Of a stretch of DNA of 64,000 nt, positions 1 through 64,000 are shown one piece after another. The position numbers and the translations under genes are program-made. This DNA is from an uncultured Armatimonadota bacterium. GTDB taxonomy: Bacteria; Armatimonadota; Fimbriimonadia; Fimbriimonadales; Fimbriimonadaceae. Position 1 is the first letter of the stretch; each line of letters opens with the position of its first letter. The notes beneath the pieces were generated by a model, which saw nothing but the letters and a program-made list of their open reading frames with translations, was not told where the DNA came from and searched no databases. Where the stretch lies: contig CAIYLG010000008.1 of the NCBI GenBank assembly GCA_903927025.1, positions 1 through 64,000 on the forward strand. Reading direction: 5' to 3'.

Positions 1-83
1 ACAAACTCGCAACCATCAAGCCTGTGGCTCTGGCAAAGGAAATCCTACGGCTCAGAGAGGAACTCAGAAAGTTCGCCCGGTAG
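1..83 (+). CDS. C-terminal fragment of an unidentified protein, possibly a transposase
   Basis: In frame 3 the window opens inside a reading frame that ends at a TAG at 81-83. Its last 26 residues are a basic, Leu-rich helical stretch ending in LREELRKFAR. The frame is convergent with the helicase gene that follows. Such a tail, followed at once by short direct repeats, resembles the end of an insertion-sequence transposase, but the visible piece is too short to assign. The other two frames read as less protein-like. Everything upstream lies outside the window. Confidence 0.35.
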   Translation, partial: KLATIKPVALAKEILRLREELRKFAR

Positions 84-84
84 G

Positions 85-134
85 TCTTAGTTTTGACGGA
101 ACGGCAACTCTTCGGTCGGTTTTAGTTTTGAGGG
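85..134. repeat. Short imperfect direct repeat after the truncated left gene
   Basis: The units TCTTAGTTTTGACGG (85-99) and TTTTAGTTTTGAGGG (120-134) differ at three positions and start 35 bases apart, in the gap between the left-edge gene and the helicase stop. Spaced subterminal repeats like these are common transposase-binding sites at IS ends. No inverted terminal repeat or target duplication can be tested, because the other end lies outside the window. Confidence 0.4.
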
Positions 135-144
135 ATCACGACGG

Positions 145-2439
145 TCAGTCCCTAACAACAAGCCCAGGCATCTGACCGAGGTCAAGAACCCCGTCCAGAA
201 TTTTGGATGGCGTTGTGCCTGTAGCCGACGCCATCAGGTTGATGCAGAGCCGCTTTTGGGCTCGAGTAAGGGCGACGTACAGAATTCGACGCTCCTCGTC
301 CTCTTCGTGGCGCTTCTTTTGCTCCGCAAGAAACCGATGGACGAGCCCTGCTTCCTTGGAGAGCTTGACCGCGACAAGGCCCTCCGCTGGGTCAACCACT
401 ACGTCTCCTGGCGGGCGCGAGATCTTCTTATCCGTTTGAGGAACGACGACCACTGGGAACTCAAGTCCCTTCGCTTTATGAATGGTCATGATCTTGACCA
501 AGTCGGCATTCTCATCATCGGCCGGCGCATCCCCTTCTTTGTGTCGAAGATTCTGAATCTCCTGAATCTGCTCAGCAAATTCGAGCGGCCCAAGCTCAGG
601 CTCCTGTGACGCCAGCGACAGAAGTTTCCTCGCGTTCGCCAGCGTCTGGTCAGAACTGTCCCTTCTGCCGAGCGCGGTCAAATAGTCCGATTCGGCGAAG
701 ACACGGGATAGCACCTCCCAAGCGGAAAGACGGTCCGCAATTGCACGCAGGGGTACGTACCATTTCAGAAACTGGTCGATTTTCTCTCTATCTCCGTCGA
801 CGGGCGACTCGAGATCCGCCAGAGCTTCTACCACAGGTGACTTCAATGCCAACATCACCACGGCATCTAGGCTCAAGGATGCCATCGGGCTTCGAAGGGT
901 CGCGAGGAGTGAGAAGTCGTCATACGGATCGGCAAGGCACCTCAGGGTATTTGCGAGATCCCTCACCTCCAGGCGTGTGTAGAACTGCTCAGATCCTCCT
1001 GCAATGCGGCTTGGAATTCCTGCCTGATCTAAGGACTGCTGCATGGCAACAGCTGCACGTCCATCTCGAACGAGCACCGCGATGTCTCGCTTTAAGACAC
1101 CTTCGGTGATAAGTCCCTGAATCCGCTGGGATGTGAGAGGCCAATCCGCCGCGGGCTGCCGCCAAATCTCAACTCCCTCAAACGTCGGCTTATCGTCCGA
1201 ATCAAAATCCATTGGCCCAGTGTTAAGGTTCATCGGACGATAGTCGGAGGTCCACAGACGGCTGAACACTAGGTCCACGAAGTTCAGAATGCCCGGGTCC
1301 GAGCGCCAATTCTTACTTAAGCGGCGGGTCTCCTTCGACTCAGCGCGACTCTGAAAGAGCCGTACGTCAGCTTGCCGAAACCCATAAATGCTCTGTTGAG
1401 AGTCACCGACCATCATAGTGTGCTGGCCACCAAGATTATCGAGAAGCCGATACTGGATAGGGTTCACGTCTTGCGATTCATCCACCATAACCACTTCGTA
1501 TTGGCGGGAAAGCCGAGACCGCGTGACTTCTGATCGCGCGAGGAGCCGGTCAGCCCTGATTTCCAAGGCGGCGAAGTCAAGTGCCTGGTGCTTCACCATT
1601 TCTCGATCGAGTCTCCACCAAGCCGCACAGGCCAACTGGACCAGCCCGCAAGTATGGACAACGGAATCCGCTTCGGCATCTGAGACTGTTCGGCCGCGTG
1701 CCCAAGCTGGAATTCCTACTCCAACGGCTTTGCACGCTCGCTGAATTCTTTCCCCTAGGTCCGAACCTTCCTGTTCATCGAAAGCTCCACGAACGTTTGT
1801 TGGCAGTGCGCGACGAATCCCATCCTCCCACTTCGCTCTTAGGAGAGTGTGGCTCCCATAAATCTCACGAAGCGACTCCCAAGAGGTTGCACCGGACCGC
1901 AGCTCGTGAAGCAGCTTTTTAATGTCGTCCTCGAGTCTTGAGTAAGGAGTGCCCTGAGGAAATCCGCCACCGAAACTTCCTGCGAGGTGTCGAATAAGTT
2001 CGGGGGCGTCTGGCTCATCGACAAGATCTGACGCCAACGCTTCGCGAATAGCATCCGCCACCATCCGTGTGGCCTGCTGATCGGCAAGGATTTCAAACTG
2101 AGGATCTAAACCAGCCTCTAGCGCATTTTCGCGAAGAACGCGTTCGCAGAATGAATGGATGGTTTGGATTGGACCAGTCTCGGCAATCTGCGCATCCTCG
2201 TAACGCCCCTTTGCTCTCAGTCCAGAGACAATCCTCTGCTTCATCTCAGCCGCTGCTTTCTTGGTAAACGTGATCGTGAGGATCTGATCGGGCCTCAGCC
2301 CATCCTCAACCACGTGTCGAAGATAGCGCTCCACCAAGACGAACGTTTTCCCCGCACCCGCTGAAGCCACCACCGTAAAGCTTCCATGCGGCGCTTCAAT
2401 AACAGCCCGTTGCTCAGGAGTTGGTGTCCTAGTCGCCAT
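145..2439 (-). CDS. UvrD/AddA-like superfamily 1 DNA helicase without a nuclease domain
   Basis: Probable 3'-5' DNA helicase subunit of an AddAB/RecBCD-like recombination-repair complex. Counting from the ATG at 2439 (764 aa), I see Walker A ASAGAGKT (about 25-32), Walker B VMVDESQD (about 317-324), motif III GDSQQSIYGFR (about 345-355), NWRS (about 377), motif V TIHKAKGLEF, and motif VI with YVALTRA near the C-terminus. The protein ends soon after motif VI, so the C-terminal nuclease domain of classical AddA is absent. The frame is open upstream to 2547, but ATG 2439 overlaps the stop of the upstream AddB-like gene by 11 bases, which suggests translational coupling. The family is secure; whether to call it AddA or a UvrD relative is less so. 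Confidence 0.85.
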   Translation of the reverse strand: MATRTPTPEQRAVIEAPHGSFTVVASAGAGKTFVLVERYLRHVVEDGLRPDQILTITFTKKAAAEMKQRIVSGLRAKGRYEDAQIAETGPIQTIHSFCERVLRENALEAGLDPQFEILADQQATRMVADAIREALASDLVDEPDAPELIRHLAGSFGGGFPQGTPYSRLEDDIKKLLHELRSGATSWESLREIYGSHTLLRAKWEDGIRRALPTNVRGAFDEQEGSDLGERIQRACKAVGVGIPAWARGRTVSDAEADSVVHTCGLVQLACAAWWRLDREMVKHQALDFAALEIRADRLLARSEVTRSRLSRQYEVVMVDESQDVNPIQYRLLDNLGGQHTMMVGDSQQSIYGFRQADVRLFQSRAESKETRRLSKNWRSDPGILNFVDLVFSRLWTSDYRPMNLNTGPMDFDSDDKPTFEGVEIWRQPAADWPLTSQRIQGLITEGVLKRDIAVLVRDGRAAVAMQQSLDQAGIPSRIAGGSEQFYTRLEVRDLANTLRCLADPYDDFSLLATLRSPMASLSLDAVVMLALKSPVVEALADLESPVDGDREKIDQFLKWYVPLRAIADRLSAWEVLSRVFAESDYLTALGRRDSSDQTLANARKLLSLASQEPELGPLEFAEQIQEIQNLRHKEGDAPADDENADLVKIMTIHKAKGLEFPVVVVPQTDKKISRPPGDVVVDPAEGLVAVKLSKEAGLVHRFLAEQKKRHEEDEERRILYVALTRAQKRLCINLMASATGTTPSKILDGVLDLGQMPGLVVRD

Positions 2440-5329
2440 TGGGCTTCGCTCCCGAAGTTGGAATGCTGGATGAGGCTTCTCCCTCGCCAAAGGTAAGAGA
2501 ACGTCGACAGAGTTCTCCGTAGGCACAGCGCGAACAATGCTCTCCACGAATAGGATCTACAACATGCTCTCGAACACGGCTCACCGCCTCAGATACCAAT
2601 GCCCTAACGGCTGTGTAGAATTTCTGCTTCGCCTGGAAGGGATCATCATCCTCTGAAAGATCCAGCACCTTCATCCCCTCGGCAGCAATCGACCGAAGTG
2701 CCTGCGACCCGTTCCTGCCCATCACAAGAAGAGTCCGCCTTCCCATACTGCTCTCCACCTCAACCGCAGACTCCCACCCGGATTCGTGCATGGCCAAAAG
2801 ATGAATGCCGTAGAAAAGCCTCTCTGATGGTTTTAGATCCGAAGTTTCTGGAGCACGGTATCCGTAAAGATGCGCCACCTTGTACCGTTCCAGCGTTGAG
2901 ATACCGGCGATTGAACCCTCGATATGAGTCCCGCCCGGCAGCTCACTCCGAACACCGTGGCTACCAAAAGATACATTTGACCGGCAGGATCCCGGGGTCT
3001 TCGGCCATATCTCTCTTGCAAGCTCCTCTCGGCGAATCAGGTCGCCTATCAGGCGCTTTCCGCCAGATCTAAGAAGCTGAAGCTCCCACTGGGGAACTTC
3101 AGAATAGATCGAGTCCAGTTCTGCGTCCAATGCCATTCTTAACGCGTTCTCGGCCACGTGCAAATCTTCGCGTGCCATCAGCTGCGTTACCTGCGGCAAC
3201 TTCCGAAGCGAATTCCAACGAAGGGACGGACGCTTCACTTTCAACTTGAGAACATGCCGAGAAAGGTGCTGGAACGGGCATTCTAGGACATCGCGCAGCA
3301 CCCGCGGGTCGAACGAGTTGGAGCCAGGACTCTCAAGGAGCGTCGATGTTTGCTCGGACTCCAGCACAACAGAGACGGGCCGCTCCAAGGGGCCGACTCT
3401 CGCCGTCGCCAATGCCAGGTCAGCGGAGGAAATGCAATGTTCGACCGGCGGAGAAAGCTCTCGCCTGGGATAGTCGTGCCGTGTATCTACTGAGGCTGCT
3501 CGCTCAACTTCAGTGAGATAGAAAGCTGGAATGTTGTCCTTCTCATCGTCGGCAAGTGGGTAGCTGAAGGAGATCGCTTCTCGGGCCGCAGCGCACACTC
3601 GATAGAACTCGTCCCTCTCTGCCTGAGCTCTCGACCAAGAATTGGGAAGAGGAGGATATTCCGGCCGTAGGTTGCTGATCTCGTCTCGCTCAGCGTCAGT
3701 CAGGATTGGATCTTCCGATCGACGGCGCGGGAAAACTCCTTCGAGCATCCCCAAGACAAACATATGCTTAACATCACCAATGAGATGGGGATCCGATGCA
3801 ACCCTTACACCAGCGTCCGAGGAAGGGATGCTCACGTCTCCGTCCTGCCAAAGCCGCTCGCATAGGTCAACGAAGTCACGGGCTCCGCAGGAAGCACTCA
3901 GGGTGACCTCTTCAACCGAGATATGGTTGGCAAGGAGCCGCTCCATTTGGTTGAGCGCACGGCGATCCCGCTCGTCCATATCGCTGCCCTTGTTCTCAAG
4001 CGAGACCCAAGGAAGCCGCAAATCGTGGTTGAACTCCTTGAGGAGGCGAAACCACTCAGAGAGCTTTCGGGTGTCCGCAAGCATTCGGCCACGCCATTCG
4101 AGCAGGCACTGCAGCCACTCAATGCCCTCAGAATGCTCTGTCACGAACTCAGACAGAACCATCCACTGATCAGATCGCTGAGCATAACACCTTCGAAGTT
4201 CAGTCTCTAACATCGATTGGGTTTGCCCAGACAGATCCAGATAGCTGCTTCGGAGAATCGGAATGAGGGTCCGCACATCCTCAGACATACAAAGCTTCCA
4301 CGCCGCAAGCACAAGCCGAGCAAAGGAATTGGTGAGCAGCGGTACTCGCCTCACAATCCTTAATGGGATTTGTAGCCGCCGCGACGCGGACTCCAGCAAC
4401 GGCGCATACGACTCAAGATCTCGAACGTAGATACCGCAATCGTCCGGAGACTCCAAAGCAAGACAACCCCGAATGGCCCACTCAGACTCGGCCAACGGAT
4501 CCGCCGCACTCGAGATGGAAACATTTATAGGCGGTCCTCCCTGATCTGAATCTGCAAAGAGATTGTTCGTGAGTCTGTTTCCAGAACCCATGGATCGGGG
4601 CGGCACTCCTAAGAGCCGAACTGACTGCTCGGCTCCGATAAAGACACCTGCATCACAGGCGTGTCGATCGAGAACCACGGTGACATCCACGCCGTACCCT
4701 GCAATCCAGCTTAGCCACTGAATCCTCAAGGGGCTCTCGTCTGAACCAACCAACACGAGAAGCCGCTCCATATCTCCCTCAAGGTCGGGAACCGTCTCAA
4801 ACGCCTGGAGGATCTGCGAGGAATGCTGCTGCCTCCCTAAACTGCTCAAAATCTCCGTCACGCTTCGATCAATGAAAGCCAAGCTTGCGAGCTTCGCGGC
4901 AAGTCTCGGAGATGCCAACTTAACAAGGTCTTCAAGGTCCTCTGCCGCCAATCCCCAATTCCTAAGGTCGTCCATCGTTTGGAGAACCGCTTTGTGGGTA
5001 CCTGGAAACTTGCGTGACCTGAAAAGTGGTGAGCCATCCTCCAGTTCAGAGCACGCGTGGGCGACGGCAGACCTGAGATGCCCGGCTTGCGCGAGTGGAA
5101 ATGCTTCCTCTCCAGACAAGACCAGCAGGCTTCGAACAATCTCACCGAAGGCCAGCACATCAAGCGATGAGCTTTCAGAGAGCAACTGGCGGCACTGAGG
5201 CAAAAGGGAGTCTGAAAAACTTGAAACGACTCCCGGCCCCTTCTTTTCGAAATCACGAAGGATCGGTCCGAGGCTCGTCGAACCAGGGATCGCTCTCAAT
5301 ACGGTGATCCGACCTTTCGCCATCCGCAT
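2429..5329 (-). CDS. AddB-like protein with Fe-S cysteines but a degenerate nuclease site
   Basis: 966-aa partner of the downstream helicase. The body resembles AddB: an inactivated helicase fold, with AIPGSTSLGP where Walker A would be, and a typical FVLGMLEGVFPRRR segment mid-protein. The C-terminal third has the PD-(D/E)XK/Fe-S layout of AddB: a cysteine in LECPFQHL (about 684) and CSRCAYGELC (about 932-941), four ligands in all. The nuclease motifs normally between them, of the type GRIDRID and VVDYKTG, read GSIAGIS (about 805-811) and YKVAHLYGYRA (about 816-826), so the metal-binding Asp and catalytic Lys appear lost. ATG 5329 or ATG 5323 may be the start; a TACACT box 10 bases before the second favours 5323. 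Divergent from the gene at 5342. Confidence 0.8.
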   Translation of the reverse strand: MRMAKGRITVLRAIPGSTSLGPILRDFEKKGPGVVSSFSDSLLPQCRQLLSESSSLDVLAFGEIVRSLLVLSGEEAFPLAQAGHLRSAVAHACSELEDGSPLFRSRKFPGTHKAVLQTMDDLRNWGLAAEDLEDLVKLASPRLAAKLASLAFIDRSVTEILSSLGRQQHSSQILQAFETVPDLEGDMERLLVLVGSDESPLRIQWLSWIAGYGVDVTVVLDRHACDAGVFIGAEQSVRLLGVPPRSMGSGNRLTNNLFADSDQGGPPINVSISSAADPLAESEWAIRGCLALESPDDCGIYVRDLESYAPLLESASRRLQIPLRIVRRVPLLTNSFARLVLAAWKLCMSEDVRTLIPILRSSYLDLSGQTQSMLETELRRCYAQRSDQWMVLSEFVTEHSEGIEWLQCLLEWRGRMLADTRKLSEWFRLLKEFNHDLRLPWVSLENKGSDMDERDRRALNQMERLLANHISVEEVTLSASCGARDFVDLCERLWQDGDVSIPSSDAGVRVASDPHLIGDVKHMFVLGMLEGVFPRRRSEDPILTDAERDEISNLRPEYPPLPNSWSRAQAERDEFYRVCAAAREAISFSYPLADDEKDNIPAFYLTEVERAASVDTRHDYPRRELSPPVEHCISSADLALATARVGPLERPVSVVLESEQTSTLLESPGSNSFDPRVLRDVLECPFQHLSRHVLKLKVKRPSLRWNSLRKLPQVTQLMAREDLHVAENALRMALDAELDSIYSEVPQWELQLLRSGGKRLIGDLIRREELAREIWPKTPGSCRSNVSFGSHGVRSELPGGTHIEGSIAGISTLERYKVAHLYGYRAPETSDLKPSERLFYGIHLLAMHESGWESAVEVESSMGRRTLLVMGRNGSQALRSIAAEGMKVLDLSEDDDPFQAKQKFYTAVRALVSEAVSRVREHVVDPIRGEHCSRCAYGELCRRSLTFGEGEASSSIPTSGAKPNGD

Positions 5330-5341
5330 TTCGAGTGTATC

Positions 5342-5947
5342 ATGCGGCTGGTGGCATCAACTGTATGGACATCCCGAAGGAAGTGGCTTGGGAACCTGAT
5401 TCCAGCCGTGTTCTGGCTCCCGCCCGCCGTAATTGGCGTCTATCAGATTCTCATCAAGAACCAAGTGGGTGGTCCGAGTCTTTGGTGGCTTCTCGCTTCA
5501 ACCGTTCTGGGCTGGTTCGCCGTGAATCAATTTGGGTTCTTTGAGAATCGACGGATGCAGGGACAGCTGAAACGAATCCTGGAAGTCCAGAGCAAGTCTC
5601 TCGCTGAAGAGCACTACTTTGTTGGGTTCGCAACTCCTTCGTTTTCCAGCACGCTCGATGCTCACGAAGACGTCGGATTCCTGTGCGTCTATCCGGACCG
5701 GCTACAGTTCATCTCTGAAACCAGAACAATCGACCTCCCCAGGACGGACATCACCACCGTCCGATTTCGTCCGAATGTTCACAGCATCCTCTTCCTAGGT
5801 CGCTGGGTCAGCGTGGAAGGCACCACCGGTGGCAAGCAGGTCCGTCTGTTGGTAGAACCTAGGGTTAAGACCACGCTACTGGGAAACAGGCTGTTTGGGT
5901 CAAAGCTGAAGGTTCAGCTCAAGAAGTGGCTCGGACCCGTAAAATAG
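5342..5947 (+). CDS. Hypothetical membrane protein with two N-terminal helices
   Basis: 201 aa, family not recognised. Two hydrophobic segments (about 20-38 and 47-65) are followed by a basic stretch and a soluble C-terminal domain with alternating hydrophobic strands, such as VGFLCVYPDRLQFIS and SILFLGRWVSVEG. That pattern is compatible with a small beta-rich cytoplasmic domain of PH or GRAM type, though I cannot prove it. The start codon lies 12 bases from the divergent AddB-like start, so the two genes share a promoter region. The stop is followed after four bases by the next gene, suggesting co-transcription. Confidence 0.7.
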   Translation: MRLVASTVWTSRRKWLGNLIPAVFWLPPAVIGVYQILIKNQVGGPSLWWLLASTVLGWFAVNQFGFFENRRMQGQLKRILEVQSKSLAEEHYFVGFATPSFSSTLDAHEDVGFLCVYPDRLQFISETRTIDLPRTDITTVRFRPNVHSILFLGRWVSVEGTTGGKQVRLLVEPRVKTTLLGNRLFGSKLKVQLKKWLGPVK

Positions 5948-5951
5948 CGGA

Positions 5952-6368
5952 ATGGCTCTCAACCAATTCGTTGCGGACGCTCGGCTGAGGATCCTTGGGG
6001 ACCTCACCGCAGGAAGGGCTCCCAGCATAGGCGAGTACTCAGAACAGATTCTTAGTGAAGGGCGCTCAAAAGGAGCGGCCCAGATGGGTTCGACTCGATA
6101 TCAGCCGGATGCCGTTTTTGTCGAATTTATCTTCCCTGCCCCAGGCACAACTTCGACCGTCCTCACTGTTCGACTTCCGACCCTCGAGCGCATCGTCTTT
6201 ATGCCAGTCCCGCCCTGGGTGGTTGAATCGATCTGGCAGGGAGAAATTGATGGTTCCTTCCATTTTGAATCCGATGCAGAACGACTGCTTGCAGACTTCA
6301 CCAACCAGCTTTCGCCTGATCATAACTTTGTCCTGTTCGGGGATAAAGCTCCAACCCGACGAGGCTGA
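5952..6368 (+). CDS. Hypothetical small cytoplasmic protein
   Basis: 138 aa with no signal peptide or membrane helix and no recognised domain. The middle contains strand-like segments (AVFVEFIFPAP, TVLTVRLPTLERIVFMPVPPWV) and the C-terminal part an acidic helix (SDAERLLADFTNQLSP). It starts four bases after the preceding membrane protein and lies just before the glycosylasparaginase-like gene, so the three are probably one transcription unit. Coding is supported by fit to the operon and lack of a competing frame. Function unknown. Confidence 0.6.
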   Translation: MALNQFVADARLRILGDLTAGRAPSIGEYSEQILSEGRSKGAAQMGSTRYQPDAVFVEFIFPAPGTTSTVLTVRLPTLERIVFMPVPPWVVESIWQGEIDGSFHFESDAERLLADFTNQLSPDHNFVLFGDKAPTRRG

Positions 6369-6388
6369 CGCCGGTATCCTCTCAAGCA

Positions 6389-7273
6389 ATGACAACTTTT
6401 CTTGCGACCTGGCGTGAACCCGGGAAGCTCGCCGTGGAAACCGCCTGGGAAGAACGACTTAAGGGCGGCGATCTGCGCACCTGCTTAGAGCAGGGACTCG
6501 CCGCGTGCGAATTGAACCCAGACTTCCTCGCCATTGGACTGGGCTCTCTGCCCAACGCAGACGGTGAAATTGAGCTGGACGCCAGCATGATGGATGGTGC
6601 TGACCTCTCAGCCGGTGCAGTTTGCTCGGTGCAGAATATCGTTCCTGTGATCTCAGTAGCCAGAAAAGTCATGGAGGACACTCCCCATGTGATGCTTGCT
6701 GGAGATCAAGCGAAGCGATTTGCGATCTCAAAGGGTTTTGAGCCCCGGAACTTGATGACTCCAGATGCCATCAAGCATCTAGATGAGTGGAAGGCCGGCA
6801 ACGCTCCATACAAGTACATCCACGTTACGGATGAGCACCTTCACGGCGATACAGTCACGATGATCGGGCTCGAAGATCCCGGTCACCTCGTTGCGGCAAG
6901 TTCGACCAGCGGATTGGCGTGGAAGCTCCCTGGTCGGGTGGGAGACTCTCCGATTATCGGTGCAGGCATCTATGCCGACGATGAGGTGGGTGCAGCTGGG
7001 GCGACGGGCCTTGGTGAGGAACTGTGGAAGGCCTGTGCGTCATTCCGTACGGTCGAAGCGATGAAGCGGGGCCTTTCTCCGCAGGCAGCCTGCGAAGAAA
7101 CGATTCTGCACATGCTGAGACGACAGGCGCATTCAAGCGAACACGCCTGTGTCGTTTTTGCCATGAACCGAGAGGGACAGTTTGGTGCGGCAACCACAGA
7201 TGGCGTCTTCCACCTCTGGATTTGCCAGGATGGCAACATCTCCGTTCAAGAGTTCACAGGACTGCTCTCGTAA
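6389..7273 (+). CDS. Glycosylasparaginase-like N-terminal nucleophile hydrolase
   Basis: 294 aa, member of the asparaginase-2/glycosylasparaginase (AGA) Ntn-hydrolase family, which cleaves itself and then hydrolyses Asn- or GlcNAc-Asn-type amides. The self-cleavage motif HGDTVTMIG places the nucleophilic Thr at about residue 155. Downstream are the family hallmarks: TSGLAWKLPGRVGDSPIIGAG, then GAAGATGLGE. Length is close to bacterial and eukaryotic AGA. No clear secretion signal is visible. The small beta-subunit half after Thr155 is intact. Substrate cannot be fixed from sequence: N4-(GlcNAc)-Asn or isoaspartyl peptides are the usual options. Confidence 0.88.
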   Translation: MTTFLATWREPGKLAVETAWEERLKGGDLRTCLEQGLAACELNPDFLAIGLGSLPNADGEIELDASMMDGADLSAGAVCSVQNIVPVISVARKVMEDTPHVMLAGDQAKRFAISKGFEPRNLMTPDAIKHLDEWKAGNAPYKYIHVTDEHLHGDTVTMIGLEDPGHLVAASSTSGLAWKLPGRVGDSPIIGAGIYADDEVGAAGATGLGEELWKACASFRTVEAMKRGLSPQAACEETILHMLRRQAHSSEHACVVFAMNREGQFGAATTDGVFHLWICQDGNISVQEFTGLLS

Positions 7274-7296
7274 ACAATCCCCACGAACCGAAAGCC

Positions 7297-8067
7297 TTGG
7301 AAGCCGATCTCAAGATTGCTCTACGCGATCTGATATCGGCCCACCCTGCAGGTGTTTCTACAGAACGCCTATGCAAGACTCTTCGCCATACCCCTCAAGA
7401 ACTTGGCGACACCTTTGAGCAGTTGATCCAATCTGGAGAAGTCATCAGCCTTGCCGGGATATGGCTCACGCCCACCAGCTTCACAGCGCTCGCGGACAAA
7501 GTACGCGCCACTCTTGCTGAGCTTCATTTAGCCAATCCCAAAACTCAGGGATTCGAAATCGGCTCCATTGCAAAATTGCTCGGTCTCCCTTGGGGGGCAA
7601 AACCTCTAGCCCGATTCACAGATAGGATGTCAGATTTGGGCGGCATCGAAGCAGTTGAGAATAGAGTCAGCCTTTCTGATTTTCAGCTGGAGCTGACAAC
7701 GCGACAAGTCGCGCTGCTCGCCAGAATTATCGAATGCCTGGAATCTGAGGCGGTAAACACGCCAAGTCCCCAGGCAATGGCTCAAACCCTTGGTATGCCC
7801 CGGCAGGCAGTTGAGGAGATCCTACAACTCGGGCGAAAGTCTCACTCCATCGTGAACCTAGCCGAAAACGTCTACTACACACCCGCGCAGCTAACTGCGC
7901 TCGTTGAGCGAGTTTGCGAATGGGGGAAGGACAAACAGTTCTCTCCAAACGAACTGCGCGACTGGCTGGGCTCAACCCGCAAATATGTGCATCCACTCCT
8001 CGAACACCTGGATGCTAAGGGGCTAACCGTGAAGGATGGTCCGCTGAGGGAGATCCACCTAAAATAG
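7297..8067 (+). CDS. Free-standing SelB C-terminal-like winged-helix protein
   Basis: About 256 aa matching only the winged-helix half of selenocysteine elongation factor SelB. Diagnostic stretches are the ENRVSLSDFQ segment, the AENVYYTPAQL segment and, near the end, LRDWLGSTRKYVHPLLEHLD, which corresponds to the SECIS-binding WH4 core of SelB. Roughly four winged-helix units fit the length. The EF-Tu-like GTPase part is absent: the frame is open upstream to 7024 but there overlaps the glycosylasparaginase gene and has no G-motifs. I chose TTG 7297, 23 bases after the preceding stop. The stop overlaps the convergent ABC ATPase gene. No selA, selD or tRNA-Sec is in the window. It may be a split SelB, a decayed gene or a repurposed nucleic-acid-binding protein. 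Confidence 0.65.
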   Translation: MEADLKIALRDLISAHPAGVSTERLCKTLRHTPQELGDTFEQLIQSGEVISLAGIWLTPTSFTALADKVRATLAELHLANPKTQGFEIGSIAKLLGLPWGAKPLARFTDRMSDLGGIEAVENRVSLSDFQLELTTRQVALLARIIECLESEAVNTPSPQAMAQTLGMPRQAVEEILQLGRKSHSIVNLAENVYYTPAQLTALVERVCEWGKDKQFSPNELRDWLGSTRKYVHPLLEHLDAKGLTVKDGPLREIHLK

Positions 8068-8886
8068 CGACAGCAGCGCCTCTTCGATCGTGGAGGGACG
8101 ATGGACTACATACTGCACGTCTCCGTACCCAGCGAGCAAAAGTCGAGCGGCTAGCTCTTGTCCTTCTGTAGCCTGAAACCGAATTCCACCTTCCGTCTGC
8201 TCAACGGTCACTTGAAATGGAGCAACGAGGGCTCGAACGCCCTGCTGGTTCTCGGTGGCAACTTGGATGGAATGTGGCGGTCCCAGCCGCTTGAGTTCCT
8301 CAATGGAGCCTGCGAACCGCACGTGCTTATCCTTCAGAACGATCACAGCGTCAAAAAGCGAAAGAATGTCCGGGCGGGAAGTCGCCGCCACAAAGCTCAT
8401 TCCAGCCGCCTGGAGGGATCTAATGATCGCCACCATCTCCTTCAACGTCCATGGGTCGAGAAGGTCCAGCTGACCATCGATCAGGATCACATTTGCCTTT
8501 GTGAGAAGTGGACCCAACAACTCATACGCCGCATACTGGCCCGGCGAAAGCTCCCCCAGGGTCATGTATCGAGCGTCGCCGAGGCGGAGGCGATAGAGTA
8601 GGTCGCTCACTCGAAGCCCGTTCGGTGCCATGTCCGTCTTCGGAATGATGCCGTTGACCTTGGTTCGCCTTGGCACACCTTCAGCGGAAGCCACTCCCAC
8701 CTCTCCACGAACTTTGACCGCGCCCTGTTCGGGTCGGTCAACTTCGGCGATCACATGAAGAAAATGTGTTTTTCCACTAGCAGCCGGACCTACGATTGCA
8801 AGCGACTGCCCGGCCTGTAGGCTCATTGAGAGCGTAGGTCCGGTGGCCGTTATGGCCATATGCTCCAGTGAAAGCATCTCTGTCAT
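8059..8886 (-). CDS. Degenerate ABC-type ATPase subunit
   Basis: 275 aa with the ABC nucleotide-binding fold. Walker A GPAASGKT (33-40) and a signature-like LSPGQ (113-117) are intact. Walker B reads VILIDG (133-138), with Gly where the catalytic Glu should be; the Q-loop position reads IIPKTD; the H-switch region reads AATSRPD, without the usual His. It may bind ATP but hydrolyse it poorly. A C-terminal extension of about 70 aa resembles the regulatory tails of drug-exporter ATPases. No permease gene is adjacent. ATGA overlap couples it to the upstream aminopeptidase gene as the last gene of the operon. It may work with an unlinked permease or have a regulatory role. Confidence 0.75.
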   Translation of the reverse strand: MTEMLSLEHMAITATGPTLSMSLQAGQSLAIVGPAASGKTHFLHVIAEVDRPEQGAVKVRGEVGVASAEGVPRRTKVNGIIPKTDMAPNGLRVSDLLYRLRLGDARYMTLGELSPGQYAAYELLGPLLTKANVILIDGQLDLLDPWTLKEMVAIIRSLQAAGMSFVAATSRPDILSLFDAVIVLKDKHVRFAGSIEELKRLGPPHSIQVATENQQGVRALVAPFQVTVEQTEGGIRFQATEGQELAARLLLAGYGDVQYVVHRPSTIEEALLSLF

Positions 8887-9962
8887 GCAGAAGGCAGAAC
8901 CATGAGTTCCTTGGGAGAGTGCGTCAGAATTTCGATTCCATCTTCTTTGATGAGGACATCGTCTTCAATACGAACTCCTCCGAATCCTTCAATATAGACT
9001 CCGGGCTCAATGGTCCAAATCTGCCCTGGGGCAATGATGTCGGTACTCGTTGGGCTCAGGCGCCCGCCATCGTGTACCACTCGCCCCAAGCCATGGCCCA
9101 AGCCGTGGCCGAAGTATTTGGCGAGATCTTTGCGGCCCAAAATCTCGCGAGCATTTGCATCGACATCCTTCGCCTTTGCACCTGCGCGAATCGCTTCCAG
9201 TGAGGCGAGCTGCGCCTCTAGAACGGCACCGTACACTTCATGGTGTCGCTCGGTGGCTTTTCCAACAACCACCGTTCGGGTGATGTCGGAGTTGTAGCCA
9301 TCCACCCTTGCGCCAAAATCCATAGTGACGAAGTCGCCCACTTCAAGCTTTTTCTCGCTTGGCTTACCGTGCGGCCTAGCGCTTCGGTTGCCGCTAACAA
9401 CAATAGAAGGGAAGGCAATTTCCGCCCCCTGGCGTCGCATGAAGAACTCGAGGTCTAGACAGATGTCAATCTCGGAGACGCCGGGCTGGATCATTCGGGT
9501 GATGTGTGCAAAACCTGCGTCGGCAATTCCGCAGGCTATTTTGATCTTGGCAATCTCAACCTCAGACTTAATCATCCGAAGTTCGGAGAAGATATCTGGG
9601 AGCGCCTTTAGGCGCACGGAACCCATCTTCTCTGCCGTCTTCTGCCACTGCAGATAAGTCGTCGTTGCAGACTCGAATCCTAACTCAGCGATTCCAAGCT
9701 TCTGGGCCTGCTCCGCCACAAAGACGTCGCCATCGACGGGCGAGGCAAAGGAAGCCGTCGGCATATCCGTAACCTCTTCCTGAGCCTGTAGCACGTAGCG
9801 GCTATCCGTGATAAAGAGTGCTTCTGTCGAGGTCACGAGGACACGACCAAACGTGCCGCTAAACCCCGTTAACCAACCAACGTTGACGGGGTCCGAGACC
9901 AAGACAGCTCCGAATCCTTCTGACGCCATGCGATCGCGAAGTCTTGAAATGGCACTCATCAA
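8883..9962 (-). CDS. M24-family Xaa-Pro aminopeptidase
   Basis: 359-aa metallopeptidase of the PepP/PepQ type that removes residues N-terminal to proline. The N-terminal creatinase-like domain ends near residue 125. The C-terminal pita-bread domain shows the five metal ligands in order: two Asp in [16 protein letters not shown], His in [11 protein letters not shown], Glu in WTIEPG and Glu in GVRIEDD. No signal peptide, so cytosolic. The start overlaps the aroQ stop by ATGA and its own stop overlaps the next gene the same way. The aroQ-pepP order is common in Gram-positive genomes. ATG 9962 or 9959 are both possible starts. Confidence 0.92.
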
Positions 9963-10414
9963 ACGACCTCCCTTTCCAAGTTCAACAGCGCATTCAGGGC
10001 CATGATGTAGCCGTATCCGCCAAAGCCCACGACTTGGCCAATCGTGATCGGAGCGATCACGGATATCCGGCGGAACTCTTCCCGCGCGTGGACATTGCTT
10101 AGGTGCACTTCAACAATGGGCAAACGAACGCTGACAAGCGCATCCCGCAAAGCAATCGAGTAATGGGTCAGTCCGCCCGGGTTGATGACGATAGCACTTG
10201 CCCATCGACGATGCTCCTGAATGGTGTCAATCAGGACACCTTCTGAGTTCGACTGAAGGATTCGAACCTCGATATCCAGGGCCTCGGCCGCCGCTTTGAT
10301 ATCCTTATCCAGTTCGTCCAGCGGCTTTTTACCGTAAACGTCTGGCTCTCGAAAGCCGGTCATGTTCAAATTGGGTCCGTGAAGGACCAACACCTTAAGA
10401 TTGCTTGTTGCCAC
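9959..10414 (-). CDS. aroQ: Type II 3-dehydroquinate dehydratase
   Basis: 151 aa, dodecameric type II dehydroquinase of the shikimate pathway (3-dehydroquinate to 3-dehydroshikimate). Hallmarks: [18 protein letters not shown], carrying the catalytic Arg and Tyr near the N-terminus; the QSNSEG stretch; [17 protein letters not shown]; and [14 protein letters not shown], with the catalytic His. Full length for the family. It overlaps the upstream Trm112-like gene by 20 bases and the downstream aminopeptidase gene by ATGA, so it sits in the middle of a compact operon. No other aro gene is in the window. Confidence 0.95.
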
Positions 10415-10598
10415 TCAGCAGCTCCTCTAGCTCCACTTTCTCAATCACGTTTTCAGGCAGGAGATGAGGAATTCCGTCGACGACGGGAAAACCATGACCT
10501 GAGACCGAACAAATAAGATATTCGCCTCGCTGTTCAAATGGCGGGCGTTCCGGATGCAGGGGACATCCCAGAATCTTTAAAAACTCAGAATCGATCAA
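10395..10598 (-). CDS. Trm112-like (YcaR/UPF0434) small protein
   Basis: 67 aa, fitting the Trm112p-like family: [18 protein letters not shown], then [23 protein letters not shown], the usual LxCP...YPIxDGIPxLL pattern. Eukaryotic Trm112 activates methyltransferases; the bacterial role is less clear. Two Cys are present, fewer than in zinc-binding members. It overlaps the glycosyltransferase stop by ATGA-type coupling and aroQ by 20 bases. Placement after a glycosyltransferase is frequent for this family. Confidence 0.85.
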
Positions 10599-11686
10599 CG
10601 CGCAACCTCTCGATACACTTCTGCGGTTCGCCTTGCCGTTTCAGCCCAGGAAAACAAGGGCTCTCGCCTCAGCCCGCGATCACGAAGCGAGTCGAGTTTA
10701 CTCGGATCGCCCAAAAGCCCGTCGATGGCCGCAGTCCAGTCCGATGGTTCCCAAGAGTCCATCACGACTGCACTATCGCCGGCCACTTCCGGCAATGCTC
10801 CACCAGCGCTGCACACCACCGGACAGCCGCATCGAAATGCTTCAAGGACTGGGATGCCGAATCCTTCATGACGACTCGGAGCCAGATAGAGATCGGCCCC
10901 CGAATATAGGTTGGACAGCATCTCCGTGTCGACGTACCCGGATGCCGTTCCACGCTTTCCCAAACTCATGTCTCCCCATCCCGCTTTGCCGCTGAGTACC
11001 AGACGGTGTGGAAATCGGCTGTCCAGACCTGATGCCGCGTGAACAGCCAGTTCCATATTCTTTCTGGGCCAACGGGTACTGACGGAGAGAATATATGGGT
11101 CAGTGAATCCCAGCCTCTCTGCAACCCTCGTCTTCGCCTCAGCACGATCCACCCTCTTAATCCAGGAGGGACAGGCGAGAGGAGTTGAAGTGGTCTTCCC
11201 CTTTGCGCAGGGAATAAGGGATTCAATCTCTCGTTTTGAAGTCTCTGAAACTGTGATGACCCTGCGCGCACGCCGGGCGGCAATGGGAACCGTACGGCTG
11301 AGAATAAGCCGATCTCGTGGCTTAAACCACTCGGGTCCAATCATAAAGGAGACGTCGTGAATCGTCGTAATGCCAATACTTCCGACGAGAGGACTGAGGC
11401 TGTACTGTGCATGGATCACCTTGGCACCAAGTTTCTTTGCAGCGAGCGGAAACGCGAAGAGACTCCACAGTCGCGAGGACTTGGCCGGCACCTGGTGCCA
11501 GGAAAAGTTTGGCGCCAAGACCATTCCTTCTGGCTTTGGAGTGTTCGAAATAAGCTTGAAGTCCAAATCCGAGGCGGAATCCACAAGGCCCTCTAGGAGG
11601 CTGGTCCAATAGGTGCTGTCCCCAGAGGAGGTGCCCATCACCAATCGCGCGTCGATTGCTACCGTGTCTTTCCCCATTGCGGTCAT
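10595..11686 (-). CDS. GT4-family glycosyltransferase
   Basis: 363 aa from ATG 11686 (a TTG at 11695 is also possible). GT-B fold glycosyltransferase of family 4. The N-terminal acceptor domain starts VAIDARLVMG. The C-terminal nucleotide-sugar domain contains ILSVSTRWPRKN, then LAPSRHEGFGIPVLEAFRCGCPVVCS with the ExxxxxxE-type motif, followed by ALPEVAGDSAVV. Likely transfers a sugar to a cell-surface glycan or lipid; donor and acceptor cannot be told. It heads an operon of five overlapping genes and is divergent from the Lys-rich secreted-protein gene at 11784. Confidence 0.88.
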   Translation of the reverse strand: MTAMGKDTVAIDARLVMGTSSGDSTYWTSLLEGLVDSASDLDFKLISNTPKPEGMVLAPNFSWHQVPAKSSRLWSLFAFPLAAKKLGAKVIHAQYSLSPLVGSIGITTIHDVSFMIGPEWFKPRDRLILSRTVPIAARRARRVITVSETSKREIESLIPCAKGKTTSTPLACPSWIKRVDRAEAKTRVAERLGFTDPYILSVSTRWPRKNMELAVHAASGLDSRFPHRLVLSGKAGWGDMSLGKRGTASGYVDTEMLSNLYSGADLYLAPSRHEGFGIPVLEAFRCGCPVVCSAGGALPEVAGDSAVVMDSWEPSDWTAAIDGLLGDPSKLDSLRDRGLRREPLFSWAETARRTAEVYREVAR

Positions 11687-11783
11687 CTTGCTCAATTCTG
11701 AACGCCAATCATCAAGGAACTATCTGAACGGTCGCATTGGTTCACAATAGGAGAATCAATCCGTTCCTATCGAATACATTGCC

Positions 11784-12188
11784 ATGAAAAAGCAGAAAAA
11801 ACCTATCGTGTTGGTCTTGTTACTGGCCGCCCTCTTTGGTGGCGTGATGTTCATGAACAAGCCGGCCTCCACAAACAACGAACCTCCAACGCCTGAGGTT
11901 AAGCCTGAGGAAAAGGCAGCTGTCGGCAACGATGTCGCCAATCAGATGAGCTCCGACAAAAAGGACGCCAAAAAAGACGACAAGAAGGTGGCTCCAAAGG
12001 AGAAGAAGGATGCCGATCCCACAAAGGCAATGGCTGACCGAGCCAAGCAGCTGGGCGGCCAAAATAACTCCCCGAGCATTCTGAAGCCAAACCTGGGCGT
12101 TCAGCCAAAGCCGAAACCAAGCGACAGCTCGATCTCCACCCAGTGGTACAAGGACGAATCCGCCCGAAGCCACGAAAAGGGCAACTAA
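11784..12188 (+). CDS. Lys-rich membrane-anchored or secreted hypothetical protein
   Basis: 134 aa. A short basic N-terminus and one hydrophobic helix (about 8-24, IVLVLLLAALFGGVMFM) form a signal anchor. The rest is highly charged, low-complexity sequence rich in Lys, Asp, Pro and Ala (the KKDAKKDDKKVAPKEKKD region), likely disordered and outside the membrane. No known domain. The start follows an 88-base intergenic region after the divergent glycosyltransferase operon. The stop overlaps the convergent ABC ATPase stop by 4 bases. Confidence 0.65.
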   Translation: MKKQKKPIVLVLLLAALFGGVMFMNKPASTNNEPPTPEVKPEEKAAVGNDVANQMSSDKKDAKKDDKKVAPKEKKDADPTKAMADRAKQLGGQNNSPSILKPNLGVQPKPKPSDSSISTQWYKDESARSHEKGN

Positions 12189-12961
12189 ACGGCTTCCGGA
12201 AAGACCGCGAGCCTTCCTGACGCGAGTGCGGTTCGATTGAATCGCACTCGATAGACTTCATCAAGAAGCGGACTCCTCAACACCTCTTCAGTTGGGGCAT
12301 CGATTCCAACCTTTCCTTCGTGAATGAGAACGGCACGATCTCCGACAAGGGTTGCGAGATTCAGGTCGTGAATGGCGACTACCGTCGCACGTCCCTGAGC
12401 CGCCAACTTTCTGGCTAGCCGAGCCACCACCAGCTGATGCTCAACGTCTAGGTGAGCAGTGGGCTCATCCAGCACCATGAGCGGTGCTCCCTGGGCAATC
12501 GCACGAGCAATAAGGACTCTTTGCTTCTCGCCGCCACTTAACTCCATAACTGACCGATCCTGCAAGTGCAGACAGTCAGCCTCTGCCATCGCGTCCTCTG
12601 CGGCCTTGGCATCTTCGGGCGTATCCCAGAGCGAATCCGACAGTGGCAACCGCCCCATCGTAACCACTTCGCGGACGCTGAATTCAAATCGAAAAACTTC
12701 GTCCTGTGGAACGTAGCCCACTCGAGTCGCAGCTTCACGATGTCCCATTGAAGCTAAATCACGGCCCCCAAGGTTAATGTGGCCACTGATGGGTGACAGC
12801 GTCTTACAGACTGATTTCAGCAGGGTGGACTTGCCGCTTCCATTCGGCCCCAAAAGCACCACAGTTTCGCCTGTGACTACTTGAATGTCAATCTGACTTA
12901 GAACTGCGTGACCGGGATAGCCACAGGACAGATCACAGCATTCGAGAAGCGGTGGGGCCAT
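12185..12961 (-). CDS. FecE/BtuD-type ABC transporter ATP-binding protein
   Basis: 258 aa, all ABC motifs intact: Walker A GPNGSGKST (about 38-46), Q-loop VGYVPQDE, signature LSGGEKQRV, Walker B LMVLDEPTAHLD, and H-loop VAIHDLN. The pattern (HLDVEHQ, then ATVVAIHDLNLA) is that of iron-siderophore/cobalamin importers. The FecCD-type permease and substrate-binding protein normally next to it are missing here. Instead it lies five bases after an MsbA-like exporter gene. It may serve an unlinked importer. Confidence 0.88.
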   Translation of the reverse strand: MAPPLLECCDLSCGYPGHAVLSQIDIQVVTGETVVLLGPNGSGKSTLLKSVCKTLSPISGHINLGGRDLASMGHREAATRVGYVPQDEVFRFEFSVREVVTMGRLPLSDSLWDTPEDAKAAEDAMAEADCLHLQDRSVMELSGGEKQRVLIARAIAQGAPLMVLDEPTAHLDVEHQLVVARLARKLAAQGRATVVAIHDLNLATLVGDRAVLIHEGKVGIDAPTEEVLRSPLLDEVYRVRFNRTALASGRLAVFPEAV

Positions 12962-12966
12962 GAAAT

Positions 12967-14982
12967 CTACTCCAACAGTCCGCCGCTGAATGCCCGGAAT
13001 AGTCCAGCATAAGAGCCGTCTCTTTCCATCAGCTCAGCATGACTGCCAATCTCCACTGTCTGGCCGCGACGAATGACGAGAATCCGATCAGCTCGGGCTG
13101 CAGTGGTCAATCGGTGAGCAATGAAGAGGGTCGTCCGTTCCTTCATCACCACATCGAGGGCTTCCGTCACCGCCTTTTCACTGGTTGCATCTAGGGCGGA
13201 TGTCGCTTCATCAAGCAACAGGATGGTGGGCTTTCTCACCAGTGCCCTGGCAATGGCAATTCGCTGGCGCTGGCCTCCGCTCAGGCGGATGCCGCTCTCT
13301 CCGAGCGGACTATCATATCCATGATCCATTTGGACCACAAACTCATCGGCATGAGCAGTGAGAGACGCTTCCCTAATTTCTGCGTCGGTGGCATCTTCCT
13401 TGCCGAGTCGGATGTTCTCCGAAACGGAACCGGCAAATAGGAATGTCTGTTGCGGAACAACTCCAATCTGCTTTCTGAGCCAGGAGATATTAAGGTCTTT
13501 GAGGTCAACGCCGTCCAAAAGGATTTGACCGCTGGTCGGGTCGTAAAATCGCAACAGGAGATCCGCAATCGTGCTCTTTCCTGCCCCACTTGGTCCCACA
13601 AGTGCAAGCGATGTTCCCGGTTCGATGGTGAAGCTAACGTTGGAAAGCGCCTCTGTCCCATCAGGATATGCAAATGTCACATTCCGAAACTCAATTTGCC
13701 CCCTGAGATCGGCAAGGATACGGCCGGCTGCGACGTCCACAACTTGGTCGGGCTCATCCAAGACTTCGCGATAAATTCGGTCTGTCGCTGCCTCAACCTG
13801 TTTGTAGGTGTTGCTGACGCCTCCCAACGATTTAAGCGACTGGTTAATCCTGTCGAACGCCAACATCAAGCTGGCAACGATGCCCAAGTCCAGTTCACCC
13901 TGGTAGGACAGCCAGCCGCAAAGAAGCAGGACCGTCGCAATGGCGCCTGAGCCAATCAATTCCACGAGGGGTCGCAGCGAAGCCAAAATACGCACACTGC
14001 GCATCTGACTCTCAAAACTCTTTTCAACTTCCGTGACATAAGAGGCCGCGATTCGATCTTCCGCCGAGAAGGCCTTGATGACTCGAGTTCCCTGAAGCGC
14101 CTCAGTTGTCACTGCGCTCAGTTCGGAGAGATCTTCCTGAACGGTAGATTGAGCACGCTTCATCCTCTTGCCGTTGTTGCCTATCACATAGGCCATCGGT
14201 GGAAGGAAAATCGCCGCTACCAGCGCAAGTCGCCACTCGTTGTAGAGCACATATCCAAGCGAAATCGCCGCCGTGATCGGCGCATTGATGCTGTCTCGAA
14301 GCACCGCTACCGCCAGTTGGAATACATTGACGTCGTTCGTGAGAACGCTCTGAATGGCTCCCGCACGCTTCTCGGAAAAATACGCAACGGGAAGGTGCTG
14401 AAGTTTGACAAACAAGCGCTCGCGAAGGTCGCTGGTCAACCGTGCTGAGGCTCTCGAAAGGTAGAAAACCTGCCCTCGAATGAACCAGTATCGGCAGCCG
14501 TACAGCACGATGACCATGCCGCAGTAGAACGCCAAATCCCAAACCTTGGAGATATTCCCGACTTCCTTGAAGTTGGCAACATTCAGTGCATCGAGCACCT
14601 CCTTCGGAGATTTGTGCAGCTCTGATGCCAAAAGGGTAGATGTAACGCTCTTTTCCTGATTCAGAAGTTTCTCTTCGATTCGCTTCATTGCGGCAAAGAC
14701 TTCTTCTTTGGGAAGATTTAGCCGGGAAGCAATCTTGCCGGAATCCTTCTCCAATCGATCTTCGAGCAACTTCATCTCGTAGTTGTGCTGCCGCTTCGAA
14801 GGGGCGGCTTCAGAGATGAGGGAAACGCTGCGGGAGACAAGTGGAAGAAATGCAACGTCGAAGAGCGCTCCAATGACCACGCAAACCAATCCGAACAGAA
14901 TGGCCTTCCGCTGCTTCCTCAACTCCAGGGCGAGGCGCGAATCAAATCGTCTGATGAATTTCAGTTTTGAGAGCGGCTTCAA
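12967..14982 (-). CDS. MsbA-like ABC exporter (fused membrane and ATPase domains) with an unusual TM1-TM2 insert
   Basis: 671-aa half-transporter. TM1 is at about 28-50. Instead of a short loop, about 95 polar residues follow (about 55-148) before TM2 (WDLAFYCGMVIVLYGCRYWF). The type-IV exporter membrane domain continues to about 400, then a complete NBD: Walker A GPSGAGKST, Q-loop GVVPQQ, signature LSGGQRQRIAIARAL, Walker B ILLLDEATSALD, H-loop IAHRL. The insert holds two similar helical units of the form ASxLxxxxKEVxxA. The start codon is TTG 14982. Likely exports a lipid, glycolipid or peptide. Upstream of the FecE-like gene, in the same direction. Confidence 0.9.
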   Translation of the reverse strand: MKPLSKLKFIRRFDSRLALELRKQRKAILFGLVCVVIGALFDVAFLPLVSRSVSLISEAAPSKRQHNYEMKLLEDRLEKDSGKIASRLNLPKEEVFAAMKRIEEKLLNQEKSVTSTLLASELHKSPKEVLDALNVANFKEVGNISKVWDLAFYCGMVIVLYGCRYWFIRGQVFYLSRASARLTSDLRERLFVKLQHLPVAYFSEKRAGAIQSVLTNDVNVFQLAVAVLRDSINAPITAAISLGYVLYNEWRLALVAAIFLPPMAYVIGNNGKRMKRAQSTVQEDLSELSAVTTEALQGTRVIKAFSAEDRIAASYVTEVEKSFESQMRSVRILASLRPLVELIGSGAIATVLLLCGWLSYQGELDLGIVASLMLAFDRINQSLKSLGGVSNTYKQVEAATDRIYREVLDEPDQVVDVAAGRILADLRGQIEFRNVTFAYPDGTEALSNVSFTIEPGTSLALVGPSGAGKSTIADLLLRFYDPTSGQILLDGVDLKDLNISWLRKQIGVVPQQTFLFAGSVSENIRLGKEDATDAEIREASLTAHADEFVVQMDHGYDSPLGESGIRLSGGQRQRIAIARALVRKPTILLLDEATSALDATSEKAVTEALDVVMKERTTLFIAHRLTTAARADRILVIRRGQTVEIGSHAELMERDGSYAGLFRAFSGGLLE

Positions 14983-15011
14983 TTAGATAGGTAGTGTGGC
15001 AGAAACCACTC

Positions 15012-16235
15012 TTAGAGGACCTTATCCAGCACACTAATGAGCCGATCGATTTCCTCAGGCGTATTGTAGTGGACTAGGCTGACCCTAACCACACCTTCCT
15101 CTAACTCTATACCAAGGGAGGAGCACAGCCTCACTGCATACATATTCCCGTAGCGGATTCCGATGTTGTGCTGATCCACTTCAGCAACAATTTGTGAAGG
15201 CGTCAAGTCGGCATGGACAAAACTGATCGTTCCAACGCTTTGCTCAGTTTCGGCTCCGAGTCCAATGATTCGAACGTGGCTCTTTTGCCTCAGAAATTGC
15301 AGGAAGCGCACCTGGAGGGGCAATTCCAATTCAGCGATCCCCTCAAAAGCTCGGATGACGGTCTCCCGTCCTTTCCACGGCTCCCCTGCGAGGAATGCAA
15401 AATAGTCCCGGAGCGACAAGAGCCCCGCACATCCCTCATGTGAAATCGAGCCAAGCTCGAATTTATACGGGATGCTTTCTCGCGGGATAAAGAAGTGGTT
15501 GGGGCCGGTGAGTTCGGCAAATGCCTCATGTCTTCCGAAGAGTGCCGCCATATGGGGCCCGTACACCTTGTACCAAGAGAAGACGTACCAGTCGACGCCC
15601 CACTTTTCGACATCGATAGTCCGGTGGGGAGCGTAGGCGACACCGTCTACGAAAACCTTTGCACCGTGGGCGTGGGCCAATTCTGTGATCGCCGACACAT
15701 CCACGACTTCGCCAAGCAAATTGGACACATGGGGGAAGGCCACGATTCTCGTTCGATCATTCAGGAGCGCCCGCAGGCTTTCAAGCGAACACTGGAATGT
15801 GTCCGGGTCCACATCCCAGATGCGCACCACGACCCCCATTTGAGCGAGTTTGGCCCAAGCTCCTGCATTCGCCTCATGATTGGTGGCAGCCACAACCACT
15901 TCGTCACCGGGTGTCCAAATGTCCGCATACGAGCCTGCAATGATTTGGATGAGGGCGGTTGTTGAATTGCCGAGCACCACTTTACCGGCTGTGCCTGCTC
16001 CAACTATTTGCTCCGCAAATGCATGAGCATCCGCCACAGTCTGGGTAGCCCGTTGAGACTGTGCATAGCCCGCGCCAAGCTGAACGTAATCCGTCAGCAT
16101 ATAGTCGCGGATGGCATTGGCAACACATCCTGGGACCTGAGACCCGCCTGCGTTTTCTAAGTAGGCAAATTCGTTTGAAAGGGCCGGAAACCACGAGCGA
16201 ATGGCATCCCGGGACGGAACAATTCTTTCTGACAT
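15012..16235 (-). CDS. Class V aminotransferase, cysteine desulfurase-like
   Basis: 407 aa from ATG 16235; the frame runs on to 16343 but there overlaps the preceding gene. Fold-type I PLP enzyme of the SufS/CsdA-like group (VC1184-type). Features: FAYLENAGGSQVP at the N-terminus, TNHEANAGAW, VFVDGVAYAPH with the PLP-pyridine Asp, and the Schiff-base Lys in FSWYKVYGPHMAALFG. No IscU/SufU or other Fe-S assembly gene is nearby, so physiological desulfurase activity is not shown; selenocysteine lyase or another beta-lyase activity is possible. Starts 7 bases after the Spy-like gene. Confidence 0.85.
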   Translation of the reverse strand: MSERIVPSRDAIRSWFPALSNEFAYLENAGGSQVPGCVANAIRDYMLTDYVQLGAGYAQSQRATQTVADAHAFAEQIVGAGTAGKVVLGNSTTALIQIIAGSYADIWTPGDEVVVAATNHEANAGAWAKLAQMGVVVRIWDVDPDTFQCSLESLRALLNDRTRIVAFPHVSNLLGEVVDVSAITELAHAHGAKVFVDGVAYAPHRTIDVEKWGVDWYVFSWYKVYGPHMAALFGRHEAFAELTGPNHFFIPRESIPYKFELGSISHEGCAGLLSLRDYFAFLAGEPWKGRETVIRAFEGIAELELPLQVRFLQFLRQKSHVRIIGLGAETEQSVGTISFVHADLTPSQIVAEVDQHNIGIRYGNMYAVRLCSSLGIELEEGVVRVSLVHYNTPEEIDRLISVLDKVL

Positions 16236-16242
16236 CAACGGA

Positions 16243-16899
16243 CTATCGAAGTCCGCCGGAGCCTGGTTCTGGCGCTGGAACAAAAGTTTTTCCGCCGAGC
16301 GCCTTAAACTTGTCTTTCTGCGCCTGGGTGAGGATCTTAGCAATCTCGTCGTTGAGAATCTTCTGATTCTTCTTCATCGTATCGAGCGCGTCCGGGAATT
16401 GAATCTCACCCGTTCGAACTTTGGCCCAAGCAGCAGCGGTGGCCTTATCCATTCGAGATTTCAGATCGGCAATCTTGGACTTCTCATCGTCGGTAAGGGT
16501 AAGCGACTTCTGGAAATCAGGCTGCGTAACCACGGAGTATCCGAAAAGCTGGACGGCAATCTCTTTCAGGCGAGTCTGCTGTGCCGCCGTAAGAATCTGA
16601 TTGACTTCCTCGACGATCTTCTTGCCAATGTTCTCCATTGCCTTCTTTCGGGCTTCTGCGTCGTCTCCAGCAGTTTGAAACGCTTCGGTAAAGCGAGCCT
16701 TGAGTCCCTCTTGAAGGTCAAAAAGCTTAGACTTTTGCTCATCCGTAATCTGCAGATCCGCACGCACGTCATCGCGCTGAAGCAACATCGCAGGATTGGA
16801 GCCCGCTCCTGCGCCACCGCGCATTCCCTGTCCCCACGCAGATGAAACAGTCGCCAGAAAAACGACCGAAAGGATGGTTGTAGCTTTTTTGAGATTCAT
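16243..16899 (-). CDS. Secreted Spy/CpxP-like helical protein
   Basis: 218 aa from ATG 16899, with an AAGGAAGGG ribosome site about ten bases upstream; a TTG at 16905 would add two residues. The N-terminus is a clean signal peptide (KKATTILSVVFLATVSSAWGQ). The mature part is all-helical and highly charged, with two repeats of an L(T/S)-xx-Q/E-K-like pattern (LQITDEQKSKLFDL and LTLTDDEKSKIADL), as in LTXXQ-motif periplasmic proteins such as Spy and CpxP. A role as extracytoplasmic chaperone or metal-stress protein is an inference. Confidence 0.75.
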   Translation of the reverse strand: MNLKKATTILSVVFLATVSSAWGQGMRGGAGAGSNPAMLLQRDDVRADLQITDEQKSKLFDLQEGLKARFTEAFQTAGDDAEARKKAMENIGKKIVEEVNQILTAAQQTRLKEIAVQLFGYSVVTQPDFQKSLTLTDDEKSKIADLKSRMDKATAAAWAKVRTGEIQFPDALDTMKKNQKILNDEIAKILTQAQKDKFKALGGKTFVPAPEPGSGGLR

Positions 16900-16905
16900 T
16901 GCCAA

Positions 16906-17097
16906 GTTTCCCTTCCTTAAGAAGAGAGGGTGCTATGCCCGCTGCTCAAACGCGCAGCGTGCCACGAACACCTCCACCGATCCCTAAGATTAATCTAAAG
17001 GACGAAAGAATGCTTCATTCTATAGGCAATTCTAACGAAACCGACGGCCGAAAAGTAGCACCGCATTCTCGGGCACCCAAGTTCTTGACTTAATCCT
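16906..17097. promoter_or_regulatory. Intergenic region with two short palindromes, probable promoter of the Spy-like gene
   Basis: No protein gene is visible in these 192 bases. On the minus strand a TATAGA box (17021-17026 read in reverse) is followed directly by the perfect 6+3+6 inverted repeat AGAATGCTTCATTCT (17007-17021). Downstream lies AGATTAATCT (16987-16996), a perfect 10-base palindrome. Both fall between the likely -10 box and the ribosome site, as expected for operators or a 5' UTR hairpin. No good -35 box is seen. Confidence 0.35.
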
Positions 17098-18015
17098 TCA
17101 GACCGCTTCTTCGGATATTGTGGTTAGCCATTGCCTGGCTCGGTCGAACACCTCGGCAGGAGTGGACTTCAACACCCGCATCAATGCATCCTCTGTCCGA
17201 TCCTTTCCACGTATAAGCCGTGAAAGATTGGTGCTCCGAGACTCGTTTGCAAGTTCACCCAAGACCAAGCTCAACTTCTGGTCCCCGAAGCATTCCACAA
17301 GGTAGCGTCCAATCCAACCTGCCTGCTGATAGGCAGCCCAGATACTGTCCTTTGTGCCATCGTCATCACTCCTGTCAATGAGCACAGCCTCTAGCCTGCT
17401 CGGAGTTAGCCAAGCCCTTTCGCCGGTGCAGAACCGGCGCCAACAGTCCGAATCGAATCGACGCTCCACCAAAACAGACACCGCCTCTTCGAGCCACCTC
17501 GGGGCAAGCCCCTCTCCAAGGTTCGAGGTGATCACGTGAGCATATTCATGAGCCACTGCCTGTCCAAATTCTTCAGGATCATCCACAAGGTAATTCGGCA
17601 GACAAATCTTCTCGTAGGGGTCCTTTGCCACGCAGTATCCAAACGGGTTCGTCGCCCAAGGAGCGTCGGTTTCCTCCGCGAGAATTGTCAAACGGGTTGC
17701 TTCATCGTGGCTCCAGCCGAATAGCGCTGCCGCTCGCTCGCACTCCTCAAGCGCACGGCTCGCTAGGATTTGCTCGAGACCAATGGTCTCGCACGGCACA
17801 TACTCGAGCGTCAGCCAGTCGGTTACTGAGATGACCTTGCTTCTTCGGCGCGTAATCGCCTCCGCCTCCATCACTCGATACCAGCGCAGCAGCTCTCCAC
17901 CATCCCCAATTCCAAACTGTTCGATATCCGCAAAGGCCCTGAGAACGTCGTCGCGGTAGTAATGCTCGAACGCGGCTTCCCAATGTGGAGTGTCTGCGGT
18001 GTGCGGATTTGCCAT
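17098..18015 (-). CDS. Gluzincin-like zinc metalloprotease (peptidase MA type)
   Basis: 305 aa. HEYAH at about 156-160 gives the HExxH zinc motif; WLEEAVS about 20 residues on supplies the third ligand, the spacing of gluzincins of the peptidase MA/thermolysin-like group. No signal peptide or membrane helix, so apparently cytosolic. The N-terminal about 100 residues are unassigned. The ATG is preceded by a GGAGG ribosome site seven bases upstream, one of the clearest in the window. Divergent from the zinc-ribbon gene 35 bases away. Confidence 0.75.
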   Translation of the reverse strand: MANPHTADTPHWEAAFEHYYRDDVLRAFADIEQFGIGDGGELLRWYRVMEAEAITRRRSKVISVTDWLTLEYVPCETIGLEQILASRALEECERAAALFGWSHDEATRLTILAEETDAPWATNPFGYCVAKDPYEKICLPNYLVDDPEEFGQAVAHEYAHVITSNLGEGLAPRWLEEAVSVLVERRFDSDCWRRFCTGERAWLTPSRLEAVLIDRSDDDGTKDSIWAAYQQAGWIGRYLVECFGDQKLSLVLGELANESRSTNLSRLIRGKDRTEDALMRVLKSTPAEVFDRARQWLTTISEEAV

Positions 18016-18034
18016 CAGTCGTCCTCCGTTTCAT

Positions 18035-18040
18035 CATAAT
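18035..18040 (+). promoter_or_regulatory. -10 box (CATAAT) ten bases before the zinc-ribbon gene
   Basis: CATAAT lies ten bases before ATG 18051. With the usual 6-7-base spacing to +1, transcription would start only about four bases before the start codon, so the mRNA would be almost leaderless. No Shine-Dalgarno sequence is present in the gap, and no convincing -35 box. Confidence 0.5.
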
Positions 18041-18050
18041 CTAGCGTGAA

Positions 18051-18542
18051 ATGGCAAGACACTGTCCTGATTGCGAAATCGAAATGCTTCAAAAGAGCTT
18101 TTTCGGCGTTTTAGTCGATACCTGTCCCGACTGCGCTGGCATCTTCTTTGATGAGGGAGAAGTGAATGCCATCCGCTCGCAAGGTGGAGAGAGAGCCTTC
18201 TATGAACTGGACGACTTAGTGCAGCCGTGCCCCTTCTACTTTGCGCCAGATGAACAGAACACTTACCGCAAATGTCCCAACTGCCTTGCCTCCATGCGAA
18301 GGGTTCAGTACCTATACACTTCGCCGGTCACCCTGGACAGTTGCGATTCTTGCGGTGGGACGTTTATCGACAACGGGGAACTTCAGCAAATGAAGGCGTA
18401 TTTAGAAGCTGGGAAAGCTTTGGATCAATCCGATCCGAAGCAAATCGCCGCAGGGCTTGATATTCACACGATCGAACAGCGAGATAAGGCTAGAAGGCTG
18501 CACTGGATTGCCGGTGCCATGGCGTTCTATCCATTCCACTAG
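18051..18542 (+). CDS. Double zinc-ribbon (TFIIB-type) protein
   Basis: 163 aa with two zf-TFIIB-like ribbons: CPDCEIEM...CPDCAGIFFDEGEV at residues 5-40, and CPNCLASM...CDSCGGTFIDNGEL in the middle. Each has two CxxC knuckles and the family's C-terminal W/F-x-D-xGE(L/V) tail. The C-terminus ends with a short hydrophobic stretch (LHWIAGAMAFYPFH). Function unknown; such proteins are often linked to redox or protein quality genes, and msrB follows after 11 bases, in agreement with that. Confidence 0.85.
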   Translation: MARHCPDCEIEMLQKSFFGVLVDTCPDCAGIFFDEGEVNAIRSQGGERAFYELDDLVQPCPFYFAPDEQNTYRKCPNCLASMRRVQYLYTSPVTLDSCDSCGGTFIDNGELQQMKAYLEAGKALDQSDPKQIAAGLDIHTIEQRDKARRLHWIAGAMAFYPFH

Positions 18543-18553
18543 GCAGGTTATCA

Positions 18554-18955
18554 ATGAGCGACAAAGTCATCAAAACAGAAGAAGAATGGCGTGGCGTCCT
18601 AACGCCAGAGCAATTTCACGTTCTTAGAAACAAGGGAACCGAGCGCCCCTTTACCGGAGAATATTGGAACTCAAAGTCAGAAGGGATTTACCGATGTGCC
18701 GGCTGTGGAGAGGTGTTGTTCGACTCCACAACAAAATATGACTCCCACTGCGGTTGGCCGTCATTCTATGACTCCCTGGATCGGACCAAGATCACCGAGA
18801 TTGAAGATCGCAGCCATGGGATGCACCGAGTAGAGGTTGTCTGCGCCAAGTGCGGCGGCCACCTTGGGCACATATTCCCAGATGGCCCAAAGCCTACTGG
18901 TGTGCGCTACTGCATCAACTCAGTTTCGCTCACCTTTGAACCCAAAGGAGAGTAA
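18554..18955 (+). CDS. msrB: Peptide-methionine (R)-S-oxide reductase
   Basis: 133 aa, full-length MsrB, which reduces methionine-R-sulfoxide in proteins. The catalytic Cys is in GVRYCINSVSL. The two CxxC pairs that hold structural zinc (RCAGCGEV and CAKCGGHLGH) are intact, and the family signature SHCGWPSF is present with its Cys. No signal peptide, so cytosolic. The gene follows the zinc-ribbon gene in the same direction and converges on the TPR gene. No msrA is in the window. Confidence 0.96.
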   Translation: MSDKVIKTEEEWRGVLTPEQFHVLRNKGTERPFTGEYWNSKSEGIYRCAGCGEVLFDSTTKYDSHCGWPSFYDSLDRTKITEIEDRSHGMHRVEVVCAKCGGHLGHIFPDGPKPTGVRYCINSVSLTFEPKGE

Positions 18956-18958
18956 AAG

Positions 18959-19642
18959 CTAAGAGCTGATGAATTTCAGGAGGCGAGTCGAGTTCTCATA
19001 AGCTGGGTTGATCTTGAGGGATTTCTCCAGGTCAGCCTTTGCTTTCGGAACCAGCTTCAGCTGAACTTCGGCCTGGGCCCTTGCAAAGTAATAGCCCTCA
19101 CGCCCATCGTGATGCTTAATGGCGAGGTCGGCCTCTTCGATCGCCTTCTGATAGTCATGGCGACCGTAAGCGACAAGGCTCAGCAGATGGTGGCAGTCTG
19201 CCGTTACCGCCTCAACCTTGGCCGTATCGTCGAACGTCTTGAGGTTGCTCGGTAATGGCGAATCAGCCAAAGCCTGGTTCAATCTCTGGTCCGCAGTGTC
19301 TGTGTCTCCCGCAAGAAAGTACAGTAGCCCGGCGGCATAATATCCTGCCTCCAAATCGGGTCGGTAGGCGTTCATGCTGTCCATGATCTTTGCATCGGTC
19401 AGTGCGATGTCCCGATCAGCAGGTTCCAGCTCTTGGCCCTCGTTGAACTTTTCAACAGCCGGCCGAGATGTCCTCGTTACTTGGTCTAAAGCATCATTGA
19501 ACTGGGCGTCGCTTTCAACTACGGTTGCACCGTTCGGCAACTTGCCCGGCCGATTGGAGAGAATCATCACGACCGCGATCACGAGGGTTACCGCAAATGG
19601 AACCCCAACCCTTGTTTTTAGACTGACAGTATTAGCTTGCAA
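18959..19642 (-). CDS. Membrane-anchored TPR-like protein
   Basis: 227 aa. One N-terminal transmembrane helix (VGVPFAVTLVIAVVMIL, about 13-29), then an extracytoplasmic domain with TPR-type helix pairs: EAGYYAAGLLYFLAGDTDTADQRLNQAL, HLLSLVAYGRHDYQKAIEEADLAI, and YFARAQAEVQLKLVPKAKADLEKSLKINP. Probably a scaffold for protein contacts; partner unknown. The start appears to be TTG 19642, overlapping the leuS stop by 11 bases, so it is likely co-transcribed with leuS. Confidence 0.7.
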   Translation of the reverse strand: MQANTVSLKTRVGVPFAVTLVIAVVMILSNRPGKLPNGATVVESDAQFNDALDQVTRTSRPAVEKFNEGQELEPADRDIALTDAKIMDSMNAYRPDLEAGYYAAGLLYFLAGDTDTADQRLNQALADSPLPSNLKTFDDTAKVEAVTADCHHLLSLVAYGRHDYQKAIEEADLAIKHHDGREGYYFARAQAEVQLKLVPKAKADLEKSLKINPAYENSTRLLKFISS

Positions 19643-22289
19643 CCAGGTTCACCAGCTTCCTTGGCACAACGATCACCTTGCGAATCGTCTTACCTTCCAA
19701 ATGGCTTTGAACCTTCGGAAGTGACTTCGCAACAGCTTCCAACTCTTCGTTGGTTGCTGCTGCATCCATCTCAATTGTATCGCGAAGCTTGCCGTTGACC
19801 TGTATGGCCACCGTCACAAGATCGTCTGTCGCCAATTCTGAGACGAACGTCGGCCACACCTCGTTCACGACAAATCCCTTGTGTCCCAATGTCGTCCACA
19901 ACTCGTCCGCAGAATGCGGCGCAGACGGACTCAGCATCTTGATGAGCGATTCAATAGCTTCAGACAACGTGAGAGCAAACGCGCGGCTCGGGTTGGCCTT
20001 GTTCCTCTGAACGAGGTCGGTCAGTTCGTTGACAAAGATCATCATTGACGAAACGTAGGTATTGAACGCGAAGCGGTCGATATCGGCGGTCGCCTTTCGG
20101 ATGGTCTTGTGCGTTTTTCGGCGGACTTCGCGGGCAACGCTGTCCAACTCTTCAAAGCCAACGAGCCCCTTCCACTCAGGGACATAGAACGCCTTTGATT
20201 CATCGATTAGCTTGAAAATCTTGCTGAGGAACCGAACCTGTCCCTGCATGCCCTCATTAGACCACTGAACATCGGCATTGAATGGAGCAACGAAAAGCAG
20301 ATACATTCTGAGGGCATCCGCCCCGTAGCCCCCCACAGCATCTTCTGGAGTGACCACGTTCCCTTTGGACTTAGACATCCTTGCCCACCGGTAGAAGATG
20401 TCCTCTTCCGGCAGCTTTGCCGCATCGACAAAGGAAAGGAGGACACCTTCCTCCCCAACCTCAAGCTTCTCATCTACTCTTGGATAACGATACGGTGTCT
20501 GTGCCAACACCTGACCCTGATTTTCCAGTCGAGCAAACGGTTCCTTGACGGTTACGAGGCCCGCGTCGTAAAGCACCTTGGTCCAGAACCGGGCATAGAG
20601 TAGATGCATCACTGCATGCTCAGCACCACCTACGTAGCAGTCCACCGGCATCCAATACTTTGCCTTGTCAAAATTCCATGGCTCGGTCTTGTTCGATGGA
20701 TCGCAGAATCGCAGGAAATACCACGAAGAGCAGGCAAATCCACCCATGGTGTCAGTCTCACGCTGCCCTAACCGCCCATCTAGATCCGTTGTGTTGACGA
20801 AATCTGGGATGTGAGCCAGTGGCGAAGTTCCATCACCGGATGGTTCGTACTCGTCCACCATCGGCAGCTCCACCGGCAGACAATCCTGCGGCACCAGCTG
20901 CATCTCGCCGTCCTTAGTGTGGATGATGGGAATGGGACAGCCCCAGTACCTCTGTCGAGAAATCAGCCAGTCGCGAAGTCTGAACTGCACCTTTCGCTCG
21001 CCGATGCCTAGCCCTTCAATCCAGATTCCAAGCGCGGTCATCGATTCGAAGACCGGCATGCCGGAGTACTCACCGGAATTGACAAGCACTCCGTCCTTTG
21101 CAATGAAAGGAAGTTTGACCTGCGCCCCATCCGTTGGAGCAATGACCTGAATCACTTCTATTCCGAACTTTTTAGCGAACTCGAAGTCTCGCTCATCGTG
21201 TGCCGGAACCGCCATGATAGCGCCAGTTCCATAGGTCGCCAGAACGTAGTCGGCAACCCAGATCGGCACTTTCGCACCATTTGCAGGATTGATCGCATAG
21301 GCACCAGTAAACACTCCCGTCTTCTCACGGTTGGTCGCGAGGCGGTCGATATCGCTCAGAGTCTTCGCTCGAAGCTGATAGGCGCGGACGCTTTCAGCAT
21401 GCACCTCGTCAACTCCACGGAGGATCCTCTCCAACAGCGGATGCTCTGGCGCAAGAACACAGAACGTCATACCAAAAACCGTGTCGATTCGAGTCGTAAA
21501 GACATCGAATGCCAAGGCACCTCGGCTGTTCTTCACCGCAAAGCCGTCTTCAGACACTTCGTCGGGTGCCGCACTGTCGGCAATCACCATCGAGAACTGC
21601 ACGCCCTCGCTTCGTCCGATCCAATTCCTCTGTTGACTCTTGATTCCCTCTGGCCAATCAAGTTCATCGAGGTCATCAAGCAGTCGCTGCGCGTAGTCAG
21701 AAATCTTGAAGAACCACTGAGGTATCCACTTCTTCTCAACAAGAGCCCCGGAGCGCTCCGCCCGTCCGGCGACGATCTCCTCGTCGGCAAGAACGGTCTT
21801 GTCAACCGGGTCCCAGTTAACTGCCGCCATCGAACGGTATGCCAGTCCACGCTTGAACAGCAGTTCGAAGATCCACTGAGTCCAGCGGTAGTACTCCGGA
21901 TCTGAGCTTGAGAAGGATCGTGACCAGTCGTACGAAATGCCCACGAGTTCCATCTGCCGACGATAAGTCGCCGCATAGGACTTGATCATGGGAGCCGGAT
22001 GGGTTTTGTGCTTTATCGCCTCGTTCTCGGCAGGGAGACCGAAAGCGTCGAAGCCCATTGGATGCAGAACGTTGTAGCCCTGCATCAGCTTCATTCTGCA
22101 GATCACGTCTGTTGGAACGTAGTTTCTACAATGACCAACACTTAGGCCGGCCCCAGATGGATAGGGGAAAAAATCGGCACCATAGAATTTCGGCGCATCC
22201 GGATCGGTTCGCGTCCGAAAAAGATCCGCATCTTTCCAGCGTTGACGCCATTTTGCTTCAAAAGATGCCGGTTCATATCGGTCTGACAT
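19632..22289 (-). CDS. leuS: Leucyl-tRNA synthetase
   Basis: 885 aa, class Ia synthetase charging tRNA-Leu in the cytosol. HIGH-type motif in YPSGAGLSVGH (about 43-53), the CP1 editing domain with TTRIDTVFGMTFCVLAPEHPL and GTGAIMAVPAHDERD, KMSKS-type motif MSKSKGN (about 636-642), anticodon-binding helices and a C-terminal domain ending in KVIVVPRKLVNLV. All parts of a bacterial-type LeuRS are present. The ATG is flanked upstream by an inverted repeat enclosing a -10-like box. Confidence 0.97.
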   Translation of the reverse strand: MSDRYEPASFEAKWRQRWKDADLFRTRTDPDAPKFYGADFFPYPSGAGLSVGHCRNYVPTDVICRMKLMQGYNVLHPMGFDAFGLPAENEAIKHKTHPAPMIKSYAATYRRQMELVGISYDWSRSFSSSDPEYYRWTQWIFELLFKRGLAYRSMAAVNWDPVDKTVLADEEIVAGRAERSGALVEKKWIPQWFFKISDYAQRLLDDLDELDWPEGIKSQQRNWIGRSEGVQFSMVIADSAAPDEVSEDGFAVKNSRGALAFDVFTTRIDTVFGMTFCVLAPEHPLLERILRGVDEVHAESVRAYQLRAKTLSDIDRLATNREKTGVFTGAYAINPANGAKVPIWVADYVLATYGTGAIMAVPAHDERDFEFAKKFGIEVIQVIAPTDGAQVKLPFIAKDGVLVNSGEYSGMPVFESMTALGIWIEGLGIGERKVQFRLRDWLISRQRYWGCPIPIIHTKDGEMQLVPQDCLPVELPMVDEYEPSGDGTSPLAHIPDFVNTTDLDGRLGQRETDTMGGFACSSWYFLRFCDPSNKTEPWNFDKAKYWMPVDCYVGGAEHAVMHLLYARFWTKVLYDAGLVTVKEPFARLENQGQVLAQTPYRYPRVDEKLEVGEEGVLLSFVDAAKLPEEDIFYRWARMSKSKGNVVTPEDAVGGYGADALRMYLLFVAPFNADVQWSNEGMQGQVRFLSKIFKLIDESKAFYVPEWKGLVGFEELDSVAREVRRKTHKTIRKATADIDRFAFNTYVSSMMIFVNELTDLVQRNKANPSRAFALTLSEAIESLIKMLSPSAPHSADELWTTLGHKGFVVNEVWPTFVSELATDDLVTVAIQVNGKLRDTIEMDAAATNEELEAVAKSLPKVQSHLEGKTIRKVIVVPRKLVNLVAS

Positions 22290-22310
22290 AGTGAGACAGT
22301 TTATCTCACT
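22290..22310. promoter_or_regulatory. Inverted repeat around the putative leuS -10 box
   Basis: AGTGAGA (22290-22296) and TCTCACT (22304-22310) form a perfect 7-base inverted repeat abutting the leuS start codon. On the minus strand the middle reads TAAACT (22303-22298), a TANNNT -10 box eight bases before the ATG. It could be a repressor operator covering the promoter; if transcription started upstream instead, it would be a hairpin hiding the start codon. Confidence 0.45.
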
Positions 22311-22415
22311 GGACCGACGAGGGAGTTCTCAACCCTGAACTCAGCACATGAAGGGATGACTGCGTTCACACCCGCAGAACCACTAACCGATCTACTTAAC
22401 TCAATAGCGAATATC

Positions 22416-22466
22416 AAAAAAACGAAAAGCGCGTCGAAAACTGAGCAAGCTCAATTCGCAACGCGC
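22416..22466 (-). terminator. Intrinsic terminator of the putative ncRNA
   Basis: Read on the minus strand, GCGCGT (22466-22461) pairs with ACGCGC (22434-22429). The stem continues with TTCG/CGAA across a two-base bulge and TGAG/CTCA, and is followed by TTTTCGTTTTTTT. A GC-rich stem plus a U-rich tail is the standard intrinsic terminator form. Confidence 0.65.
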
Positions 22467-22926
22467 ATATCGTTTGCTCTCCACGGAATCACCTATAAAG
22501 GTGACTCCGTCTAGAGCGTTCAGTACGTGCTTACCTCCGCGTCATCTTTCAACGACGTATCGACTTGCCGACACTGATGCGAGCCCTTGATCGGGGAGGG
22601 CGAATGTACACCCGTCTTTCCCCTATTCTCCACTGATTCGATCGTCATCTCCTCAGCCGAGGTGGCAAGCGCTCAAACCTTCCGTTGACACCGAAGACAC
22701 ACTTGGCTCTTCGGCGCTACTCTGCTAAGGCACTGGTCCAAGAGTCCTCAGTAGGTTGCGTAAGGCTTTTTTTGCTTCGGTGAGCGGTCTTAGTCCTGCT
22801 CTTCCGGGCTCTTTCGAACTCGTCGCGGAAGTCCTCCGCGTCTCAGCTTTGCAATCCCCAGGAGAAGAGGCTCCTGATCCCGTTCTTTCGTTCGGGGCTG
22901 TGGTCCGTTTCACCTCAGCGGCTTAC
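22416..22926 (-). ncRNA. Putative structured noncoding RNA of about 0.5 kb, or long leuS leader
   Basis: There is no convincing protein gene between leuS and the aldo/keto reductase; the 62-codon GTG frame at 22725-22913 looks like chance. On the minus strand this stretch lies between a strong promoter and an intrinsic terminator, and it is full of perfect local stems: 22859-22876 (CAGGAG/CTCCTG), 22825-22839 (GCGGA/TCCGC), 22691-22714 (7 bp), and 22484-22509 (9 bp with one mismatch, loop of six). I searched by eye for RNase P RNA P4 motifs, the SRP apical loop, a tmRNA tRNA-like end and T-box elements, and found none. It may be an independent RNA or a terminated leader of leuS, whose start lies about 127 bases downstream. 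Confidence 0.5.
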
Positions 22927-22932
22927 AACATC

Positions 22933-22961
22933 ACTATACAGGCATGGATATCAAATGCCAA
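22933..22961 (-). promoter_or_regulatory. Strong sigma70-type promoter for the putative ncRNA
   Basis: On the minus strand, TTGGCA (22961-22956), a 17-base spacer and TATAGT (22938-22933) match the consensus TTGACA-17-TATAAT at 5 of 6 and 5 of 6 positions. It is the best two-box promoter I see in the window. The predicted start of transcription is near 22926. Confidence 0.6.
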
Positions 22962-23052
22962 CATTTTTTTTGTTTTGTTTTCCACCACCCTATGTGGATA
23001 ACTGATTGAGCAGTTCAGCAGATCCTTACTCGTAAAGGTAGCATTCCTAGTC

Positions 23053-24036
23053 GTGAAGCTTCGAGAGTTGGGAAAGACCGGTTGGAAAGTTAGTGAGGTT
23101 AGTTTCGGTGCTTGGGCAGTAGGAGGCACATGGGGTCCTGTAGACGACTCAGAGTCCCTCCTTGCCATGCATCGCGCTGTGGACATGGGTGTCAACTTCT
23201 TTGACACCGCCGACGTTTACGGAGATGGCCGAAGCGAGCGACTCCTCCGACAGCTCCGGTCCGAAAGGTCAGAGACCCTCTACATCGCCACGAAAGCGGG
23301 CCGCAGGCTGAATCCGCACGTCGCAGATGGCTACACATCGGCAAATCTCACCGCATTCGTGGATCGCTCACTCCACAACCTTGGAACCGAGGCGATCGAC
23401 CTGCTTCAACTCCACTGCCCTCCTACGGATGTCTACTTCCGACCTGAAGTGTTCGAAGCCCTTGAGCGACTGGTTGAACAGGGAAAGCTTCGCTACTACG
23501 GCCTGAGCGTCGAGCGTGGCGAGGAGGCACTAAAGGCAATGGAGTACCCAAATGTCCAGTCCATACAAATCATTTTCAATATCTTTCGGCAGCGCCCAGC
23601 AGGTCTCGTCTTTAGGGAAGCCAAAGCGCGTCAAATAGGCATTCTCGCTCGGCTGCCCCTCAGTTCCGGGATGCTCACGGGAAAGATGACTCCCGATACC
23701 AAGTTCTCAGAGGATGATCATCGAGCGTTCAATCGGGAAGGCGCCGCATTTGATAAGGGAGAGACCTTCTCCGGCGTACCTTACGCGGTTGGACTCGAAG
23801 CTGTCGAAGAGGTCCGCCGCCTCCTTCCTGAGGGCTACAGCATGGCCCAGTTCGCACTCAAGTGGATACTGATGCACGATGCAGTAACCTGCGCAATTCC
23901 CGGCGCTAAAACCGTTCCGCAGGCTACCGATAACTTTGGCGCTTCCAACTTGCCCGACTTGGACGAACGGACGATGCACTCGCTTACGAGTCTGTATCGA
24001 TCAAAAATTGCACCCTATGTCCATCAGAGGTGGTAG
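23053..24036 (+). CDS. Aldo/keto reductase
   Basis: 327 aa, NADPH-dependent oxidoreductase with a TIM-barrel fold. The catalytic tetrad is visible: Asp and Tyr in FFDTADVYGDGRSE, Lys in IATKAG, His in LLQLHCPP. The C-terminal cofactor part (AIPGAKTVPQATDNFGASN) is typical. It starts at GTG 23053 (MKLRELGKTGWKVSEVSFG is the usual AKR beginning), with an AAAGG sequence somewhat far upstream. Substrate unknown. A MarR gene follows in the same direction and may regulate it. Confidence 0.92.
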   Translation: MKLRELGKTGWKVSEVSFGAWAVGGTWGPVDDSESLLAMHRAVDMGVNFFDTADVYGDGRSERLLRQLRSERSETLYIATKAGRRLNPHVADGYTSANLTAFVDRSLHNLGTEAIDLLQLHCPPTDVYFRPEVFEALERLVEQGKLRYYGLSVERGEEALKAMEYPNVQSIQIIFNIFRQRPAGLVFREAKARQIGILARLPLSSGMLTGKMTPDTKFSEDDHRAFNREGAAFDKGETFSGVPYAVGLEAVEEVRRLLPEGYSMAQFALKWILMHDAVTCAIPGAKTVPQATDNFGASNLPDLDERTMHSLTSLYRSKIAPYVHQRW

Positions 24037-24056
24037 CAACTTTGATTAGGTTCCCT

Positions 24057-24062
24057 CATAAT
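24057..24062 (+). promoter_or_regulatory. -10 box (CATAAT) seven bases before the MarR gene
   Basis: CATAAT ends seven bases before ATG 24070, so +1 would fall at or next to the start codon. An AGGGAG run lies directly against the ATG, too close for normal Shine-Dalgarno spacing. Supports leaderless transcription of the MarR gene separate from the reductase gene. Confidence 0.45.
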
Positions 24063-24069
24063 CAGGGAG

Positions 24070-24552
24070 ATGAATGAAGTCCGCCACACTCTCTCTGGCC
24101 AGGCTGGTCTGCTGTGCGAGCTTCTAACTGCGGCAATGGAACCCAAGCTCGATGAGGCAGGTCTCTCCCTGGGGACTTTTGAACTGTTGAGCGCTATCCA
24201 AGGCAGCGGAGGACGCGCCACTCAAGTCGAGGTGGCTCGCCGTCTTGGTATCACCCCTCCGTCCCTATCTGAATCGGTTCGAGCGGCTGTATCGCGAGGT
24301 TTGGTGGAGCAACATGCTGATTCCGATGATGGTAGGCGCAAAATCTTAAAGCTGACACCCATCGGGCGCAAAGCTATGACCTCAATAGTAAAGGGAGTCA
24401 ACACGGCAGAAACTCGTATGATCGGGGAAATTGGCGAGGATCAGATTAGCGCCGCCATCGAAACCCTCATTCGCGTGAACCGAAACCTCGCGCGGATCGT
24501 TGAACAGGATGCAAATGCGAAGAGGCCGTTGAGAAACAGAAGGCAAGCCTAA
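24070..24552 (+). CDS. MarR-family transcriptional regulator
   Basis: 160 aa. Winged helix-turn-helix of the MarR type: GTFELLSAIQGSGGRATQVEVARRLGITPPSLSESVRAAVSRGLVEQ gives the HTH, followed by the wing HADSDDGRRKILKLTPIGRKAM with the conserved D-x-R. C-terminal helices for dimerisation follow. Such proteins bind palindromic operators and are released by small ligands or oxidants. Candidate targets are the flanking reductase and the two downstream small genes. Effector unknown. Confidence 0.9.
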   Translation: MNEVRHTLSGQAGLLCELLTAAMEPKLDEAGLSLGTFELLSAIQGSGGRATQVEVARRLGITPPSLSESVRAAVSRGLVEQHADSDDGRRKILKLTPIGRKAMTSIVKGVNTAETRMIGEIGEDQISAAIETLIRVNRNLARIVEQDANAKRPLRNRRQA

Positions 24553-24559
24553 CGTCAAG

Positions 24560-25129
24560 ATGAAACCTATTGAGCTGCGCTCGGATACGGCATATCTCCA
24601 AGCACTGAAGTGTGTTGGATATCGAGTGCCGCATATGGGACGCCTTAAAAAGCAGGGCTACGTGCTGAATTTGGGCTTGAGGTATGGGCTGCTTGGGATC
24701 GCAGCAACGTTCCATCTACTTGAAACGGCAAATAGTGAGGACGAAAAGGTAGTCATGGATCTGGCTCGACAGTGGCCGCGACTTGTTGAAGATCACGTTC
24801 GTTTTGAAACTCACCGCCTAGTTCCGTTTGCGTCAGACGCAATCTTTCCAGTGGCAGTCGGTAGGTGTGCCGAAAGGCCGCTCAAGATCGCTCTTCCGCT
24901 TCTTCGCCGCCTATGTCCGCTAGAAAGCTGTCTTGCTGAGGCCACCGAGCAGTACATTTCCGAGAACAGATACGGGATTCGATTGAACTGGTCGGTGTTC
25001 CAGCGACGCCGAGCACTTCGAGAATTCCGAAAACAAGCCGAGCTATCCACCGGTTTTGCACTTCACTTTTTCGAGCGACGGCAGTACGATCTCGAAGAAG
25101 TTCCAGAAATCGCGCTTTTGGGCGAATAA
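24560..25129 (+). CDS. Hypothetical Arg- and Leu-rich cytoplasmic protein
   Basis: 189 aa, family not recognised. Mostly helical and basic, with no signal peptide or clear membrane helix and no catalytic motif that I can name. Segments such as YVLNLGLRYGLLGIAATFHLLE and FQRRRALREFRKQAELSTGFALHFFERRQYD suggest a compact helical fold. Starts seven bases after the MarR gene and is likely co-transcribed. Confidence 0.6.
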   Translation: MKPIELRSDTAYLQALKCVGYRVPHMGRLKKQGYVLNLGLRYGLLGIAATFHLLETANSEDEKVVMDLARQWPRLVEDHVRFETHRLVPFASDAIFPVAVGRCAERPLKIALPLLRRLCPLESCLAEATEQYISENRYGIRLNWSVFQRRRALREFRKQAELSTGFALHFFERRQYDLEEVPEIALLGE

Positions 25130-25196
25130 AGAAACATCGAATTCCATCCCGCAATCGTCTTCAGTCAGCAAAAGAGGAGTCAGAGGGGCGTTACTT

Positions 25197-25568
25197 GTGA
25201 TCCGAATTGTAGGTCTCCAAAGAAGCGAATCAGCTGCGCAGGAGTTTGTCCTCCTGCAAAATCAGGGCTCAATGCGATTGAGTCTGCGGGGTCATGTCGT
25301 GATTAGCGACTCAGCCGTGGATGACTCAAACATGGCCCAAGCGGCCCACGTCTTTAGCGATGACGTCTTTATTCCGCCTGGAATGTACGTTCTGCTTTTC
25401 TCAGGTCAAGGTAATCCGCGATGGACTCGCACGAAAGACGGCGCCTTGGTCTACTACTGCTATATGAATCGATGCTCAGCCGTTTGGGATCGATCAAGCG
25501 GTCCACTCCATATCCTCAGCACCCAGCACACTTTCTCGGAACGAATGCCGGCGCTGCTGGCGAACTAG
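25197..25568 (+). CDS. Small lamin-tail-like (LTD) domain protein
   Basis: 123 aa from GTG 25197, supported by a GAGGGG ribosome site about eight bases upstream; the frame is open to 25056 but there overlaps the previous gene. The sequence follows the LTD pattern: EFVLLQNQGSMRLSLRGHVVISDSA, then HVFSDDVFIPPGMYVLLFSGQG, a YYCYMNRCSAVWDRSSGPLHILS strand pair. LTDs are immunoglobulin-like domains, in bacteria usually parts of large secreted proteins; a stand-alone cytosolic one is unusual. Converges on pth. Confidence 0.6.
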   Translation: MIRIVGLQRSESAAQEFVLLQNQGSMRLSLRGHVVISDSAVDDSNMAQAAHVFSDDVFIPPGMYVLLFSGQGNPRWTRTKDGALVYYCYMNRCSAVWDRSSGPLHILSTQHTFSERMPALLAN

Positions 25569-25569
25569 C

Positions 25570-26166
25570 CTAGCCGACGTTCAACAGATTCATGCCGGCT
25601 TCTAGACCGCGCTGAACAATCGCTTCCACCCCGTCTGCAGCCCTGTCAACTGCCAGTCCCACAACGTCTCGCTCTTCCCTGTTGAAAGCTCCAAGGACGT
25701 GGTCAATGGTGGTTCCCCCTGCCGCTGCATCAATTCCAACTTTTAGTCTCGGGTACTCGGAACTGCCCAACGAAGCGATGATGCTCTTATGGCCGTTGTG
25801 ACCTCCAGCGCTCCCTCCAGGCTTTAGCCTCAACCTGCCTAGCCGGAGCGCAAGGTCATCCGCGATCACAAGCACTCGGTCGGGGCCAAGTCCGCACTCG
25901 CGAGCAAGAGGAGCGACCGACTTGCCGCTGAGGTTCATATAGGTTAGTGGCTTGACCAGCCATACCGGCACATCCCCAATCTCCCCGATTCCCAACCTTG
26001 CCTGGAACTTCCCCTTGTCAAGCTTGATCTTGTGCCGCTCCGCCAGAAGGTCAATCACCTCAAAACCTACGTTGTGGCGCGTCCCCCGGTATTCACCCCC
26101 GGGGTTCCCTAAGCCGACGATAAGCCACTCAGGCTTAGCCTGGGGTTTGGACGCACGCCTGAACAT
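25570..26166 (-). CDS. pth: Peptidyl-tRNA hydrolase
   Basis: 198 aa, Pth1 family, which recycles peptidyl-tRNA dropped from ribosomes. GLGNPGGEYRGTRHNVGFEVID carries the conserved Asn and catalytic His; PLTYMNLSGKSV holds the substrate-binding Asn; IADDLALRLGRLRLKPGGSAGGHNGHKSI has the Asp and the second Asn motif. About ten extra residues precede the core. Follows wecB after nine bases and is probably its last operon partner. Confidence 0.95.
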   Translation of the reverse strand: MFRRASKPQAKPEWLIVGLGNPGGEYRGTRHNVGFEVIDLLAERHKIKLDKGKFQARLGIGEIGDVPVWLVKPLTYMNLSGKSVAPLARECGLGPDRVLVIADDLALRLGRLRLKPGGSAGGHNGHKSIIASLGSSEYPRLKVGIDAAAGGTTIDHVLGAFNREERDVVGLAVDRAADGVEAIVQRGLEAGMNLLNVG

Positions 26167-26175
26167 AGTCTCTAA

Positions 26176-27309
26176 TTAATCCCACATGGGGACGGCAGGT
26201 GTTTCGATCCCCAACGATTTAAGGACCAGATATCGAATTCGCTCCGATGCCTTGCCGTCGCCATAAGGGCTAACTGCATTTGCCATGGCCTTGTAAGCGG
26301 CGGGATCTCCCAGAAGCGCCGACCCTTCGTCGATGATGCGTTCTGCTACCGTCCCAACGAGTTTTGCAGTTCCAGCAGTGACACCCTCTGGTCGTTCTGT
26401 TGTATCCCTTAGAACCAGAACCGGAATGCCGAACGCTGGAGCCTCTTCCTGAACTCCGCCAGAATCACTAAGGATCAGCGAACTCCTCTGCATCAGCTTC
26501 ACGAAGAGTTCGTACTCAGGTGGCTCAATCAGCTTGATTCGGTCGTGGTTGCCGAGTATAGGAATCAGAACTTCTCTTACCGTTGGATTAGGATGCATCG
26601 CTGCGACGAGCAAAATATCTGGGTAGCGATTGACCAGTTCCAAGGCTGCCTTTGCGATGTTCTTCTGCGGCTCACCCCAGTTCTCGCGGCGATGGGTAGT
26701 CAGCAGCACAACGCGTCCGGTGAAGTCTGGATACCAAGGCTGTTCACCCTGGTTTGCAGCAAGCACCACGGCATCAATGCCCGTGTTGCCCGTCACAAAG
26801 ATCTTGCTCGGGTCGTGGTGCTCTCGCAGCAGATTATCGCGACTCCAAGTGGTTGGTGGGAAATGAAGGTCTGCGGAGACTGAGGCGACTCTACGGTTGT
26901 ATTCCTCAGGAAATGGGTTTCGGACAGTATCGGTCCGCAGACCAGCTTCAATGTGTCCAAACGGCACGTTTCGGTAGAAGGCACCCATCGCAGCCACCAA
27001 CGTGGTAGTCGTGTCACCCTGGCCAAGAACGTAGGCAGGCTCATGTTGTGCAATGAGGCGGTCAATCCCTTCGAGTGCCCGACACGTCACCTGTGCTAGG
27101 GTCGAGCCATGCTGCATGATCGCCAAATCCTCGTCTGGCGTCAAACCAAACGTCGCCAAAGATTGATAAAGTATCTCTTTGTGTTGCCCGGTTGAGATCA
27201 GAAGCGGATTGCAAACATCCGAGAACTTCTTGAACTCAAGCATGACCGGTGCGACCTTGATCGCCTCGGGACGAGTTCCAATAACGCAGAAAATGGTGGG
27301 CTTAGACAT
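26176..27309 (-). CDS. wecB: UDP-N-acetylglucosamine 2-epimerase (non-hydrolysing)
   Basis: 377 aa from ATG 27309 (the frame is open to 27363 inside the preceding gene). Converts UDP-GlcNAc to UDP-ManNAc for surface polysaccharide. Hallmarks: IGTRPEAIKVAPV, GQGDTTTTLVAAMGAFY, HIEAGLRT, NPFPEEYNRR, LLTTHRRENWG, SDSGGVQEEAPAFGIPVLVLRDTTERPEGV. GT-B fold, cytosolic. The ATG overlaps the wecA-like stop by 8 bases, showing tight coupling of sugar-nucleotide supply and lipid-linked glycan initiation. Confidence 0.94.
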   Translation of the reverse strand: MSKPTIFCVIGTRPEAIKVAPVMLEFKKFSDVCNPLLISTGQHKEILYQSLATFGLTPDEDLAIMQHGSTLAQVTCRALEGIDRLIAQHEPAYVLGQGDTTTTLVAAMGAFYRNVPFGHIEAGLRTDTVRNPFPEEYNRRVASVSADLHFPPTTWSRDNLLREHHDPSKIFVTGNTGIDAVVLAANQGEQPWYPDFTGRVVLLTTHRRENWGEPQKNIAKAALELVNRYPDILLVAAMHPNPTVREVLIPILGNHDRIKLIEPPEYELFVKLMQRSSLILSDSGGVQEEAPAFGIPVLVLRDTTERPEGVTAGTAKLVGTVAERIIDEGSALLGDPAAYKAMANAVSPYGDGKASERIRYLVLKSLGIETPAVPMWD

Positions 27310-28333
27310 GGTTGTTGCGTACGACAAACAGGGCAACCGCACACAAGGCTGCGGCTGCGGCATAGAGAACCCACACTGTCTGTCGCTGTGTGAGTCCCTT
27401 TCCTAAGAGAGTGTGGTGAAGGTGTCGCTTATCAGCCTGCGTAATCGGCTGTCCGCTTAGCAATCGCCGCGTGATCACGATGAATGCATCTGCAATAGGC
27501 ACGCCAAACACCAGGATGGGCAAAAAAATGGCGACAGCGGCGGCAGTCTTTAAGGCGCCGACGATGCTCAGGCACGCCATCGTAAAACCGAGGACGTAGG
27601 CACCGCCGGTACCCATGAAAATCTTCGCCGGATTATAGTTGTGGCGGAGAAAGCCGAGTGCCGATCCCGCGACGGCTGCCGCTACGATCGCAACTCTCGG
27701 CTGACCGGAGTACACGGCAATGACGATGAGGGTTCCTGCTGAAATCGCGGATATGCCTGCAGAAAGCCCATCCACTCCGTCAATGGTGTCCATTGTCTTT
27801 GTAACTACAAAGATGTAAACCGCCGTGAGCGGAACTGCCGCCATCCCCAAGGCGATGTAGGAAGCGGGCCCATTGATTGGAACCCCTACAGTGTTGATCT
27901 GGACTCTTCCAATGGATCCGTAGAAAAACTGGACGCCAACACCAGCAGCCAGGAGAACAAGCGCCTGGACCTTCGCTTTGTACTGGTGAAGGTCATCAAG
28001 CGCCCCTACCACCACCAGCAAACCGGCAATGCTCATCATCCCGATGAGATAGGTTGGAAACATCGTGCTCTTCGGATAGGCAAAGGGCATCACCAGAAGA
28101 ATCGAACCGACGATTCCAGCGTAGATCGCAAGGCCGCCCCAACGGGGAATCGGCTCAGTATGCACGCGCCGATTGTCAATCTTGGGGTCATCCACAGCAC
28201 CCTTCTGGATGGCGAGGTTTCTTACGAGTGGAGTGAGGAGACTGCTGATGACCAACGCGATAAAAGCAGTAGCAAGCGGGGCTCGAAAGCCCGTCAGCAT
28301 CCCACTGTTGACCGCCATCAGCAGATGCGTCAT
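27302..28333 (-). CDS. WecA/TagO-like polyprenyl-phosphate GlcNAc-1-phosphate transferase with an altered motif
   Basis: 343 aa, about ten transmembrane helices, PNPT superfamily, expected to start a lipid-linked surface glycan on undecaprenyl phosphate. Typical elements: PRWGGLAIYAG, GALDD with the Asp pair, MDTIDGVDGLSAG, and the C-terminal HLHHTLLGKGLTQRQ histidine loop. The usual FMGDxGS motif reads FMGTGGAYVLGF (codons near 27604-27633), so the catalytic/Mg-contacting Asp is replaced by Thr. Either activity is altered or the family tolerates it. ATGA-type overlap with the dCMP deaminase gene upstream and wecB downstream. Confidence 0.85.
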   Translation of the reverse strand: MTHLLMAVNSGMLTGFRAPLATAFIALVISSLLTPLVRNLAIQKGAVDDPKIDNRRVHTEPIPRWGGLAIYAGIVGSILLVMPFAYPKSTMFPTYLIGMMSIAGLLVVVGALDDLHQYKAKVQALVLLAAGVGVQFFYGSIGRVQINTVGVPINGPASYIALGMAAVPLTAVYIFVVTKTMDTIDGVDGLSAGISAISAGTLIVIAVYSGQPRVAIVAAAVAGSALGFLRHNYNPAKIFMGTGGAYVLGFTMACLSIVGALKTAAAVAIFLPILVFGVPIADAFIVITRRLLSGQPITQADKRHLHHTLLGKGLTQRQTVWVLYAAAAALCAVALFVVRNNHV

Positions 28334-28806
28334 ATCTGTAGGTCCACCGGCACCAGTTGGTTGTCCATGAATCTCATCACTTCCATTCCTGATTCATGAA
28401 AGAGTACTTTTGAAAAATCGTCTGGATAGTCGCCTTCATAAATCACTTTGACAATTCCAGCATTGATCAGCATCTTCGCGCAGTTGTTGCACGGCTGGCA
28501 GGTCACGTAGATCGTGCTCCCCTCGCATGCAATCCCCATCATCGCGGCCTGGAGCAGGGCATTCTGCTCTGCATGAAGGGCCCGTATACAATGACCTGCA
28601 CGCAGACACCCTTGGGGCCAATCATTTTCGCCTCCCCCTTCCGGACAATGGGAGAGGCCACGTGGCGCACCGTTGTATCCCGTGCAAAGGATTCGTTTGT
28701 CACGGACGATCACGGCGCCAACAGACCGCCTCGGGCAGGTTGCGCGAGTCTTCACAAGGTGCGCAATCTGCATAAAATACGCATCCCAACTTGGGCGGTC
28801 CTGCAT
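28330..28806 (-). CDS. dCMP deaminase (ComEB-like)
   Basis: 158 aa, zinc-dependent deoxycytidylate deaminase making dUMP for thymidylate synthesis. The zinc and catalytic residues are complete: HAEQNALL and TCQPCNNCAKM. N-terminal RATCPRRSVGAVIVRDKRILCTGYNGAPRGLSHC carries the second, allosteric zinc-site residues common in ComEB. Starts seven bases after a CATAAT box and overlaps the wecA-like gene by four bases, a mixed operon of nucleotide and glycan genes. Confidence 0.93.
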   Translation of the reverse strand: MQDRPSWDAYFMQIAHLVKTRATCPRRSVGAVIVRDKRILCTGYNGAPRGLSHCPEGGGENDWPQGCLRAGHCIRALHAEQNALLQAAMMGIACEGSTIYVTCQPCNNCAKMLINAGIVKVIYEGDYPDDFSKVLFHESGMEVMRFMDNQLVPVDLQI

Positions 28807-28813
28807 CGCAAAG

Positions 28814-28819
28814 ATTATG
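28814..28819 (-). promoter_or_regulatory. -10 box (CATAAT) seven bases before the dCMP deaminase gene
   Basis: Reading the minus strand, CATAAT is followed by seven bases and the ATG at 28806. No ribosome site fits in the gap. It predicts a leaderless transcript for the dCMP deaminase-wecA-wecB-pth operon. Confidence 0.5.
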
Positions 28820-28887
28820 ACGGATGACCTATGCCTGTGGCATTGGAAGAAACTCGAAGTTGCCGAGCGTTGATCGCGGCAGAGCCC

Positions 28888-30009
28888 TTAACTTCTGACC
28901 GCGCGCTGATACACGGTCTCGAACCGAGCTGACATTTCCTGCAAAGTAAATTTCTGCTGGACGATGTGTCGCCCCATTCTGCCCATCTGCTCGCGCTCAT
29001 CGTTGTTCGAAAGCAGGTAACTCACTGCCTCGGCGATCTCGGCGGGCCTAAGGTCAACCAACAATCCGGTTTGCTGATGGCGAACCACTTCAGGAAGCGC
29101 ACCCACTCTCGTCGCCACGACCGCTTTACCGCGCGCCATTGCTTCGATAGCGGCAACGCCAAAAGTTTCCATATGGGAAGGAAGGGTGCTGAGTGTAAAG
29201 GCATCGAGCATTCGAGGAATGTCATGCCGAACACCGGTCATTGTCACTCTATCTTCAAGACCTGCAGCGGTAATTGCCTGGTCTATTTCAGGGCGGAATT
29301 CCTCTTCCACCTTTCCGACAAACACGAGATGAGCGTCCGGGTGATCCTGATGAACGCTTCTCATCGCGGAGATGAGTTCCAACTGCCCCTTATCTCGACA
29401 GACCTTTCCGACGAGTCCAACGAGGCGTCGATGGCGAGGGATGCCTAGTTCGTCCTTAACACCTTCAGGATGACTCGCTTCAAAATCGCCAAAATCTGTG
29501 CCGTTGTAAACCGTCTCAATAAATCGCTCAGGAATTCCACGGCCGTGAAGCATTCCGCGAACAAAATCGCTGACCGCGACCAGCTTGTTGCTCCGGCGCG
29601 CAAGTCGCTTGTAAATCTGATCGTTGTTCGCAATGTGAACGCTGGTTACGATCGGAACGTTTGTCAGCAACCCAAGCGCATGACCAATATAGGCCGAGCG
29701 TGTGAGGTGAGTGTGCACGACGTCAATCTTGTTCCGTCGAACCTCGCGAACCAGATAACCCATGGTCCGCCACCAGCCACTGCCCTTCATGTAGCTGCAG
29801 TGAACGGGGATTCCTTCCTGGGCAAGGATATCAGGAAGCCAGCCAGGCCCTGGTGTTAATACCTGAACTTGGTGACCGCGCCTCTTCAAACCCTGCGAGA
29901 GTGAGAAAACGTGCCTCTCTGCGCCCGATGTTGCGCTGCTGGAGCACATCTGAAGTACGTTTAGTGGTTGTGGTCCGCCCAAAATTCTGTTCTGCACCCC
30001 GGCGCGCAA
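28888..30009 (-). CDS. GT4-family glycosyltransferase
   Basis: 373 aa, GT-B glycosyltransferase of family 4. N-terminal domain: VLQMCSSSATSGAERHVFSLSQGLKRRGHQVQVLTPG, DVVHTHLTRS. C-terminal domain: LVGLVGKVCRDKGQLELISA, then STLPSHMETFGVAAIEAMARGKAVVATRVGALPEVVRHQQTGLLV. Probably adds a sugar to a lipid-linked surface glycan, in keeping with the wecA-wecB genes downstream. Start TTG 30009 or GTG 29997; a TATCCT box 14 bases before the GTG favours the latter. Divergent from the MFS gene. Confidence 0.88.
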   Translation of the reverse strand: MRAGVQNRILGGPQPLNVLQMCSSSATSGAERHVFSLSQGLKRRGHQVQVLTPGPGWLPDILAQEGIPVHCSYMKGSGWWRTMGYLVREVRRNKIDVVHTHLTRSAYIGHALGLLTNVPIVTSVHIANNDQIYKRLARRSNKLVAVSDFVRGMLHGRGIPERFIETVYNGTDFGDFEASHPEGVKDELGIPRHRRLVGLVGKVCRDKGQLELISAMRSVHQDHPDAHLVFVGKVEEEFRPEIDQAITAAGLEDRVTMTGVRHDIPRMLDAFTLSTLPSHMETFGVAAIEAMARGKAVVATRVGALPEVVRHQQTGLLVDLRPAEIAEAVSYLLSNNDEREQMGRMGRHIVQQKFTLQEMSARFETVYQRAVRS

Positions 30010-30041
30010 TAGGATACCTTACTCGGATCTACGGAAGCGGG

Positions 30042-30047
30042 CATACT
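30042..30047 (+). promoter_or_regulatory. -10 box (CATACT) seven bases before the MFS gene
   Basis: CATACT ends seven bases before ATG 30055. A TTGGG run fills part of the gap and no clear Shine-Dalgarno site is present, in line with the leaderless pattern seen at other operon heads here. Confidence 0.4.
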
Positions 30048-30054
30048 GGTTGGG

Positions 30055-31428
30055 ATGGTTAGCCCGAATCCGTCACCGAAGACAGAACGAACAACCTTCA
30101 AACAGCGTTTCGCCGATTCCAATATCTATCGAGTTTTCAGCTACAGCGACTTCCGCCTTCTTTGGATCGGAGCTTTCCTTAGCTTCACTGGAAGCCAAAT
30201 CCAGTACGTTGCTCAAGCCTTCTTTGTCTATCGACTCACTCAGGACGAATCAAAGCTTGGTTTCGTGTCATTTTGTGCGAGCTTCCCAGTCTTTCTCCTG
30301 GGATTTGCCGCCGGCACCTTTGCCGATGCCTACGACAAACGAAAGGTTCTTATTGCGACCCAGGCAATATTTGCCGCCGGAGCCATCTTCCTTTCGGTTG
30401 TCACGTACATGCACATTGTCCAATACTGGGAAATCGTCACGGTTGCAGCCGTCATGGGGGTTGTTTCCAGTATTGAGATGCCGACGCGTCAATCGATCGT
30501 CAGCCGCGTCGTCCCCCCAGAGGTGCTTGCGTCGGCTGTTCCCGTTCAGGCGCTGACATTCAATGTCGCTCGCGTGCTGGGACCTGCGGTTGGAACTCTT
30601 ATTCTCATGTTCCTTGGGGTTGCGATGTGCTACCTGCTCAACGGACTTAGCTTTATCGCACTCATTTGGGCAGCCCTTGCCATCAAGGCAAATCTGCAGT
30701 CTCATCCGCGAGAGCCGCAACCGATCCGCGATCTCATCACAGAAGGGATGCTCTACACGATGCGGGAAGTCCGCCTCAAAACGCTCTTCTGCCTAGAGAC
30801 GATCACGGCAGCCTGCGGCCTTGCCTACCTTCCGATGATGCCTGCCTACGTTCATCAGGTCCTACACGTCGGCGCGGATCTATCTCCATCGCATCTGGGA
30901 AAAGTCGCAGAAACGGACGCAGCTAAGCAGATTCTGGGCTGTTGCTACACCGCAGTTGGCATCGGAGCGATTGTGGGATTGCTGTTGGTGACTCAATATG
31001 CGGAGGGCAGACACAAGGCGGGCATCATTCGCGCGGCAATGTGGATCATTGGCATAGGGCTCTTCATTCTCAGCCTCGGTCCATCTGCATGGGTTGTCTA
31101 TCCGATGTTGATCCTGATGGGGGCAGCTTCTGTGACCCAACTGAATACGACCAATGCACTTTTCCAGCTGCTGTCGCCTGAACGCCTGCGGGGCAGAGTC
31201 CTGGCGATGCATATCTGGGCAATTAACGGATTTTCACCGTTCGGCGTGCTCATGTTTGGATGGGTCGCACGCACAACTCGAGTAAATCCCTTTCTCCACC
31301 TTTCAGGTTGGACCGCACGACTTCCTGTCACCGGCGTGCCGCTCTCTTTACAGCTTGGAGGCGTCTGCGTGGTCCTCGGGGCAATTGCGGCTTCAACCAC
31401 GCGACAGGGACTTGCAAACCTGCCTTGA
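30055..31428 (+). CDS. MFS exporter (EntS-like, MFS_3 type)
   Basis: 457 aa, twelve predicted membrane helices. The N-terminus FSYSDFRLLWIGAFLSFTGSQIQYVAQAFFVYRLT and the cytoplasmic loop FADAYDKRKVLIATQ (variant of the GxxxDRxxRR loop motif) are typical of MFS_3 drug or siderophore exporters. ARVLGPAVGTLI matches the exporter motif C region, with Gly-Pro. The cargo cannot be read. Divergent from the glycosyltransferase gene 45 bases away, followed 72 bases later by hsp20. Confidence 0.87.
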   Translation: MVSPNPSPKTERTTFKQRFADSNIYRVFSYSDFRLLWIGAFLSFTGSQIQYVAQAFFVYRLTQDESKLGFVSFCASFPVFLLGFAAGTFADAYDKRKVLIATQAIFAAGAIFLSVVTYMHIVQYWEIVTVAAVMGVVSSIEMPTRQSIVSRVVPPEVLASAVPVQALTFNVARVLGPAVGTLILMFLGVAMCYLLNGLSFIALIWAALAIKANLQSHPREPQPIRDLITEGMLYTMREVRLKTLFCLETITAACGLAYLPMMPAYVHQVLHVGADLSPSHLGKVAETDAAKQILGCCYTAVGIGAIVGLLLVTQYAEGRHKAGIIRAAMWIIGIGLFILSLGPSAWVVYPMLILMGAASVTQLNTTNALFQLLSPERLRGRVLAMHIWAINGFSPFGVLMFGWVARTTRVNPFLHLSGWTARLPVTGVPLSLQLGGVCVVLGAIAASTTRQGLANLP

Positions 31429-31500
31429 GACAGGAAGACAATTCTCAGTCCAAATCTCCCATTCACCAAACGAAAACAACCCATCCGAGTAGAATCAATC

Positions 31501-31953
31501 ATGCCGCGTCGAGACGCCGAAGAATGGTTTTGGCAAGTCGGAAGTGACCTCCATCGCATCACCGAAGATCTTTCGGGAACTCGACCGAGAGTCGCCGTCG
31601 GCAGAGCCTGGGAGCCAAGGATTGACCTCATTGAAGAGACCGGAAGGTTCCTTCTTAAGGCTGAGATTGCAGGAGTCCGCGGTGACGAGATTCAGCTTCA
31701 GTACCTGCCGGAGCGAAATTCAATCGTTCTCCGGGGAAATCGTGAGGAAGAAGACTATTCGGACGGCAGCCGAACAAGCATCCATCAACTGGAAATTTTT
31801 TATGGAGAATTTCAACGGGAAGTGCGCCTTCCCGATGTTCCGGTAGACCCGACTCAAATCCGCGCTCAATACCGAAATGGCTTTTTGCTGGTAACCATCC
31901 CGAAAGCGGAACGAGTCGTCGTAACTAGAATAGTAACGATAGAAAATATTTAA
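31501..31953 (+). CDS. Hsp20/alpha-crystallin small heat-shock protein
   Basis: 150 aa. N-terminal arm about 35 residues, then an alpha-crystallin domain (PRIDLIEETGRFLLKAEIAGVRGDEIQLQYLPERNSIVLRGNRE ... YGEFQREVRLPDVPVDPTQIRAQYRNGFLLVTIPK) with the conserved A-x-x-x-n-G-v-L-like tail motif, here YRNGFLLVTIPK. ATP-independent holdase. A TAGAAT box lies five bases before the ATG. The stop TAA overlaps the lon start (TAATG), so chaperone and protease are translationally coupled. Confidence 0.93.
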   Translation: MPRRDAEEWFWQVGSDLHRITEDLSGTRPRVAVGRAWEPRIDLIEETGRFLLKAEIAGVRGDEIQLQYLPERNSIVLRGNREEEDYSDGSRTSIHQLEIFYGEFQREVRLPDVPVDPTQIRAQYRNGFLLVTIPKAERVVVTRIVTIENI

Positions 31954-34394
31954 TGGCAGAAGTAAAGCTACCCGTAGAAGACGAATTGATTGAAGAGGTT
32001 CTCAGCGAGCCTCAGATTCAAGATCCGTCAGATGAGGAACCCAAACCGGACGTCCCATCTGAGCTCAACATCCTGCCCTTGAGAGACAGTGTCATCTACC
32101 CGATGCTGATCGCTCCCCTCAGCGTGTCTCGTGAAGCTGGAATTCAACTCATAGATGAGAGCGTGGTTGGCAACAATCGAATCATCGGGGTTGTCGCCCA
32201 GCGTCATCCAAACGAAGAAAATCCTGGATTCGATGACGTCTACGAATACGGATGTGCAGTCATCATCCGTACTCTCGTCAAGATGCCAGATGCGGTTCGC
32301 CTCATCGTACAGGGCGTCTCCCGGTTTCGGATCGTCGAGCGTCTAAGCGAATCTCCCTACATGAGGGCGCGCATTGAAGTCATCGATGAGCCTGAAGCCG
32401 ATTCTGAGAAGGCTGAGGAAATCGAGGCGCTGCGACGTTCGGTAGCCGCACTTTTTGAGCAGGCTATCCGCCTCTCTCCCAACCTTCCTGACGAATTGAG
32501 AACCCTGACTCAGGCAGTTCAGGAAACCAATGTGATGGCGGACCTGGTGGCAGCCCACATGACGCTGGATGCTGAGGACAAACAAAAGATCCTCGAGACA
32601 CCGGCCGTTCAGGAGCGCCTCCGATCTCTACTGGAGATGCTTAGCAAAGAAGTCCGGGTGCTTGAGCTCACCAGCAAGGTCCAGAGCGAGGTCAACACTG
32701 AACTCAGCAAGTCCCAGAGGGACTACTACCTCCGCGAGCAGCTTAAGGCCATTCAGCGCGAGTTGGGAGAGGTTGACGACCGGACGGAAGAACTCGACGA
32801 GCTTCGAAAGCAGATTGATGATGCTCAAATGAGCGCAGAAGCGCTCAAAGAGGTCAATCGCGAGTACGAGCGCCTCCGTCGAATGAACCCCGGAGCGCCG
32901 GAATATACCGTCGCACGGACTTATATCGATTGGATGATCGCGATGCCATGGGGCAAGTCCACCAGCGATATCCTCGAACTAAAGCGTGTCAAGGAAGTCC
33001 TCGACGCCGACCACTTCGGCCTAGAAAAGATCAAAGACCGAATCATCGAATTCCTCGCCGTACGAATCGTAAAGACGGAAGGCACGATCCGCCAGCCAAT
33101 CCTCTGTTTCGTGGGACCTCCTGGTGTTGGAAAGACGTCATTGGGCCGTTCCATCGCCCAGGCAATGGGTCGCAAGTACGGAAGAATCTCCCTGGGTGGA
33201 ATGAGAGATGAAGCCGAGATTCGTGGACACCGGCGAACCTATATCGGAGCATTGCCGGGCCAAATTGTTCAAGGACTAAGGCGCGCTGAAACAAACAATC
33301 CTGTTCTAGTCCTCGATGAAATCGACAAGCTTGGCAACGACTTCCGCGGCGATCCCTCGTCGGCGCTACTTGAAGTTTTGGACCCAGAGCAAAACAGCAC
33401 ATTCCGAGACCACTACCTTGATTCACCTTTCGACCTGAGCAAGGTTTTCTTCATCACCACCGCCAACCGGATCGATACCATTCCGGCAGCCCTAAGGGAC
33501 CGAATGGAGATCATAGAGCTTGGAGGCTACACCGAAGAGGAAAAGATTGAGATCGCGGAACGGCACCTGATTCCCAAGCAGATTGAGGAGCACGGATTGA
33601 AGCATTCTCAAATCAGCTTCAAGCGAGACGCCGCTCAGAGACTGGTGCGGTACTACACTCGCGAAGCGGGAGTCCGCGGCCTCGAGCGAGAAATTGGCAG
33701 CGTCGTCAGAAAGGCAACCCGCATGTATGCCGAGGGCAACAAGGCAAAGGTCAACGTCACGACCAAGTTCATCGAATCGGCACTTGGTGCTCCTAGATTC
33801 ACAGTTGATGAGGTTGTGGAAAGAGACATGACGCCCGGCACCGCGGTTGGTCTGGCATGGACGCCAGTCGGCGGAGAAGTTCTGTTTATCGAGACCACCA
33901 AAATGACCGGTCATAAGGGCCTGATCGTAACCGGCCAGCTTGGCGACGTCATGAAGGAGTCCGTGACGGCTGCCCTCAGCTATATCCGCAGCCATACGGG
34001 TCCCCTCAATATCAACGACGACTTTTACGAGAAGATTGAGCTACACGTGCACGTTCCTGCAGGGGCCGTTCCAAAAGATGGACCGAGCGCTGGTGTCACG
34101 ATGCTTACCGCGCTCACCTCACTCCTGACGAATCGTCGGGTGAAGTCCCGCTTGGCGATGACAGGCGAGCTTACGCTGAGCGGCCAAGTTCTCCCAGTTG
34201 GCGGTATCAAGGAAAAGGTCCTCGCGGCGAACCGGGCAGGGGTTACGATGCTGATCCTCCCTCAACAAAACGAGAAGGACTACCTGGAAGAAGTTCCTCC
34301 AGAAATTAGAAGCCTCCTCAAAGCCCATTTCGTGAAGAATGCCGAGCAAGTGCTAAAGCTTGCCCTCGAAAAGCCTGGGTTCAAGGGAGCCTAG
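31953..34394 (+). CDS. lon: ATP-dependent protease Lon
   Basis: 813 aa, cytosolic AAA+ serine protease. After an acidic N-terminal tail (about 1-40), the LON substrate domain begins ELNILPLRDSVIYPMLIAPLSV. A long coiled coil (about 240-310) precedes the AAA+ module with Walker [10 protein letters not shown] (about 388-396) and Walker B VLVLDEIDK. The C-terminal protease domain has Ser in PKDGPSAGV (about 711) and Lys in GGIKEKVLAANRAG (about 755). Complete. The start overlaps the hsp20 stop. Confidence 0.97.
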   Translation: MAEVKLPVEDELIEEVLSEPQIQDPSDEEPKPDVPSELNILPLRDSVIYPMLIAPLSVSREAGIQLIDESVVGNNRIIGVVAQRHPNEENPGFDDVYEYGCAVIIRTLVKMPDAVRLIVQGVSRFRIVERLSESPYMRARIEVIDEPEADSEKAEEIEALRRSVAALFEQAIRLSPNLPDELRTLTQAVQETNVMADLVAAHMTLDAEDKQKILETPAVQERLRSLLEMLSKEVRVLELTSKVQSEVNTELSKSQRDYYLREQLKAIQRELGEVDDRTEELDELRKQIDDAQMSAEALKEVNREYERLRRMNPGAPEYTVARTYIDWMIAMPWGKSTSDILELKRVKEVLDADHFGLEKIKDRIIEFLAVRIVKTEGTIRQPILCFVGPPGVGKTSLGRSIAQAMGRKYGRISLGGMRDEAEIRGHRRTYIGALPGQIVQGLRRAETNNPVLVLDEIDKLGNDFRGDPSSALLEVLDPEQNSTFRDHYLDSPFDLSKVFFITTANRIDTIPAALRDRMEIIELGGYTEEEKIEIAERHLIPKQIEEHGLKHSQISFKRDAAQRLVRYYTREAGVRGLEREIGSVVRKATRMYAEGNKAKVNVTTKFIESALGAPRFTVDEVVERDMTPGTAVGLAWTPVGGEVLFIETTKMTGHKGLIVTGQLGDVMKESVTAALSYIRSHTGPLNINDDFYEKIELHVHVPAGAVPKDGPSAGVTMLTALTSLLTNRRVKSRLAMTGELTLSGQVLPVGGIKEKVLAANRAGVTMLILPQQNEKDYLEEVPPEIRSLLKAHFVKNAEQVLKLALEKPGFKGA

Positions 34395-34415
34395 CCATCT
34401 CGTAGGAGCCTCAAG

Positions 34416-35006
34416 ATGATCGAAACTCCCCTTTTCGGTCGATTCTACGGAGAAAACAAGCGGCTGGTGTTCGCACCGCCGCTTCCCTACCAGGCACTGG
34501 TCCGAGGAAGTATTTTCGGTGGAATTGGCATGGTCGCATTAAGCGCGATCGAAGTTGCGGTTGGAGGAGGTCCTCTCTATCCGGAGTGGTGGTTCTTCAC
34601 CGGTGTCGCCGTTGTCCTCGCTGGGGTTGCCGCCGCGTTCTCACTTGCCAGTATCACATTCACCTTGGGAGAACGGCACTACCGTCGTCGCCAGGGCCCC
34701 GGAATGTTCGTCAATACCCGGACCGGTTCCACCAGCGAATTGGATGCCCTTGTCCTCATCGCGGAGCCGAACTCGAGGATGATGTCCAATGGAGTCACCT
34801 ACCACCTCGTCCTTCACTGGAAAGGGATGTCCCAGCCGATCATGGTTCTACAGTCCGACAGCCGAATGCTTCCGCCGGGTCAGCCGCTCAATCTGGGTGC
34901 CCAACAGCTGCTCCAACTGGGCGTTCGATACGCCCAGGCAATTGGAATCCCGTTCTTCGACAACAGCCACTTCGCCTCTAAGTGTCCAGTGCCCATCTGG
35001 AAATAG
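34416..35006 (+). CDS. Hypothetical membrane protein
   Basis: 196 aa, family not recognised. Two hydrophobic helices (about 31-50 and 57-85, including WWFFTGVAVVLAGVAAAFSLASITF) are followed by a soluble domain with regular strands (LDALVLIAEPN, TYHLVLHWKGMSQPIMVLQSDS). It resembles in layout the 201-aa protein at 5342: two helices, then a small beta-rich domain. A GGAG ribosome site precedes the ATG. Lies between lon and tilS in the same direction. Confidence 0.65.
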   Translation: MIETPLFGRFYGENKRLVFAPPLPYQALVRGSIFGGIGMVALSAIEVAVGGGPLYPEWWFFTGVAVVLAGVAAAFSLASITFTLGERHYRRRQGPGMFVNTRTGSTSELDALVLIAEPNSRMMSNGVTYHLVLHWKGMSQPIMVLQSDSRMLPPGQPLNLGAQQLLQLGVRYAQAIGIPFFDNSHFASKCPVPIWK

Positions 35007-35047
35007 CGCAAAACCCGCACAGCACCAAACCGGTACCATCCATCTGA

Positions 35048-36427
35048 ATGCTGGAGCGATTTCAGGAACACCTGGCAACCTCGGGACTGATTCCACCTGG
35101 AAGCAAAGTCTTAGTGGGATACAGCGGAGGAGCAGACAGCACCGCTCTGCTTCATCTCCTTCATCTCTCAGGCCTTGAGGTCGTCGCCGCACATCTTCAC
35201 CACGGCCAACGACCAGAGGGGGAGGATGAACTAAACCGGTGTCAGCAGTTCGCCGAATCGCTTGGAATCCCCTTTATGGCCGGACGGGCAGACGTGCCCA
35301 AAATCTCCAGAGACCTCGGAATGAGCCTTGAGCAGGCTGGACGAGAGGCGCGCTACGAATTCTTTCGAGAGGGGGCCTTTGGAATGAACTGTAGCCTGAT
35401 TGCTACTGCGCATACCCTCACTGATCACGTTGAGACGGTCATTCTGAACCTTACGCGTGGTACCGGCTTAAGTGGGCTGGCTGGAATTCCAGAGCAAAGA
35501 CAGAATATCGTCCGGCCGATTTTACCGTTCACTCGTGAGGACACCTCCCGCTACTGCGAAGCACATGGACTGTGGACTCACGATGACCCAGCGAACTTTG
35601 ACCTAGATTTCTCACGCTCTAGAATTCGCTTAAATGTACTGCCCGAACTTCGGCAGGTGAATCCGTCAGTAGAAGCAGCCGTTCAGCGATTAGCCTCTAT
35701 CGCGGGCCAGGAGGATGAATTTCTCAACGGGATGGCTGCTGCCGCCTTGGAACGGCTGGAAATCGCTTTGAATGGCGAGCTTCGATTCCTCACCGATGAT
35801 GTGGAGCTGCGATTTGACCGGGCTGGTCTCAGTCACCTCCCTGAGGTCCTGAGAGCTCGAGCCGTGAGGCTAGCCGCTGAAGCTATGGGCGGCCCTCTCA
35901 GTTTCGAGCAGACTCGAGCCGTCTTCAATGGCCTTGAATCGACGGAAACCGGATCCGTGACCGCGGATGGCGGGACGGTAACCGTTTCATGGAACGAAAC
36001 CCACCTGGACATTCGGCAACTTTTGCCATCCTCACCCTATCGGTTCAACCTGACCATTCCTGGAGAAACCCTCAGTGAGGAGTTTGGCTGGCAATTTACT
36101 GCCTATGAGGAACCGTACTTGGGGGGCGATATCGTAAGAGCCTCCCTTCAAACAACCTTTGATCGGGCAACCGTTCGCGGACTGCTATATTTCCGAACAC
36201 TTAATGTGGGTGACACGATGCAGCCACTAGGATTTGATCGGCGTAGAAAACTCTCGGACATCCTGTCTGACGCAAAGCTGACACCAGCAGCGAGGACCAG
36301 ATTGCCAATTGTATGCGATATGCTAGGACCGATATGGGCTCCGGGCGTATGCGTAGATGACAGAGTGAGGCCAACTACCTCCACAGAACGATCAATCCAG
36401 ATTCGTTTTGGCACCCTTAGGCCTTAG
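35048..36427 (+). CDS. tilS: tRNA(Ile)-lysidine synthetase
   Basis: 459 aa, makes lysidine at C34 of tRNA-Ile(CAU) so that it reads AUA. PP-loop VGYSGGADST at about 23-32, then VVAAHLHHGQR, IATAHTLTDHVETVILNLTRGTGLSGLAGI (the NxxR-like motif), and IVRPILPFTRED. The C-terminal TilS substrate-binding domain (GDTMQPLGFDRRRKLSDILSDAKLTPAARTRLPIV) is present, so it is the long form. Immediately upstream of ftsH, the order conserved in many bacteria. Confidence 0.95.
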   Translation: MLERFQEHLATSGLIPPGSKVLVGYSGGADSTALLHLLHLSGLEVVAAHLHHGQRPEGEDELNRCQQFAESLGIPFMAGRADVPKISRDLGMSLEQAGREARYEFFREGAFGMNCSLIATAHTLTDHVETVILNLTRGTGLSGLAGIPEQRQNIVRPILPFTREDTSRYCEAHGLWTHDDPANFDLDFSRSRIRLNVLPELRQVNPSVEAAVQRLASIAGQEDEFLNGMAAAALERLEIALNGELRFLTDDVELRFDRAGLSHLPEVLRARAVRLAAEAMGGPLSFEQTRAVFNGLESTETGSVTADGGTVTVSWNETHLDIRQLLPSSPYRFNLTIPGETLSEEFGWQFTAYEEPYLGGDIVRASLQTTFDRATVRGLLYFRTLNVGDTMQPLGFDRRRKLSDILSDAKLTPAARTRLPIVCDMLGPIWAPGVCVDDRVRPTTSTERSIQIRFGTLRP

Positions 36428-36504
36428 GGCTGGCATAATATACGGAACGGGCATCCCTATACGAACGTAGCCTAACATCAAGGATCTCTTCCCTTGGAGA
36501 AGTT

Positions 36505-38457
36505 TTGACGAAACCTGCAAAGACATTATTGGTAATTCTCATCGCGGTGATCTGTGGCGTCGGCCTAATCAGCTCGCTTGCAACCCCCAGCGGAACGAAC
36601 TTTTTCAGCGGCACGAAAACTGAGCAACTTCGTTACGATCAGCTTAAGAGCTATCTGGAGGAGAAACCCTCCAAGGTAAAAACGGCGAACTGGCGTCAGA
36701 ACCTCCTCACAGGAGAGTTGACCGATGGTCGACAGTACACCGTCACCGTGCCTGAAACGGGTAGCCAAGGCGCCAGCGAACTCATCTCTGAGCTCAACTC
36801 CAGCCACACCCAGTGGCAGTACGAGCAGGCACCTCTGATCGCAACCGTCCTGAGTGCCCTTTCTTTCATCGCGTTCCCAGCGATGATCTTCCTTGCTATC
36901 TGGCTCTTGCTGATTCGCCCTGCCCAAATGGGTGGCAATCAGGCGATGAGCTTTGGACGAAGCAAGGCAAAGCGCGTCGGTGAGTCTGGACCTAAGATCA
37001 CGTTTGACGATGTAGCCGGCATCGACGAAGCAAAGGCAGAACTGTTTGAAATCGTCGACTTCCTGAAGAACACCAAGAAGTACACCGCTCTGGGTGCAAA
37101 GATCCCTAAGGGCATCCTTCTGACAGGCCCTCCAGGCGTTGGCAAGACCCACCTTGCCCGAGCTATTGCCGGTGAAGCGGGAGTTCCTTTCTTCCACATC
37201 AGCGGTTCAGACTTCGTCGAAATGTTCGTCGGAGTTGGCGCCGCCCGTGTACGTGACCTTTTTGAGACTGCAAAGGCCCATCGACCTTCTCTCATCTTCG
37301 TTGATGAAATTGACGCAGTGGGTCGGCAGCGCGGCGCGGGTCTCGGTGGTGGTCATGATGAGCGTGAACAGACCCTCAACCAGTTGCTGGTTGAGATGGA
37401 TGGCTTTGATCCCAATTCGGGAGTCATCCTCATTGCAGCGACCAACCGTCCCGACGTCCTTGACCCAGCCCTGTTGAGACCTGGCCGGTTCGACCGACAG
37501 ATCGTTGTTGACGCACCTGATGCTGTTGGACGACACGCGATTCTCAAAATTCACGCGAAGAACAAGCCGTTCGAGTCTGATATCGATCTTGACCTGATTG
37601 CGAAGAGCACTCCGGGCTTCACCGGCGCAGACCTTGCGAACATGCTTAATGAGGGCGCCTTGCTCGCCGCACGCGGCGGACACACCAAGATTCAGCAGAG
37701 CGACCTCGAAGAGGCACTTGACCGAACGATTGCGGGTCCTCAGCGACGCAGCCGAGTCATTGACCCCCGGGAGCGAGAGGTTATTGCCTTCCATGAGGCA
37801 GGACACGCTGTCGTCGGCGAACTGTTGGAGCACGCGGATCCTGTTCACAAGGTGACCATCCTCCCCCGAGGTATGTCTCTGGGCTCAACATGGCAACTTC
37901 CTGTCACTGACAAATATCTCGTTTCCAACGACGAGCTTACCGACGACATCACTGCCCTTCTCGGCGGCCGTGTCGCGGAAGAGATCGTTTACAACCAGAC
38001 GACAACCGGGGCCAGCAACGACCTTGAGCGGGTGACAAGAATTGCACGCGCAATGGTGTGCGAGTACGGAATGAGCGAGCGGCTTGGAACTCTGGCACTC
38101 GGACGACGCAGCCACAACCCTTTCTTGGGTCGCGACTACAACGACGAGCGAAACTACTCAGAGGAAGTCGCAAAGATGATCGACGAGGAAGTTCGAACGA
38201 TTGTCGACCGATGTCACCAAAGAGCTATCGATCTGCTGTCCACCCACAGAGAGAAGCTGGATGGCGTCGTAGCAGCTCTGCTGGAGAGAGAAACGCTTTC
38301 GCGTGAAGAGTTCCTTGCAGTGATGGCTGGCGACCCTCTGCCTCCAATGCCGATCAAGCCGGACGCACAGCCTGATCCCAGCAAAGACGCCAGAGAATCA
38401 GAAAAGGCTTCAAAGGCTCAAATGCCCCCTTCCAGACTCGAACCAGGTCCAGCTTAG
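36505..38457 (+). CDS. ftsH: ATP-dependent zinc metalloprotease FtsH
   Basis: 650 aa, membrane-bound AAA+ protease. TM1 near 5-25, an extracytoplasmic domain to about 110, TM2 about 113-135, AAA+ module with Walker [10 protein letters not shown] (about 208-216), Walker B LIFVDEID, second region of homology [20 protein letters not shown], and the zinc site HEAGH (about 429-433) with the third ligand further on. Start TTG 36505 with GGAGAAG placed five bases upstream. The 77-base gap after tilS has a CATAAT box (36434-36439), so ftsH may have its own promoter. Confidence 0.97.
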
Positions 38458-38525
38458 TCAAAATCTGAGCAAAAATCTGAGAATGCTCTTACCTGGCTTT
38501 CGCGTAGGGCTATTGTCCTACTACA

Positions 38526-38548
38526 GCGCCGTGATATAATCACGGCGC
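38526..38548. promoter_or_regulatory. Perfect palindrome containing a TATAAT -10 box
   Basis: GCGCCGTGAT (38526-38535) and ATCACGGCGC (38539-38548) form a perfect 10-base inverted repeat around three central bases. The consensus -10 box TATAAT (38535-38540) sits at its centre, with TTGTCC 16 bases upstream as a weak -35. The TPR gene starts at 38561. A repressor dimer bound here would block RNA polymerase. Confidence 0.6.
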
Positions 38549-38560
38549 ACTACGGGGGCC

Positions 38561-38911
38561 ATGACGACCGATATCGATCAGATCTATCAGCAAGCATTTC
38601 AGCTCCGATGCGAGGGTCGCTACAGCGAAGCTCGCGTCCAGCTACAGAAAGTGCTTTCCGCCGTGCCTGGACATGTTGATGCCCTCCACCAGATCGGCTT
38701 AATTCAAAACTTCGAAGGTGACTTCGACGGATCATTGGCGACACTGAACAATCTGTGCACGCTCTATCCAAACAACCTTGGAATCCGATACGACCTGGCA
38801 ATGACCCAGATGATGTTGGGAATGTACGAAGAGGCCTGTGCTCAGCTGCGATACATCCTCTCGGTTGACCCCAACCACGAACTCGCTGCCCGCCAAGCCA
38901 CGTACTGCTAG
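38561..38911 (+). CDS. Small TPR-repeat protein
   Basis: 116 aa consisting of three tetratricopeptide repeats: IYQQAFQLRCEGRYSEARVQLQKVLSAVPGH, VDALHQIGLIQNFEGDFDGSLATLNNLCTLYPNN, and IRYDLAMTQMMLGMYEEACAQLRYILSVDPNH. No signal peptide, so cytosolic. Likely a protein-interaction module; partner unknown. A GGGGG run lies just before the ATG. It stands alone downstream of ftsH, behind a palindromic promoter, so it is probably regulated separately. Confidence 0.8.
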   Translation: MTTDIDQIYQQAFQLRCEGRYSEARVQLQKVLSAVPGHVDALHQIGLIQNFEGDFDGSLATLNNLCTLYPNNLGIRYDLAMTQMMLGMYEEACAQLRYILSVDPNHELAARQATYC

Positions 38912-38927
38912 CGCACCTGCTGTTTGG

Positions 38928-40097
38928 CTAAAAGAAGTCCAGACAGCAGACTGAGCTGGACGGCAGAAGTTGGCTTGCCTCGGCAAATCCCTGCTCATCG
39001 AAAACATCAACGCGCCCTTGCCGCATCAAGTCGCCTAAGTTGGGCTCGCCAAGGAGCGCCTGAGCAAAGTTTCGAATATCTAGGCTGAAATCGGGTGATG
39101 CCGTTGGTTCGAAATCAACTTGCACGGAACCATCCGAGAAATTGACATTAAACGGTCCGCGATTCTCTTCGACAAGGTAGTCGGACACCGCAAACGAAAA
39201 GCTTCCCATAAGGTCCTTCGGAGGTTTTAGCGCCTGAAGCGCGGCTGGCACGTCCGTCACTCGAAACATGATGGGGCGCTCTACAGCCACTGACACACCT
39301 TGATCCATGTAGTCCGAGTAGAACGGTCCGTCCGAGGGTTCAAACCAGCTCAGCGCCGTCTTGTTGATGGCCAGCCCGCCCAGCATGCACATCAGGCCCT
39401 CATATCCTCGCCGAGTGCTCCAGACAATCTCGGAGAGATGGTCGGTTGTCCAAAAGGCAGTTACATGCGACACAACCGCATACGCCTCTACCGGTTCACC
39501 GACGGCATAGATCGTCAGTTGGCGGTTCTCTCCCAATACGCGCTTCCACTGCCACTCGGTTCGCATGTTGACGCCGCTGCGGGTTGCGGCAAACTGGTTG
39601 TAGCAGTCCACAAGGTCCCGCCAGTCTGCAGGCGTCAATCGATGGAACGGCAACTGGCTCTCTAGCCGAGGCCAGCGGTTTGTAGGACAGGTGATCTTGA
39701 GTCGCTTGCCCGCTACCTCGTATCCAAATTTCCTGTAGAACGGTTCCCTGAACGCGTAAAGCGATGCCAGAGGAACTCCTGTCTCGCGCAGGTGTCCAAC
39801 CAGCCACGACATCATCAGGCTGCCAACGCCGCTTTTACGAGCTTCTGGTAGAACCGCTACGCCAGCAACGGCACCACATCGCAGCACTGCCTCCCCGCGA
39901 TTTGCCGTCATGTCCAGAACCTCGCAGGCTCCAACAATTTGGCCGCCTTGGTCCGCCACAAAGGACTGAACACCCTTAACGACCCGTTCTCGTCGCTCAA
40001 GCGGAATGGGGTCGCCGTTGTTGTATGTCAGAGATCTAACGACATCTAACCCGTCCAAATCACTTGCCTCAGCAGGCCTCACCACGATATCTGGCAT
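38928..40097 (-). CDS. Eis-like GNAT N-acetyltransferase
   Basis: 389 aa from ATG 40097 (the frame is open to 40190). The N-terminal GNAT domain begins DIVVRPAEASDLDGL and has VAGVAVLPEARKSGVGSLMMSWLV as the acetyl-CoA loop (V/I-x-x-x-x-R-x-x-G-x-G). A second GNAT-like domain and a C-terminal sterol-carrier-like domain (NFSDGSVQVDF) follow, as in Eis. The chain ends in Phe, as in Eis enzymes, where the terminal carboxylate takes part in catalysis. Acetylates amines; aminoglycosides are one known substrate class, not shown here. Confidence 0.85.
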   Translation of the reverse strand: MPDIVVRPAEASDLDGLDVVRSLTYNNGDPIPLERRERVVKGVQSFVADQGGQIVGACEVLDMTANRGEAVLRCGAVAGVAVLPEARKSGVGSLMMSWLVGHLRETGVPLASLYAFREPFYRKFGYEVAGKRLKITCPTNRWPRLESQLPFHRLTPADWRDLVDCYNQFAATRSGVNMRTEWQWKRVLGENRQLTIYAVGEPVEAYAVVSHVTAFWTTDHLSEIVWSTRRGYEGLMCMLGGLAINKTALSWFEPSDGPFYSDYMDQGVSVAVERPIMFRVTDVPAALQALKPPKDLMGSFSFAVSDYLVEENRGPFNVNFSDGSVQVDFEPTASPDFSLDIRNFAQALLGEPNLGDLMRQGRVDVFDEQGFAEASQLLPSSSVCCLDFF

Positions 40098-40106
40098 CGA
40101 AATTGG

Positions 40107-40112
40107 AGCATA
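40107..40112 (-). promoter_or_regulatory. -10 box (TATGCT) nine bases before the Eis-like gene
   Basis: On the minus strand TATGCT is followed by nine bases and ATG 40097, and no Shine-Dalgarno sequence is in between. This also argues for the 40097 start, since any start further upstream would lie before the promoter. Confidence 0.4.
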
Positions 40113-40148
40113 CACCCGCTGTGTGTTGCTAAAGTGGGAAAATAGAGC

Positions 40149-41132
40149 ATGCCTCTTCGAGTTGGCCTGCTCACCGCCGCACATTTGCATGTTGGAGGCT
40201 ATGCCGCCGCGTGCCTAGCACACCCAGATGTTGAACTCATCGGGATGTGGGACGATGAGCCCGGGAGAGCCCACGAATTCGCCGATTCGAGGGGAATCCC
40301 ATTCTTTTCAGATTTCCAAGATCTTCTCTCAAAGGTAGACGCCGTAGTCGTCACCAGCGAGAATATGCGCCATGCAGAGCTTGCCGTCCAGGCAGCACAA
40401 GCTGGCAAGCACATCCTCTGCGAAAAGCCCCTGGCCGCTACCGAAGAGCACGGACAGCAGATCCTTCACGCGGCACAGGAAGCAGGCGTCAAGTTGATGA
40501 CGGCATTCCCTTGCCGATTCTCCCCGGCGTACCAAAACCTTAAGAGACGCGTTGCATCTGGCGAAATTGGTGCCATTCGGGCTATTTGTGCCACCAACCG
40601 GGGTCGTTGCCCGTTCGGTTGGTTTGTCGAGCCACACCTTTCCGGAGGAGGCGCGCTGATCGACCACGTCGTTCACGTCACGGACCTTCTTCGTGATCTG
40701 CTTGAGGAAGAGCCCATTCGCGTGCAGGCTCAAGTAGGAAACAACGTTTACGGAAATAATTGGGAGGACACGGCAATGCTGACTCTCGAATTCGCCAGCG
40801 GAATCTTTGCCACCCTCGACTCAAGCTGGTCGCGCCCCCAAAGCTTCCATACCTGGGGCGACGTCACCATGAACGTCGTTGGCGACAACGGCGTGATCGA
40901 ATTGGATATGTTTGGCCAGTCCATTCAGCGCTATGCCGCGGGGAACCCGACCCACGCATCGCACGGTTTTGGAACAGACCTAGATGCGCTCATGGTTGAC
41001 GATTTCGTTCGAGCCTGCCTAGATGACCGGCCCGTTAGAGTTTCCGGAGAAGACGGCATGCAGGCGGCCAGGGTAGCCCTCGCGGGATACGAAAGCGTAC
41101 GAACCGGCCAACCGGCCACCGTTGCCGTCTAG
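40149..41132 (+). CDS. Gfo/Idh/MocA-family oxidoreductase
   Basis: 327 aa, NAD(P)-dependent dehydrogenase of sugars or cyclitols. Rossmann domain at the N-terminus (LRVGLLTAAHLHVGGYAAACLAHPDVELIGMWDD), the EKP motif in HILCEKPLAAT with the catalytic Lys, then the substrate domain with SGGGALIDHVVHVTDLLRDLL carrying the Asp-His region. No signal peptide. Substrate not readable. Divergent from the Eis-like gene and overlapping gpsA by four bases at the 3' end. Confidence 0.9.
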   Translation: MPLRVGLLTAAHLHVGGYAAACLAHPDVELIGMWDDEPGRAHEFADSRGIPFFSDFQDLLSKVDAVVVTSENMRHAELAVQAAQAGKHILCEKPLAATEEHGQQILHAAQEAGVKLMTAFPCRFSPAYQNLKRRVASGEIGAIRAICATNRGRCPFGWFVEPHLSGGGALIDHVVHVTDLLRDLLEEEPIRVQAQVGNNVYGNNWEDTAMLTLEFASGIFATLDSSWSRPQSFHTWGDVTMNVVGDNGVIELDMFGQSIQRYAAGNPTHASHGFGTDLDALMVDDFVRACLDDRPVRVSGEDGMQAARVALAGYESVRTGQPATVAV

Positions 41133-42112
41133 ATAAAGTCGCCCATGCTGGAGCTGCGCTCCATCAGCTTTGCGACCGCCTGTAGCGGCTCCAGCTTTCC
41201 ATTGAGAACGGCGTAGACCGCCGCGAAAACCGGCATATCGACTTCATGCCGTGCGGCAAGCAGAGTCGCCGCTGCGCTCGTTGGAACGCCCTCCGCAACT
41301 TGCCCAAGTTCTTTCATCGCCTGGTCAAGTGACTTCCCTTCACCCAGCGCACGTCCTAGTCGATAATTGCGTGAAAGGCGACTTGCCGCCGTTGCAAACA
41401 GGTCTCCAACTCCTGCTGGCCCCAAAAACGTTTCCAGCTTTGCATCCATTTTGAGACCCAATCGGGCCATCTCCATGAGACCTCTAGAAAGAAACGCTCC
41501 CTTGGTGTTGTCGCCAAACCCCAAACCGTCGGACATGCCTGCTCCAATCGCCAACACGTTCTTAAGGGATCCTGCCAACTCAACCCCTGCGACATCCAAC
41601 GAGGCCGAAACTCGAAAGGTGGGTGAGTTAAAGGCATCTCGCACCCTCGTACAGACTTCAGTAGAGCTAAACGCGGCGACAGCCACGGTAGGAATTCCCC
41701 TGGCGATTTCCACTGCTAAATTCGGGCCGCTGAGAATACCAATCTGGGCATTCGGCAACATTTCGCCAACCACTTCGCACATCGTCTTGCCTGTAGTAGT
41801 CTCCAGGCCCTTTGACGCAACGACCACAAGCGGGTGGATGCCGCGCACCGAACCCATGACCTGACGCACACCCGAGGAAGGCACAGCGACCACGGTCATC
41901 TCCACATCTCGGGGCTCGTGATCGAAACTTTCAAACGAAACGGAGCCAGGTATCCCGAACCCAGGCAAATATCGGGCATTGACCCGATCCTCCTGCATCT
42001 GCCGAAGTTCATCTTGATTTCGACCGATGAGCGTGACCCTATGGCCGTTGCGCGCCAGTAGGATGGTTAGGGCAGTCCCCCAACTTCCAGACCCAAGGAC
42101 AGTGACGTTCAT
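41129..42112 (-). CDS. gpsA: Glycerol-3-phosphate dehydrogenase [NAD(P)+]
   Basis: 327 aa from ATG 42112. Makes sn-glycerol-3-phosphate for phospholipids. The N-terminal Rossmann motif is VTVLGSGSWGTALTILLARNGHRV. ILSGPNLAVEIARGIPTVAVAA, GVELAGSLKNVLAIGAGMSDGLGFGDNTKGAFLSRGL and GPAGVGDLFATAASRLSRNYRLGRALGEG are diagnostic; Lys in SLKN is catalytic. No start before 42112 is likely, because a TAACCT box lies eight bases upstream. Divergent from the ABC ATPase gene. Confidence 0.95.
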   Translation of the reverse strand: MNVTVLGSGSWGTALTILLARNGHRVTLIGRNQDELRQMQEDRVNARYLPGFGIPGSVSFESFDHEPRDVEMTVVAVPSSGVRQVMGSVRGIHPLVVVASKGLETTTGKTMCEVVGEMLPNAQIGILSGPNLAVEIARGIPTVAVAAFSSTEVCTRVRDAFNSPTFRVSASLDVAGVELAGSLKNVLAIGAGMSDGLGFGDNTKGAFLSRGLMEMARLGLKMDAKLETFLGPAGVGDLFATAASRLSRNYRLGRALGEGKSLDQAMKELGQVAEGVPTSAAATLLAARHEVDMPVFAAVYAVLNGKLEPLQAVAKLMERSSSMGDFI

Positions 42113-42120
42113 TCTCGCCG

Positions 42121-42126
42121 AGGTTA
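42121..42126 (-). promoter_or_regulatory. -10 box (TAACCT) eight bases before gpsA
   Basis: The minus strand reads TAACCT, eight bases, then ATG 42112. On the other strand a TAAAAC box (42169-42174) lies eleven bases before the ABC ATPase start at 42186, so this 73-base gap probably holds two divergent promoters with very short leaders. Confidence 0.4.
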
Positions 42127-42185
42127 CCGCGTGGATGCCCGTCCCGATTTGGTCCAGCCTACTCAGGGTAAAACCCACTCCGTTC

Positions 42186-42920
42186 ATGCTTCAGGTAACT
42201 CGGCTTGTCAAACAGTACAAAAAGTTCCGCGCCGTCAATGACCTGAGCTTTACCATCAACTCCGGAGAGATCGTGGGACTCCTTGGCCCCAACGGAGCTG
42301 GCAAGACAACTGCCCTCCGTTGCGTAGCAGGCATATTGCGGCCAACTGCTGGCTCAATTCTCATCAACGGATACGATGTGGTCACGGAGCAGGCCAAGGC
42401 GAAATCAGGGCTTGCGTTCGTGCCGGAGGTTCCATCCCTCTACGAGCTCCTCACGGTTGAAGAGCACCTGAAATTCGTGGCGATGTGCTTTGACACGCTA
42501 GACCAATTTGATCTGTTGAAAGATGAGCTCCTCGACCGCTACGATCTCACCGAGAAGCGGAATGACCTGGTTGCGACGCTGAGCAAGGGCATGCGGCAGA
42601 AGCTTTCGGTAGCCTGTGCCCTCATTCACAACGCCAACGTGCTCCTATTTGACGAACCGATGATCGGAATTGACCCTGCAGGAGCGCGTGAGCTGAAGGA
42701 TGAGATCGTTCGCCAGCGCAATTCGGGTGCCTGCGTATTGATTTCTACCCACCTGCTCGATACCGCAGAGAAGCTGTGTGACCGGGTCATCATCGTAGCC
42801 CGTGGCCACAAGGTGGCGGAGGGAACACTTGAACAGCTCCAGCATCTTAGCAGCCGAGAAGGGCAGAGTCTTGAAGAGGTGTTCCTGGCGCTAACCGAAC
42901 CTTCAGAGAATCCAGCATGA
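42186..42920 (+). CDS. ABC transporter ATP-binding protein (ABC-2 type)
   Basis: 244 aa from ATG 42186. All NBD motifs intact: Walker A GPNGAGKTT (about 39-47), Q-loop region LAFVPEVPSLYELLTVEEHL with Glu at the Gln position, as is common in NatA/CcmA-like ATPases, signature LSKGMRQKL, Walker B VLLFDEPMIGIDP, H-loop ISTHLLD. The downstream permease starts inside its stop codon (ATGA), so the two form one exporter. Confidence 0.9.
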   Translation: MLQVTRLVKQYKKFRAVNDLSFTINSGEIVGLLGPNGAGKTTALRCVAGILRPTAGSILINGYDVVTEQAKAKSGLAFVPEVPSLYELLTVEEHLKFVAMCFDTLDQFDLLKDELLDRYDLTEKRNDLVATLSKGMRQKLSVACALIHNANVLLFDEPMIGIDPAGARELKDEIVRQRNSGACVLISTHLLDTAEKLCDRVIIVARGHKVAEGTLEQLQHLSSREGQSLEEVFLALTEPSENPA

Positions 42921-44653
42921 GGGAATCAACCGGTCGAGGCTACATGAACGGAGTGGGCGTCCAACTTCGACCGCTCCTGTACTTAACATATCGAAGCCTA
43001 TCGAACGGTATCCGACGGGCGTTCACGTCAGGCAAGCGTCTCATCACGCTTCTGTTCGTCGTTGTCTACTACGGCTTCATGGTGTTGCGCCCGTTTGGAT
43101 TCAGCGGAAAGTCATCGGGCTTCAGCGCACAGAATTTTCCTATCCCAACAGCAGATTCCGTGGGAGCTATTGCGTTCAGCGCATTTGGGTTGATGTCAGT
43201 CCTGTTGATGCTTCCTCTGCTCAGCACGCGTGGGGGGTTTAGACAAGCCGATGTGGATGTCTTGTTTGCCACGCCGGTGAATCCCAAGGCGGTGATGTTC
43301 CTTCGGATGGTTCGCGAATACATAGGAACCCTGCTCACACCGCTTTTCCTCGTTCTTTTCGGCGGCAGAACCACCTTCACGGCAGTGTCTTCCTACGTTT
43401 CGAGTCTCCACGCGAGCGGTCCCCTGGTGACGAGAATCGCATCGCTCGCATGGTTCCTTATGTCGTTCACGTGGGTTTGCATCGGCTATGGGGTCGGCTT
43501 CTTCGTGAATCGCAGCGACCTGCAAGCAGATCGGAACAAGCGGATCATCGATATTCTGATCTTTGTTCTGATCGTCGGCTCTGCGGTCCTCGTCGTCCCC
43601 AAGCTCGTCCAGAATCCATCGATGGATGGCCTCATCGAGGTCACTCAGCAACTTCCCCTGAGGATCGCGCTATTCTCTGCGACCGCCGCAAATTGGATGA
43701 TCTCCGGAGCTGTCGCTGGCGAGTGGTTTCCGATTATCTCCGGGATCGCCCTCTTCCTGGCTGCCGCGGGGATCGGCCTTTGGATTGCAATCTCCCAGGT
43801 AGGGTTTATGTACGATCAGGCTGCGGCCAAGGGCTTTGGCCACTCGGAGAAGATGCAGCTTCAGCGAAACAGCGACCTCATCGGCCTTTCGGCGAGTCGT
43901 GCCCGTGAAGGCAAGATGAAAGTTGGCAGGGTCAGCCGATGGATCGGACGGGCAAGACTTTCGGGTGCGAGCGCGCTGATCTGGAAGGACCTCCTTCTGC
44001 AGATGCGCTCCACCGCGGTTCTAGTTCTCTTGATGGGCACGATGCAGCTGGCAATGGTGATCATGCCTGTCGTCGGAATGGCACAGCGAAGCTCCCCAAG
44101 GGCAGTACACACCCTGGGTGGCCTGATGTTTTTCATGCAGGGCATCAGTGTGCTCATGCTCACCATGAACACAGCCATCAGCGGATTCATCGAGCTGCTC
44201 AAGCGAGTCGATTTTCAGAAGCCACTTCCATTCCGGCCCGCAGGCACCGTTTTTTGGGAAGTCAGTGCAAAGTGCTTCCCAAACATTGTTGTCGGCGCCA
44301 TTGCGTCTACCGTCGTTCTACTGTTCAGGCCCGCATTGTGGGCTTATGCGCTGGGCTCCGAGCTGTTCGTTATCGGACTCAGCTTAGTCGTCTCCGCCAC
44401 CATCTTCACCGTCACGGTAGCCTTCTCTGATGCGGGAGACTCATCTCAGCGAGGATTCCGTGGCCTACTCATCATCCTGGGCATCGTGATTGCGTGCTTC
44501 CCCGGCAGCGCACTCGTTGGCAGCCTGATGGTGTTCTTAAGGGTGAACCCATTGCTCGCCTCAATCCCAGCAACCATCCTAAACATAGGGATTGCCATTT
44601 TGATCTCCTGGTTTGCAGGCGGACTTTACGACTCGTTCAACCCAAATGACTAG
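42917..44653 (+). CDS. ABC-2-like exporter permease
   Basis: 578 aa with about twelve hydrophobic segments, long enough to form both membrane halves. The pattern (FATPVNPKAVMFLRMVREYIGT, then LIWKDLLLQMRS in the middle and KPLPFRPAGTVFWEVSAK) fits ABC-2-type permeases whose halves each begin with a KDLxxxxR-like amphipathic segment. Coupled to the ATPase gene by ATGA. Substrate unknown. The following genes (SecD-head-like anchored protein, lipoprotein, RodA) suggest an envelope role. Confidence 0.8.
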   Translation: MRESTGRGYMNGVGVQLRPLLYLTYRSLSNGIRRAFTSGKRLITLLFVVVYYGFMVLRPFGFSGKSSGFSAQNFPIPTADSVGAIAFSAFGLMSVLLMLPLLSTRGGFRQADVDVLFATPVNPKAVMFLRMVREYIGTLLTPLFLVLFGGRTTFTAVSSYVSSLHASGPLVTRIASLAWFLMSFTWVCIGYGVGFFVNRSDLQADRNKRIIDILIFVLIVGSAVLVVPKLVQNPSMDGLIEVTQQLPLRIALFSATAANWMISGAVAGEWFPIISGIALFLAAAGIGLWIAISQVGFMYDQAAAKGFGHSEKMQLQRNSDLIGLSASRAREGKMKVGRVSRWIGRARLSGASALIWKDLLLQMRSTAVLVLLMGTMQLAMVIMPVVGMAQRSSPRAVHTLGGLMFFMQGISVLMLTMNTAISGFIELLKRVDFQKPLPFRPAGTVFWEVSAKCFPNIVVGAIASTVVLLFRPALWAYALGSELFVIGLSLVVSATIFTVTVAFSDAGDSSQRGFRGLLIILGIVIACFPGSALVGSLMVFLRVNPLLASIPATILNIGIAILISWFAGGLYDSFNPND

Positions 44654-44682
44654 CGGGCGGTAAAATTTGAAGTTGGCGAACG

Positions 44683-45861
44683 ATGCCCACCACAAATCTG
44701 TTGTTATCAACAGATCGCCCAGCGGCATCCCCACTTAAAATGAGAAGTTCCACTAAGATTGCCATCGGCTTCGTGATTATCGCAGGAGGCTCCATCTACG
44801 GATACGAGTTCGCAATGCGTCAGGCGATCATGAATGAGCACTTCACTCAGGTGAAGCCAGGTGAAGTCAATTTGGTTGGCATCAACCCTGGAGCGGGGTT
44901 CAAGATTATCGTCGCAAATCAGATGGCGCAGCTCGTCCAAGCGTCCGACCAATTTCACGGCGAGGAATCGGAAGCCGGCGGATCCACCGAAGGCGCCATT
45001 AAGAAGCGCGTTCCGATCAGAGAGATGCTGGCGGTACTCAAGGGAGAGGATAAGGCCCTTGGCTCCTTCATTATGAAGGTCAATGACAAGGATGAGAATG
45101 ATCAGTGGCCCCCGATTCGGGTCGAATGGACGGCGGAAAGGCTTAAGATCGCGCTAGATGGAGATAAGAAAGAAGAGGCAAAGCTTGTGCATGACCTCAA
45201 CATCCAGCTAGACGGCACGCCATTGCCCATCCTCAACCGCAGTTCCATGGAGAACGGCATCATCGTGAACTACCCAGTCCCCGTTCAGGTCATGATCGCC
45301 GGCGTCAAGAAGACCCTTATCGGCAGAGTTCGAGAGCCATACAAACCTTCCCTCCTATCCATTGTCGAAAAACAGCTCGAAGATAAGAAGGTCACCAACG
45401 AGATGATTGCGGGAACCTATGCGGATGAAGCAAAGAAGATCCTGGACGGCACCAACAAAAAGGAGAACGTGCGCGAAGCAATCATGGCGCGAATCTCTGA
45501 AGAAAACTCCAGGAAGCTATCGGAGTACCCGGAGAAAGTTTTGGCAAGTGCGATGGTTGTTGTCAATGACAGCCACATTTCGAGTGCAAGCTATCGTAAC
45601 TACGATACGACTCGAGGCAAGACCAACGACTTGACCATCGAGATGACGGATGAAGGAAGAAAGAGGCTTTGGCAGTTCTCAGAGGACCGCGTCGGCACGC
45701 AGCTGATGCTTATCGTGAACGGGATTGCCATTGCGGCACCAAGAATCGTTCATGAACTCGCGCAAGGTGAGCTCACCATTACCCAAATGTCTGACGAAAC
45801 ATTGGTCAAAGAGGCGGTAGACGACCTCAACAAGAAGGCAAAGACACCAGCAAAACAGTAA
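44683..45861 (+). CDS. Membrane-anchored protein with a SecD P1-like head domain
   Basis: 392 aa (ATG 44683; ATG 44740 also possible). One transmembrane helix (STKIAIGFVIIAGGSIYGYEF) anchors an extracytoplasmic part. The C-terminal about 90 residues follow the SecD periplasmic head: MVVVNDSHISSASYRN, LTIEMTDEGRKRLWQFSEDRVGTQLMLIVNGIAIAAPRI, ELTITQMSDETLVKEAVDDLN. The other SecD/SecF membrane helices are missing, so it is not the translocase itself. A TAAAAT box lies 16 bases upstream. Location after an ABC exporter suggests a periplasmic partner; that is inference. Confidence 0.65.
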   Translation: MPTTNLLLSTDRPAASPLKMRSSTKIAIGFVIIAGGSIYGYEFAMRQAIMNEHFTQVKPGEVNLVGINPGAGFKIIVANQMAQLVQASDQFHGEESEAGGSTEGAIKKRVPIREMLAVLKGEDKALGSFIMKVNDKDENDQWPPIRVEWTAERLKIALDGDKKEEAKLVHDLNIQLDGTPLPILNRSSMENGIIVNYPVPVQVMIAGVKKTLIGRVREPYKPSLLSIVEKQLEDKKVTNEMIAGTYADEAKKILDGTNKKENVREAIMARISEENSRKLSEYPEKVLASAMVVVNDSHISSASYRNYDTTRGKTNDLTIEMTDEGRKRLWQFSEDRVGTQLMLIVNGIAIAAPRIVHELAQGELTITQMSDETLVKEAVDDLNKKAKTPAKQ

Positions 45862-45887
45862 CTCATCCCGGCAAAGACACAAGCATA

Positions 45888-46811
45888 ATGAGCTTTCACA
45901 CTATGACTTCACCCAAATTCTGCGGCCTCTCCCTAACCACGAAAATGCTGGCGATGACGCTAGTCGGCGCTTCGCTCTTGGCTGGATGCAGTTCCGATAC
46001 AGTTTCTCCCTCGGGGTCTTCGGCGTCATCCTCAAGCCCTGGAAGTGTTTCAAGTGCTCCGAGTTCCACGCTAGGATCTGCGCCAGCTTCAAGCTCGGCA
46101 GCAATTCCTTCGACGCCTACCACGCCATCCACCCCGGCATCAACGCCAAGCTCGGCGCCCCCAGCACCCCCGACGGACGCAAAGGCGCCAGGTACCGGCT
46201 CGACCGCCAAGCTGGAAGCGCTGCCGGTTCCCACATCCTTGCACCACGAAGGTTTCGAATACGCGGGAGTCACCTACACCAAGCCGATGGATATGGAACT
46301 CACCATTTCCGATCAAAAGGCGATCCGAACTGGATCTCAGAGCATTCGATTTGAAGGGATGAAAGATGGCAAGGCTGTTTACTCAGTCGACCGGACTGGT
46401 CAGCTTGCCAGTCTCGGCACCGAAGAGTGGACCATTACCGACAAAGGTGTGTTCACCACGAAGTCCTCGATGATGGATATCGGGCAGGATGCGATGGAAT
46501 TGCCTGCAAATCCTAAGCCAGGAATGACCTGGAAAGTCCACACGAAATCCGATCAGGCTGCCGCGAAAATGGACATGGAAATGACCTTCAAAGTGGTTGG
46601 AATAGAAAGCGTGACCACTAAAGCAGGCAAGTTCAAAAGCGCGCTTTTGATTGAGCAGGATGGTAAGGGATCGCTTCAGGGACAAAAAGTTCGAACGGAA
46701 TCCAAGAATTGGTATGTCAAGGGGATAGGACTCGTAAAAGCCACCATGATGAATCACGTAGAGGGTGGAAAGAGCGAGTCTCTGACGATCCAGGAGACCA
46801 ACGTAAAATGA
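45888..46811 (+). CDS. Lipoprotein with Ser/Pro-rich linker
   Basis: 307 aa (or starting at ATG 45903, because a CATAAT box overlaps the first ATG). Signal peptide with lipobox LLAGC, then about 75 residues of low-complexity Ser/Pro/Thr/Ala linker and a globular domain of about 180 residues (YEYAGVTYTKP-like start, TEEWTITDKGVFTTKSSMMD, YVKGIGLVKATMM). The globular part has the same layout as the next protein, so the pair look like paralogs. Envelope location. Stop overlaps the next start by ATGA. Confidence 0.75.
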   Translation: MSFHTMTSPKFCGLSLTTKMLAMTLVGASLLAGCSSDTVSPSGSSASSSSPGSVSSAPSSTLGSAPASSSAAIPSTPTTPSTPASTPSSAPPAPPTDAKAPGTGSTAKLEALPVPTSLHHEGFEYAGVTYTKPMDMELTISDQKAIRTGSQSIRFEGMKDGKAVYSVDRTGQLASLGTEEWTITDKGVFTTKSSMMDIGQDAMELPANPKPGMTWKVHTKSDQAAAKMDMEMTFKVVGIESVTTKAGKFKSALLIEQDGKGSLQGQKVRTESKNWYVKGIGLVKATMMNHVEGGKSESLTIQETNVK

Positions 46812-47407
46812 TCCTCACTCTGGCATTCGCAGCGATGCTGCAGAGCGGCATCGCCGCCGATTACTTCCCTGTGCAGCCCGGAACCGTCCGAACCTATGAA
46901 AGTGAGGATAAGGATCGTACGACTCTTATCAACACCATCGGCAAGCCGATGGATATGGGTGGCGTCTCCGCAATTCCAATCACGGAATCAGTCGGAGGAG
47001 AGCCCGGAAAAACAACTTACTACCGAATCGACCAATCGCAGATCGTCATCGTCGCCTACACACTTGCGCACCCGCTAGCAGATCCATTTCCAGTCATCAA
47101 GATATCGCCCGGCCCCATCGGTTGGGACTACCAGGGCAAAACGGCTTCCGGTCTGTCCGGTGAGCTGTTGCGTGCACATGGGGAATCGAAGCCGTCTGGA
47201 ATGAAGAAATCGATGGACAAGCAGGTTGATACGATCACCGTCCATCTAAAGGCAGTGGTTGGCCAGGGTATGTCGGGCTACCAACTGGATCAAACAACGG
47301 TGTATGGCAAAGGCCTTGGAATTATTGAGCAGAAAACGATATTCAAACTCGGCACTCGGACTTCAAAGACCGCCTACAAGCTTGTGAACATCGAGTCGCC
47401 CAAGTAA
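46808..47407 (+). CDS. Secreted protein, probable paralog of the upstream lipoprotein domain
   Basis: 199 aa from ATG 46808, which overlaps the lipoprotein stop (ATGA); longer frames lie inside that gene. A short hydrophobic signal (MILTLAFAAMLQSGIAA) is followed by DYFPVQPGTVRTYESEDKDRTTL, repeated beta-strand segments and a GYQLDQTTVYGKGLGIIEQKTIF ending. It matches the layout of the lipoprotein's globular domain (VYGKGLGIIE versus YVKGIGLVK). No catalytic motif. Probably an envelope protein working with its neighbour. Confidence 0.7.
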   Translation: MILTLAFAAMLQSGIAADYFPVQPGTVRTYESEDKDRTTLINTIGKPMDMGGVSAIPITESVGGEPGKTTYYRIDQSQIVIVAYTLAHPLADPFPVIKISPGPIGWDYQGKTASGLSGELLRAHGESKPSGMKKSMDKQVDTITVHLKAVVGQGMSGYQLDQTTVYGKGLGIIEQKTIFKLGTRTSKTAYKLVNIESPK

Positions 47408-47417
47408 CTCCTTTCAG

Positions 47418-48551
47418 ATGATGGCGAGCCTGTCGCGTCCCACCGAATACGGCTCAGAACAGAGAAGGGGGCCAAAAATTGACTGGCTCCTTCTCCTCGC
47501 TACCGCCATTCTGATGACGGTGGGCTTCATGTCTCTGTACAGCGAAGGGATTACTCACGACGGCGGTGCAAACTTTCGAGCCCAGATTCGAAACACCGTT
47601 ATCGGGCTGATTCCCTTCTCCGTTTTTGCGTTTGTCCCAACACGTCTCTGGTACCGAATCGCGAATTTCATCTATGCCGTCAATATCGCGACGCTGATGC
47701 TGGTGCTTCTACACGGCTCCCATCGCAAGGGCGCGGAGCGCTGGATCCAATTAGGACCAATTCAGTTTCAGCCCAGTGAGATGGCAAAAATTCTCATAGT
47801 CCTCACGCTGGCGGCATTCTATGCGAGGCGCCAAGACTCCATCCAAAAATTTTCAACTTTTGCGCTCAGTTTCCTGCATGTGATCGTTCCTGCGGGGCTC
47901 ATCCTCCTTCAGCCTCACCTTGGCGCCGCGATCGTGCTCATGGTCGTCTGGTTCGGGATATCGATCGTTGCAGGTGTGCCGGGCAAGTTTCTCTTGGGTG
48001 CAGGGCTGGGTGCAATGATTTTTGGAGGACTGGTTGTCTTTGTCGCTCCTCGCTTCCTCCACTCGTACCAGCTAGAGCGGATCATTGGTATCAGCGGCAA
48101 AGACCCCAGGGGGAAAAACTGGCAAACGGACCGTGCCATGATCGCCTTCGGCGAGGGCGGCGTCTCCGGGACAGGCTATACGAAAGGGGAGCAAAAGGCC
48201 GGGCACTTTATCCCGGAACAGCACGATGACTTTATCTTCACCGTTGTGGGAGAGGAAGGCGGTCTGATCGGGTGCACTCTGGTACTCGCAGCTTTCGGCT
48301 TCTTCTTCTATCGCATGTGGCTCGTGATGTTCTTCGCATCCGACCCCTATTACAAAATGATCGTCGCAGGGCTTCTCTCTGCGCTTTCATTCCACATGTT
48401 TGTCAACATCGCCATGGTGCTCCACATCCTGCCCGTTGTGGGACTTTGGCTGCCGTTCTTGAGCTACGGTGGAACCGCGATGTGGATGTGTATGTCGTGC
48501 GTGGCTCTTGTTCTGCGAATTCGCAGTCAGGAAAAGCCGCTGCTGTTCTGA
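47418..48551 (+). CDS. rodA: Rod-shape peptidoglycan polymerase RodA (SEDS family)
   Basis: 377 aa, about ten membrane helices, SEDS glycosyltransferase that polymerises lipid II with a class B PBP. Family marks: AERWIQLGPIQFQPSEMAKI, the AGHFIPEQHDDFIFTVVGEEGGLIG loop (typical P-E-xx-T/D-D-F-I-F), and PVVGLWLPFLSYGGTAMW. The lack of FtsW-specific features and the short N-terminus favour RodA over FtsW. No mreBCD or PBP2 gene is in the window. Ten bases after the secreted protein gene. Confidence 0.88.
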   Translation: MMASLSRPTEYGSEQRRGPKIDWLLLLATAILMTVGFMSLYSEGITHDGGANFRAQIRNTVIGLIPFSVFAFVPTRLWYRIANFIYAVNIATLMLVLLHGSHRKGAERWIQLGPIQFQPSEMAKILIVLTLAAFYARRQDSIQKFSTFALSFLHVIVPAGLILLQPHLGAAIVLMVVWFGISIVAGVPGKFLLGAGLGAMIFGGLVVFVAPRFLHSYQLERIIGISGKDPRGKNWQTDRAMIAFGEGGVSGTGYTKGEQKAGHFIPEQHDDFIFTVVGEEGGLIGCTLVLAAFGFFFYRMWLVMFFASDPYYKMIVAGLLSALSFHMFVNIAMVLHILPVVGLWLPFLSYGGTAMWMCMSCVALVLRIRSQEKPLLF

Positions 48552-48566
48552 AATCTTAAACGCCCC

Positions 48567-50006
48567 ATGCTAATCATCGCACTCGCCTCCGTCTCTCTGT
48601 TGCAAGCCTATACGCCTGTTAAGTCATTTGACCACTTTGTTGATACTCACCATCCGATCAAACTCGGAAGGTACGTCTCCCTAGGGTCCGATGGACATGC
48701 GGTTTGGGTCGTCAGAGGCAAGAATTTCACTCTGGACCTAAAAGGAGTCATTCTCCAGGGCAATTCAGCTTCGGGTCAGCTCAATACCAACAAGGGCATC
48801 GGAATCCTCTTAGAGGATTGTCAGAACGTCACCCTCAAGAACGCGTCCGTCAGCGGATTTCGGTTCAACATCATGAGCCGCAGAAGCACCGGTGTTCACA
48901 TTGAAGGGTGCACAGCCGATGGCAGTAGGGCAATCCAAATCAACGGTGAGCACGGGCCGGTTGACACCTTCCTCAATCTTCGAGACCTTGCCGCCTGGCG
49001 AAGCTACGGTGCTGGCATATGGATTGAGAAAGGGGTAGATTGCTTGGTTTCAAAGTGTGCGGCTGGCCACGCCCAGAACGGCATCCTGTTTGTGGACTGC
49101 AAGCGATGCAATGCAGTTGAAAACAGCTGCAGCTACAACAGCGGTTGGGGTCTTGGTGTCTGGGGTGGTGACCGCAACACGCTTGCTTGGAACCATGCCG
49201 ACTTCTGCAATCGCCCATGGCGCGGAGGATGGGGAGGCGATGCCGCTGGAATCGTTGCCGCAAACGGCGCTTACTCAAACCAATTTATCGCGAACTCAAT
49301 AACCCATGGTGGAGACGGATTCTTCCTAACCGACAAAGTAAACGGAGGGTACGACGACAAATCAAAGTCATTTCACTTTGAAGGTGCCTCCAACAACAAT
49401 TTCATAGCCCACAACGACGGATCTTGGTCCAGCCACAACGCCTTTGAGGGCACGTTCAGCCAGTACAACCTTTACTATGCGAACCGAGCCAACGATTCCA
49501 AATACGGCTTCTGGCTGGGCTTTTCAACCTCGGCCTTTGTCATCGACAACGAAGCGATCAACGAGGAGTCCGATGGAGTTGCGATTGGGCAAGGACCCAA
49601 CAACACCCTCTTCAGAAATAGAATCGAGCGATGTGGGAATGCGGGAATTCACATCTGGTCTGAAGGCGGACCCGCAGAGAAGATGTGCCCTTCCCTGAAC
49701 AATCAGGTCTGTCAAAACATCATCACGACCTGCAAACAGGGGATTCTCGGGGAGAAGACTTTGAAGTTGACTCTGTCAGGAAATACGCTGGACGCATCAG
49801 CGAAGGAGTCAAATGACTCTTCAGCCATGGCGAATGTGAAGCAACTCCAGCTACTGGCCAATTGGAAGTACAGTCCCACCGCGAAGAGGCTAGACGGATG
49901 GTTTGCAAAGCGACCTAAAGGCTGGCAGTTCTACCGCGAGATGTCGCTACCCAAAGGCTCGTCAGCACTTGTCGCTGGACAGTTCGCTCCAGAGCCGATT
50001 CAATAA
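48567..50006 (+). CDS. Secreted right-handed beta-helix protein (NosD-like)
   Basis: 479 aa with an N-terminal signal peptide (MLIIALASVSLLQAY). The rest is a ladder of about 22-residue coils typical of parallel beta-helix/PbH1 repeats: GIGILLEDCQNVTLKNASVSGF, GAGIWIEKGVDCLVSKCAAGHAQNGILFVDCKRCNAVENSCSYNSGWGLGVWG, ESDGVAIGQGPNNTLFRNRIERCGNAGIHIWSEGG. Carbohydrate binding or lyase/epimerase activity is possible; no catalytic triad is clear. Follows rodA after 15 bases. Confidence 0.8.
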   Translation: MLIIALASVSLLQAYTPVKSFDHFVDTHHPIKLGRYVSLGSDGHAVWVVRGKNFTLDLKGVILQGNSASGQLNTNKGIGILLEDCQNVTLKNASVSGFRFNIMSRRSTGVHIEGCTADGSRAIQINGEHGPVDTFLNLRDLAAWRSYGAGIWIEKGVDCLVSKCAAGHAQNGILFVDCKRCNAVENSCSYNSGWGLGVWGGDRNTLAWNHADFCNRPWRGGWGGDAAGIVAANGAYSNQFIANSITHGGDGFFLTDKVNGGYDDKSKSFHFEGASNNNFIAHNDGSWSSHNAFEGTFSQYNLYYANRANDSKYGFWLGFSTSAFVIDNEAINEESDGVAIGQGPNNTLFRNRIERCGNAGIHIWSEGGPAEKMCPSLNNQVCQNIITTCKQGILGEKTLKLTLSGNTLDASAKESNDSSAMANVKQLQLLANWKYSPTAKRLDGWFAKRPKGWQFYREMSLPKGSSALVAGQFAPEPIQ

Positions 50007-50136
50007 GCTCATTGGTTCGACATTGTTGACGAAACCTTGCCCGTCTGAAGGACGTAATCCAGTCAGCCGTTCTCCCGCCCCTGATCAGCGGTGAGCAATG
50101 TGGACAGATTTTCTGGCGCGCAGGTCGGTCCTAGGT

Positions 50137-50142
50137 TATAAT
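50137..50142 (+). promoter_or_regulatory. Consensus -10 box (TATAAT) before ftsK
   Basis: A perfect TATAAT overlaps the first in-frame ATG (50141) of the ftsK frame, which argues that this ATG is not used. The predicted +1 near 50149 leaves about 19 bases to ATG 50168, with AAGGA in between. No good -35 box is seen. Confidence 0.5.
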
Positions 50143-50167
50143 GCCGGTAGCGCTAAGGATTGGCGCC

Positions 50168-52459
50168 ATGGAAAGGTCACGGATGAAAGTCAGCACCAGG
50201 CAACCCGTTTCGGGCAAGGTGCGGAGTGAGCCCAAAAGCTCACACCGCCATTTCGATATTGCCGGCATCCTTCTGTTCGCTTTGGCACTCATCGTGGCGT
50301 TTGCCCTCGTGTCTAAAGACACTGGGATCGTCGGATCAACCCTCGGTGCAGCCTGCCGCATGCTGTTTGGCAAAGGAGCTTGGGCAGCCCCGTTCCTCAT
50401 CTCAAGCTTGGCAGTCTGCATGCTTAAGGGCAAATCGCCCAGCGTCACCCATCTAACCGTTGGATTCACCCTTATCTTTCTCGCGGTGATCAGTGCTCTC
50501 TCCGGCTCGATTAACGGAGATTTCTTTGATCCGCAGGTGATACGAACCACAGGGGGCTATCTTGGTGCCGTCCTCGGATGGACTTTTGCCTCGCTTCTCG
50601 GATCGGCCAAGTTGATCGGAGTGTCCGCCATTGGCTTGATCGGCATAGTTCTATGCGTGGACGTGCCGATCCGCGAAATGCTCGCATCCACCAAGGATAA
50701 GGCGATCACCCTTCGAGAGAAGACGCGCACAAGAACGATTGAGCCACCACGACCCGTTCAGACTCCTGAAGATCGAATCAAGCCACTCCTCAAGGGCCTC
50801 AAGGAACAGCAGCAGGAAGTCCCGGTCAAGGAAACACCGGCGAAGCGCGCCAAGTCCATCGTGATGGAGGATCCTGATCCGGAATTTGACACTCCGGTCG
50901 AGCCAGCTAAAACCAAGCAGGCGCCTTTATTCAAAGACACCGTTCAGCCATCGACTCCGACGCTTGCAGGTGATGCGCCGACTCCAAAGGAAGGGTACGA
51001 ACTCCCACCGATGAACCTGCTTGCAGAAGCCGTTCTGAACCCGAAGCGCAATCAGGCGGAGATGCAGAAGAATATCGAGACGCTTGAGGGAACCCTTGAG
51101 CAATTCGGTATCGAGTCAAATGTCGTTGAAGTAGCAACCGGACCAACCGTTACGCGTTACGAAATCCAGCTTGGCCCAGGTGTACGTGTCGCACGTATCA
51201 CCGCTCTTGCCGACAACATCGCGATGGACCTTGCCGCCTCGCAGGTTCGCGTGGAGGCTCCGATCCCAGGAAAGGCGGCAATCGGCGTGGAAGTACCCAA
51301 CGGCTCGCCCACGGTTGTGACCCTCCGCGAGCTTTGCGAAACCAACGAATTTCGCAACCACCCATCGCGCCTCTGCGTTGCCCTCGGCAAAGATGTCAGC
51401 GGAGTCAATAAATACGCCGACCTCACCAAGATGCCTCACCTCCTCATCGGAGGCGCCACAAACTCCGGTAAGTCGATTGGCCTTGCAACCCTGATTACGA
51501 GTCTCCTGATGCGCAACACCCCAAAGGATGTTCGCATGGTGATGATCGATCCAAAGAGAGTGGAACTCACCCTTTTTGACCATGTCCCTCACCTGATGTG
51601 CCCAGTTATTAAGGACGTCAAGGAAGCCGCTGGAGTCCTTCGAGCCGTTTGGCGAGAGATGGATAGACGCTACGATTTGTTCAGCAACGAAGGTGTTCGC
51701 AACATTGATGGTTGGAACAACAAGGCTTCGTTCCAAGACCGAATGCCGTACATCGTCGTCATCATCGATGAGTTGGCTGACCTCATGATCCAATGCGGAG
51801 CCGAAGTGGAAACCACGATCGTCCGCCTCGCACAGCTAGCTCGAGCTGTGGGAATCCACCTCGTCATCGCTACTCAGCGCCCTAGCGTAGACGTCATCAC
51901 CGGAATTATCAAAGCTAATATTCCCTCCAGAATCGCATTCTCGGTTGCGTCCCAAATCGACTCTCGAACCATCCTAGACTCGAAGGGTGCTGAGAACCTG
52001 ATTGGTAAGGGAGACATGCTCTTCCAGCCAATCGATGCGATCAAGCCAATGCGAGTGCAGGGTTGCTATGTCTCCGAAAAAGAGATCGACGCAGTATGCA
52101 AGTTCTGGCGGGCACAGCAGCAGCCGGAATACGTTCTCAACCCAATTGATGAAGCTGTCCATGACGGAGCCAAGGAAGGCGGAGATTTCGGCGAGGATGT
52201 AGATCCGTTCTGGGAAGAAGCCATTCGGTGGGTCGTAGACCGCGGCCAAGCCTCGACTTCGATGCTTCAAAGAAAATTTTCCATTGGCTTCCAACGCGCC
52301 TCAAGGCTGTTGGACATGATGGAAGAGCGAAGCGTGGTGGGACCGCGCGATGGCCCTCGTCCACGAGAAGTCCTTATCAACGTGATGGACGTGGACGCAC
52401 TATTCGGCAATGCCCCCCGATATGATGTCGGGCGCACGATTGACGACGATCCTGAGTGA
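50168..52459 (+). CDS. ftsK: DNA translocase FtsK/SpoIIIE
   Basis: 763 aa from ATG 50168. Four N-terminal membrane helices (about 20-170), a short Pro- and charge-rich linker (about 180-290), then the RecA-like motor: FtsK alpha domain (LAEAVLNPKRNQAEMQKNIETLEGTLEQFGIE), Walker A GGATNSGKS (about 428), Walker B YIVVIIDELADLM, VIATQRPSVDVITGIIKANIPSRIAF, and the C-terminal gamma winged helix (SMLQRKFSIGFQRASRLLDMMEERSVVGP) that reads KOPS/SRS sites. Pumps chromosome ends through the septum. Confidence 0.95.
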   Translation: MERSRMKVSTRQPVSGKVRSEPKSSHRHFDIAGILLFALALIVAFALVSKDTGIVGSTLGAACRMLFGKGAWAAPFLISSLAVCMLKGKSPSVTHLTVGFTLIFLAVISALSGSINGDFFDPQVIRTTGGYLGAVLGWTFASLLGSAKLIGVSAIGLIGIVLCVDVPIREMLASTKDKAITLREKTRTRTIEPPRPVQTPEDRIKPLLKGLKEQQQEVPVKETPAKRAKSIVMEDPDPEFDTPVEPAKTKQAPLFKDTVQPSTPTLAGDAPTPKEGYELPPMNLLAEAVLNPKRNQAEMQKNIETLEGTLEQFGIESNVVEVATGPTVTRYEIQLGPGVRVARITALADNIAMDLAASQVRVEAPIPGKAAIGVEVPNGSPTVVTLRELCETNEFRNHPSRLCVALGKDVSGVNKYADLTKMPHLLIGGATNSGKSIGLATLITSLLMRNTPKDVRMVMIDPKRVELTLFDHVPHLMCPVIKDVKEAAGVLRAVWREMDRRYDLFSNEGVRNIDGWNNKASFQDRMPYIVVIIDELADLMIQCGAEVETTIVRLAQLARAVGIHLVIATQRPSVDVITGIIKANIPSRIAFSVASQIDSRTILDSKGAENLIGKGDMLFQPIDAIKPMRVQGCYVSEKEIDAVCKFWRAQQQPEYVLNPIDEAVHDGAKEGGDFGEDVDPFWEEAIRWVVDRGQASTSMLQRKFSIGFQRASRLLDMMEERSVVGPRDGPRPREVLINVMDVDALFGNAPRYDVGRTIDDDPE

Positions 52460-52611
52460 GTCACACTTTCAGGTGAATTGTGCACAAATCTGACATCTGA
52501 CGGTCCCTAGCCGCGACTTCCCACATTACTGGCAGTCAAAATCACCTGTGAGAGAAGTGGTGCGGCTGTCCCTGGTTTGAGCCGTGTTGACCCTCGCGCC
52601 CAAACTTAGCC
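52460..52611. promoter_or_regulatory. Intergenic region before the diguanylate cyclase gene
   Basis: 152 bases without a gene. A 7-base inverted repeat, CAGGTGA (52470-52476) and TCACCTG (52542-52548), could close a stem around about 65 bases. A TTGACC sequence lies near 52588. I looked for a c-di-GMP (GEMM) riboswitch because of the downstream cyclase and found no match. Confidence 0.25.
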
Positions 52612-54033
52612 ATGGAATCGGATTACTCCCACCTAGAGAACGTCAGTTCGGAAATTCCCGAATGGCCGGGGGCTTCTGATAGCGAAATTGGACTTGATGC
52701 CGTCCTGTTTGTTCTGCCCAATGCCGATCCGAAGAACAGCACAGATCAGCTGATCATCTCAAGGGCCAACTGGATTTCAAACGCCTGGCTCGCCACATCT
52801 GGAGTCAGCATATTGGGTCTGACAATCGAACAGGTCCCGATCCTGGTGCAGCTAGGGCTGTCAACCGAACTTCTCCGCACAGTCAATTCATCCGAGAAGA
52901 ACCTCAACCAAGAGGTTTCGGTTTCAAGCGGCAATTCTTCCCGCACGATGAGAGTGCAGGTTACAAACGAACACTCGGGCGGTTGGATAATCACAATCGC
53001 TGACGTAACTGCTCGAAAGAGAACCAAAGCGAATCTGGATGAAAGCCAGAAGCTTCTTTCAAGGATAGCGTCCGCTCTGCCTGAATTCGTCTTCCTGGTT
53101 GACCCGGGTGAAACCCAGGTTTCCTTCGCAAGCAAGGACCTGCTCAACTACCTTGGCTACCACTCCGAAAGAGAGCAGAAGCAAGTCTCGGATTGGAGAA
53201 CGCTGGTACATCCCGATGACATCGTGAGGTGCGACGACCACCGATGGCAAACTATCGCCTCCTCGGATGGCGAAGTTGTAGACAGCAGGTGCCGCTTGCG
53301 TACCCGCAGTGGGGATTGGCGCTGGTTTGAAGTCAGATCCATCATTTTCCAACGCGACGATACGGGCAAGCCGATCCAAATTCTTCGTTCCATTTACGAC
53401 GTCACCAGCCAGGCTGTGGCCGAGATTGAAATCCGCGATAAGGTCCTTCAGCTCGCGCGGCAGAAAGAGGAGCTGGCGACCCGCCACGAACAGCTTGAGT
53501 ACCTAAACAAGCAGCTTGCCGCCCTGGCGACCACAGACGGCCTAACAGGGCTGTACAACTACCGAGCCTTCAACGACAAGCTGGATGACGAAATCCGTCG
53601 AGCAAAGCGATACCAAACGCCGCTCTCACTCGTTTTTTCTGACATCGATGACTTCAAGGCGTTCAATGACCACTACGGTCATCCGTCTGGCGATGAGCGG
53701 CTACGGTACTTCTCCCGAACACTAACGGAGGGGTCAAGATCAACAGACTTTGTCGCACGATATGGTGGCGAAGAATTCGCTGTCGTACTTCCCAACACAG
53801 CTGTTGAAGGTGCGGTGAGCTTTGCAAAATCAGTCTTGAGAAAGCTCCATGAGGACTCTAGCTCGAGAGCTATCACGGCAAGCTTCGGCTGCGTGGAACT
53901 GGATTTAGCGAACGAAGATAAATCCCAGTTCGTCGAGCGAGCAGACCAATGTCTCTACAGAGCGAAGCGACAGGGCAAAGACCGGGTTGTTTCGGAAGAG
54001 AAGCAAGACGAACTGATGCCTGTCTTCATCTAG
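52612..54033 (+). CDS. PAS-GGDEF diguanylate cyclase
   Basis: 473 aa, cytosolic. An N-terminal PAS-like part (about 20-130), a second PAS/PAC domain (about 145-270; PEFVFLVDPGETQVSFASKDLLNYLGYHSE ... RLRTRSGDWRWFEVRSIIFQRDDTGKPIQ), a coiled-coil linker, then the GGDEF domain beginning TTDGLTGLYNYRAFND. The catalytic motif is GGEEF (about 385) and the product-inhibition I-site RSTD lies five residues before it, so it should make c-di-GMP with feedback control. The signal sensed by PAS is unknown. Confidence 0.93.
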   Translation: MESDYSHLENVSSEIPEWPGASDSEIGLDAVLFVLPNADPKNSTDQLIISRANWISNAWLATSGVSILGLTIEQVPILVQLGLSTELLRTVNSSEKNLNQEVSVSSGNSSRTMRVQVTNEHSGGWIITIADVTARKRTKANLDESQKLLSRIASALPEFVFLVDPGETQVSFASKDLLNYLGYHSEREQKQVSDWRTLVHPDDIVRCDDHRWQTIASSDGEVVDSRCRLRTRSGDWRWFEVRSIIFQRDDTGKPIQILRSIYDVTSQAVAEIEIRDKVLQLARQKEELATRHEQLEYLNKQLAALATTDGLTGLYNYRAFNDKLDDEIRRAKRYQTPLSLVFSDIDDFKAFNDHYGHPSGDERLRYFSRTLTEGSRSTDFVARYGGEEFAVVLPNTAVEGAVSFAKSVLRKLHEDSSSRAITASFGCVELDLANEDKSQFVERADQCLYRAKRQGKDRVVSEEKQDELMPVFI

Positions 54034-54061
54034 ACTGCCAGAACCGGGTAAAAGCGCTAGC

Positions 54062-55210
54062 ATGCTCCTGCTGTGCCTTTCTGTTGCGCTTCAGTCCCCA
54101 CGAGAACTGATTGCTCAAGTCGACGCCTCCAGAATGCGTGAAAATATCGCGCACCTTTCGTCGATGCCCAATCGAAACACAAACAACACCACGCTCACTG
54201 AGGCTGCCCGGTACATTGCCGATCAATACCGCCAGATCCCGGGCCTGCAGGTAGAGATCATGAAGTATTTGGCTCCAAAGGGTCAGCGAGTTCCGATTCA
54301 AAAAGAGGTCGTGGAAGTCGTCGCAACGCTCCCTGGCTTCACAGACCGTAAGGTAATTATTGGGGGCCACTTCGACAGCATCAACATGGTGGAGCGCACA
54401 AACCTTGAAGCTGCAGCGCCTGGCGCAAATGACGACCTAAGCGGAATGTCACAGGCTTTGGAGTGTGCGAGAGTGATGGCACGGCGAAAGTGGAAGAACA
54501 CCCTCGTCTTTGTCGCATTTAGCGGAGAGGAGCAGGGCCTCCTCGGATCGACCGCTTTGGCGAAGCGTGCCAAGGCCGAAAACTGGAAGATCGATGCTGT
54601 TCTGAGCGACGATATCGTCGGATCAAGCCGAAGCCTGAACGGCCAATCAGACCGACACCATGTACGCGTATTTAGCGAAGAGAGCCCTAAACACAACAGC
54701 CGCGAACTGGCCAGGTTTATCGAGTGGAATTCCCGCGGCAAGATCCCGGGATTCTCCCCCAAACTGGTTTTTCGCCGGGACCGATTTCAGCGTGGCGGAG
54801 ATCACTCTTCATTCAACGCAGAAGGCTATACCGCAGTTCGATTCACGGAGCCATACGAAGAGTTCACTCGCCAGCACACCAAAGAAGATCTGATTCAGTA
54901 TGTTGACTTTGACTTTCTTGCGAACGTTGCACGACTGAACCTTTACACTGCCGCGACTCTCGCCGAAGCCGATCCTGCCCCCACCGATGTGCGGTATGAC
55001 CCAAAACAGGCGCATGACACTATCATTCGCTGGGCTCCAGTGTCAGGCTCAAAGTTCGTTGTGTACTGGCGCGATACCACCAGCCCGATATGGCAGCGTG
55101 CCATTACCGTGGATGCAGGCAAAGGGGAGATCACGATTCCAAAAGTCAACAAGGACGACACGATCTTTGCCGTTGGCTCGATCGGTGGGGTCCCAGTTGA
55201 AGCAAAGTAG
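54062..55210 (+). CDS. Secreted M28 zinc aminopeptidase
   Basis: 382 aa. Short signal peptide (MLLLCLSVALQ). M28 core with the two-zinc ligands: His and Asp in IIGGHFDSI (about 100), Asp in PGANDDLSG, Glu pair in AFSGEEQGLLGS, Asp in SDDIVGSSR, His in RGGDHSSFN. The C-terminal about 80 residues form a fibronectin-like beta domain (HDTIIRWAPVSGSKFVVYWRDT). Releases N-terminal residues from extracellular peptides. A GGTAAAAG sequence lies seven bases before the ATG. Confidence 0.9.
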   Translation: MLLLCLSVALQSPRELIAQVDASRMRENIAHLSSMPNRNTNNTTLTEAARYIADQYRQIPGLQVEIMKYLAPKGQRVPIQKEVVEVVATLPGFTDRKVIIGGHFDSINMVERTNLEAAAPGANDDLSGMSQALECARVMARRKWKNTLVFVAFSGEEQGLLGSTALAKRAKAENWKIDAVLSDDIVGSSRSLNGQSDRHHVRVFSEESPKHNSRELARFIEWNSRGKIPGFSPKLVFRRDRFQRGGDHSSFNAEGYTAVRFTEPYEEFTRQHTKEDLIQYVDFDFLANVARLNLYTAATLAEADPAPTDVRYDPKQAHDTIIRWAPVSGSKFVVYWRDTTSPIWQRAITVDAGKGEITIPKVNKDDTIFAVGSIGGVPVEAK

Positions 55211-55221
55211 GCAGAACTAGG

Positions 55222-56067
55222 TCAGTTGGCTGCCCGCTCGTTTACAGGATCCAAAAGTGGATTCCCCTTGTAGCCATCTGATCGGCCAGAACGAGCATGG
55301 GAGAGCGCGCGTCGAATAAGTCCGATCTGCGTTTCCACCTCTGCCAGTTCATTCTTGCCAGTGTGGTGTTCTACACCGAGGGCTCCTGAGTACCCTACAT
55401 CTGTGAGAATGGCAATCGCCTCATCGGCACGGGTGTAGCAGGTGTTCTGGTCGATATGGGTGTGGATAGCGATGGGCGCCAATGCTCTGTCGTATTCGGT
55501 GGGACTTGTCCACGTGTCTTTTCCCATGTGCAGCAAGATGCCGTAGTGAGGAGAATCCACTGCGGCGTGGAGGCGCAACATGTTGTCTGGGTAATTTGTT
55601 GCTCCCCAGTGGGTTTCCGGGCCGATTGTAAATCCTGCGTTGCCAGCATATTCTGCGAACCCTTTAAAGGCATCGACGATGACGCCGAATTGCTCAGGAC
55701 TCCACTCACGATCTCGACCACCGGTGTCGATTCGCACAGTTTTCGCACCAAGGATCTCGGCCGCGGCCAGATGTCGGTAGGCGAGTTTAAGGTGGCGAGT
55801 TCGTGTTTCGGAATCTTCTTCCCACGGATGACACCCGTCCGCATGGTAGTTCACACAGACAAGATCTCGCTCATCCATCGCGGTGCGAACCTTGTGAAGT
55901 CGCGCGGTATCCAGTTGAACTTCCACATCCGAACCAAGCAGGCCATTCCAGATATCGGCAGTGTCAAGGTGATATCGGTACCGACACGCTTCCAAGTAAC
56001 CAAAAACGTCGAGGGTACCGGCCTCAAGTGCGCCGTGAAAGGAGAAGGAAGCCACGCTGATCTTCAT
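55222..56067 (-). CDS. Sugar phosphate isomerase/epimerase (xylose isomerase-like TIM barrel)
   Basis: 281 aa. AP-endonuclease-2/xylose-isomerase-like barrel: KISVASFSFHGALEAGTLDVFGYLEACRYRYHLDTADIW at the start, VCVNYHADGCHPWEED, KTVRIDTGGRD, TIGPETHWGA with the metal Glu, HIDQNTCYTRADEAIAILTDVGYSGALGVEHHTGKN with the later His/Glu ligands. Divalent-metal enzyme on a sugar or inositol; substrate unknown. An AATACT box lies seven bases before the ATG. Confidence 0.85.
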   Translation of the reverse strand: MKISVASFSFHGALEAGTLDVFGYLEACRYRYHLDTADIWNGLLGSDVEVQLDTARLHKVRTAMDERDLVCVNYHADGCHPWEEDSETRTRHLKLAYRHLAAAEILGAKTVRIDTGGRDREWSPEQFGVIVDAFKGFAEYAGNAGFTIGPETHWGATNYPDNMLRLHAAVDSPHYGILLHMGKDTWTSPTEYDRALAPIAIHTHIDQNTCYTRADEAIAILTDVGYSGALGVEHHTGKNELAEVETQIGLIRRALSHARSGRSDGYKGNPLLDPVNERAAN

Positions 56068-56074
56068 CCGCCCA

Positions 56075-56080
56075 AGTATT
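56075..56080 (-). promoter_or_regulatory. -10 box (AATACT) seven bases before the TIM-barrel gene
   Basis: Minus strand: AATACT, seven bases (TGGGCGG), then ATG 56067. The GGGCGG run is a poor Shine-Dalgarno sequence. Same arrangement as at several other operon heads in the window. Confidence 0.4.
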
Positions 56081-56099
56081 CCCTATGCTTCGGCATAGA

Positions 56100-57374
56100 T
56101 CAGCCTTCTTGGTGACCGGGGCTCCACTTGGCGCTCGAAAACACTTCAAGTGCCTTCTTGACCACAGGGTCAGTATCGCCGGCGATCTTAAGCTTAGGGT
56201 CCGTCGCAATGATGTCGGGTGTCACGCCAGTCCCTTCCAGGCGCACCCCTTTAATCGTCACATAGTCAGACGTCGCGTATTGGAGCCAAAATCCGTTGCT
56301 TGCCGGCACGTACCGAGAAACCAAAACTGCTCCAGCAGATTTAGTGCCGATAATCGTTGCGCCAATCGTGTCTCGCAGGCCCGCTGCAATAATCTCGGAT
56401 GCACTGCCCGACAGGCCGTTGATCAGCACGATAACATGCCCTTTGAATACGGGCAAGGTTTGGCTTGGAAGCGGCCGCAGCTTTCTAGGAGACCAAGCCG
56501 CAATTGCGGCTAAGTCTGTGGGCTTACCCTTGGTGGCGGCCACGTAATCCTCCACCATCTGCTTGTCGATGAACGTGCCCACGGGTACGTTTCCAGGGAC
56601 AAGCAGTCCCAATAGCTTTCGAAAGTTGGCAATGGAGCCGCCGCCATCATCGCGCAGATCCAGAATCAAGTTCTTTGCTGCCATTCCATCTTTCATGAAC
56701 CCCTCAACCCTCTCATGACTGTAAGTGGGGTCGAACGTGTAGATGGTTAGCTTCGCGGTGACCTTGTCGATCCACGCGAATTCCTCCGGGCGCAGCGTGG
56801 AGAATCTGCGTCGGGTAAGGATGTAGTCCTCGGTGCTCTTGTCTAAGTGCCTCACGGTCAGGGTCACATCAGACCCTTCCCTGCCCCCTATTGACGTCGC
56901 AGACGTTGCTGGCTTGCCGTCTACGGCGGTTACCACATCTCCGGGGACGATGCCTCCTCGTTCAGCTGGCGCATCAGGCACTGTTCGCGTGACCACGAGC
57001 CCATCTGCGGTTCTCTGAGTGCTTATTCCGACTCCAACTGTGGCGCCGTCTCGGCGCATATCCGCAATCTTTGGCGCGGTGAGCACCATGTGGGTGGCGC
57101 CGAATTTCCTGAGCACCTCGTTGACGGCACGCTGAAATTCCTCATCCGTCTTGGCGTCTTCAATTTTCTTCTGCTCCTGCTTGATCAGGTCAGCCCACTT
57201 CGTAAAATCCAGTCCAGGAACAAACGCATCCGCCGAAAGAACCTGGCCAATCTGATCGAGCACATCCTGTTTGGCAAGGGGATTGACCGCAATGGCTTGT
57301 GCGTGGGCCCGTGTGGAATCGGCTAGGATCGCTACAACAAGGAGCGGCAACAACAGGTGAGTTCGATATCTCAT
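56100..57374 (-). CDS. Secreted S41-family peptidase with PDZ domain (copy 2)
   Basis: 424 aa from ATG 57374. Signal peptide (THLLLPLLVVAILADSTRAHA). A helical N-terminal part, a PDZ domain (VGVGISTQRTADGLVVTRTVPDAPAERGGIVPGDVVTAVDGKPA), then the S41 core with NLILDLRDDGGG and the nucleophile Ser in GLSGSASEIIAAGL, followed by IIGTKSAGAVL. The layout matches the TSPc subfamily whose last motif is GxxTAGA rather than the FGKG Lys of CtpA. Close paralog of the adjacent upstream gene, seven bases apart. Confidence 0.87.
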   Translation of the reverse strand: MRYRTHLLLPLLVVAILADSTRAHAQAIAVNPLAKQDVLDQIGQVLSADAFVPGLDFTKWADLIKQEQKKIEDAKTDEEFQRAVNEVLRKFGATHMVLTAPKIADMRRDGATVGVGISTQRTADGLVVTRTVPDAPAERGGIVPGDVVTAVDGKPATSATSIGGREGSDVTLTVRHLDKSTEDYILTRRRFSTLRPEEFAWIDKVTAKLTIYTFDPTYSHERVEGFMKDGMAAKNLILDLRDDGGGSIANFRKLLGLLVPGNVPVGTFIDKQMVEDYVAATKGKPTDLAAIAAWSPRKLRPLPSQTLPVFKGHVIVLINGLSGSASEIIAAGLRDTIGATIIGTKSAGAVLVSRYVPASNGFWLQYATSDYVTIKGVRLEGTGVTPDIIATDPKLKIAGDTDPVVKKALEVFSSAKWSPGHQEG

Positions 57375-57381
57375 AGTCAAT

Positions 57382-58653
57382 TCAGTTGTTCTTGCCCTGC
57401 TTAGCAGCCGCAAAATAGGCCACAGCCTTCGTTATGCCCTCATCGGCGCCGTTTGGCTGCCTAAGATTTGGATCCTGAGCGAGGATGTCTGGCGTAACCC
57501 CAATCCCTTCAAGACGCATCCCTTTGATCGTTACGTAGTCTTCAATCGGATACTGGAGAGAAAAGCCATTCGACACCGGGTCGACAACGGAGGCCAAAAC
57601 AGCGCCAGCCGACTTTGCACCGATAATAGGAGTTCCCAGCACATCGTGTAGCCCCGCAGCGGCGATCTCAGAAGCACTGCCTGAGAATTTGTTGATCAGC
57701 ACGACCAGTTTGCCCGAGAACATGGGTAGATCGACACGATGAAGAGGCTTAAACTTTCGCTCGCTCCACTCGGCGATGGCCGCAACATCGGTCCCCTCGC
57801 TTCCCGTGCTTTCGATATAGTCCGCCACGGTGGATCGACGAATGAAAGTGCCAACCGGCTTCGAATCTGGAATCAACATTCCCAGCAAGTGCTGGAGGTT
57901 TCGCACTGCGCCACCCCCGTTGTACCTAAGGTCAAGAATTAGGTTCTTCGCCCGCAGTGCGTCACGCATGAGATCCGCGACATAGAAAGGCTCATAGGCC
58001 GTTTCAAACGAGTAAATCTTCAGGAGTGCAGTGTCGGCATCCACCCATGTGAGTTCCGGAGGTCGCAAAGTCGAATATTTGGTTCTCGTCAGCTTGATGT
58101 CTTCAAAGGTGCCGTCAGCCCGCTTAACTCGAATCTGAACTTCACTTCCTTCCTCTCCTGAGAGATTGGTGGTCGCCGCAACCGGCTTTCCGTCAATCTG
58201 AACGATAGTGTCTCCGACCACAATTCCAGCCTTTTCTGCGGGGCCGTCTTTGACGACTCGAACCACCGCAAACCCTTCAGGCAAATTTTGAATGCTCACG
58301 CCAATTCCGACAGTAGCTCCGCTCCGACGAGCCTGCGACGATCGAGGAGTCAGCAAGACTGCATGACTGGTACCAAGTTTTTTCAGAGCCGCATTAACAG
58401 CAGTTCGGAATTCCTCGTCATTTTTCGAAGCCTCGATCGCAGCCTTCTGCTCTGCGATAAGTCCTGGCCACTTCGTGAAATCCACTCCAGGGACAAAAGC
58501 GCTCTGGGTCATGATGCTGGCAATTCGATCCAACACCTCCTGCTTGGCATGGGGAAAAACATCAACAGTCTGTCCAATTGCCTGACCGCAAAGGAATTTG
58601 GCGGCAAGCGCCACAAAAGCCATTGTTCGTAAAAGAGGGCGACTCAGGCTCAT
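57382..58653 (-). CDS. Secreted S41-family peptidase with PDZ domain (copy 1)
   Basis: 423 aa. Signal peptide (RTMAFVALAAKFLCGQAIGQ), then AKQEVLDRIASIM and DFTKWPGLIAEQKAAIE, nearly the same as in copy 2. PDZ (VGIGVSIQNLPEGFAVVRVVKDGPAEKAGIVVGDTIVQIDGKPV) and S41 core NLILDLRYNGGG, Ser in KFSGSASEIAAAGL, IIGAKSAGAVL. First gene of a two-gene operon arisen by tandem duplication. Cleaves exported proteins or peptides; target unknown. A TATCTT box lies nine bases before the ATG. Confidence 0.88.
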   Translation of the reverse strand: MSLSRPLLRTMAFVALAAKFLCGQAIGQTVDVFPHAKQEVLDRIASIMTQSAFVPGVDFTKWPGLIAEQKAAIEASKNDEEFRTAVNAALKKLGTSHAVLLTPRSSQARRSGATVGIGVSIQNLPEGFAVVRVVKDGPAEKAGIVVGDTIVQIDGKPVAATTNLSGEEGSEVQIRVKRADGTFEDIKLTRTKYSTLRPPELTWVDADTALLKIYSFETAYEPFYVADLMRDALRAKNLILDLRYNGGGAVRNLQHLLGMLIPDSKPVGTFIRRSTVADYIESTGSEGTDVAAIAEWSERKFKPLHRVDLPMFSGKLVVLINKFSGSASEIAAAGLHDVLGTPIIGAKSAGAVLASVVDPVSNGFSLQYPIEDYVTIKGMRLEGIGVTPDILAQDPNLRQPNGADEGITKAVAYFAAAKQGKNN

Positions 58654-58662
58654 GAACTGTTT

Positions 58663-58668
58663 AAGATA
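58663..58668 (-). promoter_or_regulatory. -10 box (TATCTT) nine bases before the S41 gene pair
   Basis: On the minus strand TATCTT is followed by AAACAGTTC and ATG 58653. No ribosome site is visible, which fits a near-leaderless mRNA. Confidence 0.4.
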
Positions 58669-58720
58669 CGCAATCAGGGCGCCCTAGTGTGTCTTAGAAC
58701 ATGCTGATCCTTTCGGAACG

Positions 58721-59008
58721 CTACTCTTCGGAGACTTCGACCCGAATACCGATCTGCGCAATGATTTCCGCAGCGGTTTCACAAATTTCTTGGCTTCCGT
58801 GATGAACTACAGACTTGCCTAGATTGTCAACTTCCCAAGTCTCCATGTCAGCTTCTTCCTCAGTGCAGCCTGTTGCCGCCATGAGAATGCCAACCACTTC
58901 ATCCCACGTGTTGTACTCGTTGTTGTACACCGTGACAATCCAGTGGTCGCCCGTACCTCCCATAGAGTCCAGAATCTCCGGAGCCTCAACCGTTCCTGGT
59001 AAAGACAT
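58721..59008 (-). CDS. ClpS-like adaptor protein, copy 2
   Basis: 95 aa from ATG 59008, which overlaps the stop of copy 1 (ATGA). ClpS-fold features: HWIVTVYNNEYNTWDEVVGILMAATGCTEEEADMETWEVDNLGKSVVHHGSQEICETAAEII. ClpS hands N-degron substrates to ClpA/ClpC. The NDD pocket motif reads NNE and the His expected after the long helix (VH-xxGK in ClpS) is Asp here (EVDNLGKS), so specificity may differ from classical ClpS. No clpA or clpC gene nearby. Confidence 0.78.
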   Translation of the reverse strand: MSLPGTVEAPEILDSMGGTGDHWIVTVYNNEYNTWDEVVGILMAATGCTEEEADMETWEVDNLGKSVVHHGSQEICETAAEIIAQIGIRVEVSEE

Positions 59009-59295
59009 CAGTCGTTCCATTCTAAAGCAACCTCAGTCTTGATGCCAACTGAGGAGATAATTCGAGCCGCTTCGTCACATTCTGCCTTTGAGGCGAAATG
59101 GACAGGCGCCTTGCCAAACGTGTGCGCTTCCCACATTTCTATTTCAGCCTCTTCAGCCGTACAGCCTGTCGCGTGAATCAGTACCGCGATGACTTCATCC
59201 ATCGAGTTCGACTCGTTGTTGTAAATCACGACCATCCAGCGTCCGGTTCCTGTTTCAGGTCCAGCGATCTCAGGTTCAACAGTTGCTTGACTCAT
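59008..59295 (-). CDS. ClpS-like adaptor protein, copy 1
   Basis: 95 aa, clear relative of the next gene: RWMVVIYNNESNSMDEVIAVLIHATGCTAEEAEIEMWEAHTFGKAPVHFASKAECDEAARIISSVGIKTEV. It keeps the pocket His (EAHTFGKA) but has NNE instead of NDD. Small soluble adaptor, expected to bind the N-domain of ClpA or ClpC. It starts 21 bases after the YfhO-like gene, in the same direction, and is coupled to copy 2. Confidence 0.8.
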   Translation of the reverse strand: MSQATVEPEIAGPETGTGRWMVVIYNNESNSMDEVIAVLIHATGCTAEEAEIEMWEAHTFGKAPVHFASKAECDEAARIISSVGIKTEVALEWND

Positions 59296-59316
59296 GGCTA
59301 AGTGCGGGTGCAGTTT

Positions 59317-61665
59317 CTATTTTGAAGCCTCAGGGCCTCCATGTGCAATTGTGACGCCTGAACGGGTTCGAAAGAACCTGGCAGACACTAGCATTCCAAT
59401 AAGGACCAGCCAAGTCGCTGCTGCGAGCATCACGCCAGTCATGAACCCTGGCGGCACATAGTTGAACTGAATCTGGTGGGTTCCAGCTGGAAGGTCCACT
59501 TCCATCCAGGTCTTCCCTTCCATCTTGGCGTGTTGGCCATCAACTTTGACCATCCAGCCCGGCATATTGCGATCGCGCAGAGTTAGCTTTCCGGGCCCCG
59601 TTGCTTCCACTTTCACAAACGACGATGACTCATCCGTAATTTTTGCTGGTCCGGAGGGGGTTGAAGCTCGGCCCGGACCGTTCAGTTTGTACTTAAACAG
59701 ACCATCTTCCTGGGTCATATCATCAAGCTTTGGCATTTGGACTTGAGACCAGACCTGAGTCACACCCGCGTCTGCAAGCTTCGCAAGGTCCGCCGAAGGC
59801 TTGATAAACATCATGTTTCCGTTGACTTCAGGGGCTGCATCTTTGCCGTCAATATCTTTCAGCAGAGCGACTGTATCTCGGTGAAGCAGGGAGTCGTAAC
59901 CATCTAGACTATGGATCCTGCTCAGGGCTGAAAGGTTGGGGGGCAAGGTCGCGTGAACGCTCTGAAAGAAGTCCCAAGATTTGTTAATAGGAGCAATTCT
60001 CTCAAACCCCATCTCATTTTTTGTCGTGAGGTCTGGCTTTCCGGTCTGAATCAAAGATGCTCCGAAAAAAGCCAGGCTGCTCAATACCGGCACCGCCAAT
60101 AGAAGCGCCTTGCTGCGCATCGAGTTTTCTTTGAGCACGAATCCGATCGCCAGCAGTGAAATCAAGATCACGCCAATGCACCCACTCATGGCGCTTCCTT
60201 CAGCCTGCGATTTCAGCCCATCAATGATCTCAGCGTTTAGTCCTTGGCGCAGTTCGTACGAATTCCTCAAAAGGAAAAAGACAAGGCAAACTGCCACAAA
60301 AGCGATGCCCGGCTTTAGGAGCTTCTGCCTTCCCGCAACACTGAAATCGGAAATAGTCTGCAGTCGGGAGGCGCTCACCCCCATTGCGACGCAGGTCCCA
60401 ATCACAAAGAGACATACCGCGCGCCCGGGAGAGCCGGTCGATGACCAGCCTGGGACTCCAAAGTACAGCAGCTTATTCAGGGGAGTTCCGAGGGCAAGAA
60501 ACAAGCCAATTGCACCCGTTGCCACGATTCCCCACACCGCGTCGTTTCGCCTAGAAACAAACGGCAAGATGCAAAGGAGGGCCAAACCCAATCCACCAAT
60601 ACCCACCGCAGACTCGGCGAAGTTCGCGCCAAGCTTGAGTACCGAGGGATAGTAGGTAGAAACCGGGAGCTGATCGGACGCAATTTGGCGGGGGTTGCCC
60701 TGAATGCTTGGCGCAACCACTTTTATGAGTTCATAGGGCTGAATCGCACTCGCGGTATACGCCGCATATCCCTCATCCGTCGCCGAGTTCTTGCGGTGCG
60801 AGAATTGGCTGTACTGCAGGACAGCTAGAAGCTGCGGGGCAGCTATGGCCACTCCCAGAAGAAGGCCCAGCGCGACCTTGCCGCCGGCCGCAAAGTGCAC
60901 CCTCTGCCTTCCGCGCACAGCCAGCCACACAGCCCAGAAGGCCGACGCCATCATTCCGTAAGCGACGAACTGGAGATGTCCCGCCAAAACCATCATTCCT
61001 GCACACACTGCAAGTGCAGCCAGTGAATGAAGCGGATGAAGCTCAATGCCCCCGCCGCCATCTGGCTCGGGTGGAAATTGGAGCCTCACCAGAGCAAGGA
61101 GCCAAGGGATCCAAGCGACCGTTTCAATCACACTGGGCAACCCGGTCCAAGAGATCATAAAACTGCTAAGCAGGAATGTCGATCCGCCGACAGTGGCGCC
61201 AACCTTTGAGCCACCAAGCACCCGGCAGAGAAAGTAAACGCCAAGGCCAGCCCAGAATAGGTGAAACCAGGCCAAAAGGGCCATCCCCGTCCCAGTAGAC
61301 AAATGAAGCACACCGCAGAAAATGTGGGGTGGGTACAGGGCCCCAGACTGAGAGTTGCCCAGAAGCGGCGTTCCGGCAAGCTGGTAGGGGTTCCAAAATG
61401 GTATCTGCATCTTGCCCCAGGCATCAAAGACCAGGTCTCGCCAAACATAAAACTGAAGAATGCCGTCTGCCTGCAGCACGTCAAAGGGTTGAGCTGGCTT
61501 CGGTCCGTTCCATGGCGCACTCTGGCGCAGCTGATCAAACGGTCCGATCGCCTCGCCCGAAAAAATAGCGCTGTGGAGGGGAATCAGCGGCAATAGGAAC
61601 AGCAACAGTATCGGCCAGAATCGGCGCATGATCGGCGGAATAGAGGGTTCCTTGGCTTCGCTCAT
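59317..61665 (-). CDS. YfhO-like multispan membrane protein (GT-C type)
   Basis: About 782 aa from ATG 61665 (ATG 61680 and TTG 61692 are also possible; none has a good ribosome site). About twelve to fourteen membrane helices. The first extracytoplasmic loop has GPFDQLRQSAPWN and the QADGILQFYVWRDLVFDAWGKMQIPFWNPYQLAGTPLLGNSQSGALYPPHI segment typical of YfhO/GT-C proteins. The C-terminal soluble part (RNMPGWMVKVDGQ, VDLPAGTHQIQFNYVPPGF) is the family's usual ending. Probably transfers a lipid-linked sugar to an envelope polymer. Confidence 0.85.
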   Translation of the reverse strand: MSEAKEPSIPPIMRRFWPILLLFLLPLIPLHSAIFSGEAIGPFDQLRQSAPWNGPKPAQPFDVLQADGILQFYVWRDLVFDAWGKMQIPFWNPYQLAGTPLLGNSQSGALYPPHIFCGVLHLSTGTGMALLAWFHLFWAGLGVYFLCRVLGGSKVGATVGGSTFLLSSFMISWTGLPSVIETVAWIPWLLALVRLQFPPEPDGGGGIELHPLHSLAALAVCAGMMVLAGHLQFVAYGMMASAFWAVWLAVRGRQRVHFAAGGKVALGLLLGVAIAAPQLLAVLQYSQFSHRKNSATDEGYAAYTASAIQPYELIKVVAPSIQGNPRQIASDQLPVSTYYPSVLKLGANFAESAVGIGGLGLALLCILPFVSRRNDAVWGIVATGAIGLFLALGTPLNKLLYFGVPGWSSTGSPGRAVCLFVIGTCVAMGVSASRLQTISDFSVAGRQKLLKPGIAFVAVCLVFFLLRNSYELRQGLNAEIIDGLKSQAEGSAMSGCIGVILISLLAIGFVLKENSMRSKALLLAVPVLSSLAFFGASLIQTGKPDLTTKNEMGFERIAPINKSWDFFQSVHATLPPNLSALSRIHSLDGYDSLLHRDTVALLKDIDGKDAAPEVNGNMMFIKPSADLAKLADAGVTQVWSQVQMPKLDDMTQEDGLFKYKLNGPGRASTPSGPAKITDESSSFVKVEATGPGKLTLRDRNMPGWMVKVDGQHAKMEGKTWMEVDLPAGTHQIQFNYVPPGFMTGVMLAAATWLVLIGMLVSARFFRTRSGVTIAHGGPEASK

Positions 61666-61779
61666 CGGTAGAGGCGTCATACCTGATTTCAACCGAGACA
61701 GTCATTGCCAAGTTTCGGCAAAAAACGTCGACGTCAGAAGGACTCCTTGCCCACGTTGCCGAATCTATCGAGAAGGAAG

Positions 61780-62172
61780 ATGCAAAAGAGCAGCGTGTTT
61801 GCCAACCTGATATTGGACGTAGGGGATCTCGAACGCTCCCTCGCCTTCTATCACGACATGCTGCAGCTCCCAATCGACCGGAGAGAGTTCTTGGATGGTC
61901 ACCTCCTTGCCTATCTCCAGGCAGGGGACACGCAGATTCTCCTTCTCCAACAGCCCAAATCTGACCAAATCCCGGGAATGGAGCGAAGTGGTGGCCTCGT
62001 GATGAAGTTCTATGTTCGGGAGATCATGAAGGTGACCAAAAACCTTCAGGCAAACAAAGTGACCATCCTCCAGGGTCTTGACGAGCCACTGATTGGGGAG
62101 CGAAGCTGTCTCGTTGAAGATCCAGACGGATACGCCATCCTTCTTGCTGAGCCGGTCGAAACTCTCAACTAG
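61780..62172 (+). CDS. VOC/glyoxalase-fold protein
   Basis: 130 aa from ATG 61780, with AAGGAAG ideally placed upstream (the frame is open to 61705). Two beta-alpha-beta-beta-beta units: VFANLILDVGDLERSLAFYHDMLQLPIDRREFLDGHLLAYLQAGDTQILLLQQP and GLVMKFYVREIMKVTKNLQANKVTILQG ... CLVEDPDGYAILLAEP. The Glu/Asp-Pro-DG(Y/N) ending is typical of the family. Metal ligands are incomplete by eye, so substrate and reaction are open. Confidence 0.85.
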   Translation: MQKSSVFANLILDVGDLERSLAFYHDMLQLPIDRREFLDGHLLAYLQAGDTQILLLQQPKSDQIPGMERSGGLVMKFYVREIMKVTKNLQANKVTILQGLDEPLIGERSCLVEDPDGYAILLAEPVETLN

Positions 62173-62207
62173 GGCTTGATCAGATTGTCAGGATTGTCGG
62201 CCCTCAC

Positions 62208-62816
62208 TTATTCCCCAAGCATAAGTTTGCCCATGCGGATCTCATCCTCAATCGTCGACTTTGAATAATGCTCGGCGACCGCCAGCCGGTCTTCATCCGA
62301 CTTGTTTCGATTCAATTTGGCCTTCCCTTCCAACCGCTCCACCTTCATTTGGAACGCGACAATTCCCGGCATCAGCCGGCGGTAATAATTCGGGTCTGTG
62401 CTTTCTGGCTGCTTCTCGGGCAGCGAGGGATCAAAATAGGAAACGATGCGCTGAAGGTGCGCCAGAACCAGTTCCTCATCATTAACGACCTCGACAGCAC
62501 CATACGCATGAATGGCCACGTAATTCCAAGTCGGAACATTCGGACTTGTCACGTAGAGCGAGGGAGAAACATAGCCGTGAGGTCCGCTAAAAACCATCAT
62601 CGCTTCCGACAAACCATCAAATGCCCTCCACTGCTTGTTCTGCCGCGCCAGGTGCCCGCAAAGGATCATCGGTGATGTTGACTCCAGAAGGATGGGGAGG
62701 TGTGTTGCCTCCATATGACCGTCTAGGGTCGTCACGAGCATGGCAAATGGGTTCTCGAGGATCTGCTGAAACACCAGCTCGGGATCATCGATCTTGTGGG
62801 CATTGGGAATGTACAT
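62208..62816 (-). CDS. PaiB-like FMN-binding (split-barrel) protein
   Basis: 202 aa from ATG 62816. PaiB/transcriptional regulator-like FMN-binding family: MYIPNAHKIDDPELVFQQILENPFAMLVTTLDGHMEATHLPILLE, HLARQNKQWRAFDG, VFSGPHGYVSPSLYVTSPNVPTWNYVAIHAYGAVEVV. In Bacillus PaiB acts on sporulation and protease genes; the biochemical function elsewhere is thought to be flavin binding. Starts 20 bases after the Cys-rich gene. Confidence 0.88.
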   Translation of the reverse strand: MYIPNAHKIDDPELVFQQILENPFAMLVTTLDGHMEATHLPILLESTSPMILCGHLARQNKQWRAFDGLSEAMMVFSGPHGYVSPSLYVTSPNVPTWNYVAIHAYGAVEVVNDEELVLAHLQRIVSYFDPSLPEKQPESTDPNYYRRLMPGIVAFQMKVERLEGKAKLNRNKSDEDRLAVAEHYSKSTIEDEIRMGKLMLGE

Positions 62817-62836
62817 GCGAAGGAATTTCGGAATGG

Positions 62837-63052
62837 TCAAACAGAGGGGACGTCTTTGTCTATTGAGGCCTTCGGAAGATCTTGGCGACGGGTTCCTGCG
62901 AGTCGCTCTCGATAGTCGTTGAACACGCAAATGGACCTTAGGCCAAACATTTGTGACACGGTTACCGCAGACTCCCAATCTTGTGGGTTCACTTTTCCGT
63001 CCTTACATCGCTTGGCTTTCAAATCATATAAAGCGCAGTCTCGGCAGTACAC
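62837..63052 (-). CDS. Small Cys-rich protein, possible metal or Fe-S binder
   Basis: 71 aa from GTG 63052; AGAGG lies nine bases upstream. The frame is open to 63157, but a longer start would overlap the divergent secreted-protein gene. Cysteines: YCRDCALYDLKAKRC followed by ICVFNDYRERL, i.e. C-x2-C-x8-C and a fourth Cys about 21 residues on. Such spacing could bind zinc or a cluster. No family recognised. Same direction as the PaiB-like gene, 20 bases upstream of it. Confidence 0.55.
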   Translation of the reverse strand: MYCRDCALYDLKAKRCKDGKVNPQDWESAVTVSQMFGLRSICVFNDYRERLAGTRRQDLPKASIDKDVPSV

Positions 63053-63079
63053 TGACCCACACCTCTTAAGGAATCTTGG

Positions 63080-64000
63080 ATGATTTTCGCGACGCTGATC
63101 CTCGGTATAGCCCTTCAGGCCAAAGCGGCGGACAAGACTTCTGTCCAATACTACCAAGGCCAGTTCTCAGTTAGCGAACTTGGTCAGACCACCCGATTTC
63201 CATTGACGGAGGATGCGCCGTCCCTCCCTAAGGTCGCCGCCTTCCGAAGAAACGATATATTCGCGGTATGGGACGAGCGTGGACTCACCGTTCGCAATGG
63301 CGAAAAGGCTGTGAGCTCTCGCCTCCCTGATATCGCTCTGTCGCCAAAAGTATTTTCTCGCGAAGAGATCACGAGGACCGTACGAAGGATTCGAAACGGG
63401 GAGTGCCTCAAAACTGCCGCCGCTCTCTCTGGCGCCAAGCGAATAGGCAAAGATGCTTTTTTCCTCTTGAGATGGGAGGATGCCAAGTCCGAACCCTGGG
63501 CCGAGGTTCTTGTTCGCGTAGACCTCAGCGAAGAAAATCCCCAGACCCACCTGGTAGGCAGGTTTGGCGGTCTCTCAATGGCAAGACATGCTGTTGACGA
63601 TAAGCTTCAGCTCCTGCACGGCAAACTAGCGGTCATTGAGCGCAGTGGAGCCACGTGGGGTCTGTCAACCTTTGACCCTTCGACAAAAGAATTTCAAACC
63701 CAGCCAATCGGAGGACAGCTCAGTTGGCTCTCTCTTCTGAACACAACTCAAGCTCTCTTCACCGAAACATCGGCTTATGGAACAAACATCGCTGGCAGAG
63801 TCGATCTTGAAACTGGAACGCGAAAGGTTCTGTATGAAGGGCGGGAGCACCTGCAGTTTGTGGACACCGCAGCCCCAGAGTTGATCCTCGCTGATTCAGG
63901 AACCAAAACCAAAGTGGTCAACGCCAAAACAGGCTCAATACGTATCTTCCCCAGCAATCTACATGCCAAGCGGAGCGATCAGAGGGTCATCCTTTGGACC
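63080..64000 (+). CDS. Secreted protein with beta-propeller-like character, truncated by window end
   Basis: At least 307 aa, open to the last base. ATG 63080 is preceded by AAGGA at optimal spacing. Signal peptide MIFATLILGIALQAKAA. The mature part alternates short strands and turns (FAVWDERGLTVRNGEKAV, LLHGKLAVIERSGATWGLSTFDPSTKEFQ, GRVDLETGTRKVLYEG, LILADSGTKTKVVNAKTGSIRIF), a pattern of WD40/TolB-like propellers. No catalytic motif visible. The stop lies beyond the window. Confidence 0.7.
   Translation, partial: MIFATLILGIALQAKAADKTSVQYYQGQFSVSELGQTTRFPLTEDAPSLPKVAAFRRNDIFAVWDERGLTVRNGEKAVSSRLPDIALSPKVFSREEITRTVRRIRNGECLKTAAALSGAKRIGKDAFFLLRWEDAKSEPWAEVLVRVDLSEENPQTHLVGRFGGLSMARHAVDDKLQLLHGKLAVIERSGATWGLSTFDPSTKEFQTQPIGGQLSWLSLLNTTQALFTETSAYGTNIAGRVDLETGTRKVLYEGREHLQFVDTAAPELILADSGTKTKVVNAKTGSIRIFPSNLHAKRSDQRVILWT

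Follow-up and report, generated by a model that had tools for sequence, protein, structure and literature searches.

Bacterial RNAs of large size and complex fold belong to very few families. Among these, ROOL and GOLLD RNAs reside in phages or prophages, frequently close to tRNA islands. The RNA gene described here, by contrast, was not found in phage, plasmid or viral collections (IMG/VR contigs included), and no tRNA or tmRNA was found in the window, by which we mean the whole analysed stretch of 64,000 nucleotides (contig CAIYLG010000008.1 of assembly GCA_903927025.1, from an uncultured member of the Fimbriimonadaceae). OLE, ROOL and GOLLD are large and intricately folded, and kissing loops are important in their solved structures; the kissing loops of such large ornate RNAs build oligomers, and their functions are poorly understood (PMC12286853). 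The RNA of the window is likewise large, intricately folded and non-coding and has a putative kissing loop, but it is shorter, occurs in another taxon, stands behind a putatively dyad-controlled promoter and has no match in Rfam. 6S RNA, another stand-alone regulatory RNA gene in the bacterial chromosome, forms one rod with a central bubble, whereas the RNA described here is longer (about 350-520 nt across species), consists of many separate hairpins, two of them with complementary loops, and is not matched by the 6S covariance model. RNase P RNA, tmRNA and SRP RNA are further examples of large structured RNA genes. A search of a limited literature collection retrieved no paper on noncoding RNA, structured RNA or riboswitches in Fimbriimonas or Armatimonadetes, a poorly studied phylum that nevertheless includes the cultured and fully sequenced Fimbriimonas ginsengisoli. 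In the following, the genome of the window is G000, other G numbers denote the genomes compared and C numbers contigs; coordinates refer to the minus strand of the window unless stated otherwise.

According to the initial annotation, the locus could be a large structured RNA of no assigned family, equipped with a promoter and a terminator of its own, or, alternatively, a long leader of the downstream gene; Rfam searches, conservation in relatives and covariation had been named as checks. The first of these two proposals was borne out, and the stretch is very probably a real structured ncRNA gene, judging from sequence comparison: promoter and terminator are conserved, coding frames are lacking and the stems covary. 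The sigma-70-type promoter TTGGCA-17-TATAGT (22933..22961) is exactly as first described, matches the consensus in 10 of 12 positions and is the sole such site within 22200-23100, where 0.4 would be expected; its spacing is kept at homologous loci. With the 5' end inferred about 7 nt past the -10 box, the predicted non-coding RNA of ~510 nt extends over 22415..22927, and the promoter suggests that it may be strongly expressed. Folding predictions place an intrinsic terminator with a GCGCG-rich hairpin and a U-rich tail at its 3' end (22415..22466). The terminal hairpin (22466-22429, fold z = -4.1) is followed by TTTTCGTTTTTTT; this terminator was not picked up by a simple terminator scan, and comparable GC-rich hairpins with U-rich tails terminate the homologues too.

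The RNA of ~510 bases folds at -208.1 kcal/mol compared to -171.0±6.8 kcal/mol for 100 dinucleotide shuffles (z = -5.4), in agreement with the structure originally claimed, and z ranged from -1.7 to -6.7 against shuffles for 12 sequences including the window RNA. Near the 5' end, the stem of hairpin A (GCUG-a-GGU / ACC-a-CAGC, 22897..22919) is kept in 13 homologues with exchanges such as U-A/G-C and A-U/G-C/U-A/C-G (stems segmented by hand). The core (22675-22768, which is also the extent of the match to the improved covariance model R2) consists of a closing stem, formed by a 5' strand at 22759..22768 and a 3' strand at 22675..22684, and the two hairpins H1 (22723..22753) and H2 (22691..22714). 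In the middle of the closing stem, G-A/A-G mismatches were read by eye in several congeners, with Watson-Crick pairs at this place elsewhere. The loop of H1 contains CUUGG (22742-22738) and that of H2 the complementary CCAAG (22706-22702). This complementarity is found in 15 of 15 aligned sequences, and an H1/H2 pair with CUUGG and CCAAG is also readable in the divergent G011 and the very divergent G032; since these pairs never vary, covariation is silent on a kissing loop. The linker GUAGCG and both core loops are nearly invariant, beyond what pairing needs. The 3' domain is variable and comprises a hairpin with the loop region GAUGACGAU (22632..22657), predicted both on a 6-sequence alignment and for the window RNA alone, and a predicted hairpin bearing the conserved GGGUGUACAUYCGCC (22593..22623), which was also read in G011, G031 and G032; the motif or a close form of it occurs in most Fimbriimonas, G031 and G032. 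The RNAs of G030 and G086 are without a 3' domain and total 347-349 nt. In G019, the 3' third of the RNA is missing and an opposing PQQ-repeat-like ORF terminates within the RNA.

For covariation, 15 distinct sequences with 30 pairs were aligned (alignment A3, core segmented by hand). Standard pairs make up 87.6% of the pair cells, and both sides have changed in 18 of the 30 pairs, namely in eight of ten pairs of the closing stem, six of eight of H1 and four of seven stem pairs of H2. Altogether, 57 cells with changes on both sides were counted, compared to 19.4±3.7 in shuffles (0 of 500 reached this number), a control that ignores shared ancestry; sliding the 3' partners out of register left only 4-15 such cells. 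Comparison of the sequences thus establishes the stems, and closing stem, H1 and H2 appear to covary strongly, as expected for the structured RNA initially suggested.

At the DNA level, near-full-length or two-thirds homologues with 75-79% identity were found in three congeners, with short matches elsewhere. A first covariance model (R1), built from the most conserved 80 columns of seven sequences, detected 16 loci in 15 genomes at E<=1.4e-4, all within five genera of one GTDB family, the Fimbriimonadaceae, so that conservation in relatives was confirmed. R1 thereby reached loci in three further genera, where a promoter and a terminator-like hairpin are present at the expected places. A promoter-based search added two divergent loci (G032 and G036), both missed by the models, which raises the number of genera to seven. 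When 291 genomes of the phylum were searched, R2 recovered those already known from R1 and, apart from a match in G137 at E = 0.001, detected the RNA nowhere else; this match and one in G013 (E 0.02) look like coding DNA when the sequence is read. Weak model matches in other genera (E 0.06-0.9) were dropped, with no dyad nearby, and no other convincing locus came out of sensitive searches that covered the genus and another 40 members of the family. In 13 of the 20 congeners examined the RNA was not detected, which means that these species can dispense with it or that it has diverged there beyond recognition. Within the range searched, it looks like a previously undescribed family confined to the Fimbriimonadaceae. 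Two copies of the RNA, diverged from each other, are present in G031. The sequence JADZEW010000008.1, titled as Methanoregulaceae archaeon, carries this Fimbriimonadaceae RNA and is probably a mislabelled or mis-binned MAG.

Several other readings of the locus have to be considered, among them a small-protein or antisense coding region mistaken for an RNA. The longest sense ORF across the ~510 bases has 62 amino acids, no sense frame is conserved among homologues and neither strand offers a frame that is open in every one of them, in line with the lack of a convincing protein gene noted before. Long open stretches do occur in antisense frames of some homologues, as expected for GC-rich DNA, but indels break the phase of the frames and the compensatory changes in the stems argue against coding, so that the chance of a translated region is practically negligible. 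The second possibility raised by the initial annotation, a long terminated leader controlling leuS, did not hold up. The leucyl-tRNA synthetase gene leuS (Pfam; 19632..22289) starts ~125 nt past the terminator on the same strand and is the next gene in G004 as well. However, it follows the RNA only in G000 and G004, and elsewhere the next genes encode unrelated proteins, such as a shikimate dehydrogenase-like protein (G030, G086), Fpg (convergent, G098), citrate synthase (G090), FabH (G091), an epimerase (G011), a fasciclin (G032) and a hydroxyacid dehydrogenase (G036), with several of the downstream genes convergent to the RNA. Since almost every genome has another gene downstream of the RNA, synteny contradicts a leuS leader and establishes the independence of the RNA from this gene; as T-box and other Rfam riboswitch matches are also lacking, a 5' leader of leuS, whether attenuator, T-box-like or riboswitch, is hardly credible.

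If the locus were a known housekeeping RNA in divergent form, 6S RNA would be the most plausible candidate; the separate promoter and the stand-alone gene would agree with it, and the 6S model (RF00013) has no match elsewhere in the genome. This silence means little, because RF00013 matches only 8 of 14 control genomes and misses 6. Rfam 15 at the gathering threshold returned nothing in the whole window, and a relaxed search at E<=10 gave only two chance-level matches at this locus, neither of them credible; the homologous RNAs likewise yielded nothing credible at gathering or relaxed thresholds. Thus, the earlier distinction from RNase P RNA, tmRNA, SRP RNA, 6S RNA and T-box was upheld. RNase P RNA (RF00010, C56) and tmRNA (RF00023, C52), both above cut-off, and an SRP-like RNA on C62, below the family cut-off, sit elsewhere in the genome, and considering the structural differences from the 6S rod, we regard a disguised housekeeping RNA as very unlikely. 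A mobile or selfish element, whose transposition would account for the scattered positions, might be suspected from the changing genomic neighbours, the two copies in G031 and related promoters in front of other RNAs in G002 and G009, arranged in tandem in at least G002. Against this, most genomes have one copy only, no protein gene recurs beside the RNA in the loci that were read, phages, plasmids and IMG/VR contigs gave no match, and the AKR/MarR-side neighbourhood is kept in four congeners (the divergent aldo/keto reductase gene identified by Pfam, 23053..24036 on the plus strand, is shared with G004 and G012), leaving only a slim chance for this explanation.

The preferred reading of the locus as an independent RNA gene gains detail from the region upstream of the promoter. 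A 24-bp dyad, TTATCCAC-N8-GTGGAAAA (22978..23001), with DnaA-box-like half-sites is centred near -63 and represents a putative activator site; it is separated from the -35 box by an A-rich, possibly UP-element-like spacer of 16 nt (22962..22977), which has the same length in most homologues and 15 nt in two. At its best, the module reads TTWTNCAC-N8-GTGGAWAA, 16 nt, TTGNNN-17-TANNNT. Exact matches to TTWTNCAC-N8-GTGGAWAA occur once per genome in G000, G004, G012, G019 and G011, always at the RNA, whereas the reversed pattern used as control had zero matches in these genomes. A search with the composite of dyad, 16 nt and TTG-promoter matched the RNA loci at 0-1 mismatches. About half of the loci have the intact dyad with its 8-nt spacer; at the remaining ones, a single half-site, degenerate half-sites or a different spacing is seen. 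The promoter architecture is thereby established by comparison between genomes, and the dyad very probably is a regulatory site. As in DnaA-box-regulated promoters, its half-sites match TTATNCACA, and it is possible, if somewhat doubtful, that the protein binding to it is DnaA; no dyad-type box pair was seen near dnaA in four genomes, and only a few canonical DnaA boxes were described in the F. ginsengisoli genome (PMC4072686). A function of the dyad as origin of replication is unlikely, as the RNA of G007 is located at 3.09 Mb and the skew-predicted origin of F. ginsengisoli near 5.13 Mb (PMC4072686), provided that G007 is the F. ginsengisoli genome in the coordinate system of that paper. In G017 (C5:218229-218252), a TTATCCAC-N8-GTGGATAA dyad and a third box immediately precede an ORF that reads as an ftsZ-like gene, and a link of the regulator to cell division is therefore possible.

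As an overall explanation we favour, with moderate confidence, a stand-alone, regulated and trans-acting RNA gene of the Fimbriimonadaceae with a tertiary core. The sigma-70 promoter would be switched on by a DNA-binding protein that sits on the conserved dyad, some 63 bp before the start, and faces the promoter in the manner of class-I activators. Transcribed on its own, the RNA would stop at the terminator of this gene. Its 5' hairpins would fold locally, whereas closing stem, H1 and H2 would pack into a compact tertiary unit, held together by a 5-bp kiss between the two loops. This central domain might act in trans by offering a surface on which a protein or further copies of the RNA bind or assemble, with the 3' domain as a replaceable accessory. 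We consider it likely that the kiss forms, within or between molecules. A role of the RNA as scaffold or in assembly is proposed more tentatively, by analogy with the large ornate RNAs, in which oligomers are built through kissing loops (PMC12286853). Alternatively, the core could mainly be the binding site of one protein in an RNP, with the complementarity of CUUGG and CCAAG being incidental. The near invariance of the loops and of GUAGCG exceeds the demands of pairing, and invariant kissing pairs could reflect loops conserved for protein binding, but complementarity in all sequences of A3 and its persistence in G011 and G032 make such a coincidence rather improbable.

Beyond the regulated, trans-acting RNA gene favoured here, the locus could represent a new class of large ornate RNAs, with a kissing-loop core that assembles into RNA-only or RNA-protein complexes, with DnaA-type boxes that couple RNA synthesis to chromosome replication or cell division, and with a promoter that in sister species drives other structured RNAs instead. 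We regard this combination as speculative and unlikely in its entirety; if it were true, the regulatory circuit would outlive the sequence of the RNA. The function of the RNA is testable, as several congeners have a single copy of the promoter signature in their genome and sister species have other structured RNAs placed behind this promoter. In the RNA of G032, an H1/H2 pair can still be recognised by eye, together with a GGUGUACAUC segment. In G036, the RNA is encoded on the reverse strand behind the same promoter as the window RNA type; it is without the H1/H2 core and keeps, again as judged by eye, a GACUAAGACCG hairpin and a 3' motif in common with G090, which suggests domain shuffling. 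In G002, three other structured RNAs, each ~210-290 nt long, are arranged in tandem (C6, about 1656500-1657690), each with a dyad-type promoter and a GGGG/CCCC-type terminator. Three promoter matches in G009 precede RNAs that are similar to those of G002 and contain internally repeated modules. By sequence, the RNAs of G002 and G009 show no apparent relationship to that of the window, and they may constitute a second new RNA family.
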